Positions 1 through 64,000 of a DNA stretch of 64,000 nt are shown one piece after another. The stretch is from Vibrio navarrensis (GTDB lineage: Bacteria > Pseudomonadota > Gammaproteobacteria > Enterobacterales > Vibrionaceae): positions 2,480,001 through 2,544,000 of the forward strand of contig NZ_CP065217.1 of assembly GCF_015767675.1 (NCBI RefSeq), in the 5' to 3' direction. The position numbers and the translations under genes are program-made. The notes under the pieces are model-generated. The model was given only the letters and a program-made list of their open reading frames with translations, was not told where the DNA came from and made no database searches. How positions within the stretch are numbered: the stretch's first letter is position 1; each line of letters begins with the position of its first letter.

Positions 1-3000
1 ATTTAACTCAAGTTCGTTCAGCCCAATTGCGTCAGCGCCTAATGAGGCTTCTGACTCTTGCTCAGCTTCGTTCTCACTAGCTGTCCGAGCATCTTCTTCA
101 TCAAATTCTGGTAAATCCGCATCATCCAGAACTTCATCATCGTGCGAGGCGGGAGCAAGGGCTTCCTCGTCTTGAAGCGCTGCACTCTCTTCATCAGCGA
201 AAGCGTCTTCATCAGCGAAAGCGGCTAGCGATTCCTCTTGCTGCCTTGGCATGTCAGGCTCAGCTTTCCCAAAGTTTGCTAACTCGCTTTCGGCGTCGGC
301 CCAATCTTCTTCCTGCGGCGTACCAAACTCATTGGCAACCGTATTCGGTGTTGGCGTAAATTGAGGGGCGTCATCCGCAGCAGGTTGCTCTTCTTGTACC
401 TTGTTATCTGACGGTATCTGCTCAGGATCGCTTTCTTCACTCGATGGCTCAGCCTGCAAAGCTTCGTCTAATCTGTTATCGACCGGAGCATTTTCGTCCG
501 CTTGAGTGACATCTTCGCCAGTACCCGCGCTTAACTCTTCATCAATCTGAGCATCTTGTGTTTCTTCATCAATAGGTTGCGCCTCAAAAGCAGGCTCTTC
601 ATCCGCTTTTGCTGCCGACTCAGGTTGCTCAACGTCGTCAATCGCGGCTTGTAGCCAATCTTCGTCGAGTTCGTCATCAACCAGTTCAGTCTCTTGCTGC
701 GAGGCCGCTTCTTCTGTCAATTCATCAGGGGTTTCAACGGCTCGCGGTTCATCTACCGACTCCTCATATGCAACTCGTAGCTTCTCGACTTCATCAATCG
801 CGGCTTGTAACCAATCGTCATCGTCGTCAGACTCTTGGTCTTCTTGCCATTTGTCATCTTCTGCCAGTACTTGTTGATCAAGTTCTGGCTCTAGTGAGGG
901 CTGCTCGAAAAGCGCCTCTTGCTGAGATTCATCCGCAAGGTCTTGTTCGGGATCATGTTGATCGCGGTGCGACGTTTCGTCGCGACTTGGGCTTTCTTCA
1001 ACTTCGCCACTCTCCCAAGCCTGCTCATCACCATCCGTCACTTCATCGAATGACACCTCATCAGGCAGCACATCCAAAAGCGGATCCATCAGCGGAGCAA
1101 CATCCGCTAAGTCGTCAATAAAGTCTTGGCTATTGAACTCTTCGTCTAGCGACGCGATTTCATCGGTTTTCGCTTCATCTGGAGAGATTTGCTCCAATCG
1201 TTCATTGGACAAATCCGCCTCTGTAATAATTGGTGGCTCTTGTTGCGACTCTTGCGTCAAGGCTTGCTGGCGCTCTTCTTCGGCAGGTTCTTGCTTGTCA
1301 GCGCTCAGTTCAACCACCTCATCCGACGCGTCCAAAGCCGATTCGAACTCTTGGGCAAAATCGAACTCGCTTTCGCCCGGCTCAGGCAAAAGGTCACTGT
1401 CAGGCTGCGTTTCATCCAAGCCGATCAGTTCATCAAAAAGCGTTTCATCGGAATCATCTACACTCTCTTCAATTGATGAAGAGAGCGCTTCATCATCAAG
1501 CAGAGAAGTGTCATTTGTTTCCTCAAGCTCCGCTTCGAGCAGCTCATCGAGCAAATCGATACTGTTTTCATCCAGCTCAGGAACCGGATCAGCTTCACCA
1601 AAAGAAGCCAATTCATCAAGTTCGCTCAGCGGATCAAATTCTTCCTCTTCACTCTCTTCTGCAAGATCGAGCATTTCATCCAACAGCTCGGTGCCATCAG
1701 GCTCGAAGCTTGTTTGTGTCTCGTCAAGGCCGGCAAGCTGTTCTAGCTCATCCAACGCATCGAAACTGCTGGTATCCTCTTCCAGCATTTCATCGAGTAG
1801 TGCGGTAGAGGCGTCATCGTCATTGCTTTCACTAAGGCCTGACAACGCTTCTAGTTCGTCAAAAACATCGTCAGCCGATGCCGAACCTTTATCTTCCTCA
1901 AACTGAGCAAAGAGGCTTTCGACATCTTCATCTGACGCCATTCCGGCAGAAAAAGCGTCCTCTGGCAGCTTGGTGGCACTCGGCACTTCATCTTCAGCGC
2001 CTGGTTCCAGATCGAGATCGAATTCAGCGCTATCGTCTTCCTCATCCATGCTGGCAAATAAGTCATCCAGCATGGATTGATCGAGGGCAGCGTCGCCAAG
2101 CTCTTCACTTGGCTCGTCGGCCGCCAGCAACTCAGCAAAATCATCTTCCGACATGGCCAAATTGTCATCGGAGAGATCGAAGTTATCACTTTCTTCGTCG
2201 TCGGTGATTTCGAGATCGGGCAAGGCGTCATCCAAGGCGCGTTCCATCTCTTGCAAGCCCAGCGCTTTATCAGATCCTTTGACGCTGATGCCATTGGCTG
2301 AAGGTTCAAACTCATCGAAATCGGTATCGAGATCGCCATCGTCACCAATGCTGGCAAACGGATCTTCGCCATCTTCCCCTTCCAGATTAAAGTCGAGCTC
2401 GTCGTCGTCCAGATTGCCAAAAACATCATCTTCGTTGTCTGGGACATCATCAAACAGTTTATCGGCATCCCCTTCAGTCTCACTGAAGAGGTCATCATCC
2501 AGATCCAGCTCATCAGAAAGCTCGTCTAGCTCATCAGCGGCAACCGGCGGTGGTGTCAGTGGCGCTTGCTTGCTTTCGACTTCCGGTTCTGACGCCGATT
2601 CTTTGCGACGACCAAGCAACATGACGATCAGTAAGCCGATGAGCGCCCCCGGAATCAAAGCCGCCGCTGCAACCAACCAACCGTTTGACAAGAAGTTATC
2701 CAGCGCAGAAGGCTGTTTCTTTTGCTGATCGGCTAGTTTTTCACGCTCTTCCGCTAGCAGTTTTTCCACCTCTGAACGGATGCGGTTTTCATCACCAAGT
2801 TCAGACTTAAGGCCATCCACTTCCGATTGCACTTGAGCCAGCATCAAACGTAAGTTGTGATTTTTCTCTTCTAACGCGGTCAACTCGCTTTCTGAGCTTT
2901 CAAGCTGTTTTTCCAGTGTTTTGACTTGGGGCGACTCGGTCTGTGTGACGACAGGTGCTTGCGGCTGGACCGCTTCTGGCGAGGCAGGTGTCACTGGTAC

Positions 3001-3489
3001 ACTTGGCGGAGCAACCGTTGGACGCACTGGCGCTGGCTGCACTGCCACAGGCGCGCGTAGTTTGTCCTGATGCGCCTTCATGATGGTAACGGCTTGTTCT
3101 GTGGTCGCACTTCGTACTTGTTCTAAAGACGGGATACGCAGATTACTGCCAGGAATCAAACTGTGGATATTTTGGTTTTCAAACGCCTGCGGATTTAAAC
3201 GGTAGATGGCTAAAAGGGTTTGCTGTACCGAGACGTTGTTGGCTGGTCTTAATTTGCTGGCCACAGACCAGAGCGTTTCGTTCTCTGCCGTTGGACCGTA
3301 AAATGTGGAAGGTTGGTTGCTGCTTGGCAGGGGCGCATTAGCGCGCTCAACCTGCTCGGAAAAACTGGGTGATGATTGCACTTCCCCAGTCGGACCTACC
3401 AGTCGAATGCCGTCCGCTTGGGATACTGATGTCGGTAGCGCGGTCATTAGCAGCAAAGGGGCTAACAGGCGCTGGAAAATTTGACGCAT
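1..3489 (-). CDS. fimV: FimV/TspA-type polar hub protein (3' end outside window)
   Basis: The reading frame is open from the ATG at 3489 through the window edge, giving at least 1163 codons. An N-terminal signal-like stretch (residues 5-20) is followed by a LysM-type domain at about 65-125 (ENETLWSVASKLRP...NPQAF), a coiled coil near 180-240, one membrane helix at about 265-290 ending in GRRK, and then a very long Asp/Glu-rich cytoplasmic region. This is the FimV/HubP architecture. In Vibrio, HubP binds peptidoglycan at the pole through LysM and recruits ParA-type ATPases for the origin, the chemotaxis arrays (ParC) and the flagellum (FlhG). ParC and FlhG are encoded in this same window. The acidic part holds short internal repeats, including two copies of DWLQAAID. 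The C-terminal FimV domain is not visible. Family assignment is firm; exact function is by homology. Confidence 0.93.
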   Translation of the reverse strand, partial: MRQIFQRLLAPLLLMTALPTSVSQADGIRLVGPTGEVQSSPSFSEQVERANAPLPSSNQPSTFYGPTAENETLWSVASKLRPANNVSVQQTLLAIYRLNPQAFENQNIHSLIPGSNLRIPSLEQVRSATTEQAVTIMKAHQDKLRAPVAVQPAPVRPTVAPPSVPVTPASPEAVQPQAPVVTQTESPQVKTLEKQLESSESELTALEEKNHNLRLMLAQVQSEVDGLKSELGDENRIRSEVEKLLAEEREKLADQQKKQPSALDNFLSNGWLVAAAALIPGALIGLLIVMLLGRRKESASEPEVESKQAPLTPPPVAADELDELSDELDLDDDLFSETEGDADKLFDDVPDNEDDVFGNLDDDELDFNLEGEDGEDPFASIGDDGDLDTDFDEFEPSANGISVKGSDKALGLQEMERALDDALPDLEITDDEESDNFDLSDDNLAMSEDDFAELLAADEPSEELGDAALDQSMLDDLFASMDEEDDSAEFDLDLEPGAEDEVPSATKLPEDAFSAGMASDEDVESLFAQFEEDKGSASADDVFDELEALSGLSESNDDDASTALLDEMLEEDTSSFDALDELEQLAGLDETQTSFEPDGTELLDEMLDLAEESEEEEFDPLSELDELASFGEADPVPELDENSIDLLDELLEAELEETNDTSLLDDEALSSSIEESVDDSDETLFDELIGLDETQPDSDLLPEPGESEFDFAQEFESALDASDEVVELSADKQEPAEEERQQALTQESQQEPPIITEADLSNERLEQISPDEAKTDEIASLDEEFNSQDFIDDLADVAPLMDPLLDVLPDEVSFDEVTDGDEQAWESGEVEESPSRDETSHRDQHDPEQDLADESQQEALFEQPSLEPELDQQVLAEDDKWQEDQESDDDDDWLQAAIDEVEKLRVAYEESVDEPRAVETPDELTEEAASQQETELVDDELDEDWLQAAIDDVEQPESAAKADEEPAFEAQPIDEETQDAQIDEELSAGTGEDVTQADENAPVDNRLDEALQAEPSSEESDPEQIPSDNKVQEEQPAADDAPQFTPTPNTVANEFGTPQEEDWADAESELANFGKAEPDMPRQQEESLAAFADEDAFADEESAALQDEEALAPASHDDEVLDDADLPEFDEEDARTASENEAEQESEASLGADAIGLNELELN
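188..223. repeat. 18-bp tandem duplication inside fimV
   Basis: The unit TCTTCATCAGCGAAAGCG occurs twice back to back (188-205 and 206-223). It stays in frame and duplicates six residues (AFADED/AFADEE) in the acidic tail of FimV. It looks like slippage in a low-complexity acidic region. Confidence 0.85.
638..809. repeat. Dispersed in-frame repeat in fimV (DWLQAAID motif)
   Basis: TCAATCGCGGCTTGTA occurs at 638-653 and again at 794-809, 156 bp (52 codons) apart. Both copies encode a DWLQAAID(E/D)VE segment, the only hydrophobic motif in a long acidic tract. This suggests a repeated short binding motif. Confidence 0.75.
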
Positions 3490-3640
3490 AGAAGGCTCAG
3501 CTATGTGCTTTGGAATTATTTAAAATCATGATCTGTTAAATATATCGGATAACCATGGCAAAACTATAGGGAATAAGCCAAAAAATGTGGGGCTCACATG
3601 ATATTCGTACTAATCTCACACAATTTTTTTTAAATCGAAC

Positions 3641-3669
3641 AAAAAAGCCTCGCGCGAGACGAGGCTTTA
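3641..3669 (-). terminator. Rho-independent terminator after asd
   Basis: On the minus strand a GCCTCG...CGAGGC stem is followed by six T residues, 20 bp downstream of the asd stop. It closes the pdxB-asd transcript before fimV. Confidence 0.85.
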
Positions 3670-3687
3670 TCACTATTGGAACAACGA

Positions 3688-4701
3688 TTAGTAGTAATCG
3701 CGAATCAGCAGTTCCGCAATTTGCACGGCGTTAGTCGCCGCCCCTTTGCGTACGTTGTCTGCCACGATCCACAGGTTAACACCACTGTGATGGCTGATGT
3801 CGTTACGAATACGGCCGACCATCACATGATCTTTACCGCCAGCATCACGCACTTGAGTTGGGAAATCCTCTCCGTGAAACACGTCTATCCCATCGGTTTG
3901 TTCGAGCAATTGAACCACTTCTTCGGCGGTAATCGGTGAGCGCGTTTCAATGTGCACGGCTTCAGCATGACCATAGAAGACTGGCACCCGCACGCAAGTT
4001 GGGTTAACCGTAATAGACGCATCATTGAAGATTTTTTGCGTTTCCCACACCATTTTCATCTCTTCTTTGGTGTAGCCGTTATCCATAAATTGGTCGATTT
4101 GTGGAATGCAGTTAAAGGCAATTTGCTGGGAGAACTGTTTGGTTTCCGCCGGGATGCCGTTGAGCAATTTCGCCGTTTGGCCTGCTAACTCATCAATACC
4201 GGCTTTACCCGCGCCAGAGACAGATTGGTATGTGCAGACGTTGATACGTTCAATACCGACCGCATCGTAAATCGGCTTTAGCGCCACCAGCATTTGGATG
4301 GTCGAACAGTTTGGGTTAGCAATGATGTTGCGGTTACGAAACTCGCCAATCGCTTCTGGGTTAACGTCTGGCACAACCAGCGGAATATCGTATTCGTAAC
4401 GGAAGTGCGAGGTGTTATCAATCACCACCACACCGGCTTCTGCGGCAATTGGTGCCCACTTGGCCGACAAATCGCCACCTGCAGAGAACAAGCCTATGTG
4501 TGCTTGTGACCAGTCAAACTCTTCGACATTTTGTACGTAAATTGTTTTACCGTTGCAACGGTAAGTCTTACCTTCACTGCGTTCGCTGGCGAGCAAGTAA
4601 AGCTCTCCAACAGGGAATTTACGCTCTTGCAGCACTTCCAGAATGGTTTCACCGACCGCGCCGGTCGCCCCTAAAATGGCAACATTGTATTGTTGGCTCA
4701 T
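3688..4701 (-). CDS. asd: Aspartate-semialdehyde dehydrogenase
   Basis: Reduces aspartyl-phosphate to aspartate semialdehyde with NADPH, the branch point to lysine/diaminopimelate, methionine and threonine, in the cytosol. The protein has 337 residues. It shows the N-terminal NADPH loop GATGAVG (11-17), the active-site Cys132 in NPNCST, the QSVSGAG loop (159-165), and Arg238 with His245 in [10 protein letters not shown], so the catalytic set looks intact, unlike the enzymatically dead Usg paralogue found at this locus in enterobacteria. The ATG overlaps the pdxB stop by 4 bp (ATGA), so the two are translationally coupled. V. cholerae is known to carry two Asd isoforms; this position matches the second one (asd2). 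Confidence 0.95.
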
Positions 4702-5831
4702 TGACTTACCTCAACTTGAAAACCTAATTTTGCCAGTGGTTTTAGGCGGCATTGCGCACTGCCCACCAGCGTGATGGCGCTGTATTCCCGACGATCCCAA
4801 TACTCTTTACGCATCAGATCAAACGCACCCGGTGCGGCGATTTCACGTCGAAACAGCGCGTCATCTTTGCGCACATCGTAGACCAGTTGCGTGAGAGTAT
4901 GCAGCGTTGCTTCATCCCATTTCCGATCCAGTACCACTTTTGGCACTGGCGCTTTTGGCAACAAATCACTCGCGTGTGCGCGCAATTCTTGACCGAGGAA
5001 CTCACAATAGCTGTTGAAGATCATCGTCGTTCCACGTGCTTTCCCCTCTAAGCCATATCCGGCAACATGAGGGGTGGCGAATGCTAACAGAGGCAGCAGT
5101 TCCATATCAACCTCTGGCTCATACTCGAACACATCCAGCGCCGCGGTAAAACCGTCTTGTTGTTGCAAACGGCGCTTAAGTGCTTGGTTATCGACCACAG
5201 GACCACGTGCGGCGTTAATCAAAATTTGATCCGCACGCAATGAGTTTAGAATTTCTTCGTTGATCAGGTGATGTGTCGGATATTTGCCGTCGCGTGTGAT
5301 TGGCGTGTGTAAAGTAATGACATCGGCTTCTTGCAACAAACGGTCAAGCGAAGTGAATTCACGCTCGTCACCTTCTTCTTGCTTATACGGGTCATTGATC
5401 AGTACTTTAATACCGATGCCTTCCAAACATTGCTGTAAGTAACTGCCAACTTGCCCGGCACCGACAATGCCAACGGTCTGTTCAAAGACAGAAAAGCCTT
5501 GCTGCTGCGCAAGCACCATCATCACACTAAAGACGTATTCAGCGACACCAACCTTGTTACACCCTGGGGCGGCAGTAAAGTAAATGCCCTTTTCTTGCAA
5601 CAGCGCTTGGTCTACGTGATCCATCCCCGCAGTTGCAGTGCCCACAAATTTGAGTTTGTTCGCTTTGCTGATTAGTTCAGCATTCACTTTCGTCACTGAA
5701 CGAATCATCAGTGCATCAATATCCACCAAGTCATCGGCAGTCAAACTGCGGCCCGGTTTCAAAATCACTTCACCAAGCTGGCTAAATAGCGCTTTGGCGT
5801 AAGGCATGTTTTCATCAACAAGAATTTTCAT
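4698..5831 (-). CDS. pdxB: 4-phosphoerythronate dehydrogenase (vitamin B6 synthesis)
   Basis: Oxidises 4-phospho-D-erythronate in the DXP-dependent pyridoxal phosphate pathway; cytosolic and NAD-dependent. The protein is a D-isomer 2-hydroxyacid dehydrogenase of 377 residues: an N-terminal substrate domain, a Rossmann segment ([13 protein letters not shown]), NAARGPVVD, an Arg/Glu/His catalytic relay, and a C-terminal DUF3410-type dimerisation domain. I chose the ATG at 5831 ([16 protein letters not shown]), which gives the usual family length. The frame is open for another 72 codons upstream, but that stretch runs through the fabB terminator and sRNA region and is not coding. The gene overlaps asd by 4 bp. 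Confidence 0.95.
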
Positions 5832-5918
5832 GGTGGCAAATCCCAGATCCATATTGGAAAGTTGCAGTGATTGTGCCCTTTTTGCTAAAAATCTCAACAC
5901 ATTCACAGGCAAACAAAA

Positions 5919-5943
5919 AGAAAAAACCCGGCAGTTAGCCGGG
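5919..5943 (-). terminator. Terminator of fabB / FarS
   Basis: A CCCGGC stem (5927-5932), a 5-nt loop and GCCGGG (5938-5943) are followed on the minus strand by six T residues. It ends the fabB mRNA and would form the 3' end of the sRNA, as expected for an Hfq-bound sRNA. Confidence 0.9.
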
Positions 5944-5995
5944 TAAAATTCCAGAACAAAAGGATCCCGTCCCGCTCTCCATGGGACAGAGTCTG
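5919..5995 (-). ncRNA. farS: FarS-like sRNA in the fabB 3' UTR
   Basis: The segment lies on the fabB transcript between the fabB stop (6067) and a strong terminator (5919-5943). In V. cholerae the FarS sRNA is cut by RNase E from exactly this place, the fabB 3' UTR, and represses fadE mRNAs, which links fatty-acid synthesis to shut-off of degradation. The 120-bp 3' UTR here is long and structured: a perfect GCCACGC/GCGTGGC hairpin sits at 6039-6054, followed by a probable mature RNA. The 5' end given (about 5995) is an estimate from the known size of roughly 70-80 nt. Identity rests on position and architecture, not on an alignment. Confidence 0.65.
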
Positions 5996-6066
5996 CGTCT
6001 GTTCGATCAGTGACCTGACCAAGCTCTGGAAACAGGTTGCCACGCAAGCGTGGCTAATTTCTGGCG

Positions 6067-7278
6067 TTAGCCTTGGTATTTTTTGATCACCAGCGTCGCG
6101 TTAGTCCCACCGAAACCAAAGCTGTTGGACATGACAGTGTTGAGTTCCACTTCACGCATTTGAGTAACGATGTCCAGACCTTGCGCGGCTTGATCAAGAT
6201 TGTCGATATTGATGCTTGGTGCGATAAAGTTGTGGTGCAACATCAAAGTTGAATAGATCGCTTCATGCACACCTGCAGCGCCAAGTGCATGGCCGGTCAT
6301 GGCTTTAGTCGCTGAAATCGCCGGGCTGTTGGCCGAGAAAATCTCTTGAATAGCGCCAAGTTCTTTCACATCGCCCACTGGCGTTGAAGTGCCGTGGGTA
6401 TTGATGTAGTCGATGCGATCCACATCTTGCATCGCCATCTTCATACAACGCACTGCGCCTTCACCGGATGGGGCGACCATGTCGTAACCATCAGAAGTCG
6501 CACCGTAACCGACGATCTCTCCGTAAATTTTCGCTCCACGTGCCAGCGCATGTTCCAGCTCTTCGACAACCAACATGCCGCCACCACCAGAGATAACGAA
6601 GCCATCGCGGTCCGCATCGTAAGTACGAGACGCTTTATCTGGCGTTTCGTTGTATTTAGTCGAGAGTGCACCCATCGCATCGAACATCATGGTCAATGTC
6701 CAGTCGAGCTCTTCACCACCACCAGCGAATACAATATCTTGCTTGCCCATCTGGATAAGCTCTGCTGCGTGGCCGATACAGTGTGCTGAAGTCGCACAGG
6801 CTGAACTCATCGAGTAGTTCACGCCACGAATTTTAAACGGCGTCGCCAAACAAGCTGAAACCGTAGAAGACATAGTGCGCGGCACCATGTAAGGGCCAAT
6901 GCGCTTCACGCCTTTTTCGCGCAGAGTGTCAACCGCGATCGCTTGGTTGAGTGACGATGCGCCACCAGAACCTGCAACGATACCTGTACGGTCGTTAGAA
7001 ACTTGCTCTTCCGTCAGGCCTGCATCCGCAATCGCCTGCTCCATAGAGAGATAAGCATAAGCTGCCGCGTCACCCATAAAGCGCATCTGTTTGCGATCAA
7101 TATGGTCAGCAGGGTTAATTTTCAGATCACCCCATACTTGGGAACGCAGGCCTTTCTCTTTAAACTGCTCAGACGCAGTGATACCAGATTGACCTGCCTT
7201 TAACGACGCCAAAACTTCTTCGACGTTGTTACCGATACTTGAAACAATACCCATACCGGTGATTACGACTCGTTTCAT
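6067..7278 (-). CDS. fabB: 3-oxoacyl-ACP synthase I
   Basis: Condenses acyl-ACP with malonyl-ACP in fatty-acid elongation and is essential for the unsaturated branch; cytosolic homodimer. The 403 residues align closely with E. coli FabB from memory. Visible motifs are the nucleophilic Cys161 in [12 protein letters not shown], the two histidines in [11 protein letters not shown] and [13 protein letters not shown], and the C-terminal [12 protein letters not shown] loop. The gene is divergent from mnmC, the same arrangement as in E. coli. The promoter region has a FadR-like half-site near -40, which fits the known activation of fabB by FadR, and the 3' UTR carries the FarS-like sRNA. Confidence 0.97.
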
Positions 7279-7308
7279 GTGACATTCCTATAATTCAAAA
7301 TCCGCTAG

Positions 7309-7348
7309 ATAATAACCAAGAAGCTTAACAAAAGTGGTCAGCTTTCCC
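7309..7348 (-). promoter_or_regulatory. fabB promoter with candidate FadR activator half-site
   Basis: On the minus strand a TATTAT -10 hexamer (7309-7314) has no good -35. Centred about 38-40 bp upstream of the predicted start is a 17-bp window (7332-7348) with a good GACCA FadR half-site and a poor second half. FadR is known to activate fabB from about -40 in E. coli. The geometry is persuasive but the sequence match is weak. Confidence 0.38.
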
Positions 7349-7407
7349 AGAAATTCGTACAATCCCTGCATCCTAACCGCGCCAAATCACACAATGACAG
7401 AAAATTT

Positions 7408-9426
7408 ATGACCACCATTACCAATGCCCAGCTGGGTTGGAACGAAGTTGGCACCCCAGTTTCTGACCAATTCGACGATGTTTACTTCTCCAACGTCAAT
7501 GGCCTTGAAGAAACGCGCTATGTGTTTCTCCAGCAAAACCTTATCCCACAAAGATGGCAGGAATTTGACCAAAGACGTTTCGTGATTGGAGAAACCGGTT
7601 TTGGTACTGGGTTGAATTTTCTCGCGGTTTGGCAGTATTTTAGCCAATTTCGCCAAGCCAATCCTGACGCAGCCCTCAAAGAGCTGCACTTTATCAGCTT
7701 TGAGAAATACCCACTGAGCAAAGCCGATTTAGTCAAAGCCCATCAAGCATGGCCTGAACTGGCGGAGTTTGCCGAAAAGCTGCATCGCCACTACCCGATT
7801 GCGGTGCCGGAATGCCATCGCATCATTTTAGACGACGGCGCGGTGACACTGGATCTGTGGCTTGGCGACATTAAAGAGTGCATGCCACTGGTACCACACG
7901 CAGAAAGCGGCCTGATTGATACATGGTTTCTCGATGGGTTTGCCCCGAGCAAAAACCCAGAAATGTGGAATCAAACCTTGTTTAACAACATGGCGAAACT
8001 CGCCAAGCAAGATTGCCGCGTGGCGACGTTTACCTCGGCAGGCTTTGTTCGTCGTGGCCTTATCGAAGCGGGCTTTGCGATGAAAAAGGTCAAAGGTTTT
8101 GGCACCAAACGCGAAATGATTGCGGGTGCCTTGGAAGCGAAAGAACCATACGCCAGCCATTTGCCTTGGTTTGAGCGCGTTGGCGCAAATCAAACGGGCG
8201 ACATTGCCATCATCGGCGGCGGTATCGCCAGCGCCACACTGGCCAAAGCACTGGTTCAGCGCGGGCAAAAGGTGACTTTATATTGCCAAGAGGCGCAAGC
8301 AGCCGAAGGCGCTTCGGGCAATCGTCAAGGTGCCGTCTATCCGCTACTTAACGGCTCACACACTGGCGTGTCACGCGTGTTTGCTCCCTCGTTTCTTTTC
8401 GCTCGTCAGTTTATTGAACAAGCCGCAGAGCAAATCTGTTTTGACCACGATTGGTGTGGCGTTACCCAACTGATGTGGGATGACAAGAGCAAAAAGAAAC
8501 TGGCTAACATGCTGGAGGGAAATTTTGACCCACAGTTGGTAAGCGCACTTTCGCCCGCTCAAACCGCACAGACTATCGGTTTGCCAATCGACATGGCTTC
8601 AGTGCACTATCCACTTGGCGGTTGGTTATGCCCAGCGCAGCTGACCCAAGGTTTGATTGCACAGTTGCAACAAAACTCGCTTTTCACGGTCTGCTTCAAC
8701 CAACATATTGAGTCGCTCAACTGGCTTGAGAGCCGTCAGGTTTGGCAACTTGGCAGCCTTGCTGAACAATTTGAGCACGCGGTCGTGATCGTTGCCAATG
8801 GGCACAAATTCCAAACCTTTGCTCAAACAGCGGATCTGCCGCTTGGTCAAGTAAAAGGCCAGGTGAGTCACATCCCAACGACTGATGATCTGCGCCAACT
8901 CCATTCAGTGCTGTGTTATGACGGCTATCTAACCCCGCACAACCCCGTTAACCAAGAGCACTGTATTGGCGCGAGCTACGATCGCTTACAGCTCGATACT
9001 CAATTTGACCCAGTCGCGCAAATAGAGAATGGCGAAAGGCTGATCAAGTGCGTTCCCAACCAAGCTTGGCCGCAGCAAGTGGATACCTCGGGCAACTCAT
9101 CACGCCAAGGCATTCGTTGCGTGAGCCGAGATCATCTGCCTTTTGTTGGCAATGTCGGCGATTTACAAGAGATCAAAGCGAAATATCAGGATCTGCAAGG
9201 CAAAGAGGATGCGGAGGTCACGCCAATCCACCACTACCCGAATCTCTTTTGTCTGCTCGGGCTTGGTTCACGCGGCTTAAGCTCTGCGCCACTGATGGCT
9301 GAGGTGCTGGCATCGCAAATCTGCGGCGACCCTATCCCGTTGCCAACGGATGTGCTTGAAAGTCTACACCCAAGCCGCATGTGGGTGCGCAAATTGCGCA
9401 AAGGTAAAGCCATTACTGAGCTTTAA
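7408..9426 (+). CDS. mnmC: Bifunctional tRNA mnm5s2U methyltransferase / FAD-dependent oxidoreductase
   Basis: Completes the 5-methylaminomethyl-2-thiouridine modification at tRNA wobble position 34. The C-terminal FAD domain removes the carboxymethyl group from cmnm5s2U, and the N-terminal domain methylates nm5s2U with SAM. The 672 residues match the fused two-domain family. The SAM loop is [12 protein letters not shown] near residue 60; the FAD-binding [13 protein letters not shown] motif lies near 267-280; and [12 protein letters not shown] lies near the C-terminus. It is divergently transcribed from fabB. The last 14 bp, including the stop codon, are duplicated directly downstream. Confidence 0.96.
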
Positions 9427-9440
9427 TTACCGAGCTTTAA
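9413..9440. repeat. 14-bp tandem duplication over the mnmC stop codon
   Basis: TTACTGAGCTTTAA (9413-9426) is followed at once by TTACCGAGCTTTAA (9427-9440). The first copy contains the mnmC stop codon; the second lies in the 3' UTR. One mismatch separates them. Confidence 0.85.
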
Positions 9441-9448
9441 ATACAAAA

Positions 9449-9473
9449 AATGCCTCGTTTCTCATGAGGCATT
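9449..9473. terminator. Bidirectional terminator between mnmC and the flavin reductase gene
   Basis: An AATGCCTC stem and GAGGCATT surround a 9-nt loop, with A residues before and T residues after. It serves the convergent mnmC (+) and the reductase gene (-). Confidence 0.85.
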
Positions 9474-9501
9474 TTCTCTAGGCTATGAGCTTTCTAGGCG
9501 A

Positions 9502-10026
9502 TCAGCGCAGCGCTTGTACCGCTTGCTTGACTTTATCTGCCCACTCCGCGCTTTTGAACTCGCCGGTGCTGACATCAAAGTTGTCGTAAAAATTGGGCAC
9601 GGAAAGCGAGGCTTTAACCTGCGCACCAAAATACGGCGCCGAACCGATGGCTGCAGCCAGTACGCTTTGCGCACCGCCCGCACCGGGCGAAGTCGCCAAA
9701 TAGACGACAGGCTTGTTCTGAAATACTGAACGATCGATACGCGTCGCCCAGTCGAACAAATTCTTGTAAGCCGCAGGGTAGTAACCATTGTGCTCTGCAT
9801 ACGAGACAACGATGGCGTCTGCTTGCGACAAATCGCGAAGAAAAGCCTGTGCTCCTTCGGCTTGGCCGATCTCTTTCTCTTTGTCTTCGCTAAACATAGG
9901 CACGTTGTAACTGTTGATATCGAGCACAGTAACCTCTGCACCTTCCACTTGCTTCGCGGCGTAGGTGGCCAGTTGTTTGTTGATCGAGGTCGAGCTGGTT
10001 GAAGCGGCAAAAGCGACAATTTTCAT
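9502..10026 (-). CDS. NAD(P)H-dependent FMN reductase family protein
   Basis: The 174-residue protein has a flavodoxin-like fold. It opens with a beta strand and phosphate-binding loop (VAFAASTSSTSINKQ), has the AIVVSYAEHNGYYPAAYKN segment where the family usually reads TPEYN, and has VVYLATSPGAGGAQSVL as the second flavin loop. Members include ChrR/YieF, SsuE and azoreductases, which reduce flavins, quinones or chromate; the physiological substrate cannot be told here. I chose the ATG at 10026 (MKIVAFAAS): it gives the normal family length, and the 49 codons upstream show no homology. The gene stands alone, convergent with mnmC. Confidence 0.85.
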   Translation of the reverse strand: MKIVAFAASTSSTSINKQLATYAAKQVEGAEVTVLDINSYNVPMFSEDKEKEIGQAEGAQAFLRDLSQADAIVVSYAEHNGYYPAAYKNLFDWATRIDRSVFQNKPVVYLATSPGAGGAQSVLAAAIGSAPYFGAQVKASLSVPNFYDNFDVSTGEFKSAEWADKVKQAVQALR

Positions 10027-10138
10027 GGTTGTAATCCTTGTTCCCGTTATGTGTGAATCATCATATAAGTGGAACAATCTGGCTACAACCACAAAAATTT
10101 TACGGAAAGGTTCGAATAATTTGAATAAAAGTCGAGCG

Positions 10139-10402
10139 CTAGATGTTCGCTTGCAGCGCTTGCCACAAGTCACTCACGATCACGCGATCCGCTGGCGTTA
10201 ATTCGCTGCGTGCGTCATCCAAACTCTGCTGAATGCGCTTTTTTAGTTCAGCAAGGTCGTCAATACCCTCATCTTCGCAAGAAGCCGCTGAAAGGGAGAT
10301 GTGACCACGGAGATAACCACCAGCAAACAGTTCGTCGTCTGACGCGGTTTCAATACGCGCATCAATCAGTTCCAGTAGCTTTTCTTCAAATTCAATAATC
10401 AT
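10139..10402 (-). CDS. yfcL: YfcL family protein
   Basis: A small acidic helical protein of 87 residues matching the YfcL family, encoded between mnmC and epmC in E. coli and here in the same neighbourhood. Its function is not known. The sequence has two amphipathic helices (FEEKLLELIDARIE and DLAELKKRIQQSLDDAR) and no signal peptide or membrane segment. It lies 14 bp downstream of epmC on the same strand and is probably cotranscribed with it. Confidence 0.85.
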   Translation of the reverse strand: MIIEFEEKLLELIDARIETASDDELFAGGYLRGHISLSAASCEDEGIDDLAELKKRIQQSLDDARSELTPADRVIVSDLWQALQANI

Positions 10403-10416
10403 GGCAATCTCTTGGG

Positions 10417-10947
10417 TTATTTAACGATAAAATCGGTCGCTTCCAGCGGCTTGATGGCATAAAACGCGCGTAGAGCGTCAGAGAGCATCTTAACGCGTAC
10501 AGGCAATCCTGCTTGCAAAATGTCCATCACCTGCGCGTGCACCTTGTGCATAAAACCAAGCCTGTCTGGCTCGAAATCGCCGTGTAGATTGTCACAACTG
10601 ACATTAAAAGGGAAGCCAGCACTGAGCGCCAGAATCCACTCGTAGGCTTGCGGGCGCACTTCCACTTGCTCAAACGCCGCCTGCACTTCGGCGGTCCGCC
10701 CGTCTGGTTCATACCAGTAGCCGAAATCTTCCAACAAACGGCGCTCTGGCCCGGCGACACACCAATGCGCAATCTCATGCAAAGCAGAAGCATAAAAGCC
10801 ACGGGCGAAAATGATGCGGTGGTAGGGAGTTTGGCTATCAGCGGGTATATAGATTGGCTCATCGCCGCCCAGATCCAGCTTGGTATTGTAGTCAGCAAAA
10901 AAAGTCTGGTTAAAAATCTCAATCAGATCTTGATAGTTGTGAGTCAT
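10417..10947 (-). CDS. epmC: Elongation factor P hydroxylase
   Basis: EpmC (YfcM) hydroxylates the beta-lysyl-modified lysine of elongation factor P, the last step of the EF-P modification made by EpmA/EpmB. The 176-residue protein carries the metal-binding HEIAH motif (57-61, HExxH form) after the segment ARGFYASAL, and Trp/Tyr-rich stretches (FGYWYEPDGRTAEVQ) typical of the family. It is cytosolic. The gene precedes yfcL. EF-P modification helps translation of polyproline stretches. Confidence 0.92.
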   Translation of the reverse strand: MTHNYQDLIEIFNQTFFADYNTKLDLGGDEPIYIPADSQTPYHRIIFARGFYASALHEIAHWCVAGPERRLLEDFGYWYEPDGRTAEVQAAFEQVEVRPQAYEWILALSAGFPFNVSCDNLHGDFEPDRLGFMHKVHAQVMDILQAGLPVRVKMLSDALRAFYAIKPLEATDFIVK

Positions 10948-11164
10948 ACTCTGCTCTCATTCCCCCGTTTATAAGCGCGGCATTGTCGCTTTTTTTCCTC
11001 AGCAGGTAAACCGTTGGCGTTATTAGTTGTGCTTATTTGAAGCGTCGCTTTCCCTTACAATTTCTCATTCGTCACTGGCAGTCTTTCCCTCTACACTCTC
11101 GCCTTATTTTTATATTCCCCCCGTTGTATAAACAAAATGCCACGGGTTTTACGAGTGTTCCACC

Positions 11165-11788
11165 ATGTTATTGAGTGTTTTATATGTCATCGGCATCACG
11201 GCAGAAGCGATGACAGGTGCCCTGAGCGCCGGACGCAGAAAAATGGATTGGTTTGGGGTGATGTTGGTTGCGAGTGCAACAGCAATTGGTGGGGGCACAG
11301 TGCGGGACATTCTGCTCGGCCACTACCCGCTCGGCTGGGTAAAGAACCCGGAATTTCTTGCCATTACTTGCGTGGCGGGGATCTTAACCACCGGGCTGGC
11401 TAAATGGGTCATCAAACTCAAAGGGCTATTTATTCGCTTAGACGCACTTGGGCTGATTGTTTTTAGCATCATCGGCACTAAAGTCGCCATGGGGATGGGC
11501 CTGCACCCCGGAATTTGTATGGTCTCGGCGTTAGTCACTGGCGTTTTTGGTGGTCTACTGCGCGATTTGATCTGTCGTCAAACACCGTTGGTGCTGCATG
11601 AAGAGCTCTATGCTTCTGTCGCTTTAATCGCTTCTGGCCTCTATCTGCTGTTACTGGAGTTCAACATCCCCGATGTCACCGCAACCATAATTACCTTGAT
11701 TACTGGCTATCTGCTGCGCATGGCGGCAGTGCGTTTTAAATGGCGTCTGCCCTCGTTTCAGCTGGATGCCGAATCTTCTGTGCATTAG
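11165..11788 (+). CDS. yicG: TRIC-type (UPF0126/YicG) membrane protein
   Basis: A polytopic inner-membrane protein of 207 residues with about seven hydrophobic segments. It has two copies of the UPF0126/TRIC repeat, each with a Gly-rich GGGTVRDILLG / GVFGGLLRDLICR motif, at about residues 38-48 and 120-133. This internal duplication is the hallmark of prokaryotic trimeric intracellular cation channel homologues. A member in E. coli (YicG) has been linked to glycine uptake, so the substrate is open. The gene is monocistronic, between epmC and aroC, with its own terminator. The 217 bp upstream of the start hold its promoter but no hexamer pair that I would defend. Confidence 0.88.
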   Translation: MLLSVLYVIGITAEAMTGALSAGRRKMDWFGVMLVASATAIGGGTVRDILLGHYPLGWVKNPEFLAITCVAGILTTGLAKWVIKLKGLFIRLDALGLIVFSIIGTKVAMGMGLHPGICMVSALVTGVFGGLLRDLICRQTPLVLHEELYASVALIASGLYLLLLEFNIPDVTATIITLITGYLLRMAAVRFKWRLPSFQLDAESSVH

Positions 11789-11810
11789 ATTTCTAGCACT
11801 AGAATGTATC

Positions 11811-11840
11811 AAGGGCGGCTGATATAGCCGCCCTTTAATT
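11811..11840. terminator. Bidirectional terminator between yicG and aroC
   Basis: AAGGGCGGCT and TAGCCGCCCTT form a perfect stem around a short loop, followed by TTAATTTTT on the plus strand. It lies between convergent yicG and aroC. Confidence 0.88.
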
Positions 11841-11858
11841 TTTGCTTATATTATTTGC

Positions 11859-12944
11859 TTATATTGTTGGCGTTTGCGTGCTGACACCGTGATTTTGCCC
11901 TCGATGACGCAGCAGATGATCCATCACCACTATCGCCAACATGGCTTCGGCGATTGGCACAGCGCGTATTCCCACGCAAGGGTCATGACGACCTTTGGTG
12001 ATCAACTGGGTCGGCTCACCCTGCACGTTGATGGTATCTCCCGGCACGGTAATGCTTGAGGTCGGTTTGAGTGCAATATTCGCCACAATCGCTTGCCCAG
12101 TCGAAATGCCGCCAAGAATGCCACCCGCATGGTTGCTGCCAAAGCCTTGTGGCGACAGCGTATCGCGATGTTGGCTACCTTTTTGGCTCACCACGGCAAA
12201 ACCATCGCCAATTTCAACCCCCTTCACCGCGTTAATGCTCATCAACGCGTGGGCAATGTCGGCATCAAGGCGATCAAACACCGGTTCACCTAAACCAACA
12301 GGGACATTGGTTGCTACCACTTGAATCTTGGCGCCAATCGAGTCGCCCTCTTTTTTCAAGTCGCGGATCAACTGGTCATAAGCTTCTACTTTATCGGCAT
12401 CAGGGCAGAAAAATGGGTTGTTTTCGATTTCGTTCCAATCCACTTTCTCGATCTCGATATCACCCATTTGCGACAGATAAGCACGAATCTCTACGCCAAA
12501 CTCCTGTTTAAGGTACTTTTTAGCGATCGCGCCCGCCGCGACTCGCATTGCAGTTTCACGCGCAGACGAACGGCCACCGCCGCGATAGTCACGAATGCCG
12601 TATTTTTGATGGTAGGTATAATCCGCATGCCCAGGACGAAACTTGTCCTGAATGTCTGAGTAATCTTTCGAACGCTGATCGGTGTTCTCAATCAGAAGAC
12701 CAATGGAAGTGCCCGTCGTTTTGCCTTCAAACACACCAGAGAGAATTTTCACTTCGTCCGGTTCACGTCGTTGGGTGGTATAGCGTGATGTGCCAGGACG
12801 ACGACGATCCAAATCAATTTGGATATCTGCTTCGGTAATTTCTAATCCTGGGGGACATCCGTCAACGATACATCCCAGTGCGATACCGTGACTTTCTCCG
12901 AACGTGGTCACTCGGAAATGTTGTCCGATACTGTTTCCTGCCAT
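11859..12944 (-). CDS. aroC: Chorismate synthase
   Basis: Converts 5-enolpyruvylshikimate-3-phosphate to chorismate, the last shikimate step; it needs reduced FMN. The 361 residues give the standard length. Signature stretches are [12 protein letters not shown] at the N-terminus, [15 protein letters not shown] near 105-119, [11 protein letters not shown], and [17 protein letters not shown]. The ATG at 12944 is preceded by a GAGGAAG ribosome site; an upstream in-frame ATG would add 16 residues not found in the family. The gene follows prmB, as in E. coli, but a terminator separates them here. Confidence 0.97.
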
Positions 12945-13071
12945 TACTTCCTCAAATTTTGCTAGCGCTGTAAACCAGGCTATACATTCCAATTCTTCGT
13001 GAATTCATAGTGGCGCTATTGCGATTTGAAGTAAACCCCTAAAAGAGATCAATTTTGCCATTTTGTCGCAA

Positions 13072-13098
13072 TAAAAACGCCAGCTTTAAAAGCTGGCG
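13072..13098 (-). terminator. Terminator after prmB
   Basis: CGCCAGCTTT and AAGCTGGCG form a stem; on the minus strand it is followed by TTTTTAT. It lies 28 bp past the prmB stop and before aroC, so aroC probably depends on its own promoter or on read-through. Confidence 0.85.
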
Positions 13099-13125
13099 CA
13101 AACAGTCTGATGGCATGATGTGGGA

Positions 13126-14058
13126 TCAGTCTTTGTACAGACGGAAATCTTCCGCGTGCTCAACCAACTGATCACGGGTCAGCATAAAGACACCGTGGCC
13201 ACCATTTTCAAACTCAATCCACGTAAATGGGATGTGTTGGTACTGTTCCATCATGTGCACCATGGAGTTGCCCACTTCACAAATCAGAATACCTTGCTCG
13301 GTGAGATAATCTGGCGCATTGGCTAAAATACGGCGTGCCAGTTTCAGGCCGTCCGTTCCTGCCGCTAATCCCAATTCCGGTTCGTGCGTGAATTCACGCG
13401 GTAGGCTGTTCATGTCTTCTTGATCGACATACGGTGGGTTGGTCACGATCAGGTCGTATTTCTCTTTTGGCAGATCACGGAACAGATCCGAACGGATTGG
13501 GAACACTTGCTGCTCCATGCCGTGGTCTTGGATGTTCTGCTCGGCGACTGCAAGTGCGTCAACGGAGATATCGATAGCATCCACTTCGGCATCTGGGAAC
13601 GCGTGGGCGCAAGCAATTGCAATGCAGCCGCTGCCCGTGCAAAGGTCCATAATGCGCGTAGGTTCTTCAATCAACCAAGGCTGGAATTGCGCTTGAATAA
13701 GCTCGCCGATTGGCGAACGAGGCACCAAAACGCGCTCATCAACAAAAAACTCTAAGCCACAAAACCACGCTTTGTTGGTGAGATAAGCCGTCGGTGTGCG
13801 TTCGTTAATGCGTTTGATAACGCGTTCAACAATACGCAAGCGCTCACTGCTGGTTAGGCGTGAGTTAAGCACATGCGGAGGCACATCAATCGGTAAATAA
13901 AGGGTTGGTAGAATCAGCTGAACGGCTTCATCCCACGCATTGTCTGTGCCGTGGCCATAAAACAGGTTGGCTGCATTGAAGCGGCTGACTGTCCAACGAA
14001 TCATATCTTGAAGGGTATGAAGCTCAGAAACCGCTTCTTCTACAAAAATCTTATCCAA
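13126..14058 (-). CDS. prmB: Ribosomal protein L3 N5-glutamine methyltransferase
   Basis: Methylates a glutamine side chain of ribosomal protein L3 with SAM. The 310-residue protein has the HemK-family order: N-terminal helical domain, SAM motif I ([16 protein letters not shown]), and the catalytic NPPY in [13 protein letters not shown]. The start is a TTG at 14058, preceded at good spacing by the strong ribosome site GGAGG; no ATG fits the conserved N-terminus. It is divergent from smrB with only 59 bp between the starts. Confidence 0.95.
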
Positions 14059-14117
14059 AATTGCCTCCGAAAAGCGCTACAATACTGCCAATGATGTACG
14101 AATTCAGTGTTAACCCC

Positions 14118-14648
14118 ATGAGTAACAAAGACAACGACCTTGATGACGATCTCTCGATATTCCGGGAAGCAGTACAGGGCGTAAAAAAGTTGCGCCAGGA
14201 TACCATAATCCAGCAACCAAACAGAAACACTAAACAAAAAGAAATCAAGCGTGTTAGCCGAGAAGCCAGCGACGCCGAATTCTATTTTTCTGACGAGTTT
14301 GTCCCACTTCTCAGCGAAGAGGGACCAACGCGTTATGCTCGCGATGGCGTCTCGACTTACGAGGTAAAACGGCTAAGGCGCGGCGTGTACGTCCCCGATG
14401 TCTTTTTGGATATGCATGGCATGACCCAACAAGAGGCCAAGCGCGAACTGGGGGCGATGATCGCTTACTGTGTGAAAAACGAAGTGCACTGTGCGTGTGT
14501 GCAACACGGCATTGGTAAACACATCCTTAAACAGAAAACCCCTCTTTGGCTTGCGCAGCATCCGGATGTGCTGGCGTTTCACCAAGCGCCTTTGGAATTT
14601 GGCGGTGATGGCGCATTGCTGGTACTGCTCTCGATTCCTGAAAAATAA
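14118..14648 (+). CDS. smrB: Ribosome rescue endonuclease SmrB
   Basis: SmrB cuts mRNA between collided ribosomes, allowing tmRNA rescue. The 176-residue protein has a variable N-terminus with basic patches and a C-terminal Smr domain with the DxH motif DMHGMTQQEA near 98-107 and the HGIGKH loop near 132-137. I chose the ATG at 14118 (MSNKDNDLDDD); an upstream ATG at 14061 would add 19 residues overlapping the prmB promoter region and is not the family start. Confidence 0.93.
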   Translation: MSNKDNDLDDDLSIFREAVQGVKKLRQDTIIQQPNRNTKQKEIKRVSREASDAEFYFSDEFVPLLSEEGPTRYARDGVSTYEVKRLRRGVYVPDVFLDMHGMTQQEAKRELGAMIAYCVKNEVHCACVQHGIGKHILKQKTPLWLAQHPDVLAFHQAPLEFGGDGALLVLLSIPEK

Positions 14649-14670
14649 TCACCAATCAGTGCAGCGCTTA

Positions 14671-14690
14671 CAGCAGGCTTTCGCCTGCTG
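14671..14690. terminator. Hairpin between smrB and sixA, weak terminator
   Basis: CAGCAGGC TTTC GCCTGCTG is a perfect 8-bp stem between the convergent stops. Neither side has a T-run, so it may be an mRNA 3'-end stabiliser or a weak terminator. Confidence 0.45.
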
Positions 14691-14696
14691 ATGAGT

Positions 14697-15161
14697 TTAC
14701 GCTTTGAAGTTAAAACAGATCTCGCCACGAGCAGTTTTCGGTTCGAAATCGATACACACCATGCCAGAGGTCGGGAACATTGGCGCTGGCATATCTTTAA
14801 CAAACTCTGCAGTCAAATACCCCACCAAAGGCAGATGCGAAACCAACAGAACATGCTGCGGTTTTTCGACTTCAATCAACGCACACAAGTAATCAAACAC
14901 CTGATCAGAGTGACCGTATGGCGTGATGTCCTCACAGGTTTGTACGGTTTTGGCGTCAAAATGGTGGCTAATCGCTTGCCAAGTTTGCTGAGAACGTAAG
15001 TAAGGACTAACCAACACTTTGTCGAAGTGGGTGAAACCTTGCTCAGCGCATGCCATAGCAACCACATCCGACTCCAAACGGCCACGACTGGTCAATGCAC
15101 GCTGCGCATCACTTTCCGCGAAATGTTCCGCTTCACCATGACGCATAATAAATACTTTCAT
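14697..15161 (-). CDS. sixA: Phosphohistidine phosphatase SixA
   Basis: A small histidine phosphatase of 154 residues. The catalytic RHG triad is at residues 7-9 (FIMRHGEAEH) and the second histidine is in LLVSHLPLVG. E. coli SixA dephosphorylates phosphohistidine on ArcB and on NPr of the nitrogen phosphotransferase system; cytosolic. The gene is monocistronic. Confidence 0.93.
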   Translation of the reverse strand: MKVFIMRHGEAEHFAESDAQRALTSRGRLESDVVAMACAEQGFTHFDKVLVSPYLRSQQTWQAISHHFDAKTVQTCEDITPYGHSDQVFDYLCALIEVEKPQHVLLVSHLPLVGYLTAEFVKDMPAPMFPTSGMVCIDFEPKTARGEICFNFKA

Positions 15162-15528
15162 GTAATATCCTTGGACTGAATACAGGATAAGAGTTATCGC
15201 CCAGTAACCTTGATGACAATGCCCATATTAGGCTCATCACTCAATAAGGAAACTCGGCAAGAATACTGCATATTTCGATCCGCTTTTTAATATTGCTTAA
15301 TCAACTTTTTCGTCGCAACGGCGAATTCTTAGGTCGGTAGACTCGATAATCAGCCTATTAATTATATCAATTAGCTTGCCAAAGACTCCGACTTTCTTAA
15401 CAATCTATTAAAAACATTAATGCAAAGCGTTATCGGCATCGATATTTAGCATCCAAAATGTCATGCAGAATTTGCACCCACTTGTTTGAGGTTCATACTT
15501 ACCATAATGACCATTTCGGAGACGCACC
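15162..15528. other. Gene-free divergent intergenic region
   Basis: This 367-bp AT-rich stretch lies between divergent sixA and the M16 protease gene. It must hold both promoters. I see no ORF with a ribosome site, no terminator hairpin, and no -10/-35 pair good enough to call. Confidence 0.7.
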
Positions 15529-18306
15529 GTGCATCTAAGCCCAAATGATACTCATCACTACCGCTACTTGACTCTCGAAAATCAGTTGCGAGTTTTGCTG
15601 ATCCACTCCGAAGATGCCCAAAAATCGGCGGCTGCGCTGGCGGTCAATGTGGGCCATTTTGATGATCCACTTGAACGCGAGGGCCTTGCGCACTACTTGG
15701 AACATATGCTGTTTCTCGGTACTCAAAAGTATCCCAAGGTCGGGGAATTTCAGAATTATATCACTCAACATGGTGGGAGCAATAACGCCTGGACGGGCAC
15801 AGAACACACCTGTTTTTTCTTTGATGTCAGCCCGTCTGCTTTCGAAAAATCGCTCGATCGTTTCAGCCAATTTTTTATCGCACCGCTGTTTAATGAGGAG
15901 TCCTTGGACAAAGAGCGCCAAGCGGTTGAATCTGAGTATCGTCTGAAGCTAAACGACGATTCGCGCCGCCTCTACCAAGTAAGCAAAGAGGTGGTCAACC
16001 CACGACATCCGTTCGCCAAGTTTTCGGTTGGCAATCTGCAAACACTGGGCGATCGCGATGGCGTCTCAATCCGCCAAGAGATTGTGGATTTCTATCAGTC
16101 CACCTATTCGGCCGACCTAATGACACTGACGCTCTACGGTCCTCAAAGTTTGGACGAGCAACAAGCTTGGGTGGAAGAGATGTTCTGTGCGATTGTTAAT
16201 CGACATCTGCACGGAAAATCGATTGATGAACCCATCAGCGACGAAAACAGCACTGCGATTACCGTACGGGTCGAACCCATCAAAGAGATCCGTAAACTGG
16301 TGCTCACCTTTCCTCTGCCCGGTATGGATCAGTACTACTCCATTAAACCGCTTTCCTACTTCGCGCACTTATTGGGCTACGAGGGCGAAAGCAGCCTAAT
16401 GCTGCAACTGAAAAACAGAAACTGGATCACGTCGCTGTCAGCGGGCGGTGGTGCCAGTGGCAGCAACTATCGCGACTTCACCATCAGTTGCACGCTGACT
16501 AAAGAAGGGATGCAGCACTACGAAGATATCGTACAAGCTGTTTTCCAATATATTTCAATGATTAAGCTTGAAGGCTTACAAGAGTGGCGCTATAAAGAGA
16601 AGCAAGCGGTGTTAGAATCGGCCTTCCGCTTTCAAGAACCCTCTCGCCCGCTGGATATGGTCAGCCATCTGGTGATCAACATGCAGCATTATCTGCCGCA
16701 GGATACCATTTATGGCGACTATAAAATGGCCGGTTACGATGAGGCGTTGCAACGCTCTTTATTGCAATATTTCACCGTCGATAACCTGCGTATTACTCTG
16801 ATTAGCAAAGGCTTTGAGGCGCAGAAGTACGCGTCTTGGTACCACACGCCTTACTCGGTGACTCCCTTTAGCTCTGAGCAAAAACAGCGGTTTACCGAGA
16901 TCGAGCCAGAGTGGTGCTTCGCCCTACCTGAACCCAACCCATTCATCTGTTACAACTTAGATCCTCGCCCGTTAGAAGTAGATGGAACGCTACCGGAACT
17001 GATCGAAGATCTAGACGGCTTTCGTCTATGGCATTTGCAAGACAGCGAATTCCTTGTGCCGAAAGGGGTGGTGTATGTGGCGATTGACAGTCCTCAATCG
17101 GTTTCGTCTGCGCGCAATATCGTCAAAACACGTTTGTGCGTGGAGATGTTTCTTGACTCGCTAGCTAAAGAAACTTATCAGGCAGAAATCGCGGGAATGG
17201 GTTACAACATGTATGCCCACCAAGGTGGCGTTACGCTTACTCTGTCCGGTTTCTCCGAAAAACTGCCACAATTGCTGGAGATGATCCTAATTCGCTTTGC
17301 AGAACGCAATTTTAACCCAATGCGTTTTAGCAATATCAAAAAACAGTTGCTGCGTAGCTGGCGTAATTCTGCCCAAGATAGGCCCATTTCGCAGTTGTTT
17401 AATGCGATGACTGGCATCTTGCAGCCGAACAATCCACCTTATGCCGCACTGGTTGAAGCGTTGGAGGAGATCGAGGTCGATGAACTGGCGAGTTTTGTCG
17501 ATGCAATTCTCGCAGAGCTCTATGTTGAGATGTTTGTTTATGGGGATTGGCAACGCCAGCAGGCCCATGATATGGCCACGACATTGAAAAATGCCCTGCG
17601 CGTTAAAGAACAGCGATACGAAGAGTCCTTGCGTCCTTTGGTGATGCTGGGCTCAAACGGCAGTTTCCAGCGTGAAGTGCCCTGCAATCAGCAAGATTCT
17701 GCTGTGGTTATCTATCATCAGTGCGAAGATACTTCACCACGCAGCATTGCACTCTATTCACTGGCCAACCATTTGATGTCAGCGGCGTTCTTCCACGAAA
17801 TTCGCACCAAACAGCAACTGGGTTACATGGTCGGCACAGGGAACATGCCGCTAAATAAACATCCCGGAATTGTGCTCTACGTCCAGTCACCAAACGCTGC
17901 GCCAGCCGAGTTGGTGCGCTCGATTGATGAGTTTCTCAACGCATTTTACATGGTGCTGCTTGAGCTGAACGAGTACCAATGGCACAGCAGCAAGCGGGGC
18001 CTTTGGAATCAAATTTCGACACCAGACAACACCTTGCGCAACCGTGCACAACGCTTTTGGGTCGCGATTGGCAACAAAGACACCGACTTTAATCAAAGGG
18101 AGAAGGTGCTGGAAGAGCTGAAAGTGCTGACTCGCGCCGACATGATCCGCTTTGTAGTCAATGAATTAAAACCACGTACAGCCAATCGTTTAGTGATGCA
18201 CACGCAAGGAATAGCTCATGCCGACGAGCCGAAAATCCACTTGGGCCAAGAGATAGGTTCGATTGAAGAGTTTCAGCTTCGGCCAAAAGATTGTGGGCTT
18301 GGCTAG
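15529..18306 (+). CDS. M16 (insulinase/pitrilysin) family zinc protease, cytoplasmic form
   Basis: A single-chain M16A peptidase of 925 residues, similar in plan to E. coli pitrilysin and human insulin-degrading enzyme. The inverted zinc motif is complete: His55, Glu58 and His59 in HYLEH, with Glu136 as the third ligand in ERQAVESEY. The C-terminal half, inactive but needed for the peptide chamber, is present. The start is GTG at 15529 with GGAG eight bases upstream; an in-frame TGA at 15508 rules out a longer product. There is no signal peptide, so unlike periplasmic pitrilysin this enzyme should stay in the cytosol and clear small peptides. Confidence 0.92.
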   Translation: MHLSPNDTHHYRYLTLENQLRVLLIHSEDAQKSAAALAVNVGHFDDPLEREGLAHYLEHMLFLGTQKYPKVGEFQNYITQHGGSNNAWTGTEHTCFFFDVSPSAFEKSLDRFSQFFIAPLFNEESLDKERQAVESEYRLKLNDDSRRLYQVSKEVVNPRHPFAKFSVGNLQTLGDRDGVSIRQEIVDFYQSTYSADLMTLTLYGPQSLDEQQAWVEEMFCAIVNRHLHGKSIDEPISDENSTAITVRVEPIKEIRKLVLTFPLPGMDQYYSIKPLSYFAHLLGYEGESSLMLQLKNRNWITSLSAGGGASGSNYRDFTISCTLTKEGMQHYEDIVQAVFQYISMIKLEGLQEWRYKEKQAVLESAFRFQEPSRPLDMVSHLVINMQHYLPQDTIYGDYKMAGYDEALQRSLLQYFTVDNLRITLISKGFEAQKYASWYHTPYSVTPFSSEQKQRFTEIEPEWCFALPEPNPFICYNLDPRPLEVDGTLPELIEDLDGFRLWHLQDSEFLVPKGVVYVAIDSPQSVSSARNIVKTRLCVEMFLDSLAKETYQAEIAGMGYNMYAHQGGVTLTLSGFSEKLPQLLEMILIRFAERNFNPMRFSNIKKQLLRSWRNSAQDRPISQLFNAMTGILQPNNPPYAALVEALEEIEVDELASFVDAILAELYVEMFVYGDWQRQQAHDMATTLKNALRVKEQRYEESLRPLVMLGSNGSFQREVPCNQQDSAVVIYHQCEDTSPRSIALYSLANHLMSAAFFHEIRTKQQLGYMVGTGNMPLNKHPGIVLYVQSPNAAPAELVRSIDEFLNAFYMVLLELNEYQWHSSKRGLWNQISTPDNTLRNRAQRFWVAIGNKDTDFNQREKVLEELKVLTRADMIRFVVNELKPRTANRLVMHTQGIAHADEPKIHLGQEIGSIEEFQLRPKDCGLG

Positions 18307-18355
18307 TGAGAGCGTCTACCGCTTAAACTGCCTAGAGGTAAAATCACTTAAAATG

Positions 18356-18386
18356 AAGAAGGCTGACCGAGGTCAGCCTTCTTTTT
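18356..18386. terminator. Bidirectional terminator between the M16 protease gene and fadJ
   Basis: AAGAAGGCTGACC and GGTCAGCCTTCTT form a perfect 13-bp stem with a 2-nt loop, followed by T residues on the plus strand and with an A/T flank on the other. It lies between convergent genes. Confidence 0.9.
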
Positions 18387-18404
18387 ACCTTAAATACGCC
18401 CGAT

Positions 18405-20522
18405 TTAGTTGTCGTAAAAACGACGCCTTTCCCCGGCACGCGTCAACAAGCCGTCGCAAGGCGCGAAACGGTCACCATATTTTTCCGCAAACTGATTCAT
18501 CTTCTCAACCAGCTCTTTCAAACCAAACTGATCCATATAGCGGAAAGGACCACCGAGGAATGGAGGGAAACCGATACCAAAAATCGCACCGATATCACCG
18601 TCGCGTGGTGAACGAATAATGCCATCATCAAGACAGCGCACCGCTTCATTGAGCATCGGCAACACACAGCGCAGCGCAATGTCATTATCACTCAATTTCG
18701 ATTCTGGTTTGAGTTTCAGCAGTTTGTAAACCGACTTATCAACTTCCTTTTTCTTCCCTTTGTAGGTGTAGAAGCCTTTGCCACTTTTACGCCCTTTGCG
18801 ACCATCATTGAGCAGCGTATCAAAGACATCCGGGCCACGGAAACGCTCACCGAGCTCATTGAGCAAAATTGGCATGATCTTCGCGCCGATATCCACGCCC
18901 ACTTCATCCAACAAAGTAATAGGACCGACAGGGAAACCGAAATCGAGCAGCGCGCTATCGACTTTGTCAATCGGTTCATTGGCCAGCAGGATGTGTGCTG
19001 CCTCATTCATGTAAGGCGCCAAAATCCGGTTAACGTAGAACCCTGCTTTGTCTTTTACCACAATTGGGGTTTTGCCTTGCTTTTTCGCTAAAGCAACCAC
19101 GGTGGCAATCGTCTCTTGTGACGTGGTTTCGTGCGGGATCACTTCCACCAGCGGCATTTTTTCTACCGGACTGAAATAGTGCAAGCCGACGATATTTTCT
19201 GGGCGTGCCGCTTTTTCGGCGATTTTATGGATTGGCAAAGAAGAGGTATTGGTTGCAAAAATCGTCTCCGCTTTCGCATTCGCTTCAATGTCCGCCACCA
19301 TTTGTTGCTTCAGAGCCAGATCTTCAAAAACGGCTTCGATCACTACATCAAGATGATTGAAACTGGTGAAATCAGTGCCGCCACTAAGTTGCAGCATTTT
19401 CGCTTGCAACTGAGCTTTTGAGAGAATGCGACGTTTGCGCTGTTTGTCGAACAACTTGTAGTTGTACTTCAGTGCATTCAACACACCGTCGTTGCTGACA
19501 TCTTTGATACGCACAGGAACTTTCGCTTTCGCCACACTGACATGGCTAATGCCTGCCCCCATCAAACCGCCGCCAAGCACGCCGACCGCGGCAACTTTGC
19601 TTGGTTTCGCGTCGCTGCCGTGCTCTTTTTTCATCTCCGTCGTTGCGAAGAAAATAGAACGCAGTGCTTTTGACTCAGGGCTCATCACCAGCTCGCCAAA
19701 GCGTTTCGCTTCAAGCTCCAACCCTTGCTTCATGCCTTTTTCTAGGCCGTGTTGGATCACGTCCAAAATAGCGACCGTTGCCGGATAGTTGCCGCGTGTT
19801 TTCTCGTTGGTCTTTTTCGCTGCTTGTTCAAAAACAAACTTACGTCCAAGGCGGCTACCAGAGAGAATCTTCTCTTTGGTGGTCACTTTCTGCTTCACGC
19901 TGCGCTTACCTTTGTCGATGAACTGTTTCGCCACCTCAAGCAAAATGGTGGCCGGCACACACGCATCAACAACACCCAGTTTTTTCGCTTTTTGCGCACG
20001 CAGCTGCTTGCCCGTCAAAATGAGATCCAGTGAAGGCAAAAGGCCAATCAGGCGCGGCAAACGCTGCGTACCCCCCGAACCTGGCAACAAACCAAGCTGC
20101 ACTTCTGGTAGACCAAGACGAGTCGCATCAGCGTCGGTACAAACGCGATAATCACAAGCTAGCGCCAACTCGAGTCCACCGCCCAAACATGGGCCATGAA
20201 TCGCGGCCACCACAGGATAAGGAAGATCGGATAGCTGCTGGAACAAGGTTTGCCCTTGACTGGCTAAAGACTCGGCCTCCGCTGCACTTTTACACGCTTC
20301 CAACATACGAACATCGGCGCCAGCAACAAAGTTATCTGGCTTGAGCGAATGAACAATCAGCCCTTTCACCCCACTGCTGTCTTTGAGCTGAGCGAAAATT
20401 TCCGTCATCTCATCGGCAAACGCTGCTTGCAGGGTGTTCATTTTTTCATTAGGAACATCAATCGCTAACCACGCGATGTTCTGTTCATCAATCTTTAGAC
20501 TAAACGCTTTTTGCTCGCTCAT
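18405..20522 (-). CDS. fadJ: Fatty acid oxidation complex alpha subunit FadJ
   Basis: Carries enoyl-CoA hydratase and L-3-hydroxyacyl-CoA dehydrogenase activities of beta-oxidation. The 705 residues show the N-terminal crotonase domain with [15 protein letters not shown] and catalytic Glu118 and Glu140, then the NAD-binding [15 protein letters not shown] near 314-328, the dehydrogenase histidine in [15 protein letters not shown], and a C-terminal duplicated dehydrogenase fold. It pairs with FadI as an alpha2beta2 complex. The ATG overlaps the fadI stop by one base (TAATG), so translation is coupled. FadJ is the cytosolic form linked with anaerobic use in E. coli. Confidence 0.96.
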
Positions 20523-21829
20523 TATTCAACCTCCAGAATCATCGCTGCACCTAAGCCACCGGCCGCACAAGCGGTATTAAGGGCCAAACCACCACCGCGA
20601 CGTTTTAACTCGCGCAGGGTTTGCGTCATCATGCGTGCCCCCGTTGCCGCAAATGGGTGTCCGTAAGCAATCGAGCCACCGAGGACGTTGAATTTGTCCA
20701 TATCGATCTCGCCAATCGCTTTGCTACGGCCGAGGTTTTCTTGAGCAAACTTATCTGAAGCAAACATCTTCACGTTGGCCAGCGCTTGCGCGGCAAACGC
20801 CTCATGCATGTCAATCAACGTGAGATCCGACAGTTCCAGCCCCGTGTTAGCGAGCACTTTAGCGGTGGCGTACGTTGGCCCCATCAACATATCGGTTTCC
20901 ACGCCGATAGCAGAGAAAGCATAACCACGCAGATACCCGAGGATTTCCATCCCCAGTTCTTTGGCTTTACCTTCACGCATCAGTAGCACTGCGGCTGCAC
21001 CATCGGTCAACGGTGTACTGTTGGCCGCGGTGACGCTGCCATATTGACGATCAAAGGCCGGACGCAGCTTCGCGTAACCTTCTAATGTGGAGTCGTGGCG
21101 GATGTTGTTGTCTTCAGCAATCCACTTCTTGTAAGGCTCTGGAAATGCGGCCATCACCTCACCCTGAATTTTGCCGTCTTTCCACGCTTTTGCCGCGAGT
21201 GTGTGGGAGCGATGTGCCAGCGCATCTTGCTCTGCGCGCGAAATGCCGTGAGTCTTCGCCATTTGCTCCGCAGTTTGTCCCATAGATAGGCCAGTCGAGT
21301 ACTCGGCGACTGCTGGCGGTACAGGCATCAAATCTTTCAGGCTGAGCGTTTTGAGAATACTCAACTTTTGCCCCAGCGTTTTGGTTTTGCTTAAGGCGAG
21401 CAAATTGGCCGCGAGCTTTTTCGACACACCAATTGGCAACACGGAGGATGAATCAGCCCCACCTGCAATACCTATATCAATACTGCCAGCCATAATGCTT
21501 TCCGCCACGTTCACAGCGGCTTGAAAGCTGGTGGCACACGCACGTGTCACACTGTAAGCATCGGTATGTACGTGCATGCCCGTGCCTAACACGATCTCGC
21601 GCGCGATGTTTGGCGCTTCTGGCATCTGCACCACTTGACCAAACACCACTTGTTCAATCAATTTTGCATCGATGTCGGTGCGAGCAAGCATTTCGCTTAC
21701 CACCATTTTGCCCAGATCAACAGCCGGGACCTGACTAAACTCTGTGCTTTGACGAGCGAACGGGGTTCTTAACCCTGCGACGATAGCAATACGCTCGCCT
21801 TGGCGTGTTTTCACTTCCTGCTTGCCCAT
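20522..21829 (-). CDS. fadI: 3-ketoacyl-CoA thiolase FadI
   Basis: Cleaves 3-ketoacyl-CoA to acetyl-CoA and a shortened acyl-CoA, the last step of the beta-oxidation cycle. The 435 residues have the thiolase triad: nucleophilic Cys98 in [13 protein letters not shown], His in [17 protein letters not shown], and the second Cys in [14 protein letters not shown]. It is the first gene of the fadIJ operon. A GGAG ribosome site precedes the ATG. The promoter and an overlapping FadR operator lie at 21847-21893. Confidence 0.96.
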
Positions 21830-21846
21830 TATTTCTCCTTAAAAAC

Positions 21847-21893
21847 AAGAGGTCTGACCTGATGCATTGTAATCAGTTTGTTAAATTTATCAA
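21847..21893 (-). promoter_or_regulatory. fadIJ promoter overlapped by a FadR operator
   Basis: On the minus strand a TTGATA -35 (21888-21893), a 16-bp spacer and a TACAAT -10 (21866-21871) each match five of six consensus bases. Directly downstream, over the predicted start site, is the 17-mer AAGAGGTCTGACCTGAT (21847-21863, plus strand), which matches the FadR consensus at 12 of 16 defined positions with intact GGTC/GACC cores. FadR bound here would block initiation, and long-chain acyl-CoA would release it. Confidence 0.78.
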
Positions 21894-22007
21894 ACATGCG
21901 TTTAAATAAACGTGAGGTTTGTAGATCTATTGCCAGTATCATTTCCAAGAAATGACTAAATTTCATTACGTTAGCATAAACAAAAGGAAGGTAGGTTAGC
22001 TGCAGGC

Positions 22008-22036
22008 AAAAAAAAACCACACAGATTTGTGTGGTT
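22008..22036 (-). terminator. Strong minus-strand terminator upstream of fadI
   Basis: AACCACAC and GTGTGGTT form a perfect 8-bp stem with a 6-nt loop, followed on the minus strand by nine T residues. No annotated gene on this strand ends here, which is why an upstream small transcript is proposed. Confidence 0.85.
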
Positions 22037-22169
22037 GGAATTGGTATAAAACAATTAACTTACGCCAATTGAAATAATCAGTTTCCTGATTAGGAGAAAG
22101 TAAAGTCAGCCTTCAAAAGGAAGTGTCATCTTGCTCAACACGTTAACCCAGAGGATTAACTAGATGACA
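22008..22169 (-). ncRNA. Candidate structured small RNA upstream of fadI
   Basis: I do not recognise this RNA. The minus strand between a predicted CRP/FNR-dependent promoter and a strong terminator can fold into successive helices. TGTCATCT near the 5' end pairs with AGATGACA and encloses a GTTAATCC/GGGTTAAC hairpin. Then follow CCTT/AAGG, an AATCAG-GAAA-CTGATT hairpin with a GNRA-type loop, CAATT/AATTG, and the terminator stem. A 7-codon ORF (MTLPFEG, 22129-22106) has its AUG inside the first long helix. The RNA is about 160 nt and ends 115 bp before the separate fadI promoter. It could be a trans-acting sRNA, a peptide leader, or an attenuated fadIJ leader. The evidence is structural only. 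Confidence 0.5.
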
Positions 22170-22175
22170 GGGTTT

Positions 22176-22220
22176 ACTATAACCAGTTTGCCGCAATGAA
22201 ATTTGAATTAGATCAATTTT
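22176..22220 (-). promoter_or_regulatory. CRP/FNR-like site with a -10 element (class II geometry)
   Basis: The 22-bp segment 22199-22220 matches the CRP consensus at 17 of 22 positions. Its core, TTGAATTAGATCAA, differs from the FNR consensus TTGAT-N4-ATCAA at one base. A TATAGT -10 lies at 22176-22181 on the minus strand with no usable -35. The site centre falls near -41 from the predicted start at about 22169, the class II activator position. It could also act on the plus-strand sigma factor gene. Confidence 0.55.
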
Positions 22221-22481
22221 ATCTCGATTTTCACGCTTTTAGGCGCATTAGCAAACACGATTATCGGCTTTCTCTGATCTTCATCATCTAAATGTATTTT
22301 TCTAGCAAATCATGCAACAGCTTGTTTGTTTGAATAAACCTTTCAAACCCGCTATGCCTTTAGTACCCAAAAGGTCAGTAATTGCGTTACACTTCGGCAC
22401 ACTTGCTGAGTTTATAAAATTGATAAGACTCATTTTTGTATCAATGCGCTTATCCCACTCCGAGCAAGAATGGAGGCTCTT

Positions 22482-23045
22482 GTGGCAATTTTTCATTTTT
22501 TCGGAAAGAAAAAGTCAGATGATCCGGTCAATCCTGACATGGACAAACAAAGAAAATATGAAGCTCTAGTTCGAGCTTATCACCGAGATTTATACCGTTA
22601 CGCGTATTGGTTGTGCAAAGATCAAACAATCGCTGAAGACTTAGTACAAGAAACCTGTCTGCGCGCGTGGAAATCTCTAGATAGCCTACTGGATGAAAAG
22701 GCAGCGAAATCCTGGTTAATCACTATTTTGAGAAGGGAAAACGCTCGCCGCTTCGAACGCAAACAGTTTGAGTTAGTAGACATCGAAGATTACAGTGGCG
22801 AAGCTCGTGTCAACGACGATGCCCATCACCAAAACGCATGGCTACAAGCACAAATTATGAAACTGGACGTTGAATATCGTGAGCCTCTCTTTCTCCAAGT
22901 CGTTGGTGGATTTAGTGGCGACGAGATCAGCGAGATCTTGGAATTAAACACCAACACGGTCATGACACGTCTGTTCCGTGCCCGAAATCAGCTCAAAGAT
23001 CTGTTAGATTCGGACAAGACTCAAAGGGGGCAAATAAATGGATGA
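22482..23045 (+). CDS. ECF-type sigma-70 family RNA polymerase sigma factor
   Basis: A 187-residue group 4 sigma factor with region 2 (LYRYAYWLCKDQTIAEDLVQETCLRAWKSL) and region 4 with its helix-turn-helix (DEISEILELNTNTVMTRLFRARNQLKDLL). I chose GTG at 22482 because GGAGG lies five bases upstream; an ATG at 22470 sits inside that ribosome site and lacks one of its own. The gene overlaps the next one by 8 bp, and that neighbour encodes a single-span membrane protein, the usual arrangement for a sigma/anti-sigma pair. Its place between fadIJ and two fadL genes suggests a role in lipid or envelope stress. The regulon is not known from sequence. Confidence 0.88.
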   Translation: MAIFHFFGKKKSDDPVNPDMDKQRKYEALVRAYHRDLYRYAYWLCKDQTIAEDLVQETCLRAWKSLDSLLDEKAAKSWLITILRRENARRFERKQFELVDIEDYSGEARVNDDAHHQNAWLQAQIMKLDVEYREPLFLQVVGGFSGDEISEILELNTNTVMTRLFRARNQLKDLLDSDKTQRGQING

Positions 23046-23769
23046 TTTAGAATTCCGTCGCCGTATTTTGTCGGATCCTAAACAGCTTGATGAAGAGATG
23101 CTACAAACACTGGCGGGCAATGAAAGTCACAACAAGTTCTTAGACGATGTCCTTGATCTTGATAGCCAGATTAAGCAAGCCATGAATGTCAGCGTGCCTG
23201 ACGATCTGGTGGATAAAATTTTGTTCTCTCAATCCTCTATCGCTGGGCGAGAGAATATCGCTCGCCCTGCGTTTGGAAAAAAAGCGATGGCGATGGCCGC
23301 TTCCTTCGCCTTTACTGCAGGCTTGCTATTTGGCCAACTCAACTGGGGTAACTTGCTTGTCTCTCCAGCACAAGCGAGCCTTGCCGAAACCGCCGTACAG
23401 CATGTGATTGCGGAGAGTGCTTTTGTAAACCAATTAGATGAGCAAGTCTCTTCGGAGCAAATTAACGCCAAATTGTCTCCTTTTGAGTATCAGTTTGATC
23501 AACGCTTTCCATACCATGTTTACTACCTGAACCATTGCGGCTTTGGCCAATCCAATGCTCTGCATATGGTATTTCAGGGAAAACAGGGTAAGGTGACGCT
23601 CTTTCTTACCAATATCCCGCCAGAAACGACTGGCGATTTTTCCCAGTCCGGTCTGTCCGCCATAGTAAAAGCGGTCGGCAACAGCAGTTTGATTTTGGTG
23701 GGGGAACAAGGGGAAGATGTCGCTCAACTGGCAAACAAACTGGCACCGATGATTAAACCCATGCCTTAG
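23038..23769 (+). CDS. DUF3379 membrane protein, probable anti-sigma factor
   Basis: A 243-residue protein of the DUF3379 family. The N-terminal about 80 residues are hydrophilic and face the cytosol; one membrane helix follows at about 80-105 (AMAMAASFAFTAGLLFG), and then a periplasmic domain of about 135 residues with one Cys in LNHCGFGQSN. It is translationally coupled to the ECF sigma gene (8-bp overlap). This layout is that of a membrane anti-sigma factor, but no characterised zinc-binding anti-sigma motif is visible, so the role is inferred. It is followed by a terminator. Confidence 0.82.
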   Translation: MDDLEFRRRILSDPKQLDEEMLQTLAGNESHNKFLDDVLDLDSQIKQAMNVSVPDDLVDKILFSQSSIAGRENIARPAFGKKAMAMAASFAFTAGLLFGQLNWGNLLVSPAQASLAETAVQHVIAESAFVNQLDEQVSSEQINAKLSPFEYQFDQRFPYHVYYLNHCGFGQSNALHMVFQGKQGKVTLFLTNIPPETTGDFSQSGLSAIVKAVGNSSLILVGEQGEDVAQLANKLAPMIKPMP

Positions 23770-23784
23770 TCGAGCTTTGTGATG

Positions 23785-23822
23785 AAAAAAGCCGCCAACT
23801 TAGTCGAAGAGGCGGCTTTTTT
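23785..23822. terminator. Terminator after the sigma/DUF3379 pair
   Basis: GCCGCC and GGCGGC form a stem around a 14-nt loop, flanked by A6 and T6. It ends the two-gene operon and separates it from fadL. Confidence 0.85.
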
Positions 23823-23854
23823 ATATCAAGCAGACATACCATTCACTCTGATTA

Positions 23855-23883
23855 TTGACAAATAGAGTCATAACTCTATTTAC
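23855..23883 (+). promoter_or_regulatory. Promoter with palindromic operator upstream of fadL (first copy)
   Basis: A perfect TTGACA -35 (23855-23860) is followed at 16 bp by TATTTA (23877-23882). The spacer holds a perfect 9-bp inverted repeat, AAATAGAGT-CATA-ACTCTATTT (23860-23881), with no T-run, so it looks like an operator and not a terminator. It would give a 5' UTR of about 165 nt. The regulator is not recognised. Confidence 0.5.
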
Positions 23884-23947
23884 TGCCACTTACCCCCTAA
23901 ATCCTGTCAGATAGGCTACATTTATTTAATTTTCGCTCCTTTTTAGC

Positions 23948-23964
23948 CAATGGTCGGATTTGTA
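23948..23964 (+). promoter_or_regulatory. Candidate FadR site upstream of fadL
   Basis: The 17-mer starting CAATGGTCGGA matches the FadR consensus at about 10 of 16 positions, with an intact TGGTC-GA half and a poor second half. FadR control of fadL is known in enterobacteria. It lies about 90 bp before the start codon. Confidence 0.35.
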
Positions 23965-24053
23965 TTCGCTATGCTTAGGAATAGGATCTCAGCGAACTGA
24001 GCAAAAGCTCAAACACAACGCCCATTAGAGGCGCTTATTCAAAGGAAAATACA

Positions 24054-25376
24054 ATGACTAACAACACGCGTCTGTTTAAAAAGTCTCTCCTCGCAGTGAC
24101 AGTCGCCCTTGCTTCAGGCCAAACCTTGGCAGCAGGTTTCCAACTTAATGCCCAATCGGCAACAGGTATCGGGCGTGCTTTTGCGGGTGATGCGGTTATC
24201 GCCGATAATGCTGCTGTTATGGCACGTAACCCTGCTGCGATGGCGCTGTTTGATGAAAAAGCGCTATCGCTTGGTTTTGAAACAATTACCACCGATATAA
24301 CTGCAAAAAATGTTCAATATGACGGTTCGTCTGCGGAATCTTATAGTGATGCAGGTGGTACATCGATTGCACCAAATATCCATCTTATCGTGCCAGTAAA
24401 CGAAAAGTTTGCTTGGGGTGTTAATGCTTATTCAAACTTTGGTACAAAGACTGACTTTTCTAACGATCTTTCTTGGTCTGAATACGGCGGCTTAACTGAT
24501 GTTAAAAGTGTAAACCTTGGCGTTGCAGGCTCATATCGTTTAAATGAGCAATGGAGTTTTGGTTTAGGTCTTGACCTCATCTACGGAAGCGGAAAGCTAC
24601 AACGTAAAGCAGGTTCAGGAACCAACACTATCTTGCCATTTAGCGACCCGCAATGTAGTGCTATTGGCGGTACTGTAATAGGTCCTGGTCAATGTTATGT
24701 TGGAGCACCAAAAGGAACGTCTTTAGTGGATGCTGAAGCTGACGGTTTTGGTGTTGGTTTCAACGTGGGCACTGTTTTTGAACTAGACAAAAACAACCGC
24801 TTTGGCCTTTCTTATCGCCACAGTCCAGAAATTGAAGCTAAAGGCGACGTACAGTACCTAACAAACTCCGATAGCAATGGTAAGCTTCACATGCCACTAC
24901 CGGATATTGCTGAATTTTCTGGTTATCATAGAATCAAAGAAACTAAATTCGCTGTTCACTATAGTGTTCAGTACATTGGTTGGAAAGCATTCGATAAGCT
25001 AGATGCAACTATCAATGGAACTAAGACCACGTTAAATGAATACAACTGGCAGGATGGATGGCACTACTCTTTAGGTGGCACTTACTATTTAAATAACGAC
25101 TGGACGCTACGTGGTGGCTACATGTATGACACCAGTGCACAGGATAAAACCACATCTGTATCAGTACCAGACTCAGATCGTCAGTGGTTTTCCGCAGGTG
25201 CAACCTATCAGATAGACGACAAATCAAATGTTGACATTGGTCTGACTTATTTAGTTGGTAAGGACGTTCACGTGAATGAAAGTACCGAGATGGGACCATT
25301 AGAGCTGTCTAGTATTTCTGCTACTACCCGCGCAAACGCCATTCTTTTTGGCTTACAGTACAGCCGTACTTTCTAA
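24054..25376 (+). CDS. fadL: Outer membrane long-chain fatty acid transporter FadL (copy 1)
   Basis: A 440-residue outer-membrane beta-barrel that takes up long-chain fatty acids. A signal peptide (about residues 1-27, ending LAAG) precedes the mature N-terminus GFQLNAQSATGIGRAFAGDAV, the hatch segment of the family, with the conserved NPA motif in ARNPAAMALF. The C-terminus ends in an aromatic residue (YSRTF), the barrel assembly signal. One cysteine pair lies in the loop DPQCSAIGG...GQCYVG, which might form a surface disulfide. A paralogue follows 297 bp downstream. Confidence 0.93.
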   Translation: MTNNTRLFKKSLLAVTVALASGQTLAAGFQLNAQSATGIGRAFAGDAVIADNAAVMARNPAAMALFDEKALSLGFETITTDITAKNVQYDGSSAESYSDAGGTSIAPNIHLIVPVNEKFAWGVNAYSNFGTKTDFSNDLSWSEYGGLTDVKSVNLGVAGSYRLNEQWSFGLGLDLIYGSGKLQRKAGSGTNTILPFSDPQCSAIGGTVIGPGQCYVGAPKGTSLVDAEADGFGVGFNVGTVFELDKNNRFGLSYRHSPEIEAKGDVQYLTNSDSNGKLHMPLPDIAEFSGYHRIKETKFAVHYSVQYIGWKAFDKLDATINGTKTTLNEYNWQDGWHYSLGGTYYLNNDWTLRGGYMYDTSAQDKTTSVSVPDSDRQWFSAGATYQIDDKSNVDIGLTYLVGKDVHVNESTEMGPLELSSISATTRANAILFGLQYSRTF

Positions 25377-25403
25377 GCAAAGTATCGCTTTGTCATGATC
25401 AAT

Positions 25404-25437
25404 AAAGAGCTGGTTTTCCAGCTCTTTTCTTTTTTTT
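25404..25437 (+). terminator. Terminator after fadL copy 1
   Basis: AAAGAGCTGG and CCAGCTCTTT form a stem with a TTT loop followed by a long T-rich tract. The two fadL genes are therefore separate transcription units. Confidence 0.88.
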
Positions 25438-25673
25438 CGCCACGAAAAACACGCCACTTTGAGTGCACAACTGTGTGCTGCAACAGCGATTTTATAGCAC
25501 GAGTGTTCGCTGAAATTAAAAGACACTACAATATTAAACAGTTTATTAATCTAATAATACCAATTCTATAGATAAAAACTCCAAATACCCCAACATTGCA
25601 GAATCTCATTTCTAAAGCAATTACTCTATCTTTAAAATTCTTGCCTACCTATTCACAAATTCAGCGAACAATA

Positions 25674-27005
25674 ATGAAAACCAACAAGACTCTCCTCTCC
25701 ACGGCGGTCGCTTTTAGCCTGCTAACTTCAATCCATCAAGCTCACGCTGCGGGCTTCCAATTGGCCGAGTACTCGGCAACTGGCTTAGGACGTGCGTATG
25801 CTGGCGAAGCTGCGATGGCTGACAACGCAGGCGCACAGTGGCGCAATCCTGCTATGTTGACTTACCTCAAAGGTACTCAGATCTCTGTCGGTGCGATTTA
25901 TGTGAATCCGAATATTGATGTAAAAGGTGAAGTTCGTCACCCAATGCTAGGTAACTCTTCAGCCAGTTCTGAAGACTTTGCACACGATGCCATCATTCCA
26001 AACCTATACATCTCTCATCGCTATAACGACCAGCTAGCTATTGGTTTTGCTCTGGGTACCAACTACGGAATGGAGACCGAACTGAGCAAAGATTTCACGG
26101 CCTCACACTTTGGCAACGAAGCGAGTGTCATCAGCAAAGAAGCGAATTTGAATCTGGCTTATCAGCTCAATGAACAACTCAGCATCGGTGGTGGTGTTCG
26201 CTACATTGTTGCGGAAGGAAGCTTTGGTGCAACAGCGCCAGCAAAGAATGTTGTAGCATTACATCCTGTGACCAACCAACCAATTAGTGTTCCGCAAGGC
26301 ACCACATTAAAATATATGGAAGGGGACGACACTGCGTGGGGATGGCAGCTCGGCTCTGCATGGCAAATCAACGAAAGTCACCGCGTTGGCTTTACTTACA
26401 AATCTGAAGTAGAGCTGAAACTCGAAGGGCACGCGGAGGGCATTGGCTTCGGCTTTGGTACACAGCAGCTTCCTCAGTTGCGCGACAATGGCTATATGCT
26501 CCTCACTCTTCCTGCCACAGCTGAGTTCGCTAGCTTCCATCAATTAACTGAAAAACTTGCCATGCATGCGAGCGTCAATTGGACCGATTGGAGCTCCTTT
26601 GGAAAACTCGAAGCAAACTTAGACACCATCGGCACAAAAATGGTCAAAGTCGAAAACTGGGAAGACAACTATCGCTTCGCGCTAGGTGCGACTTACCAGT
26701 GGGATCCCAAGCTTGCACTACGTACGGGTGTGGCTTACGACACCTCTGCGGTGAGCGATAAAAACCGCACCATCACCATCCCAGAAACGGACCGTACTTG
26801 GCTGAGCATCGGTGCAAGCTATCTGCTCACCGACGACTTAACCCTAGACGCTGGCTTTACTTATATCTTCGCCAAAGATGCCAAGATAAAGGAATCGCGC
26901 GGCTATGAATCTGACGACAAGGCACAGCTAGTCGGCGGCGCTTTCGAGGGTGAAGTTTCTGGTAATGTTTGGCTAGTTGGCGTTCAGGCAAGTTACCGCT
27001 TCTAA
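25674..27005 (+). CDS. fadL: Outer membrane long-chain fatty acid transporter FadL (copy 2)
   Basis: A second FadL-family barrel of 443 residues. The signal peptide (MKTNKTLLSTAVAFSLLTS..., cleaved after AHA) leads to GFQLAEYSATGLGRAYAGEA, with NPA in WRNPAMLTYL and a C-terminal YRF. I chose the ATG at 25674; an in-frame start 78 bp upstream would put 26 residues before the signal peptide. It lacks the cysteine loop of copy 1 and differs through most of the barrel, so the pair is old and may prefer different lipids. The 297 bp between the genes hold the copy 1 terminator and an AT-rich leader but no promoter I would defend. Confidence 0.92.
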   Translation: MKTNKTLLSTAVAFSLLTSIHQAHAAGFQLAEYSATGLGRAYAGEAAMADNAGAQWRNPAMLTYLKGTQISVGAIYVNPNIDVKGEVRHPMLGNSSASSEDFAHDAIIPNLYISHRYNDQLAIGFALGTNYGMETELSKDFTASHFGNEASVISKEANLNLAYQLNEQLSIGGGVRYIVAEGSFGATAPAKNVVALHPVTNQPISVPQGTTLKYMEGDDTAWGWQLGSAWQINESHRVGFTYKSEVELKLEGHAEGIGFGFGTQQLPQLRDNGYMLLTLPATAEFASFHQLTEKLAMHASVNWTDWSSFGKLEANLDTIGTKMVKVENWEDNYRFALGATYQWDPKLALRTGVAYDTSAVSDKNRTITIPETDRTWLSIGASYLLTDDLTLDAGFTYIFAKDAKIKESRGYESDDKAQLVGGAFEGEVSGNVWLVGVQASYRF

Positions 27006-27034
27006 GCAGCTCCGTTCATTGAGCTGAGCAAGAT

Positions 27035-27067
27035 AAAAAAGGGCCTTGGTATAAGCAAGGCCCTTTT
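27035..27067. terminator. Bidirectional terminator between fadL copy 2 and mlaA
   Basis: A6-GGGCCTTG, a 7-nt loop and CAAGGCCC-T5 form a strong symmetrical terminator between convergent genes. Confidence 0.9.
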
Positions 27068-27071
27068 TCGT

Positions 27072-27863
27072 TTAGTAATCTTCAGCGAGATATTCATCGA
27101 GCAGATCTTCTTCTTGCTCATCAATCTCATCGACCGTCACTTCCGCTTTAAACGCTTGGCGTTGTAAGTAGACTTCTCGCGTCAGAGCATACGGATCGGG
27201 CGACGTATCCAACTGCGCTTCTTGAGAAACGAGCAGCGCGCGTGTTTCCATCCCTTCGAAAGCCCATTTGCCTAAACTCGCCCAAAAGTTGAGATAAACT
27301 AATGGCACATATAGGCCATCCACCGTATCAGTCACTTCTCGCACGGTATAAGGGCCATAGCCTGGGAGCATTAAATAAGGACCGTTGCCAACACCATAGT
27401 GCCCTGCTGCATCACTAAAAGACTTATTGTCGTTTTTATTGATCCCCGCGGCTGAAGCAATGTCGATTAAGCCAAGCAGGCCAAAGGTCGAGTTTATCCA
27501 AAAACGGTTAAAGTGATTGACCGCTTTCTCGCCATTGCCCATTAAAAGGTTATTCACCACACTGGATGGCTCATCCAAGTTGGAAAAAAAGTTGGCAATG
27601 CCAGAGCGAACGGGGGTCGGCGTGTATTCTACATACGCTAATGAAACGGGTCTCACTAAGTAGGGATCGAGGTATTCGTAGTTCAGTGTCCACATCGAGC
27701 GGTTGAACGATTCAAACGGATCGCCATCGTAGCTTGTTTGGTCCGAAGTGGTTTCAGACGTTTCTCCTGCACTCTCTGGCACGGATGAACAGCCAGCGAG
27801 TCCCATCAGCAGTGCCAGCAAAACCAGCAAAGATTTCCCTTGGTTTAACATGATCATTTCCAT
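27072..27863 (-). CDS. mlaA: MlaA (VacJ) outer-membrane lipoprotein
   Basis: MlaA removes misplaced phospholipids from the outer leaflet of the outer membrane and passes them to MlaC in the Mla pathway. The 263-residue precursor has a lipoprotein signal with lipobox LAGC; the modified cysteine is followed by SS, so outer-membrane sorting is likely. The family core is DPFESFNRSMWTLNYE and a later PGYGPYTVRE. The acidic C-terminus (DEQEEDLLDEYLAED) is long. The ATG at 27863 or an ATG four codons downstream (MLNQGKS) could be the start; neither has a strong ribosome site. Its place beside fadL and fadIJ groups envelope lipid functions. Confidence 0.92.
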   Translation of the reverse strand: MEMIMLNQGKSLLVLLALLMGLAGCSSVPESAGETSETTSDQTSYDGDPFESFNRSMWTLNYEYLDPYLVRPVSLAYVEYTPTPVRSGIANFFSNLDEPSSVVNNLLMGNGEKAVNHFNRFWINSTFGLLGLIDIASAAGINKNDNKSFSDAAGHYGVGNGPYLMLPGYGPYTVREVTDTVDGLYVPLVYLNFWASLGKWAFEGMETRALLVSQEAQLDTSPDPYALTREVYLQRQAFKAEVTVDEIDEQEEDLLDEYLAEDY

Positions 27864-27882
27864 CGTGACAACGAATCAATAT

Positions 27883-27903
27883 AAAGGCCAGCAATCGCTG
27901 GCC
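27883..27903 (-). terminator. Weak terminator after ccmI
   Basis: GGCCAGC AATC GCTGGCC is a perfect 7-bp stem in the 68 bp between ccmI and mlaA. On the minus strand it is followed by only TTTATATT, so termination may be partial and mlaA may be read from the ccm operon. Confidence 0.5.
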
Positions 27904-27931
27904 CATAGATTCTACGCAATAGTAAACGAGA

Positions 27932-29146
27932 TTAATATTGTTTATTAATCGTTACTGTAACAGGCTGATTGATTGCAACCGCCTCACTTTCACCATACCA
28001 ATCATGATCGCGAGTGGTGACATTGCCATCCGAATCCAGTCGGGCTCTGACCATCACTTCGCTTAAGCTCGACAAATTTTGCCCTTGCATCATGCTGTTA
28101 CTATCATCCAACATCACTGTCCGCGGAAATGAACCGAGTGGATAACGTGCCGCTGCGACGGGCATCGGTGAACCATCAGCGCGATGCACTGAGACAATCA
28201 GCACCGCATTGGGATCCGCTTGTACATTTGGCGCAAGTTCAATGGTAACAGCAACACCGGAGGCGGCTGGTGCTCCTTCTCCCAAACGCTGTTTGGCACT
28301 TTCAATACTGCGAGAGAGCATCTCATAGCGGCTGTCTTCAGGGCCAATCATCTGTTGCATGATGCTCCAGTACTTCACTGCTGCGGCAAAATCTTGACGC
28401 TCAAAAGCATCAAACGCCAGCAAAGAGAAGACTCGCAAATCAACATAATCTTGCTGGACCAGCTCACCTAAAATAGACCGTGCATTGGCTTGATCCATTT
28501 CATCTTGTGACAACATTAGCGCTTGTGCATAACCCAGCTTGACGTCTGCGTCGTTAGGTTGGATATCGTACGCTTTTCGCATGGCATCAATCGCAGTGCC
28601 AATATCGCGGTTAGCCAACGCAATACGCCCCAACAACAACCAGCCTGTGGAATCTTGTGGCTGGTAGTGCAAACGGGTACGTAGTGCCAGAGTCAGGTCT
28701 TGCATCTCTTCATCGCTGAGTGGCTCTGCAATGGAAGACATCAGCTTTTTCGATAATTCCGGCAAGTTGGCACTGACTTGATGCCACGCATCCACCTCTT
28801 GGTATGCGCCAAATTTGATGTACAAGCCGTAACTGAGCACAATCGTAAGCAGTACAGAAGGGACAATTACCGCCGTGGAGGAAATGCGCGACTGCATTTT
28901 ATCCGTCTGCGATGGAATATCGTCGAGAAGTGACTGCTTAAGATCGGCGATCAATTCTTGTTGATCGACCACCAAACCTTCTGACGTTTCTTCTTGCAGC
29001 TCAGATAAACGGTCTTTGTAGAGCGCCTTGTTCAGTTCGTCACGCAAGATGTCGTCATTGTTCTCTTTGCGCTTGATGAGCGGCAAAGCGATCATCACGC
29101 ACGCTAATACACTCAGGGCAACGGTGGATAACCAAAATAGTGTCAT
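27932..29146 (-). CDS. ccmI: Cytochrome c maturation protein CcmI
   Basis: CcmI holds apocytochrome c and delivers it to the CcmF/CcmH heme ligation machinery. The 404-residue protein has two membrane helices (about 3-20 and 95-115), joined by a cytosolic leucine-zipper-like loop, and then a periplasmic TPR region (about 150-290, GWLLLGRIALANRDIGTAIDAMRKAY) and a C-terminal beta domain. It is the last ccm gene, and its ATG overlaps the ccmH stop. Confidence 0.92.
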   Translation of the reverse strand: MTLFWLSTVALSVLACVMIALPLIKRKENNDDILRDELNKALYKDRLSELQEETSEGLVVDQQELIADLKQSLLDDIPSQTDKMQSRISSTAVIVPSVLLTIVLSYGLYIKFGAYQEVDAWHQVSANLPELSKKLMSSIAEPLSDEEMQDLTLALRTRLHYQPQDSTGWLLLGRIALANRDIGTAIDAMRKAYDIQPNDADVKLGYAQALMLSQDEMDQANARSILGELVQQDYVDLRVFSLLAFDAFERQDFAAAVKYWSIMQQMIGPEDSRYEMLSRSIESAKQRLGEGAPAASGVAVTIELAPNVQADPNAVLIVSVHRADGSPMPVAAARYPLGSFPRTVMLDDSNSMMQGQNLSSLSEVMVRARLDSDGNVTTRDHDWYGESEAVAINQPVTVTINKQY

Positions 29147-29628
29147 TACTGCTTGTCTCCGTTGTTTTCATCCTGAAGTAATGCTTTTAAACGCGCTTCT
29201 TTCTCTGCGTCCCATTTTTCTTGCTCGCTAGCACTGACTGCTTTGCGCTTTCGGCTGCGCAAGATAATCAGAGAAAATCCGATGAGCAAGACCGCCAGCG
29301 GTCCAAGCCAGAGGATGGACGTCGCGGCAGTGAGCGGCGGATTGTAAGTCACAAAATTGCCATAGCGCGCCACCATATAATCGATGATTTCTTGCTTGGA
29401 TTTACCTTCTTTGGTCATCTCATACACTTTATGGCGCAAATCTTGCGCTAAAGCGGCGTTCGAATCAGCGATAGTGTTGTTTTGACATTTCGGGCAGCGC
29501 AAGGTGTTACCAAGCTCTTTAAATTGCTGTTCTTGCTGCAAATTATCGAACTCGTACACTTCAATCGCGGCATAAGCAGACAAAGAGAAAGTCATGGCGG
29601 TGAATAACGCCCAAATCCACTTTTTCAT
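29146..29628 (-). CDS. ccmH: Cytochrome c maturation protein CcmH
   Basis: A periplasmic, membrane-anchored thiol-redox protein that reduces the heme-binding CXXCH cysteines of apocytochrome c. The 160 residues include a signal peptide (1-21), the active pair Cys45/Cys48 in LRCPKCQNNTIADS, and a C-terminal membrane helix (about 105-125, ILWLGPLAVLLIGFSLIIL). This is the short form without the TPR domain, which is the separate ccmI here. It overlaps ccmG by 4 bp and ccmI by 1 bp. Confidence 0.94.
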   Translation of the reverse strand: MKKWIWALFTAMTFSLSAYAAIEVYEFDNLQQEQQFKELGNTLRCPKCQNNTIADSNAALAQDLRHKVYEMTKEGKSKQEIIDYMVARYGNFVTYNPPLTAATSILWLGPLAVLLIGFSLIILRSRKRKAVSASEQEKWDAEKEARLKALLQDENNGDKQ

Positions 29629-30179
29629 TGCTTCGCCTCCTGAACTAACTGCTGGTAAAGCGGTTCAAGGGTTTCGGCCCAGTTGCGCGGATTGACATCC
29701 CCAACATGGCGATAACGAATCACCCCTTCGGCGTCAATGACAAAGGTTTCAGGAGCGCCATACACGCCGAGATCCAAGCCCAACATGCCGTTGCCATCAA
29801 ACAAGCTGATGAGATAAGGATTGCCGAGATCGTTCAGCCATCCCACCGCTTTATTGCGATCATCTTTGTAGTTCATACCGATGATTTTTACCCCTTGCGA
29901 GGCGAGTTGATTGAGATACTGGTGCTCTGCGTAGCAGGTTGGACACCAAGTAGCCCAAACATTAAGCAGTAACGGCTCACCTTTAAAGATCGCTTGATCA
30001 TAAAGCTTGCCCGGCTCAACCAAATCTTCCAAACGGAACTGAGGTACTGGTTTACCGATAAGTACCGACTCCAATTTGGTTGGATCATCACCGTGCTGGT
30101 TCCTTACCAACTGGGTGGCAAACGTCGCCGCGAGAATCAGAAAAATCGCCAGCGGAATAAAGAGCACTTTCTTATTCAT
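29625..30179 (-). CDS. ccmG: Thiol:disulfide interchange protein CcmG (DsbE)
   Basis: A membrane-tethered thioredoxin-fold reductase that passes electrons from DsbD to CcmH and apocytochrome. The 184 residues show an N-terminal anchor (5-22) and the active site Cys79-Pro-Thr-Cys82 in NVWATWCPTCYAEH. The cis-proline loop (GAPETFVID) and the glutamate region typical of CcmG are present. It starts directly after the ccmF stop. Confidence 0.95.
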   Translation of the reverse strand: MNKKVLFIPLAIFLILAATFATQLVRNQHGDDPTKLESVLIGKPVPQFRLEDLVEPGKLYDQAIFKGEPLLLNVWATWCPTCYAEHQYLNQLASQGVKIIGMNYKDDRNKAVGWLNDLGNPYLISLFDGNGMLGLDLGVYGAPETFVIDAEGVIRYRHVGDVNPRNWAETLEPLYQQLVQEAKQ

Positions 30180-32162
30180 TTACGCCTCCTGCTCTTGGTT
30201 TTTCATTGGCTCTTTGGCTCCTTTTTTCTTGCGAAAACGGTAGCGCCTGTCAGAAATCGCCAAAATACCGCCGAGTGACATGATGATAGAGCCAGCCCAG
30301 ATCCAACGAACAAAAGGTTTGTAGTAGATACGCACTGCCCATGAGCGGTTATCTTCCAAACGCTCACCCATTGCAATGTATAAATCGCGCGTAATACCAC
30401 GGTCGATCGCCGCCTCAGTCATCATGGATTTCGCTGTGCGGTAGAAGCGTTTTTCCGCATGCAAGGTATTGATGTAATTACCGTTGTGGCTAACTTCAAA
30501 ATCGGCGATATAGCCGTCGTAGTTCGGGCCGTCTTTATCTCTTAGGCCTGAGAAGTAAAAGTCGTAGCCTTGGATTTGAAAATGCTCACCCGGTGCCAAG
30601 CGCACATCTCGCTCAATGCTGAAATTTTGTACCATGGCAATACCGATCACCGTTACCGCCAAACCGACGTGGCCCAACATCATTGCCCAGTGACTGCGTT
30701 GCAGTTTACCTACGCCTTCAACGAATGAGTGGCGATGAGTCGCGCGTTGATACAGTTCAAAAGCGTGCATTGTGATGATCCAAATGGCCATCACCCAACC
30801 AATGTACGCCATGGCATCAAAGAAGTCCGCGAGTAAATAGACACACAATGCGCCGAGACCCAGTGAAATCACCGCTGAGATCAGCATCGGTTTGTACAAA
30901 GACGAGAGCTGGTCACGCTTCCAACGAATCAGTGGGCCAATCCCCAGCAGGAAAGCAAACGGCATCATCAACCATGCGAAAAGCATATTGAAGAATGGCG
31001 CGCCAATCGAGACCGAACCCAAACCCAACTGTTTATGCACTAGCGGCAGCAAGGTGCCAACCAGCACCACCACGAGAGCGGCGATGAGCATGACGTTATT
31101 CGCAAGCAAGGCATTTTCTCGTGAAATGAGCTCAAAGTTGCCGCGAACTCGCACTGATGCGCCTTTAACGGCAAACAGTAACAGTGAGCCGCCGATGACA
31201 AACACCAAGAAACCAAGAATAAACATACCACGAGCGGGATCAGAGGCAAAAGCATGCACCGAGACCAGAACACCCGAACGGACCAAGAAGGTACCGAGCA
31301 GGCTGAGCGAAAACGCCGAAATCGCGAGTAGTACCGTCCAAGCTTTAAAAGTGCCGCGTTTTTCAGTGACCGCTAACGAGTGCATGAGTGCGGTGCCCGC
31401 CAACCAAGGCATGAACGACGCGTTTTCTACTGGATCCCAGAACCACCAGCCGCCCCAGCCAAGCTCGTAATATGCCCACCAAGAACCTAGAGCGATGCCC
31501 AACGTCAAAAATACCCAAGCCGCAGTTGTCCACGGACGAGACCAACGCGCCCAGGCGGTGTCCAATCGACCAGTCATCAGTGAGGCAATCGCAAACGAGA
31601 AGGCAACCGAAAAGCCGACATAACCCATGTAGAGCATTGGAGGATGGACGATAAGACCTGGGTCTTGCAGCAGCGGGTTAAGATCGCGGCCATCAACCGG
31701 GAAGAAAGGCAGAGTACGTAAGAATGGGTTCGATGTGACGATGATGAACAGCAAAAAGCCAACAGATATCATCCCCATGACGGCAAGTACTCGCGCGACT
31801 GATTCTTGCGGCATACCACGGCTAAAAGTGGCGACGGCAACGGTCCATGCGGCTTGGATCAAGACCCACAGCAGTAAAGAGCCCTCGTGAGCTCCCCAAA
31901 CCGCTGTGAGACGATAATACCAAGGTAACTGGCTGTTTGAGTTACTCACGACGTATTGCAAGGTGAAATCGTTGGCATAAAAGCCGTACGCAAGCGCCGC
32001 GAAGGAGAAGAGCAACATCAAGAACATCGCCCAAGAAAGAGGGCGAGCGCTGTTCATCAGCATGGTGTTGTTGTTGGAAGCCCCCCACAATGGCAATGCG
32101 CTCAATAAAACGGCCATTGACAGAGAGAGGATCAGGGCAAAATGCCCAATTTCAGCAATCAT
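30180..32162 (-). CDS. ccmF: Heme lyase CcmF
   Basis: The large heme handling subunit that takes heme from holo-CcmE and ligates it to apocytochrome c. The 660 residues hold about 15 membrane helices and the periplasmic WWD motif ([20 protein letters not shown]), with conserved histidines nearby ([18 protein letters not shown]). The gene overlaps ccmE by 4 bp. Confidence 0.96.
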
Positions 32163-32644
32163 TGACCACTCCCCTGTTTTTGCTCATTGGTGTACTGCAA
32201 CGGTGCATGATTTTTTTCCATCGCTTCGGCAATTTCTGGCGGCATGTACTCTTCATCGTGTTTTGCCAGTACTTCGAAAGCTTCTACTGTGGTCGCATTT
32301 TTGAGCACGCCTTGAGCCACAATGCCCTGCCCCTCGCGGAACAGATCAGGGAGTATGCCCTCGTACTCAATGGTCACTTTGGGTCCAACATCGGCAAGTT
32401 CGAAGCTCACTTTCAGTGATTCAGGATCGCGACGAACCGATCCCTTCACCACCATTCCGCCAATTCGAAGCCGCTGCCCCACTTCGGGTTTAGTACCATC
32501 ATCTTTGCCTTGAACGAGCTCAGTTGGCGTGTAAAACAGGTCCATATTCTGGCTCAGCGCGTACAACATCAAACCAATGGTCGCCCCAATGCCGACAAAG
32601 ATGGCTAAGATAATACTCAGTCTCTTTTTACGTCTTGGATTCAT
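32159..32644 (-). CDS. ccmE: Heme chaperone CcmE
   Basis: Binds heme covalently in the periplasm and carries it to CcmF. The 161-residue protein has one N-terminal anchor (about 9-30), an OB-fold body, and the heme-binding His129 with Tyr133 in the HxxxY motif ([11 protein letters not shown]), followed by a flexible tail. It is encoded between ccmD and ccmF with 4-bp overlaps on both sides. Confidence 0.96.
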
Positions 32645-32847
32645 AGGGTATTCTCCATATTCTTGGCGGCATCAATACGAGCCTGTCTATCAATTTTTGC
32701 TTTCACTTCGTCGAGCAAAGCACGTGTGCGACGAGCGCTGCTTACGTATAAAGCCAACATGGCCAAAAAAGTAATAGCAAATGAGCCCCACACATATGCT
32801 GCGTAGCCACCCATAGCAAAAAAATCACTCAGAGATTCAAAATACAT
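32641..32847 (-). CDS. ccmD: Heme exporter protein CcmD
   Basis: A small single-span membrane protein of 68 residues (helix at about 14-35, [18 protein letters not shown]) that helps release holo-CcmE from CcmABC. Its length and the [11 protein letters not shown] start are typical. It is encoded directly after ccmC with 11 bp between them. Confidence 0.92.
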
Positions 32848-32858
32848 AACTCAATACC

Positions 32859-33602
32859 TCACTGAGTTTTAGCCAAAGCGAGCTCTTTCACCCAAGGGCG
32901 ATGACTCTCTTTACTTAAAATTTCATTGCGAAAACGCACCATAGCGACCGCACCAAAGAAGAACGCAAAACCAAAAATGTTCAGAAGTAACGGCCAAAGC
33001 ATTGAAGCTGATATGGACGGTTTTGCAAATTTAGTAATCGTGGCGCCTTGATGAAGCGTGTTCCACCACTCGACTGAGAAATGGATAATCGGTAGGTTAA
33101 TTACGCCAACAATCGCCAATATACCTGCTGCTTTCGCGGCGGTTTTTTGATCATCAAAAGCGTGATAAAGGGCAATTACGCCCAGGTAGAGAAACAGCAG
33201 GATCAACTCTGAAGTTAGGCGTGCATCCCAAACCCACCACGTTCCCCACATGGGTTTACCCCAAACTGCCCCCGTCACTAAAGCAATAAAGGTATACACA
33301 GCGCCAATCGGAGCCATCGCCAGCGCTGCCATATCCGCGAGACGTAATTGCCATACGATGCCAATAAACGCGGCTATCGCCATCGACATGTACACCCCCA
33401 TAGACCAAATGGCCGATGGGACATGGATATAAATGATACGGAAACTATCGCCCTGTTGGTAATCTGATGGGGCAAACGCCAACCCCCAAATGCTGCCAAC
33501 GAGCAACAAAATTAAGGCCAGCACAGAAAACCAAGGCAACAATTTACCACTGAGTTGGTAAACTGCCTCCGGCTTTGCATAGGGATGGAGCCATTTCCAC
33601 AT
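32859..33602 (-). CDS. ccmC: Heme transporter CcmC
   Basis: Presents heme to CcmE on the periplasmic side. The 247 residues make six membrane helices with the tryptophan-rich WWD motif (GKPMWGTWWVWDARLTSE) and flanking histidines (YIHVPSAIW, IHFSVEWW). A 107-bp gap separates it from ccmB, longer than other ccm spacings, and might hold an internal promoter; I see no convincing hexamers in it. Confidence 0.96.
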   Translation of the reverse strand: MWKWLHPYAKPEAVYQLSGKLLPWFSVLALILLLVGSIWGLAFAPSDYQQGDSFRIIYIHVPSAIWSMGVYMSMAIAAFIGIVWQLRLADMAALAMAPIGAVYTFIALVTGAVWGKPMWGTWWVWDARLTSELILLFLYLGVIALYHAFDDQKTAAKAAGILAIVGVINLPIIHFSVEWWNTLHQGATITKFAKPSISASMLWPLLLNIFGFAFFFGAVAMVRFRNEILSKESHRPWVKELALAKTQ

Positions 33603-33709
33603 GTCTATTTCTCACTCTACTTCACAGGACACAAACAGCGTGTGACACACTCGCTGTGCGATCGTTATTTTTATTAGTGTAATCTTGTTGCAAAGGTGAT
33701 TTGACACAC

Positions 33710-34378
33710 CTAGTTAACGCTGACTCTCAGAGCCGCGCTTATTGCAAATGGAGTTAAGGTTGTTGCCCCCACCAGCATCGCACCCAGAATGGCCAGTTGG
33801 CCGCTATAACCCATTCCTAATGCCGCAGCATCAATCGCCGAGGTAGCAAAAATCAAAATAGGGATGTACAGCGGTAGGATCAATAAGCTCAGTAGCACAC
33901 CACCTTTTTGTAACCCTACGGTTAACCCGACGCCAATCGCACCAATGAAACTTAGCGTCGGAGTGCCAACAAGCAGTGTCAACACCACCGCTAACCAGGT
34001 ATTAAAATCGAGCGATAAAATAATCGCCAATACTGGGCTAATCAAAATCAGCGGCAAGCCTGTCAATACCCAATGAGATATGACCTTAGAGATCACCACA
34101 AGTTGCAATGGGATCGGCATCAGCATCATTTGCTCAAGCGAGCCATCTTGAAAATCGTCACGAAATAATCGCTCAAGCGATAACAAAGCAGAGAGCAGTG
34201 CAGCGACCCACACAATGCCTGCCGCAATTCGTGCTAATAGGTTGGGCTCTGGACCAATGCTCAATGGAAATAAGGTAATCACGATGATGAAAAACCACAG
34301 TGGATTTAACACGTCAGCTTGACGTCGAAACGCTATCAGCAATTCACGGCGGATAATGGTCGTCATGGCCGAGATCAT
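33710..34378 (-). CDS. ccmB: Heme exporter membrane subunit CcmB
   Basis: The membrane partner of the CcmA ATPase, 222 residues with six helices. The family N-terminus IIRRELLIAFRRQADVLNPL is clear. I chose the ATG at 34378 (MISAMTT), one base after the ccmA stop, with a GGGTGA ribosome site inside the ccmA end; the frame stays open for 15 codons more, which would overlap ccmA and is not conserved. CcmAB hydrolyses ATP to free holo-CcmE from CcmC. Confidence 0.94.
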   Translation of the reverse strand: MISAMTTIIRRELLIAFRRQADVLNPLWFFIIVITLFPLSIGPEPNLLARIAAGIVWVAALLSALLSLERLFRDDFQDGSLEQMMLMPIPLQLVVISKVISHWVLTGLPLILISPVLAIILSLDFNTWLAVVLTLLVGTPTLSFIGAIGVGLTVGLQKGGVLLSLLILPLYIPILIFATSAIDAAALGMGYSGQLAILGAMLVGATTLTPFAISAALRVSVN

Positions 34379-34379
34379 A

Positions 34380-35006
34380 TTAGTCACCCAACTTAATTTT
34401 TCTGAGTTTCGGGCTATCAGCAAACATGTCCTGATGTGTGGTCAGAATCACAATGCCACCATTCTCAGCGTGCTGAGCAAACAGCGCCTCAAGAACTTTC
34501 ACCCCTTGCTTATCTATCGCGGTGAGTGGTTCATCCAAAATCCAAAGAATTTGTTTACTCAGCCATAAACGTGCCAGTGCAACTCTTCTTTGTTGACCGG
34601 CAGACAGTTGGGCGACAGGCACATCTTCTCGCCCTGCAAGCCCGACTTTGGCCAATGCTTGAAATATCACATCCCGAGAAGAAGATTCTTGATGAACAGA
34701 TTGATAAAAACTGAGATTTTCAAGCGCGGTCAGTTCTCTTTTTACTCCGGTCTGGTGCCCGAGGAATAAGAGATCTTGATGAAACTCATCTCTGCTTTTG
34801 TCAATTCGCTCCCCTTTCCAAAGAATCTCCCCCTCTTCTTTATCACCCAGCCCCGTGACAATGCGCAGTAAAGTCGTTTTGCCAGTGCCGTTACGCCCCT
34901 CGATCTGTACCAGCTCTCCGGGTTGGATAGAAAATGTCAAGTTCTCGAAAAGAACGCGCTCATCGCGAATAGCAGTTAGATTTGATACTTCCAGCATAAG
35001 CTTCAT
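34380..35006 (-). CDS. ccmA: Heme exporter ATPase CcmA
   Basis: An ABC ATPase of 208 residues: Walker [10 protein letters not shown] near 40, signature [14 protein letters not shown], Walker B ILWILDEP, and the H-loop in LTTHQDM. It is the first gene of ccmABCDEFGHI. The start at 35006 (MKLMLEV) has a weak ribosome site, and an ATG three codons in is an alternative. Confidence 0.95.
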
Positions 35007-35145
35007 AGCTATATAAAATGAGCGGGTATATTAGCACATCTGTTCCGAGACAAGACAGGATAACAGGGCGTTCAAATTTGTAACTTCGTGAGAAATTGTT
35101 AACTGCTATCACAATTATTTAAATCTACGTCTAAAGGGGGATAGA

Positions 35146-35214
35146 ATGGTTGAACCTTGTACCAAGTGTTTCATGCAAAAGCAAAAAAGAAGCCGGAGCT
35201 TCTTTTTTGTTTGA
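35146..35214 (+). CDS. Possible 22-residue peptide gene, unrecognised
   Basis: Very tentative. An ATG with a strong AAAGGGGG ribosome site opens a 22-codon frame with a Cys-x-x-Cys pair (CTKC) and a basic stretch (KQKRSR). Upstream are a TTGTTA -35 (35096-35101) and TTAAAT -10 (35119-35124) at 17-bp spacing. The che operon terminator lies inside the frame; the plus-strand T-run ends a few bases before the stop codon, so a terminated transcript would lack a stop. It may be chance next to a bidirectional terminator. Confidence 0.25.
   Translation: MVEPCTKCFMQKQKRSRSFFFV
35183..35209. terminator. Terminator of the chemotaxis operon
   Basis: A6-GAAGC, a CGGA loop and GCTTC-T6 form a symmetrical terminator 18 bp past the DUF2802 stop. 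It ends the long flhA-to-DUF2802 run of minus-strand genes, and the symmetry lets it work on both strands. Confidence 0.88.
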
Positions 35215-35226
35215 CTGATTTCACGT

Positions 35227-35724
35227 TTATCGGCGTCCTTTGGGACGTTGAGATCGCGATGGCTCAAATTCATTAGGATGACCACTCAACGGCGGGACTT
35301 TCTCTTTACCCGCAATTTTCTTTTGCAGTGACAGCATCAGCTCCGCTTCGGCTTTGGGTAGCTCACACTCTTCAATCAGTTCGTTAATATCCGCACCGAG
35401 TTGGACCATCTTACTAGCTCTCGTGTAGAGACGACCATCAGTATCCGCCTGCTCTAACTCCACAATGCGATCGTTAAGATGCTGAATAATATCTTGCTGT
35501 TCAGTCACTCTCTGCCCCAATCCGACAACGACGGAGCGCACTTCAAGTAGCTGTTTATTCGCTTTTTGTAACTCTTTTTCAACGCTGCGTAATTGCAAAC
35601 GCTGGTGATCTTGCTGCTTCTGCAATGCACTCTTCGTGCGCCACTGCATGGATAACAAAAGCAGCACCACCAACATGGCACCACCAATCCACACAGCGGG
35701 GCTTTGGAAAAACGCTTCTACCAT
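35227..35724 (-). CDS. DUF2802 family protein of the chemotaxis operon
   Basis: A 165-residue protein with one N-terminal membrane helix (about 12-27, IGGAMLVVLLLLSMQW), a long coiled coil (about 35-95), and a C-terminal DUF2802 helix-turn-helix-like part (LYTRASKMVQLGADINELIEECELPKAEAELM). Its function is unknown. It is the last gene of the che operon in Vibrio and related polar flagellates and abuts cheW by a 1-bp overlap, so a link with arrays or motility is likely by context. Confidence 0.85.
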   Translation of the reverse strand: MVEAFFQSPAVWIGGAMLVVLLLLSMQWRTKSALQKQQDHQRLQLRSVEKELQKANKQLLEVRSVVVGLGQRVTEQQDIIQHLNDRIVELEQADTDGRLYTRASKMVQLGADINELIEECELPKAEAELMLSLQKKIAGKEKVPPLSGHPNEFEPSRSQRPKGRR

Positions 35725-36218
35725 TACAGATGAGCCATCTCATCCCATTCTTCGTCAGTCAGGAGTTTGTTCAAGTCAACCAAGATCAACAGCTTGCCGT
35801 CGCGGTTGCTGACACCTTGAATAAACTTAGCACTCTCATCGGTGCCCACTGAAGGCGTTGAATCGATTTCAGAAGAACGTAGGTAAACCACTTCAGCCAC
35901 ACTGTCCACCAAAATACCAATCACTTGGTGTTCAGACTCAATCACAATGATACGTGTGTTATCAGTAACTTCACCTTCCATCAAACCAAAACGTGCACGC
36001 GTATCGATAACGGTGACGACATTACCACGTAGGTTGATAATACCTAGCACATAATCAGGGGCGCCAGGAACTGGAGCGATTTCAGTGTAGCGAAGTACTT
36101 CACGTACCTGCATTACGTTGATGCCGTAAGTTTCTTCTTCCAGCTGGAACGTCACCCACTGAAGTACTTCATCACTTGTTTTATCTTTTTTCACTTCTAC
36201 TTCGTTAGAATGAGACAT
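35724..36218 (-). CDS. cheW: Chemotaxis coupling protein CheW
   Basis: Couples chemoreceptors to the CheA kinase in polar arrays. The 164 residues form one CheW domain (two SH3-like barrels) with the family stretches YGINVMQVREVLRY, APDYVLGIINLRGNVVTVID and IGILVDSVAEVV. The acidic C-terminus ends the domain. It follows parP by 40 bp. Confidence 0.95.
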   Translation of the reverse strand: MSHSNEVEVKKDKTSDEVLQWVTFQLEEETYGINVMQVREVLRYTEIAPVPGAPDYVLGIINLRGNVVTVIDTRARFGLMEGEVTDNTRIIVIESEHQVIGILVDSVAEVVYLRSSEIDSTPSVGTDESAKFIQGVSNRDGKLLILVDLNKLLTDEEWDEMAHL

Positions 36219-36258
36219 AGGTAATCCTCGTTAATGTCGTTCCCGACTTCTCAAATGC

Positions 36259-37326
36259 TTAATTTAGTGATTTTACATCTAGTCCGGCATTTAGCATGGA
36301 AATTAATGCTTCTACATGAATTAAAGCACACATTTTTTCTTTCACCATCCCGGCAAGCCACGGACGTTTGCCCGATTGCTCGCGCCAACGCACCTTTTGC
36401 GGGTAAAGCAATTCGGTCCCTAAAAGCTTACTGCTGGCAAGCCCCCACATGCTCGACCCCAGCATAACGATGTACTGATAGTGGGTTTTATACTCGTCAT
36501 CTTTCAGTTTATCTGGCATCACCCACTTTGCGGTATCGACCACATCTAACTGCTGATCGCGGTTCGTCTGTAGACCAAGATACCAGCCTGGACGACCAAT
36601 CAAGTGATTTAATGTAGTCATCTGATGGATACCGCCAAGCTCATCTAACGGCACAGCGAATGTAACACTATTGACTTCAAAATAGAGCACTTGAAACGCT
36701 TCTGAGCGTTCAGTTGAGGTCCACTCACGCTTCCCTGCACCAGAAGTTTGGGTCTTTGGCTCCGGCTCTGCCTCTATATGAGTTTCTATTTTTGCTTCAA
36801 GCTCGACCTGTTCTTGTACAATCGTCTCAGGTTCTATCTCCTCGATAATAGGTTGGGCGATTAAAGATTGCGAAAGGGTCCAATCTTGGATCTCTTCAAC
36901 CTCGTCAGCAATATCCCACTCTTGAATTTCTTCAACCAAGTCGGCTTGCGAAACAAAAACCTCTTGTTCTAAAGGTTTAGCTGCGTCTTCTTTCAGACTG
37001 GCTATTTGCGCAGTATTTTGCTCGAGTAGCTCATCAATACCCAATTCATCAACCACATTGGTTGATTCCAATTGACTTAGAAGACGCTGAACATCCTCAA
37101 GGTTAGGCGCTTCAAGTTCTTTAACCTCGATTTCCGCGTAACTGTATGATTCCGGCTCTGAATACCGTAACTTCAACTCCGGCTCATGCTCTGACGTCTG
37201 CCAAGTAATCACTGAACTCGGCTCAGACACAATCAGCTCAAGTTCCTGCTCTTCAGACAGTAAAGCACTAAAATAATCATCTAGTGCTTGTTCACTCGAT
37301 AACACCGCTGCTTTACTGCTCATCAA
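36259..37326 (-). CDS. parP: ParP, CheW-like chemotaxis array positioning protein
   Basis: A 355-residue protein. The first about 200 residues are acidic, low in hydrophobics and rich in Glu/Gln; a CheW-like domain (about 210-340, VLYFEVNSVTFAVPLDELGGIHQ, IGRPGWYLGLQTNRDQQLDVVDT) follows. In V. cholerae and V. parahaemolyticus the gene at this position, next to the ParA-like parC, encodes ParP, whose C-terminal AIF domain integrates into arrays and binds CheA while the protein also binds ParC. It overlaps parC by 14 bp. Confidence 0.9.
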   Translation of the reverse strand: MMSSKAAVLSSEQALDDYFSALLSEEQELELIVSEPSSVITWQTSEHEPELKLRYSEPESYSYAEIEVKELEAPNLEDVQRLLSQLESTNVVDELGIDELLEQNTAQIASLKEDAAKPLEQEVFVSQADLVEEIQEWDIADEVEEIQDWTLSQSLIAQPIIEEIEPETIVQEQVELEAKIETHIEAEPEPKTQTSGAGKREWTSTERSEAFQVLYFEVNSVTFAVPLDELGGIHQMTTLNHLIGRPGWYLGLQTNRDQQLDVVDTAKWVMPDKLKDDEYKTHYQYIVMLGSSMWGLASSKLLGTELLYPQKVRWREQSGKRPWLAGMVKEKMCALIHVEALISMLNAGLDVKSLN

Positions 37327-38092
37327 TCGCTAACCTCTCTAAATAGATTAGCAACTGCTTATAAGCAAACACTCCTCGACTGCCATCTGCAAAGTGCGAA
37401 GCTGGGAGGCGTTTTAAACTTGCGTCTCTAAATTTGGTGTCAATTGGCACCGCCGACGTCCAAACCTTATCGGGATAGTCTTCTTTTAGTTGGGTTAAAG
37501 TTTGCAAAGAAGCCTTAGTCCGCTTGTCATACATGGTCGGAACTATCGTCACTTTAAACGGATCTCGACGAGATTTTTGCATAATGGTCAGCGTCCGGAT
37601 CATGCGTTCTAGCCCCTTCATGGCAAGAAACTCCGTTTGAACCGGGATCAGAATACGATCACTCGCCGCTAATGCATTGACCATCATCACGCCAAGGATC
37701 GGTGGACAATCAATCAGTACATAGTCATATTCTTTCGACAACGCTATCAAGGCTCGTTTGAGAATCAACCCCATTCCACTGCGGTTACCCATCACACGGT
37801 CTAGAGTCGCTAAAGACATGTGCGCTGGAATTATGTCGATACCTTCGATATCGGTTTTCATCACTAGAGGTTTCACACTCTCGCGATTAAATTCTTTGAG
37901 CTGGAATAAATCAAAAAGACTGCTTGACACTCCATCAGGATCAAACCCCAGATAAGTGGTCAAAGAGGCATGGGGATCCGTGTCAACTAACAACACGCTA
38001 TGCCCTTTCTTACTCAGCAAGCCAGCTAAAGTCACTGTGGTGGTCGTTTTTCCGACGCCGCCTTTTTGGTTCGCTACACTCCAGACAATCAT
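37313..38092 (-). CDS. parC: ParC, ParA-like ATPase for polar chemotaxis arrays
   Basis: A ParA/MinD-type ATPase of 259 residues with the deviant Walker A KGGVGKTT at 10-17, the DTDPHASLT segment, and DCPPILG. It recruits chemotaxis arrays to the cell pole in Vibrio, working with ParP and the polar hub HubP/FimV. It sits between cheB and parP in the che operon, not near parB, which sets it apart from chromosome-partition ParA. This parC is unrelated to the topoisomerase IV gene of the same name. Confidence 0.92.
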   Translation of the reverse strand: MIVWSVANQKGGVGKTTTTVTLAGLLSKKGHSVLLVDTDPHASLTTYLGFDPDGVSSSLFDLFQLKEFNRESVKPLVMKTDIEGIDIIPAHMSLATLDRVMGNRSGMGLILKRALIALSKEYDYVLIDCPPILGVMMVNALAASDRILIPVQTEFLAMKGLERMIRTLTIMQKSRRDPFKVTIVPTMYDKRTKASLQTLTQLKEDYPDKVWTSAVPIDTKFRDASLKRLPASHFADGSRGVFAYKQLLIYLERLAIDEQ

Positions 38093-38100
38093 ACCTTTCC

Positions 38101-39231
38101 TTATGCCAGCCCAACTTCAACCAGCATACGCTCGGCAATGCGATCCAAAGGCAAGTCTTCGCTAGAGATTCCTGCTTTTGCCACCGCCTGAGGCATACCG
38201 TAGACCACGCAGCTCTCTTCGTCTTGAGCCCAAATTGTTGAGCCTGCAGATTTAAGCATGCGTGCACCTTCACGTCCGTCAGCGCCCATGCCAGTCAGCA
38301 CCATAGAAAGGACTTTGTCCGCGTAGATCTTTGCCGCAGAGCCAAAGGTCACATCCACACATGGCTTATAGTTCATTCGTTCGCCACCATCGATAATTCT
38401 CAAGCGCGCAGCGCCAGGCCGACCATCAATCATCATCTGCTTACCACCAGGCGCCAGGTAAGCCACACCCGCTTGTAACACATCGCCATCTTCCGCTTCC
38501 TTCACTTGGATTTTACACAGCGAATTTAAACGGCTTGCAAAGGCAGCAGTGAACGTTGCAGGCATGTGTTGGATCAAGACAATAGGATGCGGGTAATTAG
38601 CCGGCAATTTGGTGAGAATTTTTTGTAATGCGACCGGACCACCAGTAGAAGTACCAATCGCAGTGAGCTGATATTTTTTCCCAGAAGCACGAAATTTTGT
38701 TGTCACTGGCGCTCGAGTTGGTGCTGGAGCGGCTACATCACGGCGCAACCCAAAACTGCCACGCGTGGAGCTTGCAGGCGAAGCAGGTGTTGTTCGTTCA
38801 ATAGGTTGAGCTACCGGGCGTCGCATAAATGCACGCTTTGAGGCAATCTGCAGAACACGCTGCTGCAACAATGACACCGCTTCGTCACGGTTACGGGCGA
38901 TGTCTTCAAATTTTTTCGGTAGAAAATCCAAAGCACCAGCATCAAGTGCATCCAGAGTGGCTTTGGCACCGTCATGAGTCAAAGAAGAAAACATTAGAAT
39001 CGGCGTCGGGACCGACGCCATAATTTCACGAACAGCCGAAATTCCATCCATCACGGGCATTTCGATGTCCATCGTAATGACGTCTGGTTTGAGGCGTTGG
39101 GCTTTCTCAACCGCCTCTTTCCCGTTGACTGCGACGTCAATCACCTCTAGGCGCGATTCTGCATTGATGATTTCACTGACGCGTCGTCTGAAAAAGCTTG
39201 AATCATCAACTACTAATACTTTAATCGCCAT
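38101..39231 (-). CDS. cheB: Protein-glutamate methylesterase/deamidase CheB
   Basis: Demethylates and deamidates chemoreceptors for adaptation. The 376 residues comprise a receiver domain with phospho-acceptor Asp55 ([12 protein letters not shown]), a basic/Pro-rich linker (about 135-180), and the methylesterase domain with catalytic Ser in [13 protein letters not shown], His in [13 protein letters not shown], and Asp in [11 protein letters not shown]. It is encoded directly after cheA. Confidence 0.96.
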
Positions 39232-39260
39232 TTGAATCCTTATAAAAATCGTGGCTCAAA

Positions 39261-41501
39261 TTATATCCGCGACGCGGCTGCATACTGTTTGAGCAGATCC
39301 GGCACATCCAGAATCAGAGCTATGTGGCCATCACTAGTAATGGTTGCACCCGCCATTCCCGGCGTACCTTGCAGCAAGTTATCCAGCGGCTTAATAACCA
39401 CTTCTTCTTGACCAATTAAGGTATCGACGACAAAACCAACACGCTGACTGCCAATTTGCACGATAACCACGTGACCATGCCCTTTGCGCAGTTGGATCTT
39501 ACCCGCTTTGGGCGCAAGCCAATTTTGCAAGTAGAACAGCGGAATAGACTTGTCGCGCACAATGATGGTCAATTGTCCATCAACAATGTTTGTTCGGCTA
39601 AGGTCAAGATGGAAGATCTCATTCACAGACGCCAGTGGCAATGCAAATGGGTGCCCGGCCACTCCTACCATTAAGGTCGGCAGAATAGCCAGAGTCAAAG
39701 GAACCTTGATGGTGATCTTCGTCCCTTTGCCCATTTCAGAATCAATATCAATCGAACCGTTTAACGTATTGATTGCCGTTTTCACCACATCCATACCGAC
39801 GCCGCGCCCGGAGATGTCAGAAATTTTCTCTTTACTAGAGAAACCTGGCGCAAAAATGAGGTTAAAACACTCTTTATTTGATAAGCGTGCTGCAGCATCT
39901 TCGTCCATCATGCCACGTTTGACCGCAATAGCACGTAGCTTATCTGGATCCATACCACCGCCGTCATCGACAATCGCTAGCTCAATGTGATCCCCTTCCT
40001 GGGATGCAGAGAGAATGACTTTACCCGTACGAGATTTACCCGCTTTGACTCGGTCTTCAGGCATTTCGATGCCATGGTCTACAGAGTTACGCACTAAGTG
40101 GATCAATGGATCAGCTAGGGCTTCAACCAAGTTCTTATCTAGATCCGTTTCTTCGCCGCGCATTTCCAGTACGATGTCTTTTTGCAGACTACGAGCAAGA
40201 TCTCGAACAACGCGAGGGAAGCGACCAAACACCTTTTTAATCGGCTGCATGCGCGTTTTCATAACCGCGCCTTGCAGATCGGCGGTCACAACATCAAGGT
40301 TAGCAACGGCTTTGGCCATCTCTTCATCGTTGCTATTTAATCCAAGACTGAGTAAACGGTTACGCACTAAAACAAGTTCACCAACCATATTCATAATGGT
40401 ATCGAGTGTCGAGGTATCAACACGAACCGTCGCCTCTGCTTGTGTCTTTTTCGCTGCAGCGACGGCGGGTGCTTTTGCATCTTGAGTTGCTGGTGGAGCA
40501 GGAGGCGCTGCTTTTGCGACTGCGGGTGCGACTTTAGGCGTTGCTTGCGGTGCTGGTTTTACAGCCGGTTTCTCCACAGGTTTAGGCGTTTCTTTAACGT
40601 TTGCTGAAGCAGGCTTCGTTGCCATTTCCAGTTCTTCAATAGAAGGGCCTTTACCTGTACCGTGCAATTCGTCGAGCAGTTTCTCAAATTCTTCATCTGT
40701 CATCAAATCACTGTCTGCAGCCGCGACCGATTTGGTGGGGGTTGCAGGCGCAGCAGGTGACACTGATTTAAAGTCTGACGAGGAAGGGCTCTTACCTGCT
40801 CCGTGTAATTCGTCTAGAAGTTTTTCAAACTCGTCGTCGGTAATGTCACCATTATCAACAACTGGAGTTGCAACCGATTTAGCAGCAGGCACCACCACAG
40901 TATCTGCATTCTTACCTGGCGCTGAACCTTTGCCATGCAGTTCATCAAGCAATTTTTCAAATTCATCTTGAGTGATTTCATCGACAGAGGAAGCACTGAC
41001 AGCAGTTGGTGCCGTTTCTTCTAGCACTGGCTCTTCGATGATAGACTCTGGTTCAAATTCTGGTTCCGGCTCAGCGACTTCTATCGTTTCTTCAGCAACT
41101 TCGTCTTCAGATTCAGGTCGGCAAAGATGATGAAGCTCGTCCAACAACATCGGATCAGCGGCCTGTAAAGGCTCGTGATCTTGAACTGCCTTGAACTGGG
41201 TATTCACGGTATCCAGAGCACGTAGCATGGTATCCATCAGTGCAGGCGTAACAGAACGCTGTCCATTACGCAGCACATCGAAGACGTTTTCTGCGCCGTG
41301 ACAGGTATCAACGAGTTCAGCGAGTGATAGAAAGCCAGCACCACCTTTAACAGTATGGAATCCACGGAAAATAGCGTTAAGAAGATCCCTGTCTTCTGGA
41401 TTATTTTCCAATTCTACTAACTGCTCAGAAAGCAGTTCCAGAATTTCCCCGGCTTCAATTAAGAAGTCTTGTAGGATATCTTCGTCTAAATCGTAGCTCA
41501 T
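39261..41501 (-). CDS. cheA: Chemotaxis histidine kinase CheA
   Basis: The array kinase that phosphorylates CheY and CheB. In order, the 746 residues show the P1 Hpt domain with phospho-accepting His49 (FRGFHTVKGGAGF), a long acidic and Ala/Pro-rich linker (about 130-370), P3 dimerisation, P4 ATPase (N-box LVRNSVDHGIE, G boxes DDGGGMD and GRGVGMDVVK), and a C-terminal P5 CheW-like domain. A usual P2 domain is not evident. Instead the linker has three copies of a FEKLLDELHG motif, about 44-47 residues apart. The known LID segment of Vibrio CheA that binds ParC/ParP probably falls in this region. Confidence 0.96.
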   Translation of the reverse strand: MSYDLDEDILQDFLIEAGEILELLSEQLVELENNPEDRDLLNAIFRGFHTVKGGAGFLSLAELVDTCHGAENVFDVLRNGQRSVTPALMDTMLRALDTVNTQFKAVQDHEPLQAADPMLLDELHHLCRPESEDEVAEETIEVAEPEPEFEPESIIEEPVLEETAPTAVSASSVDEITQDEFEKLLDELHGKGSAPGKNADTVVVPAAKSVATPVVDNGDITDDEFEKLLDELHGAGKSPSSSDFKSVSPAAPATPTKSVAAADSDLMTDEEFEKLLDELHGTGKGPSIEELEMATKPASANVKETPKPVEKPAVKPAPQATPKVAPAVAKAAPPAPPATQDAKAPAVAAAKKTQAEATVRVDTSTLDTIMNMVGELVLVRNRLLSLGLNSNDEEMAKAVANLDVVTADLQGAVMKTRMQPIKKVFGRFPRVVRDLARSLQKDIVLEMRGEETDLDKNLVEALADPLIHLVRNSVDHGIEMPEDRVKAGKSRTGKVILSASQEGDHIELAIVDDGGGMDPDKLRAIAVKRGMMDEDAAARLSNKECFNLIFAPGFSSKEKISDISGRGVGMDVVKTAINTLNGSIDIDSEMGKGTKITIKVPLTLAILPTLMVGVAGHPFALPLASVNEIFHLDLSRTNIVDGQLTIIVRDKSIPLFYLQNWLAPKAGKIQLRKGHGHVVIVQIGSQRVGFVVDTLIGQEEVVIKPLDNLLQGTPGMAGATITSDGHIALILDVPDLLKQYAAASRI
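40660..40980 (-). repeat. Three-copy FEKLLDELHG repeat in CheA
   Basis: Three segments (about 40660-40704, 40801-40847 and 40932-40980) encode D-E/D-E-FEKLLDELHG-x-G-x-x-P. The protein motif is nearly identical in all three, while codons differ, so the copies are old and kept by selection. They are separated by Ala/Pro/Ser spacers. Confidence 0.9.
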
Positions 41502-41510
41502 ACGTTACCT

Positions 41511-42251
41511 TTAAAATCCGAGACTGGATAACAAATCATCGACTTCATCTTGCGACGCAACCGCATCCTCACGAAGTTCTGGGTGCAAAATCGGCCCTTC
41601 GGGCTCGCTTCCACTTTTTTCTTTGTTGGCACTTGGGGTGGTGTCTAAAACATTTTCTTTTAATGGTTTATTTGCGGCGAAGACGGTTAATATTTCGACT
41701 AATCGCCCTTCCACTTCATTAACCAAAGCAATGACTCTACGGATTATCTGTCCTGTGAGGTCCTGAAAATCCTGGGCCATTAATATTTCTGTTAATTGAC
41801 TTCTCAGCTCAGTGCTGTCCCCTTCAACCTGAACCAATAACTCGTCAATACGATGACAAAGGGCCTTGAACTCACTCAGTTCGATGCGACCACGCATTAA
41901 CTCGTTCCACTGTGGCCTGACCTGCAACAAACACTGATGCAAGTTGTCCGCAATCGGTAGACAATGCTCGACAGCGTCCATGGTTTTATTGGCGGCAACT
42001 TCCGTTTTATCAATGACGTATTGAAGGCGATCCCTCGCATCAGGGATTTCATCTTGAGTGATTTCCGTCATTCGCTGATCAAACGCGAAGTTTTTCAGTG
42101 AATCATGTAGATCTCTAGTCAACACGCCAATTTCCTGCAGCATAAGGTTTCCCTTATCTTCGTAAATTGAAGCGACCAAAGCATCTGCCTGTGCCTGTTC
42201 ACCGTTTTCCAGCAATTCAACTAGAGACTTTGCTTGCTCTAATGAGATCAT
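41511..42251 (-). CDS. cheZ: CheY-P phosphatase CheZ
   Basis: Removes phosphate from CheY-P. The 246-residue helical protein has the catalytic core AQDFQDLTGQIIRRV with Asp161, Gln163 and Gln168, and a C-terminal CheY-binding tail (QDEVDDLLSSLGF) that closely resembles the FliM N-terminal CheY-binding motif, encoded elsewhere in this window. A disordered linker (about 205-230) joins the parts. A 120-bp gap to cheY precedes it. Confidence 0.95.
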   Translation of the reverse strand: MISLEQAKSLVELLENGEQAQADALVASIYEDKGNLMLQEIGVLTRDLHDSLKNFAFDQRMTEITQDEIPDARDRLQYVIDKTEVAANKTMDAVEHCLPIADNLHQCLLQVRPQWNELMRGRIELSEFKALCHRIDELLVQVEGDSTELRSQLTEILMAQDFQDLTGQIIRRVIALVNEVEGRLVEILTVFAANKPLKENVLDTTPSANKEKSGSEPEGPILHPELREDAVASQDEVDDLLSSLGF

Positions 42252-42371
42252 TCTGAATAGACCCTTTTCGTTTTATGCTCCGTAAGCATGCTGCGCTGAT
42301 GAGCCGCTAAGATCGAATTTGAATTTTTCTTAGGTTATAGCAGCTCTGACGAAGTTATCTTCAAACGAGTC

Positions 42372-42764
42372 TTATAAACGTTCGAATATTTTATCTAATT
42401 TTTCTTTCAGGGTTGCAGCAGTGAACGGTTTAACGATATAGCCATTTACTCCAGCTTGGGCGGCTTCAATGATCTGCTCACGCTTCGCTTCTGCAGTAAT
42501 CATCAATACTGGCAGGTGTTTAAGCTCCTCATCGGCACGAATATTTTTCAGTAGATCGATACCCTGCATGCCAGGCATATTCCAATCCGTCACGACGAAA
42601 TCGAAATCACCTTTTTTCAGCATAGGTAACGCTGTCAAACCATCGTCCGCCTCTTGGGTGTTGTTAAAACCCAAATCACGAAGCAGGTTCTTTACAATAC
42701 GGCGCATTGTTGAGAAATCATCAACAATAAGGATCTTCATGTTTTTATTCAAAATTGCCTCCAC
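42372..42764 (-). CDS. cheY: Chemotaxis response regulator CheY
   Basis: The single-domain regulator that switches flagellar rotation through FliM. The 130 residues have Asp16 in the DD acidic pair, phospho-acceptor Asp60 (VVTDWNMPG), Thr90 and Lys112 (YIVKPF). The protein opens [12 protein letters not shown], the form known for Vibrio CheY3, which is the motor-active CheY. It lies 21 bp after fliA. Confidence 0.95.
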
Positions 42765-42785
42765 TGAATTTCACAATCAGTGTCT

Positions 42786-43520
42786 TTAGTCATGTTGTGT
42801 CCAAGCACTAAGTTTAGTACGAAGACGTTGCATGGATTGGCTCAATATCTGACTGACACGTGACTCGCTAACACTCAGAATTTCCCCAATTTCTTTTAAG
42901 TTTAGCTCTTCATCATAATAGAGCGAAAGTACCAAAGCTTCACGCTCTGGAAGCTGTTTTATTGATTCAACCAATGCTTTTCTGAAATATTCGTCAGCAA
43001 CGCCTTTGAATGGGGTGTTATCTTCTGAATCTTCGACTGAGGTGATGACGTCATCTGAAACGCCTAAATCCTCAATACCAATCAGACGGGAGCAATTTAT
43101 ATCCGTCAGCGCTGCGTGGTATTGCTCCATGGTTAATCCCATGTGAGCAGCCACTTCTGCATCGTTTGGATCACGATTGAGAATCCCTTCCAATTCTGCA
43201 ATCGCCTGACTGATTTCTCGGTTGTTTTTATGAACCGAACGCGGAACCCAATCACCACGCCTGATATCATCAAGCATGGCACCGCGAATACGGATTCCTG
43301 CGTAAGTTTCAAAACTGGCGCCTTTTGAAGCATCGTAATTTTGCTGTGCTTCAATCAACCCTATCATGCCCGCTTGAATTAGATCTTCCACTTGTACACT
43401 GGGTGGCAGTCGACCTAACAGGTGGTGCGCAATGCGTTTGACCAACACGGAATACCGCTCGATAAACAGCTTTTGGCTGTTTACATTGGCGTGTTGATCA
43501 TAGGTTAGCGCTTTATTCAC
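42786..43520 (-). CDS. fliA: Flagellar sigma-28 factor FliA
   Basis: Directs late flagellar transcription in the last tier of the hierarchy. The 244 residues show region 2 (VEDLIQAGMIGLIEA), region 3 and a region 4 helix-turn-helix (LKEIGEILSVSESRVSQILSQ). I chose the GTG at 43520 (MNKALTYDQ), with GAGGAA seven bases upstream; a TTG one codon earlier is possible. The start lies inside the last codons of flhG, so the two are coupled. Confidence 0.95.
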   Translation of the reverse strand: MNKALTYDQHANVNSQKLFIERYSVLVKRIAHHLLGRLPPSVQVEDLIQAGMIGLIEAQQNYDASKGASFETYAGIRIRGAMLDDIRRGDWVPRSVHKNNREISQAIAELEGILNRDPNDAEVAAHMGLTMEQYHAALTDINCSRLIGIEDLGVSDDVITSVEDSEDNTPFKGVADEYFRKALVESIKQLPEREALVLSLYYDEELNLKEIGEILSVSESRVSQILSQSMQRLRTKLSAWTQHD

Positions 43521-44400
43521 CAAACGGTTCCTCTAAAAATTCATTGCGGCTTAGCAATCGCTCGACAAAAAACTCAAGATGCCCACTTGGGGCCTTCGGT
43601 ATCGGCCAGGTCAAAGCTTTGTTTGCCAATGAACTGATCGCCAGCGCAGCCGGAGAACGCGGGAAGGCGTCAACGACTATCTTTTGCTTTTTAACCGCTT
43701 GTCGAACTTTATCATCTAATGGAATACATGCTACGAGTTCGAGGCTCACATTCAAGAATCGCTCTGTGACCAAAGTCAATTTTGCAAACAATTCTCGCCC
43801 TTCACGGTAGCTTCTGACCATATTTGCAACAATCTTGAAGCGTTGCACCTGATGTTCCTTGCTTAACAACTTAATTAAAGCATAAGCATCGGTAATTGAC
43901 GTAGGTTCATCACAAACGACAACCAAAACATCCTGCGCAGCGCGCGAAAAGCTGATCACCATGTCTGAAATGCCTGCTGCGGTGTCAATCAGCAGCACGT
44001 CCATTTCGTCTTCCAAACTACCAAAGGCACGGATTAAGCCAACGTGCTGAGCGTGTGAAAGCTCAGTCATGCTTTGTGTTCCGGAAGTCGCGGGTATTAT
44101 TCTAATACCATACGGTCCTTCAACAATAGCATCTTTTAATTCACACTCACCAGCTAAGACATGCCCTAAGTTGCGTTTTGAACGAATTCCGAGCATAACG
44201 TCAACATTTGCTAAGCCAAGGTCGGCATCAAGTACCATGACTTTTTTACCTTGACGTGCCATGGCTATCGCCAATCCAAGGGTAACGTTCGATTTACCCA
44301 CACCACCTTTACCACCAGTCACCGCGATCACTTTAGTGAGTGAAGGTTTTGTTAAGCGACGGAGGCCGCTTGCTTGATCGTGTATCATATTCTCAGTCAT
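43513..44400 (-). CDS. flhG: FlhG (FleN), MinD-like flagellar number regulator
   Basis: A MinD/ParA-type ATPase that limits polar flagella to one by acting on FlhF and on the master regulator FlrA. The 295 residues have the deviant Walker A KGGVGKS at 31-37, the DADLGLANVDVMLG segment, and a C-terminal amphipathic helix (LEFFVERLLSRNEFLEE). An N-terminal stretch (MIHDQASGLRRL) resembles the motif that stimulates the FlhF GTPase. I chose the ATG at 44400; 27 extra upstream codons overlap flhF. Confidence 0.95.
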   Translation of the reverse strand: MTENMIHDQASGLRRLTKPSLTKVIAVTGGKGGVGKSNVTLGLAIAMARQGKKVMVLDADLGLANVDVMLGIRSKRNLGHVLAGECELKDAIVEGPYGIRIIPATSGTQSMTELSHAQHVGLIRAFGSLEDEMDVLLIDTAAGISDMVISFSRAAQDVLVVVCDEPTSITDAYALIKLLSKEHQVQRFKIVANMVRSYREGRELFAKLTLVTERFLNVSLELVACIPLDDKVRQAVKKQKIVVDAFPRSPAALAISSLANKALTWPIPKAPSGHLEFFVERLLSRNEFLEEPFGE

Positions 44401-44413
44401 AATTGTCCGCCGC

Positions 44414-45913
44414 CTAGAATCCTTCGTTGTCACTATTCCAGTAGTGAGGTTCATTCTCTGTCGACTTCTCAAGCAGTTCATTCGCTTTCGCGATCATGTA
44501 TTTCGGTTGTGCAATCACGATGTCTTCAGGAACTCTTTGTCCGTTGGCGATATAAGCCACGGGTAAAGCGTTTTGAATTACAACGCTGATAAACTCCCCC
44601 AAGCTCAACGATTCGTCGAGCTTAGTCAGGATGCAACCTGATAAAGGAATTCGTCGGAAATGTTCTATAGTTTCCTGAAGGACTCTGCGTTGCGCCGTCG
44701 CAGGAAGGACAAGGTAGCTATGGATTACTTCGCCGCTTTCTTGCATTAACGTGTCTAACTGTTCGGACAAACGTACATCACGCTGACCCATACCGGCGGT
44801 ATCAACCAAAATGAGTTTTCTATTTCTCAATTGGTAGATTACATCGGCTAACTCTTTAGAATCTTTAGCAACTTTTACTGGGCAGCCCATAATTCTGCCG
44901 TAAATGGAGAGTTGCTCATGTGCACCTATTCGATAGGTATCTGTGGTCACCAAGGCAACATTATTCGCCCCGTACTCCATCGCCGCACGAGCAGCGAGTT
45001 TGGCTATGGTGGTGGTTTTCCCGACCCCTGTAGGGCCAAGCAGGGCAACAACGCCACCTCGCTTAAGGATATCTTGCTTGGTGATCGCAATTTGGTCTGA
45101 AACCAGGGCCAATAGTGCTTTCCAAGCGCGCGCGGGTTTGGTGTCCTCGGGAATGTAGCAAGCCATTTGATCTGCCAATTCCGCTGACACACCCATGCGT
45201 TCAAGGCGTTTTATCAGCATGGCGCGAAGCGGTTCTCGACGCTCCACTTCTTGCCAAAGAAGGCCAGAGACTTGATGTTCAAGCAGACGGCGAATCGAGG
45301 TCATCTCTTCACGCATGTTCTCCAACTCGTTGGCCGATTCATCGCTTTCCTGAGGAAGCTGACGGCGATCATAACGGGTTGGATCAAGACGCGGTTGTGG
45401 CTTATCAATACGTCGGTCTTCGGCGATCAACTTAGCGAGCGGCGAGTTTTCACGCACCCTCACTGAGTTATGTTGATCATCACGGTGTTTGGATTGACGT
45501 TGCAGCAGGGCTGATAATGAATCTTCGTTTTCGCGTTTGCGTTGTGGCTCATCACTCTGTTGGTTGTACTGCTTCAGCATGTTGGCGAAACGTTTGGTCA
45601 TTGAACTGTTGTCGCTCTTTGCCGCGCTTTCACTACGCAAACTGACGCGATCATCTTCAACCGCACGAGCGGTCAGACGCCCAGCAGAGCTACTTGAAAA
45701 CTGCCCGGACTCTTGTACCGAGCTTGCTGTCTGTCTGCGGCTTGACGTAGCAGCAAAAGTCGAAGACGCACTGTCCCCGTCAATGGCCGCAACGATCTCC
45801 ACCCCTCCGGCCACTTTTTTATTGGACATGATCACCGCGTCCGCTCCGAGCTCTTCTTTCACTTGAAGGAGCGCCGTTCTCATGTCTTTGGCAAAAAATC
45901 GTTTTATTTTCAA
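44414..45913 (-). CDS. flhF: FlhF, SRP-type GTPase for polar flagellum placement
   Basis: Marks the pole for flagellar assembly. The 499 residues have a basic N-terminus (MKIKRFFAKDMRTALLQVKEELG), a long Ser/Arg/Gln-rich linker, and an NG domain with P-loop GPTGVGKTTTIAKLA near 290-305, DTYRIGAHEQL, DTAGMGQRD and TKLDES. It pairs with FlhG downstream, 13 bp away. Confidence 0.96.
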   Translation of the reverse strand: MKIKRFFAKDMRTALLQVKEELGADAVIMSNKKVAGGVEIVAAIDGDSASSTFAATSSRRQTASSVQESGQFSSSSAGRLTARAVEDDRVSLRSESAAKSDNSSMTKRFANMLKQYNQQSDEPQRKRENEDSLSALLQRQSKHRDDQHNSVRVRENSPLAKLIAEDRRIDKPQPRLDPTRYDRRQLPQESDESANELENMREEMTSIRRLLEHQVSGLLWQEVERREPLRAMLIKRLERMGVSAELADQMACYIPEDTKPARAWKALLALVSDQIAITKQDILKRGGVVALLGPTGVGKTTTIAKLAARAAMEYGANNVALVTTDTYRIGAHEQLSIYGRIMGCPVKVAKDSKELADVIYQLRNRKLILVDTAGMGQRDVRLSEQLDTLMQESGEVIHSYLVLPATAQRRVLQETIEHFRRIPLSGCILTKLDESLSLGEFISVVIQNALPVAYIANGQRVPEDIVIAQPKYMIAKANELLEKSTENEPHYWNSDNEGF

Positions 45914-45943
45914 ACCATTCGTCCATTTAACAGGGTTTAACTA

Positions 45944-48046
45944 TTAGTTACCCACTGCCTGTACAATGCGGATCTGTTTCTCGTCTGGGATCTCCTGATA
46001 CGAGAGCACTCTGAGATTTGGTATTGTGTTCTTCACAAATTTCGCCAGAGTTGAACGCAACATACCGGAAGTCAGTAAGACAGCTGGTTCGCCTTTCAGC
46101 TCTTGCTCTTGAGTTGCCATACTCAGAGAGGCTTGCAGACGTTCTGCGAGACCAGGTTCAATTCCCGCAGACTCCCCGCCCGACGCTTGCATTGTCTGAT
46201 GCAATATTTGTTCCAGCTCTGGAATTAAGGTTATCACAGGCAGCTCAGGCTCTATTCCATTGATTTCTTGGACAATTAGACGCTTAAGTGAGATGCGAAC
46301 CGCCGCTGTGAGGATGTCGGGTTCTTGACTCTTCGAAGAGTATTCAGCCATGGTCTGAACTATGGTGCGGATATCGCGGATTGGAATTGCTTCGTTAAGT
46401 AGATTTTGTAATACCTTCACGACCACACCAAGCGGCAGTTGGTCAGGGACAAAATTCTCCACCAATTTAGGTGCGCTACGACCCAGCATCTCCAGCAGGT
46501 TCTGCACTTCTTCGTGACCAAGCAACTGCGAGGCATTGTTGGTTAAAAGCTGGCTCATGTGCGTTGCCAATACCGTCGAGGAATCCACCACGGTGTACCC
46601 AAGCGCCTGCGCATGTTCACGCTGCTCTGGGCGGATCCAAACCGCTTCGAGGCCAAAAGCAGGATCGATGGTCGGTTCTCCATCAATCATGCCATACACT
46701 TGCCCAGGGTTGATCGCCAGCTCTTGATCGGGGCGAATTTCTGCTTCACCCACGGCCACCCCCATTAAGGTAATGCGATAGCTGTTGGGCGTAAGTTCAA
46801 GGTTGTCACGAATATGCACGGGGGGGATGAGGAAGCCAAAATCTTGCGACAGTTTTTTTCGTACCCCTTTGACTCGCTCTAGCAACTCTCCGCCTTGATC
46901 TCTATCCACCAAGGGGATCAGGCGATAGCCCACCTCCAAGCCAATGATGTCAACTGGCTGTACATCGTCCCACGAAAGCTCACGCACTGATGGCGCATTG
47001 CTGGTATCAATAACGGCGGGGGTTTTGGGCTGTTTGGCTTTTTGCTTATGCTTTTTGTCGATGAAGTACGCTCCCGCGCCCGCAGCAATGGCGAGCAGTA
47101 AAAAGGAGAAATGGGGCATACCAGGAACAATCCCCATGACCCCTAAAATCGCGGCGGTGATCATCAGTGCTTTCGGGTTATCAAACATCTGAAATATCAG
47201 TTGCTCACCCATGTCTTCATCGGTATTTTGCCGTGTCACCATCATGGCCGCTGCAATCGATAAGAGTAGTGATGGGATCTGCGCAACCAGACCGTCACCG
47301 ATGGTCAAAAGGGTATAAATCTGGATGGCTTCAGAAAAGCCCAGACTATGTTGCGCCATGCCGATAGACAGGCCACCAATGATGTTGATGAACAGAATCA
47401 AGATACCCGCGATGGCATCCCCTTTGACAAATTTGGAGGCACCGTCCATCGAACCGTAGAAGTCCGCTTCTTTGGTCACTTCAAAGCGGCGCAAACGGGC
47501 TTGCTCTTGATCAATCAAACCAGCATTTAGGTCGGCATCAATTGCCATCTGCTTACCAGGCAAAGCATCCAAGGTAAAGCGAGCACTCACTTCAGAGATA
47601 CGCCCCGCACCTTTGGTCACTACCATAAAGTTGATGATCATCAGGATGAGGAACACCACTAAACCAACGGCGTAGTTTCCGCCGATAACCACGTTACCGA
47701 AAGCTTCAATCACGTTACCTGCGGCATCGCCACCTTCATGGCCTTTCAGCAACACGACCCGCGTCGAGGCAACGTTCAGTGCCAAACGTAACAGCGTTGC
47801 AATCAACAACACGGTCGGAAACGCCGCAAAATCGAGTGGGCGGCGCGTATAAACGGTCACCAACAACACCACCATCGACAGGGCGATGTTGAAGGTAAAA
47901 AACATGTCCAACAGGAACGCGGGGATAGGCAATACCACCATCGCCAGTGTCGCCAGCACCATCACTGGTGCGCCGATCGCAGGCATGGAGCGTTGGGGAA
48001 TTTTAGGCAACTTATCTGCAAACGGCAGAGTAAATTTTTTAGCCAT
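45944..48046 (-). CDS. flhA: Flagellar export gate protein FlhA
   Basis: The large type III export gate component. The 700 residues show about eight N-terminal membrane helices, the FHIPEP-family cytosolic loop (FMVVTKGAGRISEVSARFTLDALPGKQM in the family, with the GRISEV core visible), and the C-terminal cytosolic ring domain that binds substrates and chaperones. A 155-bp gap upstream holds a sigma-54 promoter match, so flhA starts a new transcript that runs into flhF, flhG, fliA and che. Confidence 0.96.
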   Translation of the reverse strand: MAKKFTLPFADKLPKIPQRSMPAIGAPVMVLATLAMVVLPIPAFLLDMFFTFNIALSMVVLLVTVYTRRPLDFAAFPTVLLIATLLRLALNVASTRVVLLKGHEGGDAAGNVIEAFGNVVIGGNYAVGLVVFLILMIINFMVVTKGAGRISEVSARFTLDALPGKQMAIDADLNAGLIDQEQARLRRFEVTKEADFYGSMDGASKFVKGDAIAGILILFINIIGGLSIGMAQHSLGFSEAIQIYTLLTIGDGLVAQIPSLLLSIAAAMMVTRQNTDEDMGEQLIFQMFDNPKALMITAAILGVMGIVPGMPHFSFLLLAIAAGAGAYFIDKKHKQKAKQPKTPAVIDTSNAPSVRELSWDDVQPVDIIGLEVGYRLIPLVDRDQGGELLERVKGVRKKLSQDFGFLIPPVHIRDNLELTPNSYRITLMGVAVGEAEIRPDQELAINPGQVYGMIDGEPTIDPAFGLEAVWIRPEQREHAQALGYTVVDSSTVLATHMSQLLTNNASQLLGHEEVQNLLEMLGRSAPKLVENFVPDQLPLGVVVKVLQNLLNEAIPIRDIRTIVQTMAEYSSKSQEPDILTAAVRISLKRLIVQEINGIEPELPVITLIPELEQILHQTMQASGGESAGIEPGLAERLQASLSMATQEQELKGEPAVLLTSGMLRSTLAKFVKNTIPNLRVLSYQEIPDEKQIRIVQAVGN

Positions 48047-48139
48047 TACTTCGTCTCGGTTGGGTGAAACTTAACTCGCTTGTCATCTGAAAATGCGGGC
48101 ACTTAACTGTCAGTCAGCAACTTTCAAAAAGCGGAACAA

Positions 48140-48154
48140 GCAATCTCTATACCA
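48140..48154 (-). promoter_or_regulatory. Sigma-54 promoter upstream of flhA
   Basis: TGGTAT-AGAGA-TTGC on the minus strand keeps the GG and GC dinucleotides of the -24/-12 elements at the correct 5-bp spacing; two positions of TGGCAC are changed. It lies 94 bp before the flhA start. In V. cholerae flhA is sigma-54 and FlrA dependent. Confidence 0.65.
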
Positions 48155-48201
48155 GAGTTGCGCCAAACAATTGACTGCACAAATCGTTTTAAATTGAATA
48201 C

Positions 48202-49332
48202 TTAGTGGCGCATATCCGGTGGAATGGGTAGATCGTAATCCTGTAGTTTTGGCCTGTGCCCACCACGTCTGCGATACTGTTTGAGCTGGAATACGTAGGC
48301 TAGAATCTGCGCGACTGCAGTAAACAGCCCTTCAGGAATTTCTTGCTCAAGCTCAGTGGTGTAATAGAGAGCACGCGCTAACGGCGGTGCTGGCACAATG
48401 TAAATATCATGCTCACGAGCCACCTCTCGGATCTTCATCGCCATGTGATCAGAGCCTTTGGCAACCACCACTGGCGCGCGATCAGTCCCTTGCTTGTAGC
48501 GCAGCGCAACCGAAAAGTGCTCCGGGTTGGTGACAATAACATCGGCGGTTGGCACATCAGCCATCATGCGGCGCTGCGCCGCTTCTCGTTGCAACATCCG
48601 AATGCGGCCTTTGACTTCCGGTTTACCTTCGGTGTCTTTGTACTCGTCTTTCACTTCCTGCTTGGTCATTTTTAACTGATCAGCGTGTTGCCAGATCTGA
48701 AACGGAATGTCGATGGCCACGACGATTAACAAGGAGCAGCTGATCAGCAAAATAAAATTGAGCAAAATATCGAGCGAGTGAAAAATATTCTGTGGATAAA
48801 CATCCATACTCAGTTGAATCAAGTCGGCTTGCGAAGCTTGGATGAGATAGATGGCCACGCCAGTCACAAGACCTACTTTGAGAATCGATTTGATCAGCTC
48901 CACCCAACTCTGTAAGCCAACCATGCGCTTTAAGCCACTCAGCGGATTCATTTTAGACAGCTTAGGCATAGCGGCTTCAGCAGAAAAACTGATGCCCCCC
49001 ACCCCAGCAGCCCCTATGACAGCGGCAATAAAAAGCGTAATGAGGATCAACAGCAGCGGCACAAGCAAAGCCGTTATTGCACCACCTGCAATATCCAGCA
49101 GTTTCCCAGTGTCAAAAATTTCTTCTCGGGTGAGATCAAAAAGCCGCCCCATGATCTTAAATAGAGCGCGAGCTAAAGGCTCACCAAACCACATCAGTGC
49201 CACTGCCCCTACGATAAGCACAGAAGCCGAGGCAAGTTCTTTCGAGCGCGCAACTTGGCCTTTTTCTCTTGCTTGTTGTAATCGTCGGGGGGTGGCATCT
49301 TCGGTACGTTCTTGACCGTCTGACTCTGCCAA
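48202..49332 (-). CDS. flhB: Flagellar export switch protein FlhB
   Basis: Controls the switch of export from hook to filament substrates. The 376 residues include four membrane helices and a C-terminal cytosolic domain. The autocleavage site reads NPEH (269-272, TNPEHFSVALRY) where most models have NPTH; the cleaved Asn-Pro bond and the His are kept. The end of the fliK-to-flhB run, it is followed by the gap that holds the flhA promoter. Confidence 0.95.
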   Translation of the reverse strand: MAESDGQERTEDATPRRLQQAREKGQVARSKELASASVLIVGAVALMWFGEPLARALFKIMGRLFDLTREEIFDTGKLLDIAGGAITALLVPLLLILITLFIAAVIGAAGVGGISFSAEAAMPKLSKMNPLSGLKRMVGLQSWVELIKSILKVGLVTGVAIYLIQASQADLIQLSMDVYPQNIFHSLDILLNFILLISCSLLIVVAIDIPFQIWQHADQLKMTKQEVKDEYKDTEGKPEVKGRIRMLQREAAQRRMMADVPTADVIVTNPEHFSVALRYKQGTDRAPVVVAKGSDHMAMKIREVAREHDIYIVPAPPLARALYYTTELEQEIPEGLFTAVAQILAYVFQLKQYRRRGGHRPKLQDYDLPIPPDMRH

Positions 49333-49341
49333 TTCAGCCTC

Positions 49342-50124
49342 CTAGCAATTTAGCCGAATAAAGCGGCAAATCTGTTCTTCACCTTCTATCCAGTACAGTT
49401 CATAGTGGCTGTAAAGGCCAGCAAGAATATACCAACAGAGTAATAAACCCACGAGCAACGCGAAAGCAAAACCGAGCGAGAAAATGTTTAACTGTGGCGC
49501 AGCACGTGTCATCACCCCAAACGAGAGGTTAATCGTCAGCAAGGCAATAATGCCGGAGAGCGACATACTGAGCGCGACTTTGAACATGATGCCAAGCCAG
49601 AGTGCGAGTTCGCGAAAGTCCACGGCATTGAGCGAGCCGAGACCTACCGGCAAGGTTTTAAAACTGAACACCACCAGTTGCAGCATTTTCAAGTGCCCGT
49701 CGGTGGCGAGGAAAAACATGGTCGCCAAAAACATAAACAATTGACCAAGCAAAGGGGTGTTTTGCCCGTTGGCCGGGTCAACCATTGAAGCAAAACCAAG
49801 GCTTGATTGCATACCCAATATTTGGCCAAGCATAACAAAGGTTTGAATCAAAAACTGCGTCACCATTCCCATCGCCACGCCAATCACGATTTGTTCAAAC
49901 ACCGTCAGATAGCCTTGAAAAGAGAGCAGTTCTATCTCCTGTGGTACCGCGGGGAGTGCTGGCATTACCGCAAACGTCACCGCCAGACTGAGGTAAAGGC
50001 GGATGCGTGGCGAAACAAAACGCGCCCCAGTGACGGTCATCACCATCAACATGGATGAGATTCGCGCAAAAGGCCAGAAGTAGTTGGCTATCCAGTCAAG
50101 GATGATTGTGGTTGGATACTCCAT
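49342..50124 (-). CDS. fliR: Flagellar export protein FliR
   Basis: A part of the export gate core complex with FliP and FliQ. The 260 residues have about six hydrophobic segments and the family pattern around RISSMLMVMTVTGARFVSPRI and the conserved TQFLIQTFVMLGQILGMQSSLGFASMVDPANG. It is encoded 12 bp after fliQ. Confidence 0.94.
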   Translation of the reverse strand: MEYPTTIILDWIANYFWPFARISSMLMVMTVTGARFVSPRIRLYLSLAVTFAVMPALPAVPQEIELLSFQGYLTVFEQIVIGVAMGMVTQFLIQTFVMLGQILGMQSSLGFASMVDPANGQNTPLLGQLFMFLATMFFLATDGHLKMLQLVVFSFKTLPVGLGSLNAVDFRELALWLGIMFKVALSMSLSGIIALLTINLSFGVMTRAAPQLNIFSLGFAFALLVGLLLCWYILAGLYSHYELYWIEGEEQICRFIRLNC

Positions 50125-50136
50125 CTCATCACCCCG

Positions 50137-50406
50137 TCAATACAGGACCTGAGGCAGACGTTCAATCAACGAGAAAAAGAACTCCATCATCATCTGTGTC
50201 ATCCAGTGACCAAACAGCATCAAAGCCAATAGAGTGATGATAAGACGTGGCAAAAAGCTCAACGTCTGTTCGTTGATCGAGGTAGCCGCTTGAAAAATCG
50301 CCACAATCAAACCGACCAATAAGCTGGGAATAATGATGGCACAGACCATGACCAATACCATCCATAGTGCATCCTGGAATAGCTCAACAAATATTTCAGG
50401 TGTCAT
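50137..50406 (-). CDS. fliQ: Flagellar export protein FliQ
   Basis: An 89-residue protein of two membrane helices (about 17-38 and 52-75) that packs around FliP in the export gate. The central loop FQAATSINEQTLSFLPRL is the family signature. Confidence 0.95.
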   Translation of the reverse strand: MTPEIFVELFQDALWMVLVMVCAIIIPSLLVGLIVAIFQAATSINEQTLSFLPRLIITLLALMLFGHWMTQMMMEFFFSLIERLPQVLY

Positions 50407-50418
50407 GCTCTCTCCCTG

Positions 50419-51288
50419 CTATAAGGCGAAACTGCCAGCCAGCGTTGTCAGAATAAGATTCCATCCGTCAACCAGCACAAACAGCATCAATTTAAACGGC
50501 AGCGAAACAATCATTGGTGAGAGCATCATCATACCCATCGCCATCAGCACCGATGCAACCACCAAGTCGATGATCAAAAAGGGCAGGAAGAGCATAAAAC
50601 CGATTTGAAATGCCGTTTTCAGTTCCGAGGTAATAAACGCAGGAATCAATACCGCCATCGATACATCTTCCGGGTTAGCCACCTGCTCCCCCGACATATT
50701 GACGAAGGTTTCCAGATCTTTGACGCGGGTTTGCTTGAGCATAAACGCTTTGATTGGTCCCTGAGCGACATCAAACGCTTGTCTCGCCGTCAGTTGCTCA
50801 TTTAAGTAGGGCTGCACCGCCTGTTCATTCACTTCATTGATCACCGGAGACATGATAAAGAAAGTCAAAAACAGCGCGATGCCAATAATCACTTGGTTTG
50901 ATGGCGTCTGTTGTAAGCCCATCGCTTGGCGCAATATCGACATCACCACCACAATCCGGGTAAAAGAGGTCATCAATATCACCATGGCAGGCAAGAAGCC
51001 CAGCATGGTCATGAGCGCAAGAATTTGCAGCGTAACCGAGTAGTCCTCGCTGCCATCTGGATTGGTGGTCATGGTGAATGCGGGAATGCCACCCCCTTGT
51101 CCTACGCTCATGCTGCGACTTTGCGCAGAACCATTTTTCATCTCGGAGAGGGTAACGCTGCTGCCCGCTGCCAGATTATCCGGCAGCGACGTTTCCTCCG
51201 CTTGAGCCAGCGCCAGGGGAGCGAGCAGTGACAACATCAGTAGCCATAAGGTCAGCCACAAAGAAGGGAAAAAGTGTTTACTGTTCAT
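50419..51288 (-). CDS. fliP: Flagellar export protein FliP
   Basis: The core of the export gate, five copies per gate. The 289-residue precursor has a cleavable signal peptide (about 1-28), a periplasmic segment, and four membrane helices with the signatures [19 protein letters not shown] and [18 protein letters not shown]. It overlaps fliO by 11 bp. Confidence 0.95.
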
Positions 51289-51697
51289 GCTTTTTTAGTA
51301 ACTGGCTAAATTGGGACGCAAAGGCACTCTTAACCAGTTCCTCCTGTTTTAACGGCTGTTCTAAACGGGCAATCAGTTGGATCGACTGCGCGGTAATCCC
51401 GACCAAAAATTGCTCCTCACCCGCCTGCACCACCGCAATCCGTTCCTTAGTACCAACCGCTATCTGGCTGACGATTTTTAGCCCATGTTGCTGACCGAAC
51501 GCCGGAGCTTGCAGGCGTTTCATTAGCCATGCCAGCAATAAAATAAAGGCGATCACCAGCAACAACGAACCAAAGGTGGTCGCCAGATTAAGCTCTGGTG
51601 CGCTAGACGCGGCCCAAACACGAGGAGCACTGAACAACCCGCTCAGTGCTCCTAACGCGCTTATCAGCCGTACTTTGTTTGTCATCGGACTCATCAT
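51278..51697 (-). CDS. fliO: Flagellar export assembly protein FliO
   Basis: Helps assemble the FliP ring. The 139 residues carry a signal-like N-terminus, one membrane helix (about 43-62, [20 protein letters not shown]), and a short cytosolic beta domain ([20 protein letters not shown]). The start is one base after the fliN stop; an ATG four codons in is an alternative. Confidence 0.9.
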
Positions 51698-51698
51698 A

Positions 51699-52109
51699 TC
51701 AGCGCAGTTTCTTGATGCGTTCCGTCTGACTAATCACATCCGTGAGACGAATACCAAACTTGTCGTTCACCACCACGACTTCACCATGCGCAATCAATGT
51801 GCCGTTGACCAACACATCTAAAGATTCACCCGCCAAGCGGTCAAGCTCAACCACCGAGCCTTGGTTGAGTTGCAGCAGGTTACGGATACTGATTTGTGAG
51901 CGCCCAACTTCCATCGAGATGGTCACGGGAATGTCCATGATGGTGTCGAGTTTACGTCGCTCATCAGCGGTGATAGGCTTTGACGTATCTTTCAGCTCTT
52001 CCAGCGGCGCGGCCATCACTTCATCGATGTCAACATCAGGCGCGGAAGGGTCTTCACCCAGAGCCGCCGCCCACTCTGCTGCCAGCTTCTCATCTTCACT
52101 TGATGCCAT
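51699..52109 (-). CDS. fliN: Flagellar switch protein FliN
   Basis: Forms the lower C-ring with FliM and binds the FliH-FliI export ATPase complex. The 136 residues end in a SpoA domain (IPVTISMEVGRSQISIRNLLQLNQGSVVELDRLAGE...GEVVVVNDKFGIRLTDVI). I chose the ATG at 52109, seven bases past an AGGA site; an ATG two codons upstream is too close to it. Confidence 0.94.
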   Translation of the reverse strand: MASSEDEKLAAEWAAALGEDPSAPDVDIDEVMAAPLEELKDTSKPITADERRKLDTIMDIPVTISMEVGRSQISIRNLLQLNQGSVVELDRLAGESLDVLVNGTLIAHGEVVVVNDKFGIRLTDVISQTERIKKLR

Positions 52110-52136
52110 AGTCATATCCTGTTTTCATTTTCGTTA

Positions 52137-53183
52137 TCAATCTTCATTATCATCGTCACTTTCAAGCTCAGACATGATGTCCTTACCCAAGAAAGTTAAA
52201 TCGGTTTTCACCACATGCGGGCGCTCAATTTCTTGTGAAATCTGCACGGCCAACTTGTCGTTAGACTGGCCCATTTTGACGCGATAGGTTGGCAATTCTT
52301 CAACAAACATCACCGCATGTTTGGGCATTTCTATCGGAATGACGTCACCAGGGCGAAGCTCCATCAAATCTCGTAGAGAAATGGTTCTCTCGAGCAAATT
52401 GACGCGAAAGTTCACCGGACAGTCCATGATTTCTTCGCGTAAAGCGGAGCTCCAACGTACGTCGGTTTCCATCTTATCCGATTGCACCCCCGCATCCAGC
52501 AGTTCACGGATCGGTTCCACCATCGAATAAGGCATGACCACGTGAAAATCGCCGCCGCCACCGTCGACTTCAATGTGGAACGAACTTACCACAATCACTT
52601 CCGTCGGACTGACGATGTTGGCCATGCTGGGGTTCACTTCAGAGTCGAGGTACTCAAACTCTACCCCCATCACAGGTGACCATGCTTCTTTGTAGTCTTC
52701 AAAAACGATTTTTAATAGCAACTGAATGATGCGTCGTTCGGTAGGCGTGAACTCGCGCCCTTCAATTTTAGCGTGGAAACGGCCATCACCACCGAAGAAG
52801 TTCTCCACCAGAATAAACACCAAACGCGCTTCCATGGTAATCAGCGCCGTGCCTTTCAAGGGTCGAAAACGCACCATGTTCAAACTGGTTGGTACGTACA
52901 AGGTGTTCTGATATTCACCGAACTTCATCATCTGTACGCCGTTGATCGACACTTCCGCCGTTTTTCTCAACATATTGAACAGGCTGATGCGCATATGACG
53001 GGCAAAACGTTCGTTGATAAGCTCCAGCGTCGGCATGCGGCCACGGACGATGCGATCTTGCGAGGAGAAGTCGAAGTTAACCGCGCCGTCTCGGTCGTTA
53101 TCTATCGGCTCATCGACATCATCGACATCATCGACCCCGTGGAGCAGCGCATCAATTTCGTCTTGGCTTAATAAATCAGTCAC
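52137..53183 (-). CDS. fliM: Flagellar motor switch protein FliM
   Basis: Binds CheY-P and sets rotation direction. The 348 residues begin with the CheY-binding peptide LSQDEIDALLHG (5-16), then a linker rich in Asp (DDVDDVDEPIDND), the CheC-like middle domain, and a C-terminal SpoA domain. The acidic C-terminal tail (ELESDDDNED) is unusually charged. It lies 7 bp after fliL. Confidence 0.96.
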   Translation of the reverse strand: MTDLLSQDEIDALLHGVDDVDDVDEPIDNDRDGAVNFDFSSQDRIVRGRMPTLELINERFARHMRISLFNMLRKTAEVSINGVQMMKFGEYQNTLYVPTSLNMVRFRPLKGTALITMEARLVFILVENFFGGDGRFHAKIEGREFTPTERRIIQLLLKIVFEDYKEAWSPVMGVEFEYLDSEVNPSMANIVSPTEVIVVSSFHIEVDGGGGDFHVVMPYSMVEPIRELLDAGVQSDKMETDVRWSSALREEIMDCPVNFRVNLLERTISLRDLMELRPGDVIPIEMPKHAVMFVEELPTYRVKMGQSNDKLAVQISQEIERPHVVKTDLTFLGKDIMSELESDDDNED

Positions 53184-53190
53184 ACGATAC

Positions 53191-53691
53191 CTACTGAATC
53201 ACAAAATCGGTAAACAGAACTTTCTCAATCACTGGCTGACCGACCGACTTGGTCAGCGCCGCCTTAATATCTTCTGTCGCTTTATCGCGCAGTTCAACAC
53301 GCCCAGTTGGTGAGCGAAGCTGATCCACCGTCGCCGAGGCAAAAGTGGATAGCAGCGAGCTTTCAATCAGAGGTGAATGGTAACGTGCGAGGTTTTCGTT
53401 TTCTGAGCCGCGCACCATTAATTGGACTTTGATTTGCACCATGCGATCCCGGCTATCGCCAGTGACATTAAAGACAAATGGCTGAGCAATATTGACGTAA
53501 GCGACCGGATTTTCGTTAGGTTTCACTTCGACCTGCTCTTTGGTCTCCGCCTCTTCTGCTGAATCGGAGCCCATTAAAAAGAACGCCGCACCACCGCCGC
53601 CCAATAACAACACCACCGCAGCGACGATGATAATGAGAAGTTTGCCTTTGCCTTTCGGTGCTTCCTCACCCGTTTGTAGTTCTTCTGCCAT
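53191..53691 (-). CDS. fliL: Flagellar basal body protein FliL
   Basis: A 166-residue inner-membrane protein around the stator. It has a cytosolic Lys-rich start, one membrane helix (about 16-40, LLIIIVAAVVLLLGGGGAAFFL), and a periplasmic stomatin-like domain (KVQLMVRGSENENLARYHSPLIESSLLSTFA in the family; core SPLIESSLLS). In Vibrio it supports sodium-driven stator function at high load. Confidence 0.93.
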   Translation of the reverse strand: MAEELQTGEEAPKGKGKLLIIIVAAVVLLLGGGGAAFFLMGSDSAEEAETKEQVEVKPNENPVAYVNIAQPFVFNVTGDSRDRMVQIKVQLMVRGSENENLARYHSPLIESSLLSTFASATVDQLRSPTGRVELRDKATEDIKAALTKSVGQPVIEKVLFTDFVIQ

Positions 53692-53727
53692 GATCTGTTT
53701 TATCCCGTAACCTTAACAACTTGTATT

Positions 53728-55938
53728 TTATGCGTAAAAACTGATTCCATCACGCTTTGATGCCACATTTACATCAAGTTTCATCTCAGGCTCAAGATTT
53801 TCATCATTACCTGAAGCAAATCTGCCGGTTTGTTGCCCATTGTCTTGTCCATCAGCAGAGTATTGTCGCTGCTGCTGACCAGATGACTGCTGTTGTACCG
53901 AAGAGTCCGCCAATTGCATGCCTTGCTGCGCTAACATTTCTCGCAGGCGAGGCAAGGTTTGTTCAATCATCTCACGTGCTTGTGGGTTGGTCACCGTGAA
54001 ATGTACATGGGCCAAATCGTTATTCATGGTCATGCGGATCTGCATCCGCCCCAGTTCAGGAGGGTCAAGACGAATATCCAAATTCTTCAGGTTTTTGGAC
54101 ATCATCACCTGCACTTTTTCCGCAACCTGATCACTGGCCATTTCACGCGTGAGTTGCATCGATACTTGTGAAGCGGCTTCGGTGCGTAATTGCCCACTCG
54201 TGGTTGGCGAGCCTTGCGCACTGTAGAGACTGCTTTGGGTGGTGTTGGTCGCACGTTCACTGCTCTGCTCGTTGGCTGATTTTCCTTTCAGCGCCGTCAA
54301 ACCACTGGCCGCCAACGCTGCTTGTAGCCCTTTTGCGGGCGCTACATTGGGCTGCACAGTACTCTGCAGCGCGGCCATTGCATTCGGCGCTAAGCCATCA
54401 GGCAGCGCGGCTGCGGGTGACTTGTCGCTGGTTGGCTGCGGCGTCACTAACGCTTGGGCTGCTGGTTGGCTGTTTTGCAAAGCGCTATGCACCGCCTGAG
54501 AGAGCGCGGTGGTGGTTGCGGCAAGTTTTGCGCCGCTCTCTTTCGCACTGTGCGCGTTATCTATCGGCGCAGGTTGGTTCCAGTCAATTGCAGCTTGAGG
54601 CTCGTTGGCTACTCCGTTTGCACTTCGCACCGTACTTAACTCAGCATTGCTTGCCGCCATCAGCACAGTGCTTAGTGCGGGTAAAGCGGCCAGCACCGCG
54701 GGATCGTCGGCTTGCAGTTGGCCATCAAGTAGTCCTTGCAGGATCTGTTGATCTTCCCCATTGAGCGCTTGCTCGGTCGCCAACTTTTGCTCAATCTCGG
54801 CTAAACGCGGCGCAGGAACTAGCATCACTGGCAGCTCAGAGTCAACTTGCTGCTGAAGGTGTAGCGGAATCTCATCTTGTGCTTGCATCTGCAACCCGGC
54901 AGTTGCGTGCCACTCAATTTGCCCATTGGTCATTTGAGCGGCCATAGCAGGATCAGAAGTAAGAGTTTCCGGCGGCAAAGATCCTGCGGCGATGCTAGAC
55001 GCTGACAGCGCCTGAGGCTGTAACTGCGCCAACGGAGTCTGTGGGGATTGAAGCGAATTTGTTGCAGAAGGCGGCAAAGATTCTGCGCTTTGGTGACTGA
55101 CACCAACTTGTGCTGAGCCAGGCACAGATGCGACCTGTTCTGCGGTGAGCGCATTTGCGTTAAGCGCCGTCGCATCGCCTGCCTCTAACTGACGACTCGG
55201 CAATAGATCCGCTGAATTTTGAGGCGATACGGCCGCTTGCTCTGCCGAAAACGATTGACTTTGAAGCGCCGTCGCATCGCCTTCCTCTAACTGACGACTC
55301 GGCAATAGATCCGCTGAATTGTGAGGCGACACTGCCTCGGCGACTGCTTTTGTCGGCAATGCTTTGCCACCGTTTTTAGGCTGCAAAGTGGCATTAGCCT
55401 GCTCCAACTGGCCGAGAATTTTTGAGCCTTCATGCATGATGCTCTCTTGCATCGCTTGTTTGTCGCTGCCAGATTTTGTCGAGGAACTGCCCTTGGTTAA
55501 CCCTACATCTGCTGCAACATCATTGGTTATTTGAGTTTTGGGGGAGGATGTTGACGCTAGAGTTTCGCCCTGCCCTGCAGACGATACCTGTCCCCCCGAC
55601 TGGACAGAGCCATCCGTTTGCGTCTTTCCCACCTGCAACAATTCATCACTGCTTTGCGCGTCTTCAAGCGAAGCGCCATCGACAACTTCTTCTTCACTGT
55701 TTTGTGTGACTTCAGATTCAGCGGTTAGATTGTCTGCTTTGAGAGGAGCCCCATCTTTAACGCTGCTGTCAGTTTTGTCGGCTTTCTTGTCGTCCGTTTG
55801 CCCAGAAAAGACTTTGGCGAGAGTTTGAAGAAAACCGCCTGATTCGGCCACCTCGCCAGTGACTTCTTTGCTTGAAGCTTCAGTTGTCGTTCCTGCTGTT
55901 TTACCTGTTATAGATACCGATTGCAGATTTACATTCAT
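53728..55938 (-). CDS. fliK: Flagellar hook-length control protein FliK
   Basis: A secreted molecular ruler that measures hook length and triggers the export switch through FlhB. The 736 residues are long for the family: an Ala/Gln/Ser-rich, low-complexity N-terminal ruler (about 1-600) and a compact C-terminal switch domain (NLDIRLDPPELGRMQIRM...PRLREMLAQQGM) near 630-700. A tandem repeat of 34 residues lies in the ruler. I chose the ATG at 55938 with a GAAGAG site nine bases upstream; an in-frame GTG two codons earlier is possible. A sigma-54 promoter match precedes the gene. Confidence 0.93.
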   Translation of the reverse strand: MNVNLQSVSITGKTAGTTTEASSKEVTGEVAESGGFLQTLAKVFSGQTDDKKADKTDSSVKDGAPLKADNLTAESEVTQNSEEEVVDGASLEDAQSSDELLQVGKTQTDGSVQSGGQVSSAGQGETLASTSSPKTQITNDVAADVGLTKGSSSTKSGSDKQAMQESIMHEGSKILGQLEQANATLQPKNGGKALPTKAVAEAVSPHNSADLLPSRQLEEGDATALQSQSFSAEQAAVSPQNSADLLPSRQLEAGDATALNANALTAEQVASVPGSAQVGVSHQSAESLPPSATNSLQSPQTPLAQLQPQALSASSIAAGSLPPETLTSDPAMAAQMTNGQIEWHATAGLQMQAQDEIPLHLQQQVDSELPVMLVPAPRLAEIEQKLATEQALNGEDQQILQGLLDGQLQADDPAVLAALPALSTVLMAASNAELSTVRSANGVANEPQAAIDWNQPAPIDNAHSAKESGAKLAATTTALSQAVHSALQNSQPAAQALVTPQPTSDKSPAAALPDGLAPNAMAALQSTVQPNVAPAKGLQAALAASGLTALKGKSANEQSSERATNTTQSSLYSAQGSPTTSGQLRTEAASQVSMQLTREMASDQVAEKVQVMMSKNLKNLDIRLDPPELGRMQIRMTMNNDLAHVHFTVTNPQAREMIEQTLPRLREMLAQQGMQLADSSVQQQSSGQQQRQYSADGQDNGQQTGRFASGNDENLEPEMKLDVNVASKRDGISFYA
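55162..55332 (-). repeat. 102-bp period tandem duplication in fliK
   Basis: Two about 69-bp cores (55162-55230 and 55264-55332) differ at only about three bases and are exactly 102 bp apart. They encode two copies of SPxNSADLLPSRQLExGDATAL, 34 residues apart, in the ruler region. The high DNA identity marks a recent in-frame duplication. Confidence 0.92.
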
Positions 55939-56001
55939 AGTCACAGTCTCTTCGCAGCACTCATTGGATAAGCGTCAGTAGGGATTTTAGGCAATTGACC
56001 T

Positions 56002-56016
56002 GCAAGAAACACGCCA
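56002..56016 (-). promoter_or_regulatory. Sigma-54 promoter upstream of fliK
   Basis: TGGCGT-GTTTC-TTGC on the minus strand matches the -24 (TGGC) and -12 (TTGC) elements with correct 5-bp spacing. It lies in the 91-bp gap between fliJ and fliK, so the fliK-to-flhB block probably has its own FlrA/FlrC-dependent start. Confidence 0.72.
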
Positions 56017-56029
56017 TTTTGAGAGCTGG

Positions 56030-56473
56030 CTAATAATGCGATTTGCGTCTAGCGTAACTGAGGGTCGAAAACTCGTCCATTTGCTTCTGTTCTCGTTTGG
56101 CTTCGGCTTTCTGTTTTTCTTGTTGCTTTCTTTCGATCATCCATTCATAGGATTTGCGCTGCTTGCGCACCTCTAACCAGTAGTGCTCACTATTTTCAAC
56201 TTGCTGTTTAAAGTGTGCTTCTGCTCCGCGCTGTTTTGCCAGCGTTTCGTCAAGCTGGTTGAGAAAGCGATTGAGATGGACAAACTGACTGGCACTCAAA
56301 CCATTTTTTCCGCGCTCGACCAGTTGCTGGCAGTAGTCGAGGCGGTACTTTTCGATCTGCTCCACCTGCCGGTAGTAACTTTCTAATTCGGCTTTCGCTT
56401 TGTTTAAGGTCAGAACCGCTTGGTTCTCCCTCTCTTTGGCCTGCTCAAGCAGAAAGTCCATCGCGTTTTCCAT
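56030..56473 (-). CDS. fliJ: Flagellar export chaperone/stalk protein FliJ
   Basis: A 147-residue, almost wholly coiled-coil protein that sits in the FliI ATPase ring like the gamma subunit of F1 and couples it to FlhA. Its charged heptads (LEQAKERENQAVLTLNKAKAELESYY in the family; core KAKAELESYYRQ) run through about residue 130. It follows fliI by 6 bp and ends the fliEFGHIJ block. Confidence 0.93.
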   Translation of the reverse strand: MENAMDFLLEQAKERENQAVLTLNKAKAELESYYRQVEQIEKYRLDYCQQLVERGKNGLSASQFVHLNRFLNQLDETLAKQRGAEAHFKQQVENSEHYWLEVRKQRKSYEWMIERKQQEKQKAEAKREQKQMDEFSTLSYARRKSHY

Positions 56474-56479
56474 CAGTGA

Positions 56480-57799
56480 TTACACTCCCAACACGTTTTT
56501 TAGCATGTTGACACACATGGCATACGGTACCGTCTCTTTCATTTGCTGCTGCAAATAGGCGTCCAATTTTGGTTTGAGGGTGAAGGCGCTATCGATGGCT
56601 TGATCCGTTCCCGGCTTATAGGCACCGATTGACACCAGATCTTGATTTTTTCGACAAATAGACAAAATTTGCCGCACGGCTTTAGACATCAACACATGCT
56701 CGTCGGTGGTGATCTGCGGCATCACACGACTGACCGATTTTTCAACGTCGATGGCAGGGTAATGCCCCGCGTCGGCCATTTCACGTGACAATACGATGTG
56801 ACCATCGAGAATCGCTCTCGACGCATCAGCTATCGGATCTTGTAAGTCGTCGCCCTCGGTAAGCACAGTAAAAAAGGCGGTAATCGAACCTTGTTGTGGC
56901 CCACCATTGCCCGCACGTTCAACCAGCGCAGGTAACTTAGCGAAAACCGACGGTGGGTAACCTTTCGTCGCTGGCGGCTCGCCGACGGACAGTGCGATTT
57001 CACGCTGCGCCTGTGCAAAACGTGTCAGAGAGTCCATCAGCAGCAATACATCCAGCCCTTGATCACGAAAGTATTCAGCAATCGTCAAGGCTGTTTGACA
57101 CCCTTTGAGGCGCATCAGTGGCGAAGCATCCGCAGGCGCGGCGACCACCACAGAACGTTTACGACCATCTTCTCCGAGGATCTCCTCGATGAACTCTTTC
57201 ACTTCTCGTCCCCGCTCACCAATCAGCCCAACCACCACCACTTGCGCCGTGGTGCCACGCGTCATCATTCCAAGCGTGACCGATTTACCGACACCAGAAC
57301 CGGCGAATAGCCCGATACGCTGCCCCTTCCCGACGGTCAGCAAACCATTAATCGCTTTTAATCCGACATCCAAAGGCTCTGTGATCGGTTTGCGCGTCAA
57401 AGGATTCATAGGTTGGGCATTGAAAGAAGCACGATGCTCGGTATAAATCGGCCCCAATCCATCAAGCGGATTGCCCACACCATCAATCACTCGGCCAAGC
57501 AGCTCCATGCCTACGGGCAAACCACTTTCACCTGTTAATGGCGTCACTTTAGCGCCGGGTAAAATTCCCGTGATCTGCTCACTGGGCATCAAAAACAGGT
57601 TATCGCCCGAGAAGCCAACCACTTCGGCCTCCATTTGCCCAGTCATCGTCTCGACCAAACAGAGGCTGCCGATAGGCGCGCGACAACCGGTCGCTTCTAA
57701 TGTCAAACCAATCACGCGCACCAATTTGCCAGCGGCAACTGGGCGTGTAGTCAACCCTTGCACTTTGTAACTTTTCAGTCGCTCCGCCAGCGAAATCAT
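56480..57799 (-). CDS. fliI: Flagellum-specific ATPase FliI
   Basis: The hexameric ATPase that energises export substrate delivery, related to F1 beta. The 439 residues hold an N-terminal beta barrel, Walker [16 protein letters not shown] near 163-177, Walker B ([17 protein letters not shown]), and the catalytic Glu in [10 protein letters not shown]. Its ATG overlaps the fliH stop by one base. Confidence 0.96.
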
Positions 57800-58596
57800 T
57801 ATTCGCCCCCGTGGTGACGATTGGTGCCACAGAAATTTTGTATCACGTGTTTGATGCGTTCTTCCATGCGATAGCTGACGCTCGACTCGCCAGCTTCAAT
57901 CTGCACATCGCCACGATTGAGTGACGGCTCAGAGACCAGTGTCCAGTTACGAAACGCCAGATCGTCTTCACCGTATGAGGAACGGACAATGTCGACATCT
58001 TCAGGGTTAAGATGCAACGTGATGGGATGACCAGAGATAGGTAAGCTCTCTACCGAGGCTTTAATGGTATCAAGAATGATCTGCGGGTTGGTTTGCACCT
58101 CAACGTGAACCACCTCTTTCACCAAACAAAGCACCATGTCCACCAGTTGCTTTTCGACTTGGTTACTCATCAGCTCAAGCGGCTGAGCAAATTGATTGGC
58201 AAGGTTAACAAACGTTTCAACTTGTTGTTTCACATGATCTTCGCCGGCGGCAATGCCTTCCGCTTTGCCTTGTTCTAAACCTTCTGCTTGACCGACCGCA
58301 AAGCCCTCTTCCTTGCCTTTTTCAAAACCTTGTTTGAAGCCAGCCTCTTGACCTTGAAACAACCCTTCCTGATAAGCCCCTTGCTTTATGAGCTCAATTT
58401 GTTCTTCGGTTAATTCAAGAACTGGCTCTTCTTCTGCTTTCTCAAAGTCGGGCATCCAGCCGGGGTCATAGTTAAAAGCGGTCTCTTTCGCTTGTTTGTT
58501 TACCTCAGCACCGTAATCCGGCAAGCCCCAGCGTTTTGGCTGTGGAACCGCGTCATCTTCGCCAGGACGAATAAAACCACGTTTTCTTTCCGCCAT
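57799..58596 (-). CDS. fliH: Flagellar assembly protein FliH
   Basis: The stator-like regulator that binds FliI and anchors it at the C-ring through FliN. The 265 residues open [15 protein letters not shown]; a conserved Trp lies near the N-terminus (KRWGLPDYG). A run of glycines at every fourth position from Gly78 to Gly118 forms ten consecutive GxxxG repeats, a known FliH trait and here a long one. The C-terminal domain resembles the F1 delta subunit. I chose the ATG at 58596, with AAAGGTG upstream; nine more codons to an earlier ATG are not conserved. Confidence 0.94.
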
Positions 58597-58616
58597 GCAT
58601 TTACACCTTTGTACAG

Positions 58617-58640
58617 AAAACAACGCCCCGAAACGGGGCG
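58617..58640 (-). terminator. Hairpin between fliG and fliH, possible attenuator
   Basis: CGCCCCG AAA CGGGGCG is a GC-rich 7-bp stem with a 3-nt loop in the 57-bp gap. On the minus strand it is followed by TTGTTTTC, a weak T-tract. It could cause partial termination or mark an mRNA processing point that sets more FliF/FliG than FliH-J. Confidence 0.5.
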
Positions 58641-58653
58641 AGGAAATTGTCGA

Positions 58654-59709
58654 TTAGAGGAACTCGTCTGCGCCACCGGAGAGCATAATTTCGCCACTGT
58701 CGGCCAGTCGCCTTGCGATAGCGAGGATCTCTTTTTGCGCGGCTTCCACGTCGGCTACCCGCACTGGCGGCATCGCTTCGATATCGTCGCGCATCATCTC
58801 AGCAGCACGTTTCGACATGTTCTTGAAGATCTTGTCGCGCAAACCATCGTCGGCGCCTTTGAGTGCTTTTTGCAGCACATCCTGAGGAACATCACGCAGC
58901 AACTTCTGAATACCTTGGTCGTCCACTTCGATGAGGTTCTCGAATACGAACATCAGATCTTGGATCTGCGTTGCCAAATCTTCGTCCTGATCGCGTATTT
59001 GCTCCATCAACAAGCCTTCGACGTTGTTGTCGAGGTAGTTCATGATTTCAGCCGCTGCTTTCAGGCCGCCAATTTTCGCCGCCTGCGCACCCGCTTGACC
59101 AGCAAACTGCTTCTCCATGATTTCATTCAGCTCTGCCAGTGCAGACGGTTGAACTTCTTCTAAGTTAGCGATACGCATCATCAAATCCAAGCGTACCCGC
59201 TCTGGGAACTGGGAGATGATTTCCGCTGATTGATCCGCTTCCAGATAGGACAATACAATCGTTTGAATTTGTGGGTGCTCGTTAACAATGATGCTCGCCA
59301 CTTGTCTTGGGTCCATCCACTTCAAGGAATCCAGACCTTTAGAGCCTGTGCCGAGAAGGATTTGGTCAACCAAGTTATTGGCTTTGTCTTCACCCAGTGC
59401 CGCGATGAGCGCATTGCGCATGAAGTCTTCGCTGCCCATACCAATGTTGGTGTATTTCTGGATATCTTCCAGAAACGCTCGGTGCACCGCCGATACTTTG
59501 TCTTGGCTGAGATCTTTGGCTTTCGCCATGGCACTGCCCACCCGCTGAACCTGTTTCGGTTCCAAGTGACGGATAATGCCTGCCGCATCTTGCTCATTGA
59601 GGCTCAGCAGCAAAATCGCTGCTTTTTCTTCGCCAGTGATGGTCGAAATATCGATTCCTGTTGAATCCATCTCGCCGTTTGCTTCCTGATTTGCAATTTC
59701 GTTAGCCAT
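58654..59709 (-). CDS. fliG: Flagellar motor switch protein FliG
   Basis: The torque-generating rotor protein between FliF and FliM. The 351 residues have N-terminal, middle and C-terminal armadillo-like domains: the EHPQ motif in IVNEHPQIQTIVLSYL and the C-terminal torque helix with charged residues (LRDKIFKNMSKRAAEMMRDD). It overlaps fliF by 8 bp. Confidence 0.96.
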   Translation of the reverse strand: MANEIANQEANGEMDSTGIDISTITGEEKAAILLLSLNEQDAAGIIRHLEPKQVQRVGSAMAKAKDLSQDKVSAVHRAFLEDIQKYTNIGMGSEDFMRNALIAALGEDKANNLVDQILLGTGSKGLDSLKWMDPRQVASIIVNEHPQIQTIVLSYLEADQSAEIISQFPERVRLDLMMRIANLEEVQPSALAELNEIMEKQFAGQAGAQAAKIGGLKAAAEIMNYLDNNVEGLLMEQIRDQDEDLATQIQDLMFVFENLIEVDDQGIQKLLRDVPQDVLQKALKGADDGLRDKIFKNMSKRAAEMMRDDIEAMPPVRVADVEAAQKEILAIARRLADSGEIMLSGGADEFL

Positions 59710-61447
59710 TTGTCATCCAATTCTTCACAACTTGAGCCGCCAGCTCAGGCTCGTTTGCAACCAATGCACGCACTGCTTTCAACACATCTTCATCTTTGTG
59801 CAGATTTGGCAGGTCGATGCTTGACCCAAATTCAAACAACTCACTACTTTCGATGTCACTGCCAATCAAGCTGGTTTCACCATCGGCGCCAATCGGCAGA
59901 CCATCAGGCCCGTACATTTCGTTTTCATCGTCACTAGCAGGGTTGAGCAGTTTCTTCATCGCTGGACGAATTAACACCAACACCACCACAATGATCACCA
60001 AGGCACTTGCGAACCAGCGCACCCAGTCGTTGAAGTTTGGATGTTCCCAAATCGGTACGTCAGCCAGCTTTTCAGGTTCCTGTTCAGCAAACTGCATACT
60101 TAATACATTGAGTAAGTCGCCACGGTTTTCGTTAAAACCTACCGTACCAATCAGCACTTGGCGGATAGCATTAATTTCCGCTTCGCTACGAGGAGTATAG
60201 GTGACATTGCCGTTATCCGGATTGAGCGCTGCGCGATCTTTGATCGCCACTGACACCGTCTGACGCGTCACGATACCTGTCTGCTTTCGTTCATGACTGA
60301 TGGTAGTATCGAGCTCAAAGTTCCGCGTCGACTCTTTACGTACCGAACCTTGGCCCGTCACCGACCCGTCTTTCATTTGAGCGACATCTTGCGGGATAGA
60401 GGCATCTGCCGGCGGTTGATTGCTGAGTGCGCCCGGCACACCCGCCACCATGTTGGCGTTGTTGTAATCTTCTAACGCGTACTCACTACGCGTGGCTGGG
60501 GTATTGGGGTCAAACGCCTTTCGCGTTTGCTCGACCGCACTGAAGTCCATTTCAATATCAACTTGCGCGGTATAATTGCCAAAACCCAAAATGGGGATCA
60601 ACACGGAATCAATTTTTTCTCGCAGCATCTGCTCTTGACTGCGCTCTAGCTCTTGCTCTTTACGCCGAGCTGCGGAAACTGGATCTTGTGAACCGGAGTT
60701 AAGCAATCGACCATGTTGATCAGTGACGGTGACGCGAGAGGTTTTCATGCCCGGTACGGCGCTCGCCACCATGTCGACAATCGAATCCACTTCTTGCTGT
60801 TTGAGGTTGGCACCTGTGCCTAACGTCAAAAATACCGAAGCGGAAGCCTCTTGATTGTGGCGCACAAACACGCTTTGCTTAGGCAGGGCAAGCAATACAC
60901 GCGCTTTGCGCACTTGCTTCATCTCTTCAATGGCTTTGGCTAGCTGTCGTTCACGGCTGAGTTTCAAACGTTCTTGTTCTAGACGTTGAGAAACGCCAAA
61001 ACCCATGTCTTGCAGCAGAATATCATCACCAGCTTGGGTATTTTGATTCAGTCCCGAGCGAACCATATCCAATTTAATCGAGTTAAATTCGCTGGCTTCC
61101 ACCAAAATGGTGTTGCCATCGAGTTTGTAATTGATTTTTTGTTGATCGAGATGATCGAGAACCGGGATCAGCTCTTCGGTTTCGAAAATTCCCAACGGAC
61201 GCATTTCTGGCTCTTTTACCCAGAAAAACAACATGACGATCAGCGCCACACAAATGGAAATGGAAACCACAAGAACAATCTGACGCAACAGATCAAGATC
61301 ACCAACGGCCATATCAAATTTGGATGAACTGCGCTCATCCAAATCTGGGTTTTGTCCGTCGAGATCCATGTCTGATTGAGCAACCATGGCGTTGTTGGAT
61401 GCTCCATCAGTCACCGTCAGATCCGTTGATTTCTTCTCTTCAGCCAC
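59702..61447 (-). CDS. fliF: Flagellar MS-ring protein FliF
   Basis: Forms the MS ring in the inner membrane. The 581 residues show an acidic N-terminal tail, membrane helix 1 (about 50-73, LRQIVLVVSISICVALIVML), a large periplasmic ring-building region with the SGLNQNTQ and ARVLLALP segments, membrane helix 2 (about 470-490), and the C-terminal FliG-binding tail (ALVANEPELAAQVVKNWM). Confidence 0.96.
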   Translation of the reverse strand: MAEEKKSTDLTVTDGASNNAMVAQSDMDLDGQNPDLDERSSSKFDMAVGDLDLLRQIVLVVSISICVALIVMLFFWVKEPEMRPLGIFETEELIPVLDHLDQQKINYKLDGNTILVEASEFNSIKLDMVRSGLNQNTQAGDDILLQDMGFGVSQRLEQERLKLSRERQLAKAIEEMKQVRKARVLLALPKQSVFVRHNQEASASVFLTLGTGANLKQQEVDSIVDMVASAVPGMKTSRVTVTDQHGRLLNSGSQDPVSAARRKEQELERSQEQMLREKIDSVLIPILGFGNYTAQVDIEMDFSAVEQTRKAFDPNTPATRSEYALEDYNNANMVAGVPGALSNQPPADASIPQDVAQMKDGSVTGQGSVRKESTRNFELDTTISHERKQTGIVTRQTVSVAIKDRAALNPDNGNVTYTPRSEAEINAIRQVLIGTVGFNENRGDLLNVLSMQFAEQEPEKLADVPIWEHPNFNDWVRWFASALVIIVVVLVLIRPAMKKLLNPASDDENEMYGPDGLPIGADGETSLIGSDIESSELFEFGSSIDLPNLHKDEDVLKAVRALVANEPELAAQVVKNWMTNG

Positions 61448-61463
61448 AATGTACTACCTAAAT

Positions 61464-61775
61464 TCAGACTGGCATATTCATGAGGTCTTTGTATGCCTCA
61501 ATAAGCTTGTTTCTTACCTGCAAGGTGGCTTCAAACGCCACACTGGATTTGTTCCTGGCAATCATGACATCAGAAAGCGATACATCCGCATCGCCGCGGT
61601 CAAAACGGGTTTGCAAATCACTGGATGACTTCTGCAACGCGTTCACATTATTGATGGCCTGACTCAGTATATTGCCAAAATCAGCACTGACTTTCGCCCC
61701 CGTCGCTGGCGCAGATGCGTTGGTCGCCTCTAACATCATGGCGCGCATTTCACCTTGTAATCCGTCAATTCTCAT
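61464..61775 (-). CDS. fliE: Flagellar hook-basal body protein FliE
   Basis: A 103-residue rod adaptor that joins the MS ring to the rod. The C-terminal family signature is SLSDVMIARNKSSVAFEATLQVRNKL. I chose the ATG at 61775 with a GAGGTG site; an upstream in-frame ATG at 61832 falls inside the sigma-54 promoter and cannot be the start. It leads the fliEFGHIJ operon. Confidence 0.95.
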   Translation of the reverse strand: MRIDGLQGEMRAMMLEATNASAPATGAKVSADFGNILSQAINNVNALQKSSSDLQTRFDRGDADVSLSDVMIARNKSSVAFEATLQVRNKLIEAYKDLMNMPV

Positions 61776-61828
61776 CTTCACCTCAACGCCAAAAGTTTGA
61801 CCAGACACTTCGCTGTAATATTGACAAC

Positions 61829-61843
61829 GCAATTAGCATGCCA
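61829..61843 (-). promoter_or_regulatory. Sigma-54 promoter of fliE
   Basis: TGGCAT-GCTAA-TTGC on the minus strand is nearly the consensus -24/-12 promoter with exact 5-bp spacing, 54 bp before the fliE start. The transcript would begin near 61816. In Vibrio this operon is activated by FlrA with sigma-54. Confidence 0.88.
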
Positions 61844-61895
61844 TACCAAAGACACAGTTTACCCTTTCTTGACTAAACTGACCAACAGCGAGCTC

Positions 61896-63308
61896 TCATC
61901 CCGGGATATCGATACCAGCATCACGCATCTTAGCCAACTTATAGCGCAACGTTCGCGGGCTGATACCCAGTTTTTCCGCCATCTCTTTGCGGCGACCTTG
62001 GCATTCAATTAAAGTCTCTAAAATGATGGCATACTCTTGATCTCGTAATTCGCTACCTAAGCTATCTACGCCAACGATACTACGGCTAAACGCATCAGGC
62101 TGCGCGACCAGTTTGACGTCCGGCACTACGGCATCACTGGTCTGCTGCACCACATTTTGTAAACTGTTGGCATCTTGCCAGTCCACCCCTTCTAACAGGA
62201 TATGATCCTGCTCGATATCGCTGTTTTCACTTAAGATGAGGGCGCGCTGCACCACGTTGTCTAGCTCGCGCACGTTACCCGGCCAAGGATAATGAGTGAG
62301 TTTGTCCAGCGCTTGAGGTGAGAAACGAGGCACCGCAATCCCCTGTTTCATGCAGTGACGCTCTGCCAGATGTTTGGCGAGCGGTACGATATCCCCTTGG
62401 CGCTCACGTAGCGCAGGCCAAGTCAATGGGAAAACATTCAGACGGTAATACAAATCCTCTCGGAAATTCCCTTCGGAAACATACTGCTTTAAGTCACGGT
62501 TACTGGTGGCTAGGACGCGCACGTCCAACTTGATGCTCTTGCGGCTACCCAAGCGCTCGACTTCTCGCTCTTGCAGTACACGCAGCAGTTTGGCTTGTAG
62601 GTTGAGATCCATTTCACTGATCTCGTCTAGTAGAATCGTGCCACCTTGCGCCTGTTCAAATTTCCCCGGGCAAGCTTGTACGGCACCAGTGAACGCCCCT
62701 TTTTCGTAGCCAAACAAGGTGGCTTCTAGCATGTTATCCGGGATCGCGGCACAGTTAATCGCGACAAATGGCCCGTCTTTGCGCAGCGACGCATTGTGAA
62801 TGTAACGCGACAATACTTCTTTGCCCGAACCACTTGGGCCAAGCACCATCACGTTGGCGTCGGTGCGCGCCACTTTTTCGGCCAGCGCAAGCAGTCGTAA
62901 GCTCTTTTCATCCGCCACTACGGCGTCACCATTGTCGTCCGACTTGACAGGGGCGTAACGGCTGACCATGTTGAGCAAGACTTCTGGCGCGAAAGGCTTG
63001 GCCATGTAGTCAATCGCCCCTTCTTTCATCGCTGACACGGCGTCTTCAATATTGGCATACGCTGTCATCAGCAACACAGGCAAATTTGGCCAATTTTGCT
63101 TAATGCTGCGCAATAACGCGAGCCCTCCCATGCCGGCCATTTGTACGTCAGAGACCACAATATCCACCGAATGGGCTTTGAGTTTGAGTAGCGCATCTTC
63201 GGCGCAATCCGCTTCGAGCCATTCATACCCCGCTAATGCCAATGTATCGACCAGCGCTTCGCGCAGACCTTCGTCGTCTTCTACGATTAACACCTTGCTT
63301 TGAGCCAT
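61896..63308 (-). CDS. flrC: Sigma-54-dependent flagellar response regulator FlrC
   Basis: Activates class III flagellar genes after phosphorylation by FlrB. The 470 residues have a receiver domain with Asp54 (IVVSDVQMAGMG), an AAA+ domain with Walker A GPSGSGKE near 165, the sigma-54 contact loop GAFTGA, and Walker B GGTILLDEISEM, and a C-terminal Fis-type helix-turn-helix (RRKEMAEKLGISPRTLRYKL). The stop lies 120 bp before the fliE start. It follows flrB by 18 bp. Confidence 0.96.
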   Translation of the reverse strand: MAQSKVLIVEDDEGLREALVDTLALAGYEWLEADCAEDALLKLKAHSVDIVVSDVQMAGMGGLALLRSIKQNWPNLPVLLMTAYANIEDAVSAMKEGAIDYMAKPFAPEVLLNMVSRYAPVKSDDNGDAVVADEKSLRLLALAEKVARTDANVMVLGPSGSGKEVLSRYIHNASLRKDGPFVAINCAAIPDNMLEATLFGYEKGAFTGAVQACPGKFEQAQGGTILLDEISEMDLNLQAKLLRVLQEREVERLGSRKSIKLDVRVLATSNRDLKQYVSEGNFREDLYYRLNVFPLTWPALRERQGDIVPLAKHLAERHCMKQGIAVPRFSPQALDKLTHYPWPGNVRELDNVVQRALILSENSDIEQDHILLEGVDWQDANSLQNVVQQTSDAVVPDVKLVAQPDAFSRSIVGVDSLGSELRDQEYAIILETLIECQGRRKEMAEKLGISPRTLRYKLAKMRDAGIDIPG

Positions 63309-63326
63309 TTCAGATCTCCAATGTGG

Positions 63327-64000
63327 TTAATTCTCTGCTTCCGTCGAAGCAAGCTGAGTGCGCTCAAGAGGTAGACACATGGTAAAGCACGCGCCATCGC
63401 CCTCTTCAGAAAGTAGTTCTAGCCGTCCATCATGAGCACGACATACCATTTGCACGACCGCTAAGCCAAGGCCGGTGCCTTGTGAGCGAGTAGTGAAAAA
63501 GGGTTCCATTATCTTGTTTTGTAATTCTTTGGGTACGCCCGGGCCGCTGTCTTGCACCGAAATGCGCAGCTCGCCATTCACCGGGCGGAAATAGACATCG
63601 ATCTGGGCTTCTTTTCCGGCGATCTGGATAGCATTCATCACCAGATTACTCAAAGCAGAAGCGATGGCATTCACATTACCGAGTATTTGCGTCTGCTCAC
63701 CTTCTACTTCTTGGCAGTAGTCAATCTGGTTACTACGTAGCGCTGTTTCGACCATCGGTTGATATTCACTCACCAGTTGCTCGATAGTAAACGGTTTGAT
63801 GACTTTATTGTCGCCCCCCTTGGCGAACAACAACATATCATTGACCTGCTTTTCCAAATCTTGCAAGCGATCCATCAACTTGGATTGAAAACGCTCCCGC
63901 GTAGCAGTGGGCAAATTGGGTGCCCCCAAGTTCGATGCATAAAGCATAGCACTCGAAAGAGGGGTTCTAACTTGGTGGGCCAGTGAAGCCACCATTCGGC
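63327..64000 (-). CDS. flrB: Flagellar sensor kinase FlrB (5' end outside window)
   Basis: The soluble histidine kinase partner of FlrC. The visible C-terminal part (about 224 residues) has the H-box MVASLAHQVRTPLSSAM with the phospho-acceptor His, the N-box NLVMNAIQIAG, the G1 motif DSGPGVP, and the G2 motif GTGLGLAVVQ. No membrane segment is in this portion. The frame is open through base 64000, so the start and PAS-like N-terminal part lie outside. Confidence 0.94.
   Translation of the reverse strand, partial: RMVASLAHQVRTPLSSAMLYASNLGAPNLPTATRERFQSKLMDRLQDLEKQVNDMLLFAKGGDNKVIKPFTIEQLVSEYQPMVETALRSNQIDYCQEVEGEQTQILGNVNAIASALSNLVMNAIQIAGKEAQIDVYFRPVNGELRISVQDSGPGVPKELQNKIMEPFFTTRSQGTGLGLAVVQMVCRAHDGRLELLSEEGDGACFTMCLPLERTQLASTEAEN

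Follow-up and report, generated by a model that had tools for sequence, protein, structure and literature searches.

The window, that is, the whole 64-kb stretch of Vibrio navarrensis DNA that was analysed, carries on its minus strand a small RNA (sRNA) gene situated between fadI and a divergent gene for an ECF sigma factor. The features of this locus, from the promoter to the terminator and then the two neighbours, are given below in window coordinates.

22203..22216, minus strand: FNR-type box TTGATCTAATTCAA, centred at about -40.5, the class II place
22176..22181, minus strand: -10 element TATAGT, without a -35 (from the reading of 90 loci and a scan)
22008..22169, minus strand: sRNA, taken as a Vcr043 homologue, ~162 nt with a predicted start; covariance-model match of 190.5 bits, fold z -4.39
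22125..22168, minus strand: 5' compound stem, with arms 22162-22168/22125-22131 and 22154-22160/22142-22148
22132..22140, minus strand: unpaired loop TGTTGAGCA beside the 5' stem, conserved in 48 sequences
22093..22127, minus strand: C/U-rich strand that is proposed to pair with mRNAs and whose first three bases also serve to close the 5' stem
22075..22092, minus strand: hairpin TAATCAG-GAAA-CTGATTA, 98.8% of cells paired
22008..22036, minus strand: intrinsic terminator hairpin and T run, 98.7% of cells paired
20522..21829, minus strand: fadI, the next gene on the same strand, outside the sRNA (TIGR02446, 882 bits, cut-off 711.55)
22470..23045, plus strand: divergent ECF sigma factor gene (NF009170, 316 bits, cut-off 197; TIGR02937, 79.1, cut-off 42.9)

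After the ECF gene, positions 23038-27005 encode a DUF3379 protein (PF11859) and two adjacent outer-membrane proteins of the FadL family (PF03349), read as a lipid-uptake cluster beside fadIJ.

Identity and distribution of the sRNA

The first-pass annotation had described this RNA as unassigned, a label that has to be dropped, as the locus appears to correspond to that of Vcr043 of V. cholerae. In the latter species, VC1046 is presumably fadI. Vcr043 measures ~160 nt by Northern blot, lies between VC1045 and VC1046 and runs opposite to VC1045, a sigma-factor gene, the two transcription starts being 25 bp apart (PMC8545128). The local RNA is likewise opposite to an ECF sigma gene, which is the divergent neighbour in 79 of the 90 loci read (no match to it was found in the sequence stretch at the remaining 11), and its start overlaps the divergent promoter region. 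With its own promoter and terminator, it is predicted to span 162 nt (22008-22169) as compared to the ~160 nt of Vcr043. Sharing place, orientation and size, it is taken as a homologue of Vcr043. The two differ by species; for Vcr043, the literature considered gives targets and no regulator, and an FNR-type box is what the local sequence adds.

What is already known is the RNA itself, in V. cholerae, its existence, its recovery by Hfq RIL-seq and its targets having been published (PMC8545128, PMC9732341). Overexpressed Vcr043 lifts an rpoS reporter about 3-fold, and its levels are similar through growth in LB (PMC8545128), an observation compatible with both the presence and the absence of oxygen control. 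It is one of 11 sRNAs that were validated following Hfq RIL-seq, its targets being grxA, vc0036 and sdhC (PMC9732341), and multiple RNase E-generated intermediates of it accumulate (PMC7398697); two other papers mention it (PMC7695739, PMC9438474). Among the literature matches listed, titles and abstract openings give no regulator of Vcr043. New here are the interpretation of the promoter, the covariation and how widely the RNA is conserved.

BLAST detects the interval in 129/148 genomes of the genus, that of V. navarrensis included, and 90 of these 129 positives were read for the counts of box, -10 and body reported below. With a covariance model, the RNA is found in 206/247 genomes of the family, distributed over 9/13 genera. 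A sample of the order yielded matches in 24/295 genomes, 19 of them from the family and five, weak, from outside it (E 6.8e-4 to 8.3e-3); the latter are taken as chance. The plasmid collection holds no match to the interval, and Rfam gives none with an E of 1 or lower in 21500-22700. The exact core pattern is present in V. mimicus CAIM 602 and V. metoecus OP3H. The RNA is also carried by genome G034 (locus L051), which is probably V. cholerae, being the only one of 227 genomes with an exact match to an ompW primer. Two model matches each were obtained in nine genomes (G051, G038, G213, G176, G309, G314, G317, G323 and G325), representing second copies or weak matches.

The sRNA is absent from some congeners. 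In the 15 such genomes read, the sigma gene lies near fadI in every case (15/15); apart from the absent sRNA, their interval thus resembles that of the positives. One of these 15, G102, possesses at locus L173 the box and TATAGT at the same spacing, the box being 314 nt before the fadI start; the RNA body that follows differs and has its own terminator-like end, hence the same promoter with another RNA.

Fold and covariation of the RNA

The RNA folds with an energy of -43.6 kcal/mol (z -4.39), and none of 200 shuffles was equally good. The perfect hairpin and nine T's that the first-pass annotation had pointed out are present, the hairpin at 22036-22015 and the T's in the run following it. Fold, terminator and conservation, the last far in excess of chance, together uphold the view of an independent, terminated and structured sRNA gene.

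The same terminator could instead belong to a leader or attenuator of fadI acting by read-through, in which case there would be no separate RNA. fadI is indeed located downstream on the same strand in 80/90 loci. However, conservation ends after the terminator in the 90-locus reading, the distance between the core and fadI ranges from 227 to 983 nt among loci, and Vcr043 is a discrete RNA of ~160 nt in V. cholerae (PMC8545128), which makes the leader reading very improbable. As to the promoter that fadI had been credited with, a promoter-like site does exist at 21893-21866, but at chance level, with one site found versus a mean of 2.3 in shuffles of 21500-22700.

The separate sRNA structure was assessed with an alignment of 48 of the 90 loci, in which near duplicates were dropped and three ends extended, using 29 pairs written from the predicted fold. 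Changes on both sides are observed for 13/29 pairs in at least one sequence; the cells with such changes number 67 versus 18.5 in shuffles, with 0/500 shuffles as high. Sliding the partners makes the pairing drop from 98.7% to 24-52%. The covariation support resides in the two helices of the 5' compound stem: both sides change in one or more of the 48 sequences for 11/14 pairs, and the paired cells amount to 99.1% and 98.2%. Being nearly invariant, the GAAA hairpin and the terminator say little on covariation. A helix placed by RNAalifold over the pairing strand (columns 57-94) exhibits no both-sided change and was not adopted. The original annotation had been staked on the conservation of the site and the helices in close relatives: both are conserved, in the 90 loci and the 48-sequence alignment, and the 5' stems covary in the latter.

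The loop TGTTGAGCA remains near-invariant (7/9 columns invariant and one more at 90% or above in the 48 sequences) while the stems surrounding it vary freely, and it may be a second pairing site or a protein site. The 35-nt C/U-rich strand GACACTTCCTTTTGAAGGCTGACTTTACTTTCTCC is identical in 76/90 loci. At three loci (L037, L040 and L042), the segment between the GAAA hairpin and the terminator is swapped for other sequence, the 5' part being intact.

The RNA might also, or mainly, encode a small peptide (MLSKMTLPFEG or VLSKMTLPFEG) over the stretch of the loop and the pairing strand, and an open frame with an ATG or GTG start is found in 46/90 loci. The frame or its start is nonetheless lost in 44/90, including the V. 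cholerae-like G034 locus, and no Shine-Dalgarno sequence is seen before it, as the covarying stem occupies that place. Hardly any credence can be given to this peptide. An assignment as a dual-function sRNA, which would call for a conserved ORF, was rejected on the same count of 46/90 loci.

The promoter and its candidate regulator

The matches reported at first sight upstream of the RNA were recovered: 17/22 bases of the CRP consensus at 22199-22220, and 9/10 bases of the FNR half-sites TTGAT/TTCAA in the box, that is, all but one base of the core. No second place in the 64-kb window reaches 15 matches to the CRP consensus, for which a palindromic version was used; because it is a palindrome, this single place is counted on both strands. 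An FNR half-site score of at least 9/10 is not rare alone, being attained at 6 places in the window. The motif TTGATNTANNTCAA is found once in the window versus 0.05 expected, and 4/100 shuffles contain at least one. Scanning 22000-22480 revealed no sigma-70 -35/-10 pair. The TATAGT without a -35 and the site at the class II place, both annotated at the outset, thus stand, the value of -40.5 for the box centre assuming a start at 22169 that is itself predicted from the -10.

Across the loci, TTGATCTANTTCAA is exact in 85/90. The box is upstream and its centre is separated from the -10 by 28 nt in 90/90 loci, and the -10 reads TATAGT in 81/90 and TATATT in 9/90. Mean column identity in the 90 loci amounts to 0.95 for the box and 0.98 for the -10, and to 0.60 for the spacer between them and 0.64 for the 20 nt upstream; as both elements are near-invariant while the spacer and upstream sequences vary, box and -10 are kept as a unit. 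All eight further loci, seven from other genera and one from a distant congener, display the box at the same spacing before the -10, which is TATAGT in five and TATATT in three. The spacing, fixed in 90/90 loci, supports the earlier suggestion that site and RNA would act together.

Two short elements lie close by. A second conserved stretch, AAATC, is located 10-14 nt upstream of the box (column identities 0.84, 0.98, 0.83, 0.68 and 0.73 in the 90 loci) and is perhaps part of the sRNA promoter or of a divergent promoter. On the plus strand, TACTAT (22175-22180) mirrors the TATAGT of the sRNA on the opposite strand. Given this mirror and the 25 bp that separate the two starts in V. cholerae (PMC8545128), a single bidirectional -10 may serve both the sigma gene and the sRNA, with FNR on the box just inside the sigma transcript.

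The genome encodes FNR, recognised at 506.9 bits (cut-off 228) and carrying the N-terminal cysteine cluster, as well as CRP (403.1 bits, cut-off 266); both are included among four encoded proteins exceeding the HTH_Crp_2 cut-off. CRP half-sites read TGTGA/TCACA, and their G is contacted by CRP. At this position, a T is found in both half-sites in 90/90 loci, and the box is therefore FNR-type: the FNR half of the initial “CRP/FNR-type” label is retained and the CRP half is not. One base of the FNR consensus, an A, is a T in 89/90 loci. The FNR consensus has been given as TTGATnnnnATCAA, with the site at -41.5 +/- 4 in 19 of 23 activated E. coli promoters of known start (PMC3688515). A TTGATnnnnATCAA-like site with 9/10 half-site bases at about -40.5, in a genome that encodes FNR, is what a class II FNR promoter would look like; a class II CRP promoter is at odds with the T's that replace the contacted G. 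FNR is, on these sequence grounds, the best candidate for regulating the sRNA.

It may be argued that the same sRNA is switched on not by FNR but by CRP-cAMP, hence by carbon status, or by another protein of the CRP/FNR family. The 17/22 consensus match, unique in the window at that level, the presence of four HTH_Crp_2 proteins, FNR and CRP among them, and the expression of Vcr043 in aerobic LB would all be compatible with such a switch. The T in place of the CRP-contacted G on both sides in 90/90 loci is hard to reconcile with CRP, and, as a weak additional point, the ChIP-seq study of V. cholerae CRP names none of VC1045-VC1047 in its main text. Control by CRP or another family member is rather unlikely, and FNR remains the preferred regulator in what follows.

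Targets, related sRNAs and a proposed function

The position of the gene first invited a tie to fatty-acid metabolism, and the sRNA's main job might be local, namely to pair with the fadI start and control fatty-acid oxidation. With duplex energies that ignore the folding of either RNA, fadI gives the strongest predicted duplex among the 57 gene starts in the window (-23.0 kcal/mol). An N-terminus filter was passed by 63 of the 90 loci; in these, codon 4 of fadI is CAG in 59/62, against a preference for CAA (68-84%) at the five other Q codons, and codon 5 reads GAA in 60/60, as the pairing requires. The controls go the other way. From 18 congeners without a model match, 15 usable fadI genes were obtained, leaving out two reduced genomes with distant thiolases only and one gene without a start. 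Although devoid of the sRNA, 7/15 retain CAGGAAGT and 9/15 have duplexes of -23.4 to -27.2, at least as strong as here, while 5/8 of the further positive loci pair weakly (-11.0 to -14.2). Strong duplexes without the sRNA and weak ones with it indicate that the fadI sequence is not kept for the sRNA; fadI is not claimed as a direct target, and a mainly local role is quite unlikely. The tie to fatty-acid metabolism thus holds for position and not for pairing. Codons 4-5 (CAG GAA) of fadI are nearly fixed in the filtered loci and are also present in 7/15 sRNA-less genomes.

A different picture emerges for sdhC. The GACACTTCCTTTTGAAGGCTGACTTTACTTTCTCC strand is predicted to pair with its start region at -24.8 kcal/mol here, which beats 57/57 gene starts of the window, and 23/2000 shuffled seeds were as good. 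The comparison was extended to 24 genomes: the duplex ranges from -19.6 to -24.8 in 16 congeners with the sRNA, from -14.0 to -18.1 in four congeners without it and from -17.5 to -20.3 in four positives of other genera. This difference between sRNA-positive and sRNA-less genomes is only a hint, as the positives of other genera overlap the sRNA-less range and the species are related. Published as a target in V. cholerae and predicted to pair here, sdhC is the best-supported target. For grxA, a contiguous pairing over the Shine-Dalgarno sequence is predicted here (-19.7), and pairing is weak in many other genomes (-10.2 to -15.2).

Succinate dehydrogenase has attracted other sRNAs: Spot 42 and RyhB, regulated by CRP and Fur, respectively, act on sdhC. 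The local sRNA would share with them the action on the sdhC mRNA, as predicted here, yet differs in its candidate regulator and in sequence, the latter in line with the Rfam result for 21500-22700 given above. The closer parallel is FnrS of E. coli (Rfam RF01796, named frnS there), which has a C/U-rich unpaired stretch, as the local sRNA has, and whose gene occupies a different genome place. FnrS acts on mRNAs of aerobic metabolism, as is proposed for the local sRNA. In E. coli, the FNR site of fnrS is centred at -42.5 (PMC3688515), a class II position like that predicted for the FNR-type box here. The two nevertheless match neither in sequence nor in structure: RF01796 scores above its gathering threshold in 0/11 genomes, with one match in a list of 14 control genomes headed by E. 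coli, and above the cut-off in 0/7 genomes of the genus. Most likely, the local sRNA works like E. coli FnrS, by analogy, without being a member of the FnrS family.

Taken together, we favor, with a probability of roughly two in three, the reading of the local Vcr043 copy as an FNR-induced, Hfq-dependent trans-acting sRNA that pairs via its C/U-rich strand with mRNAs of aerobic metabolism. The gene anatomy, the covarying structure, the conservation, the fixed promoter geometry and the location matching Vcr043 are observed here; FNR as the regulator, the low-oxygen induction and the pairing sites are inferred. When oxygen is scarce, active FNR would bind the TTGATCTAATTCAA box, centred at about -40.5, and recruit RNA polymerase to the TATAGT -10 that stands without a -35. 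The ~162-nt transcript would end at its own terminator and act with Hfq in trans, the C/U-rich strand, flanked by the 5' compound stem and the GAAA hairpin, presumably pairing with ribosome-binding and start regions. Such pairing would lower the translation of aerobic-metabolism mRNAs, sdhC being the best supported and grxA partly so; on rpoS, the sRNA would activate.

A broader proposal, possible but somewhat short of an even chance, is that a counterpart of FnrS arose independently in the Vibrionaceae: induced by FNR, it would lower aerobic functions, succinate dehydrogenase included, and raise RpoS under oxygen limitation, with FNR on the same box also blocking the divergent ECF gene, whose promoter overlaps the box. 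The fixed FNR-type site opens the way to a direct test of the signal inducing Vcr043, and makes this sRNA a candidate for the anaerobic sRNA of a group without an FnrS match (0/7 genus genomes). If the proposal is true, oxygen, RpoS and the TCA cycle would be joined in vibrios, and the sRNA may help these bacteria reduce their aerobic metabolism once oxygen is exhausted.
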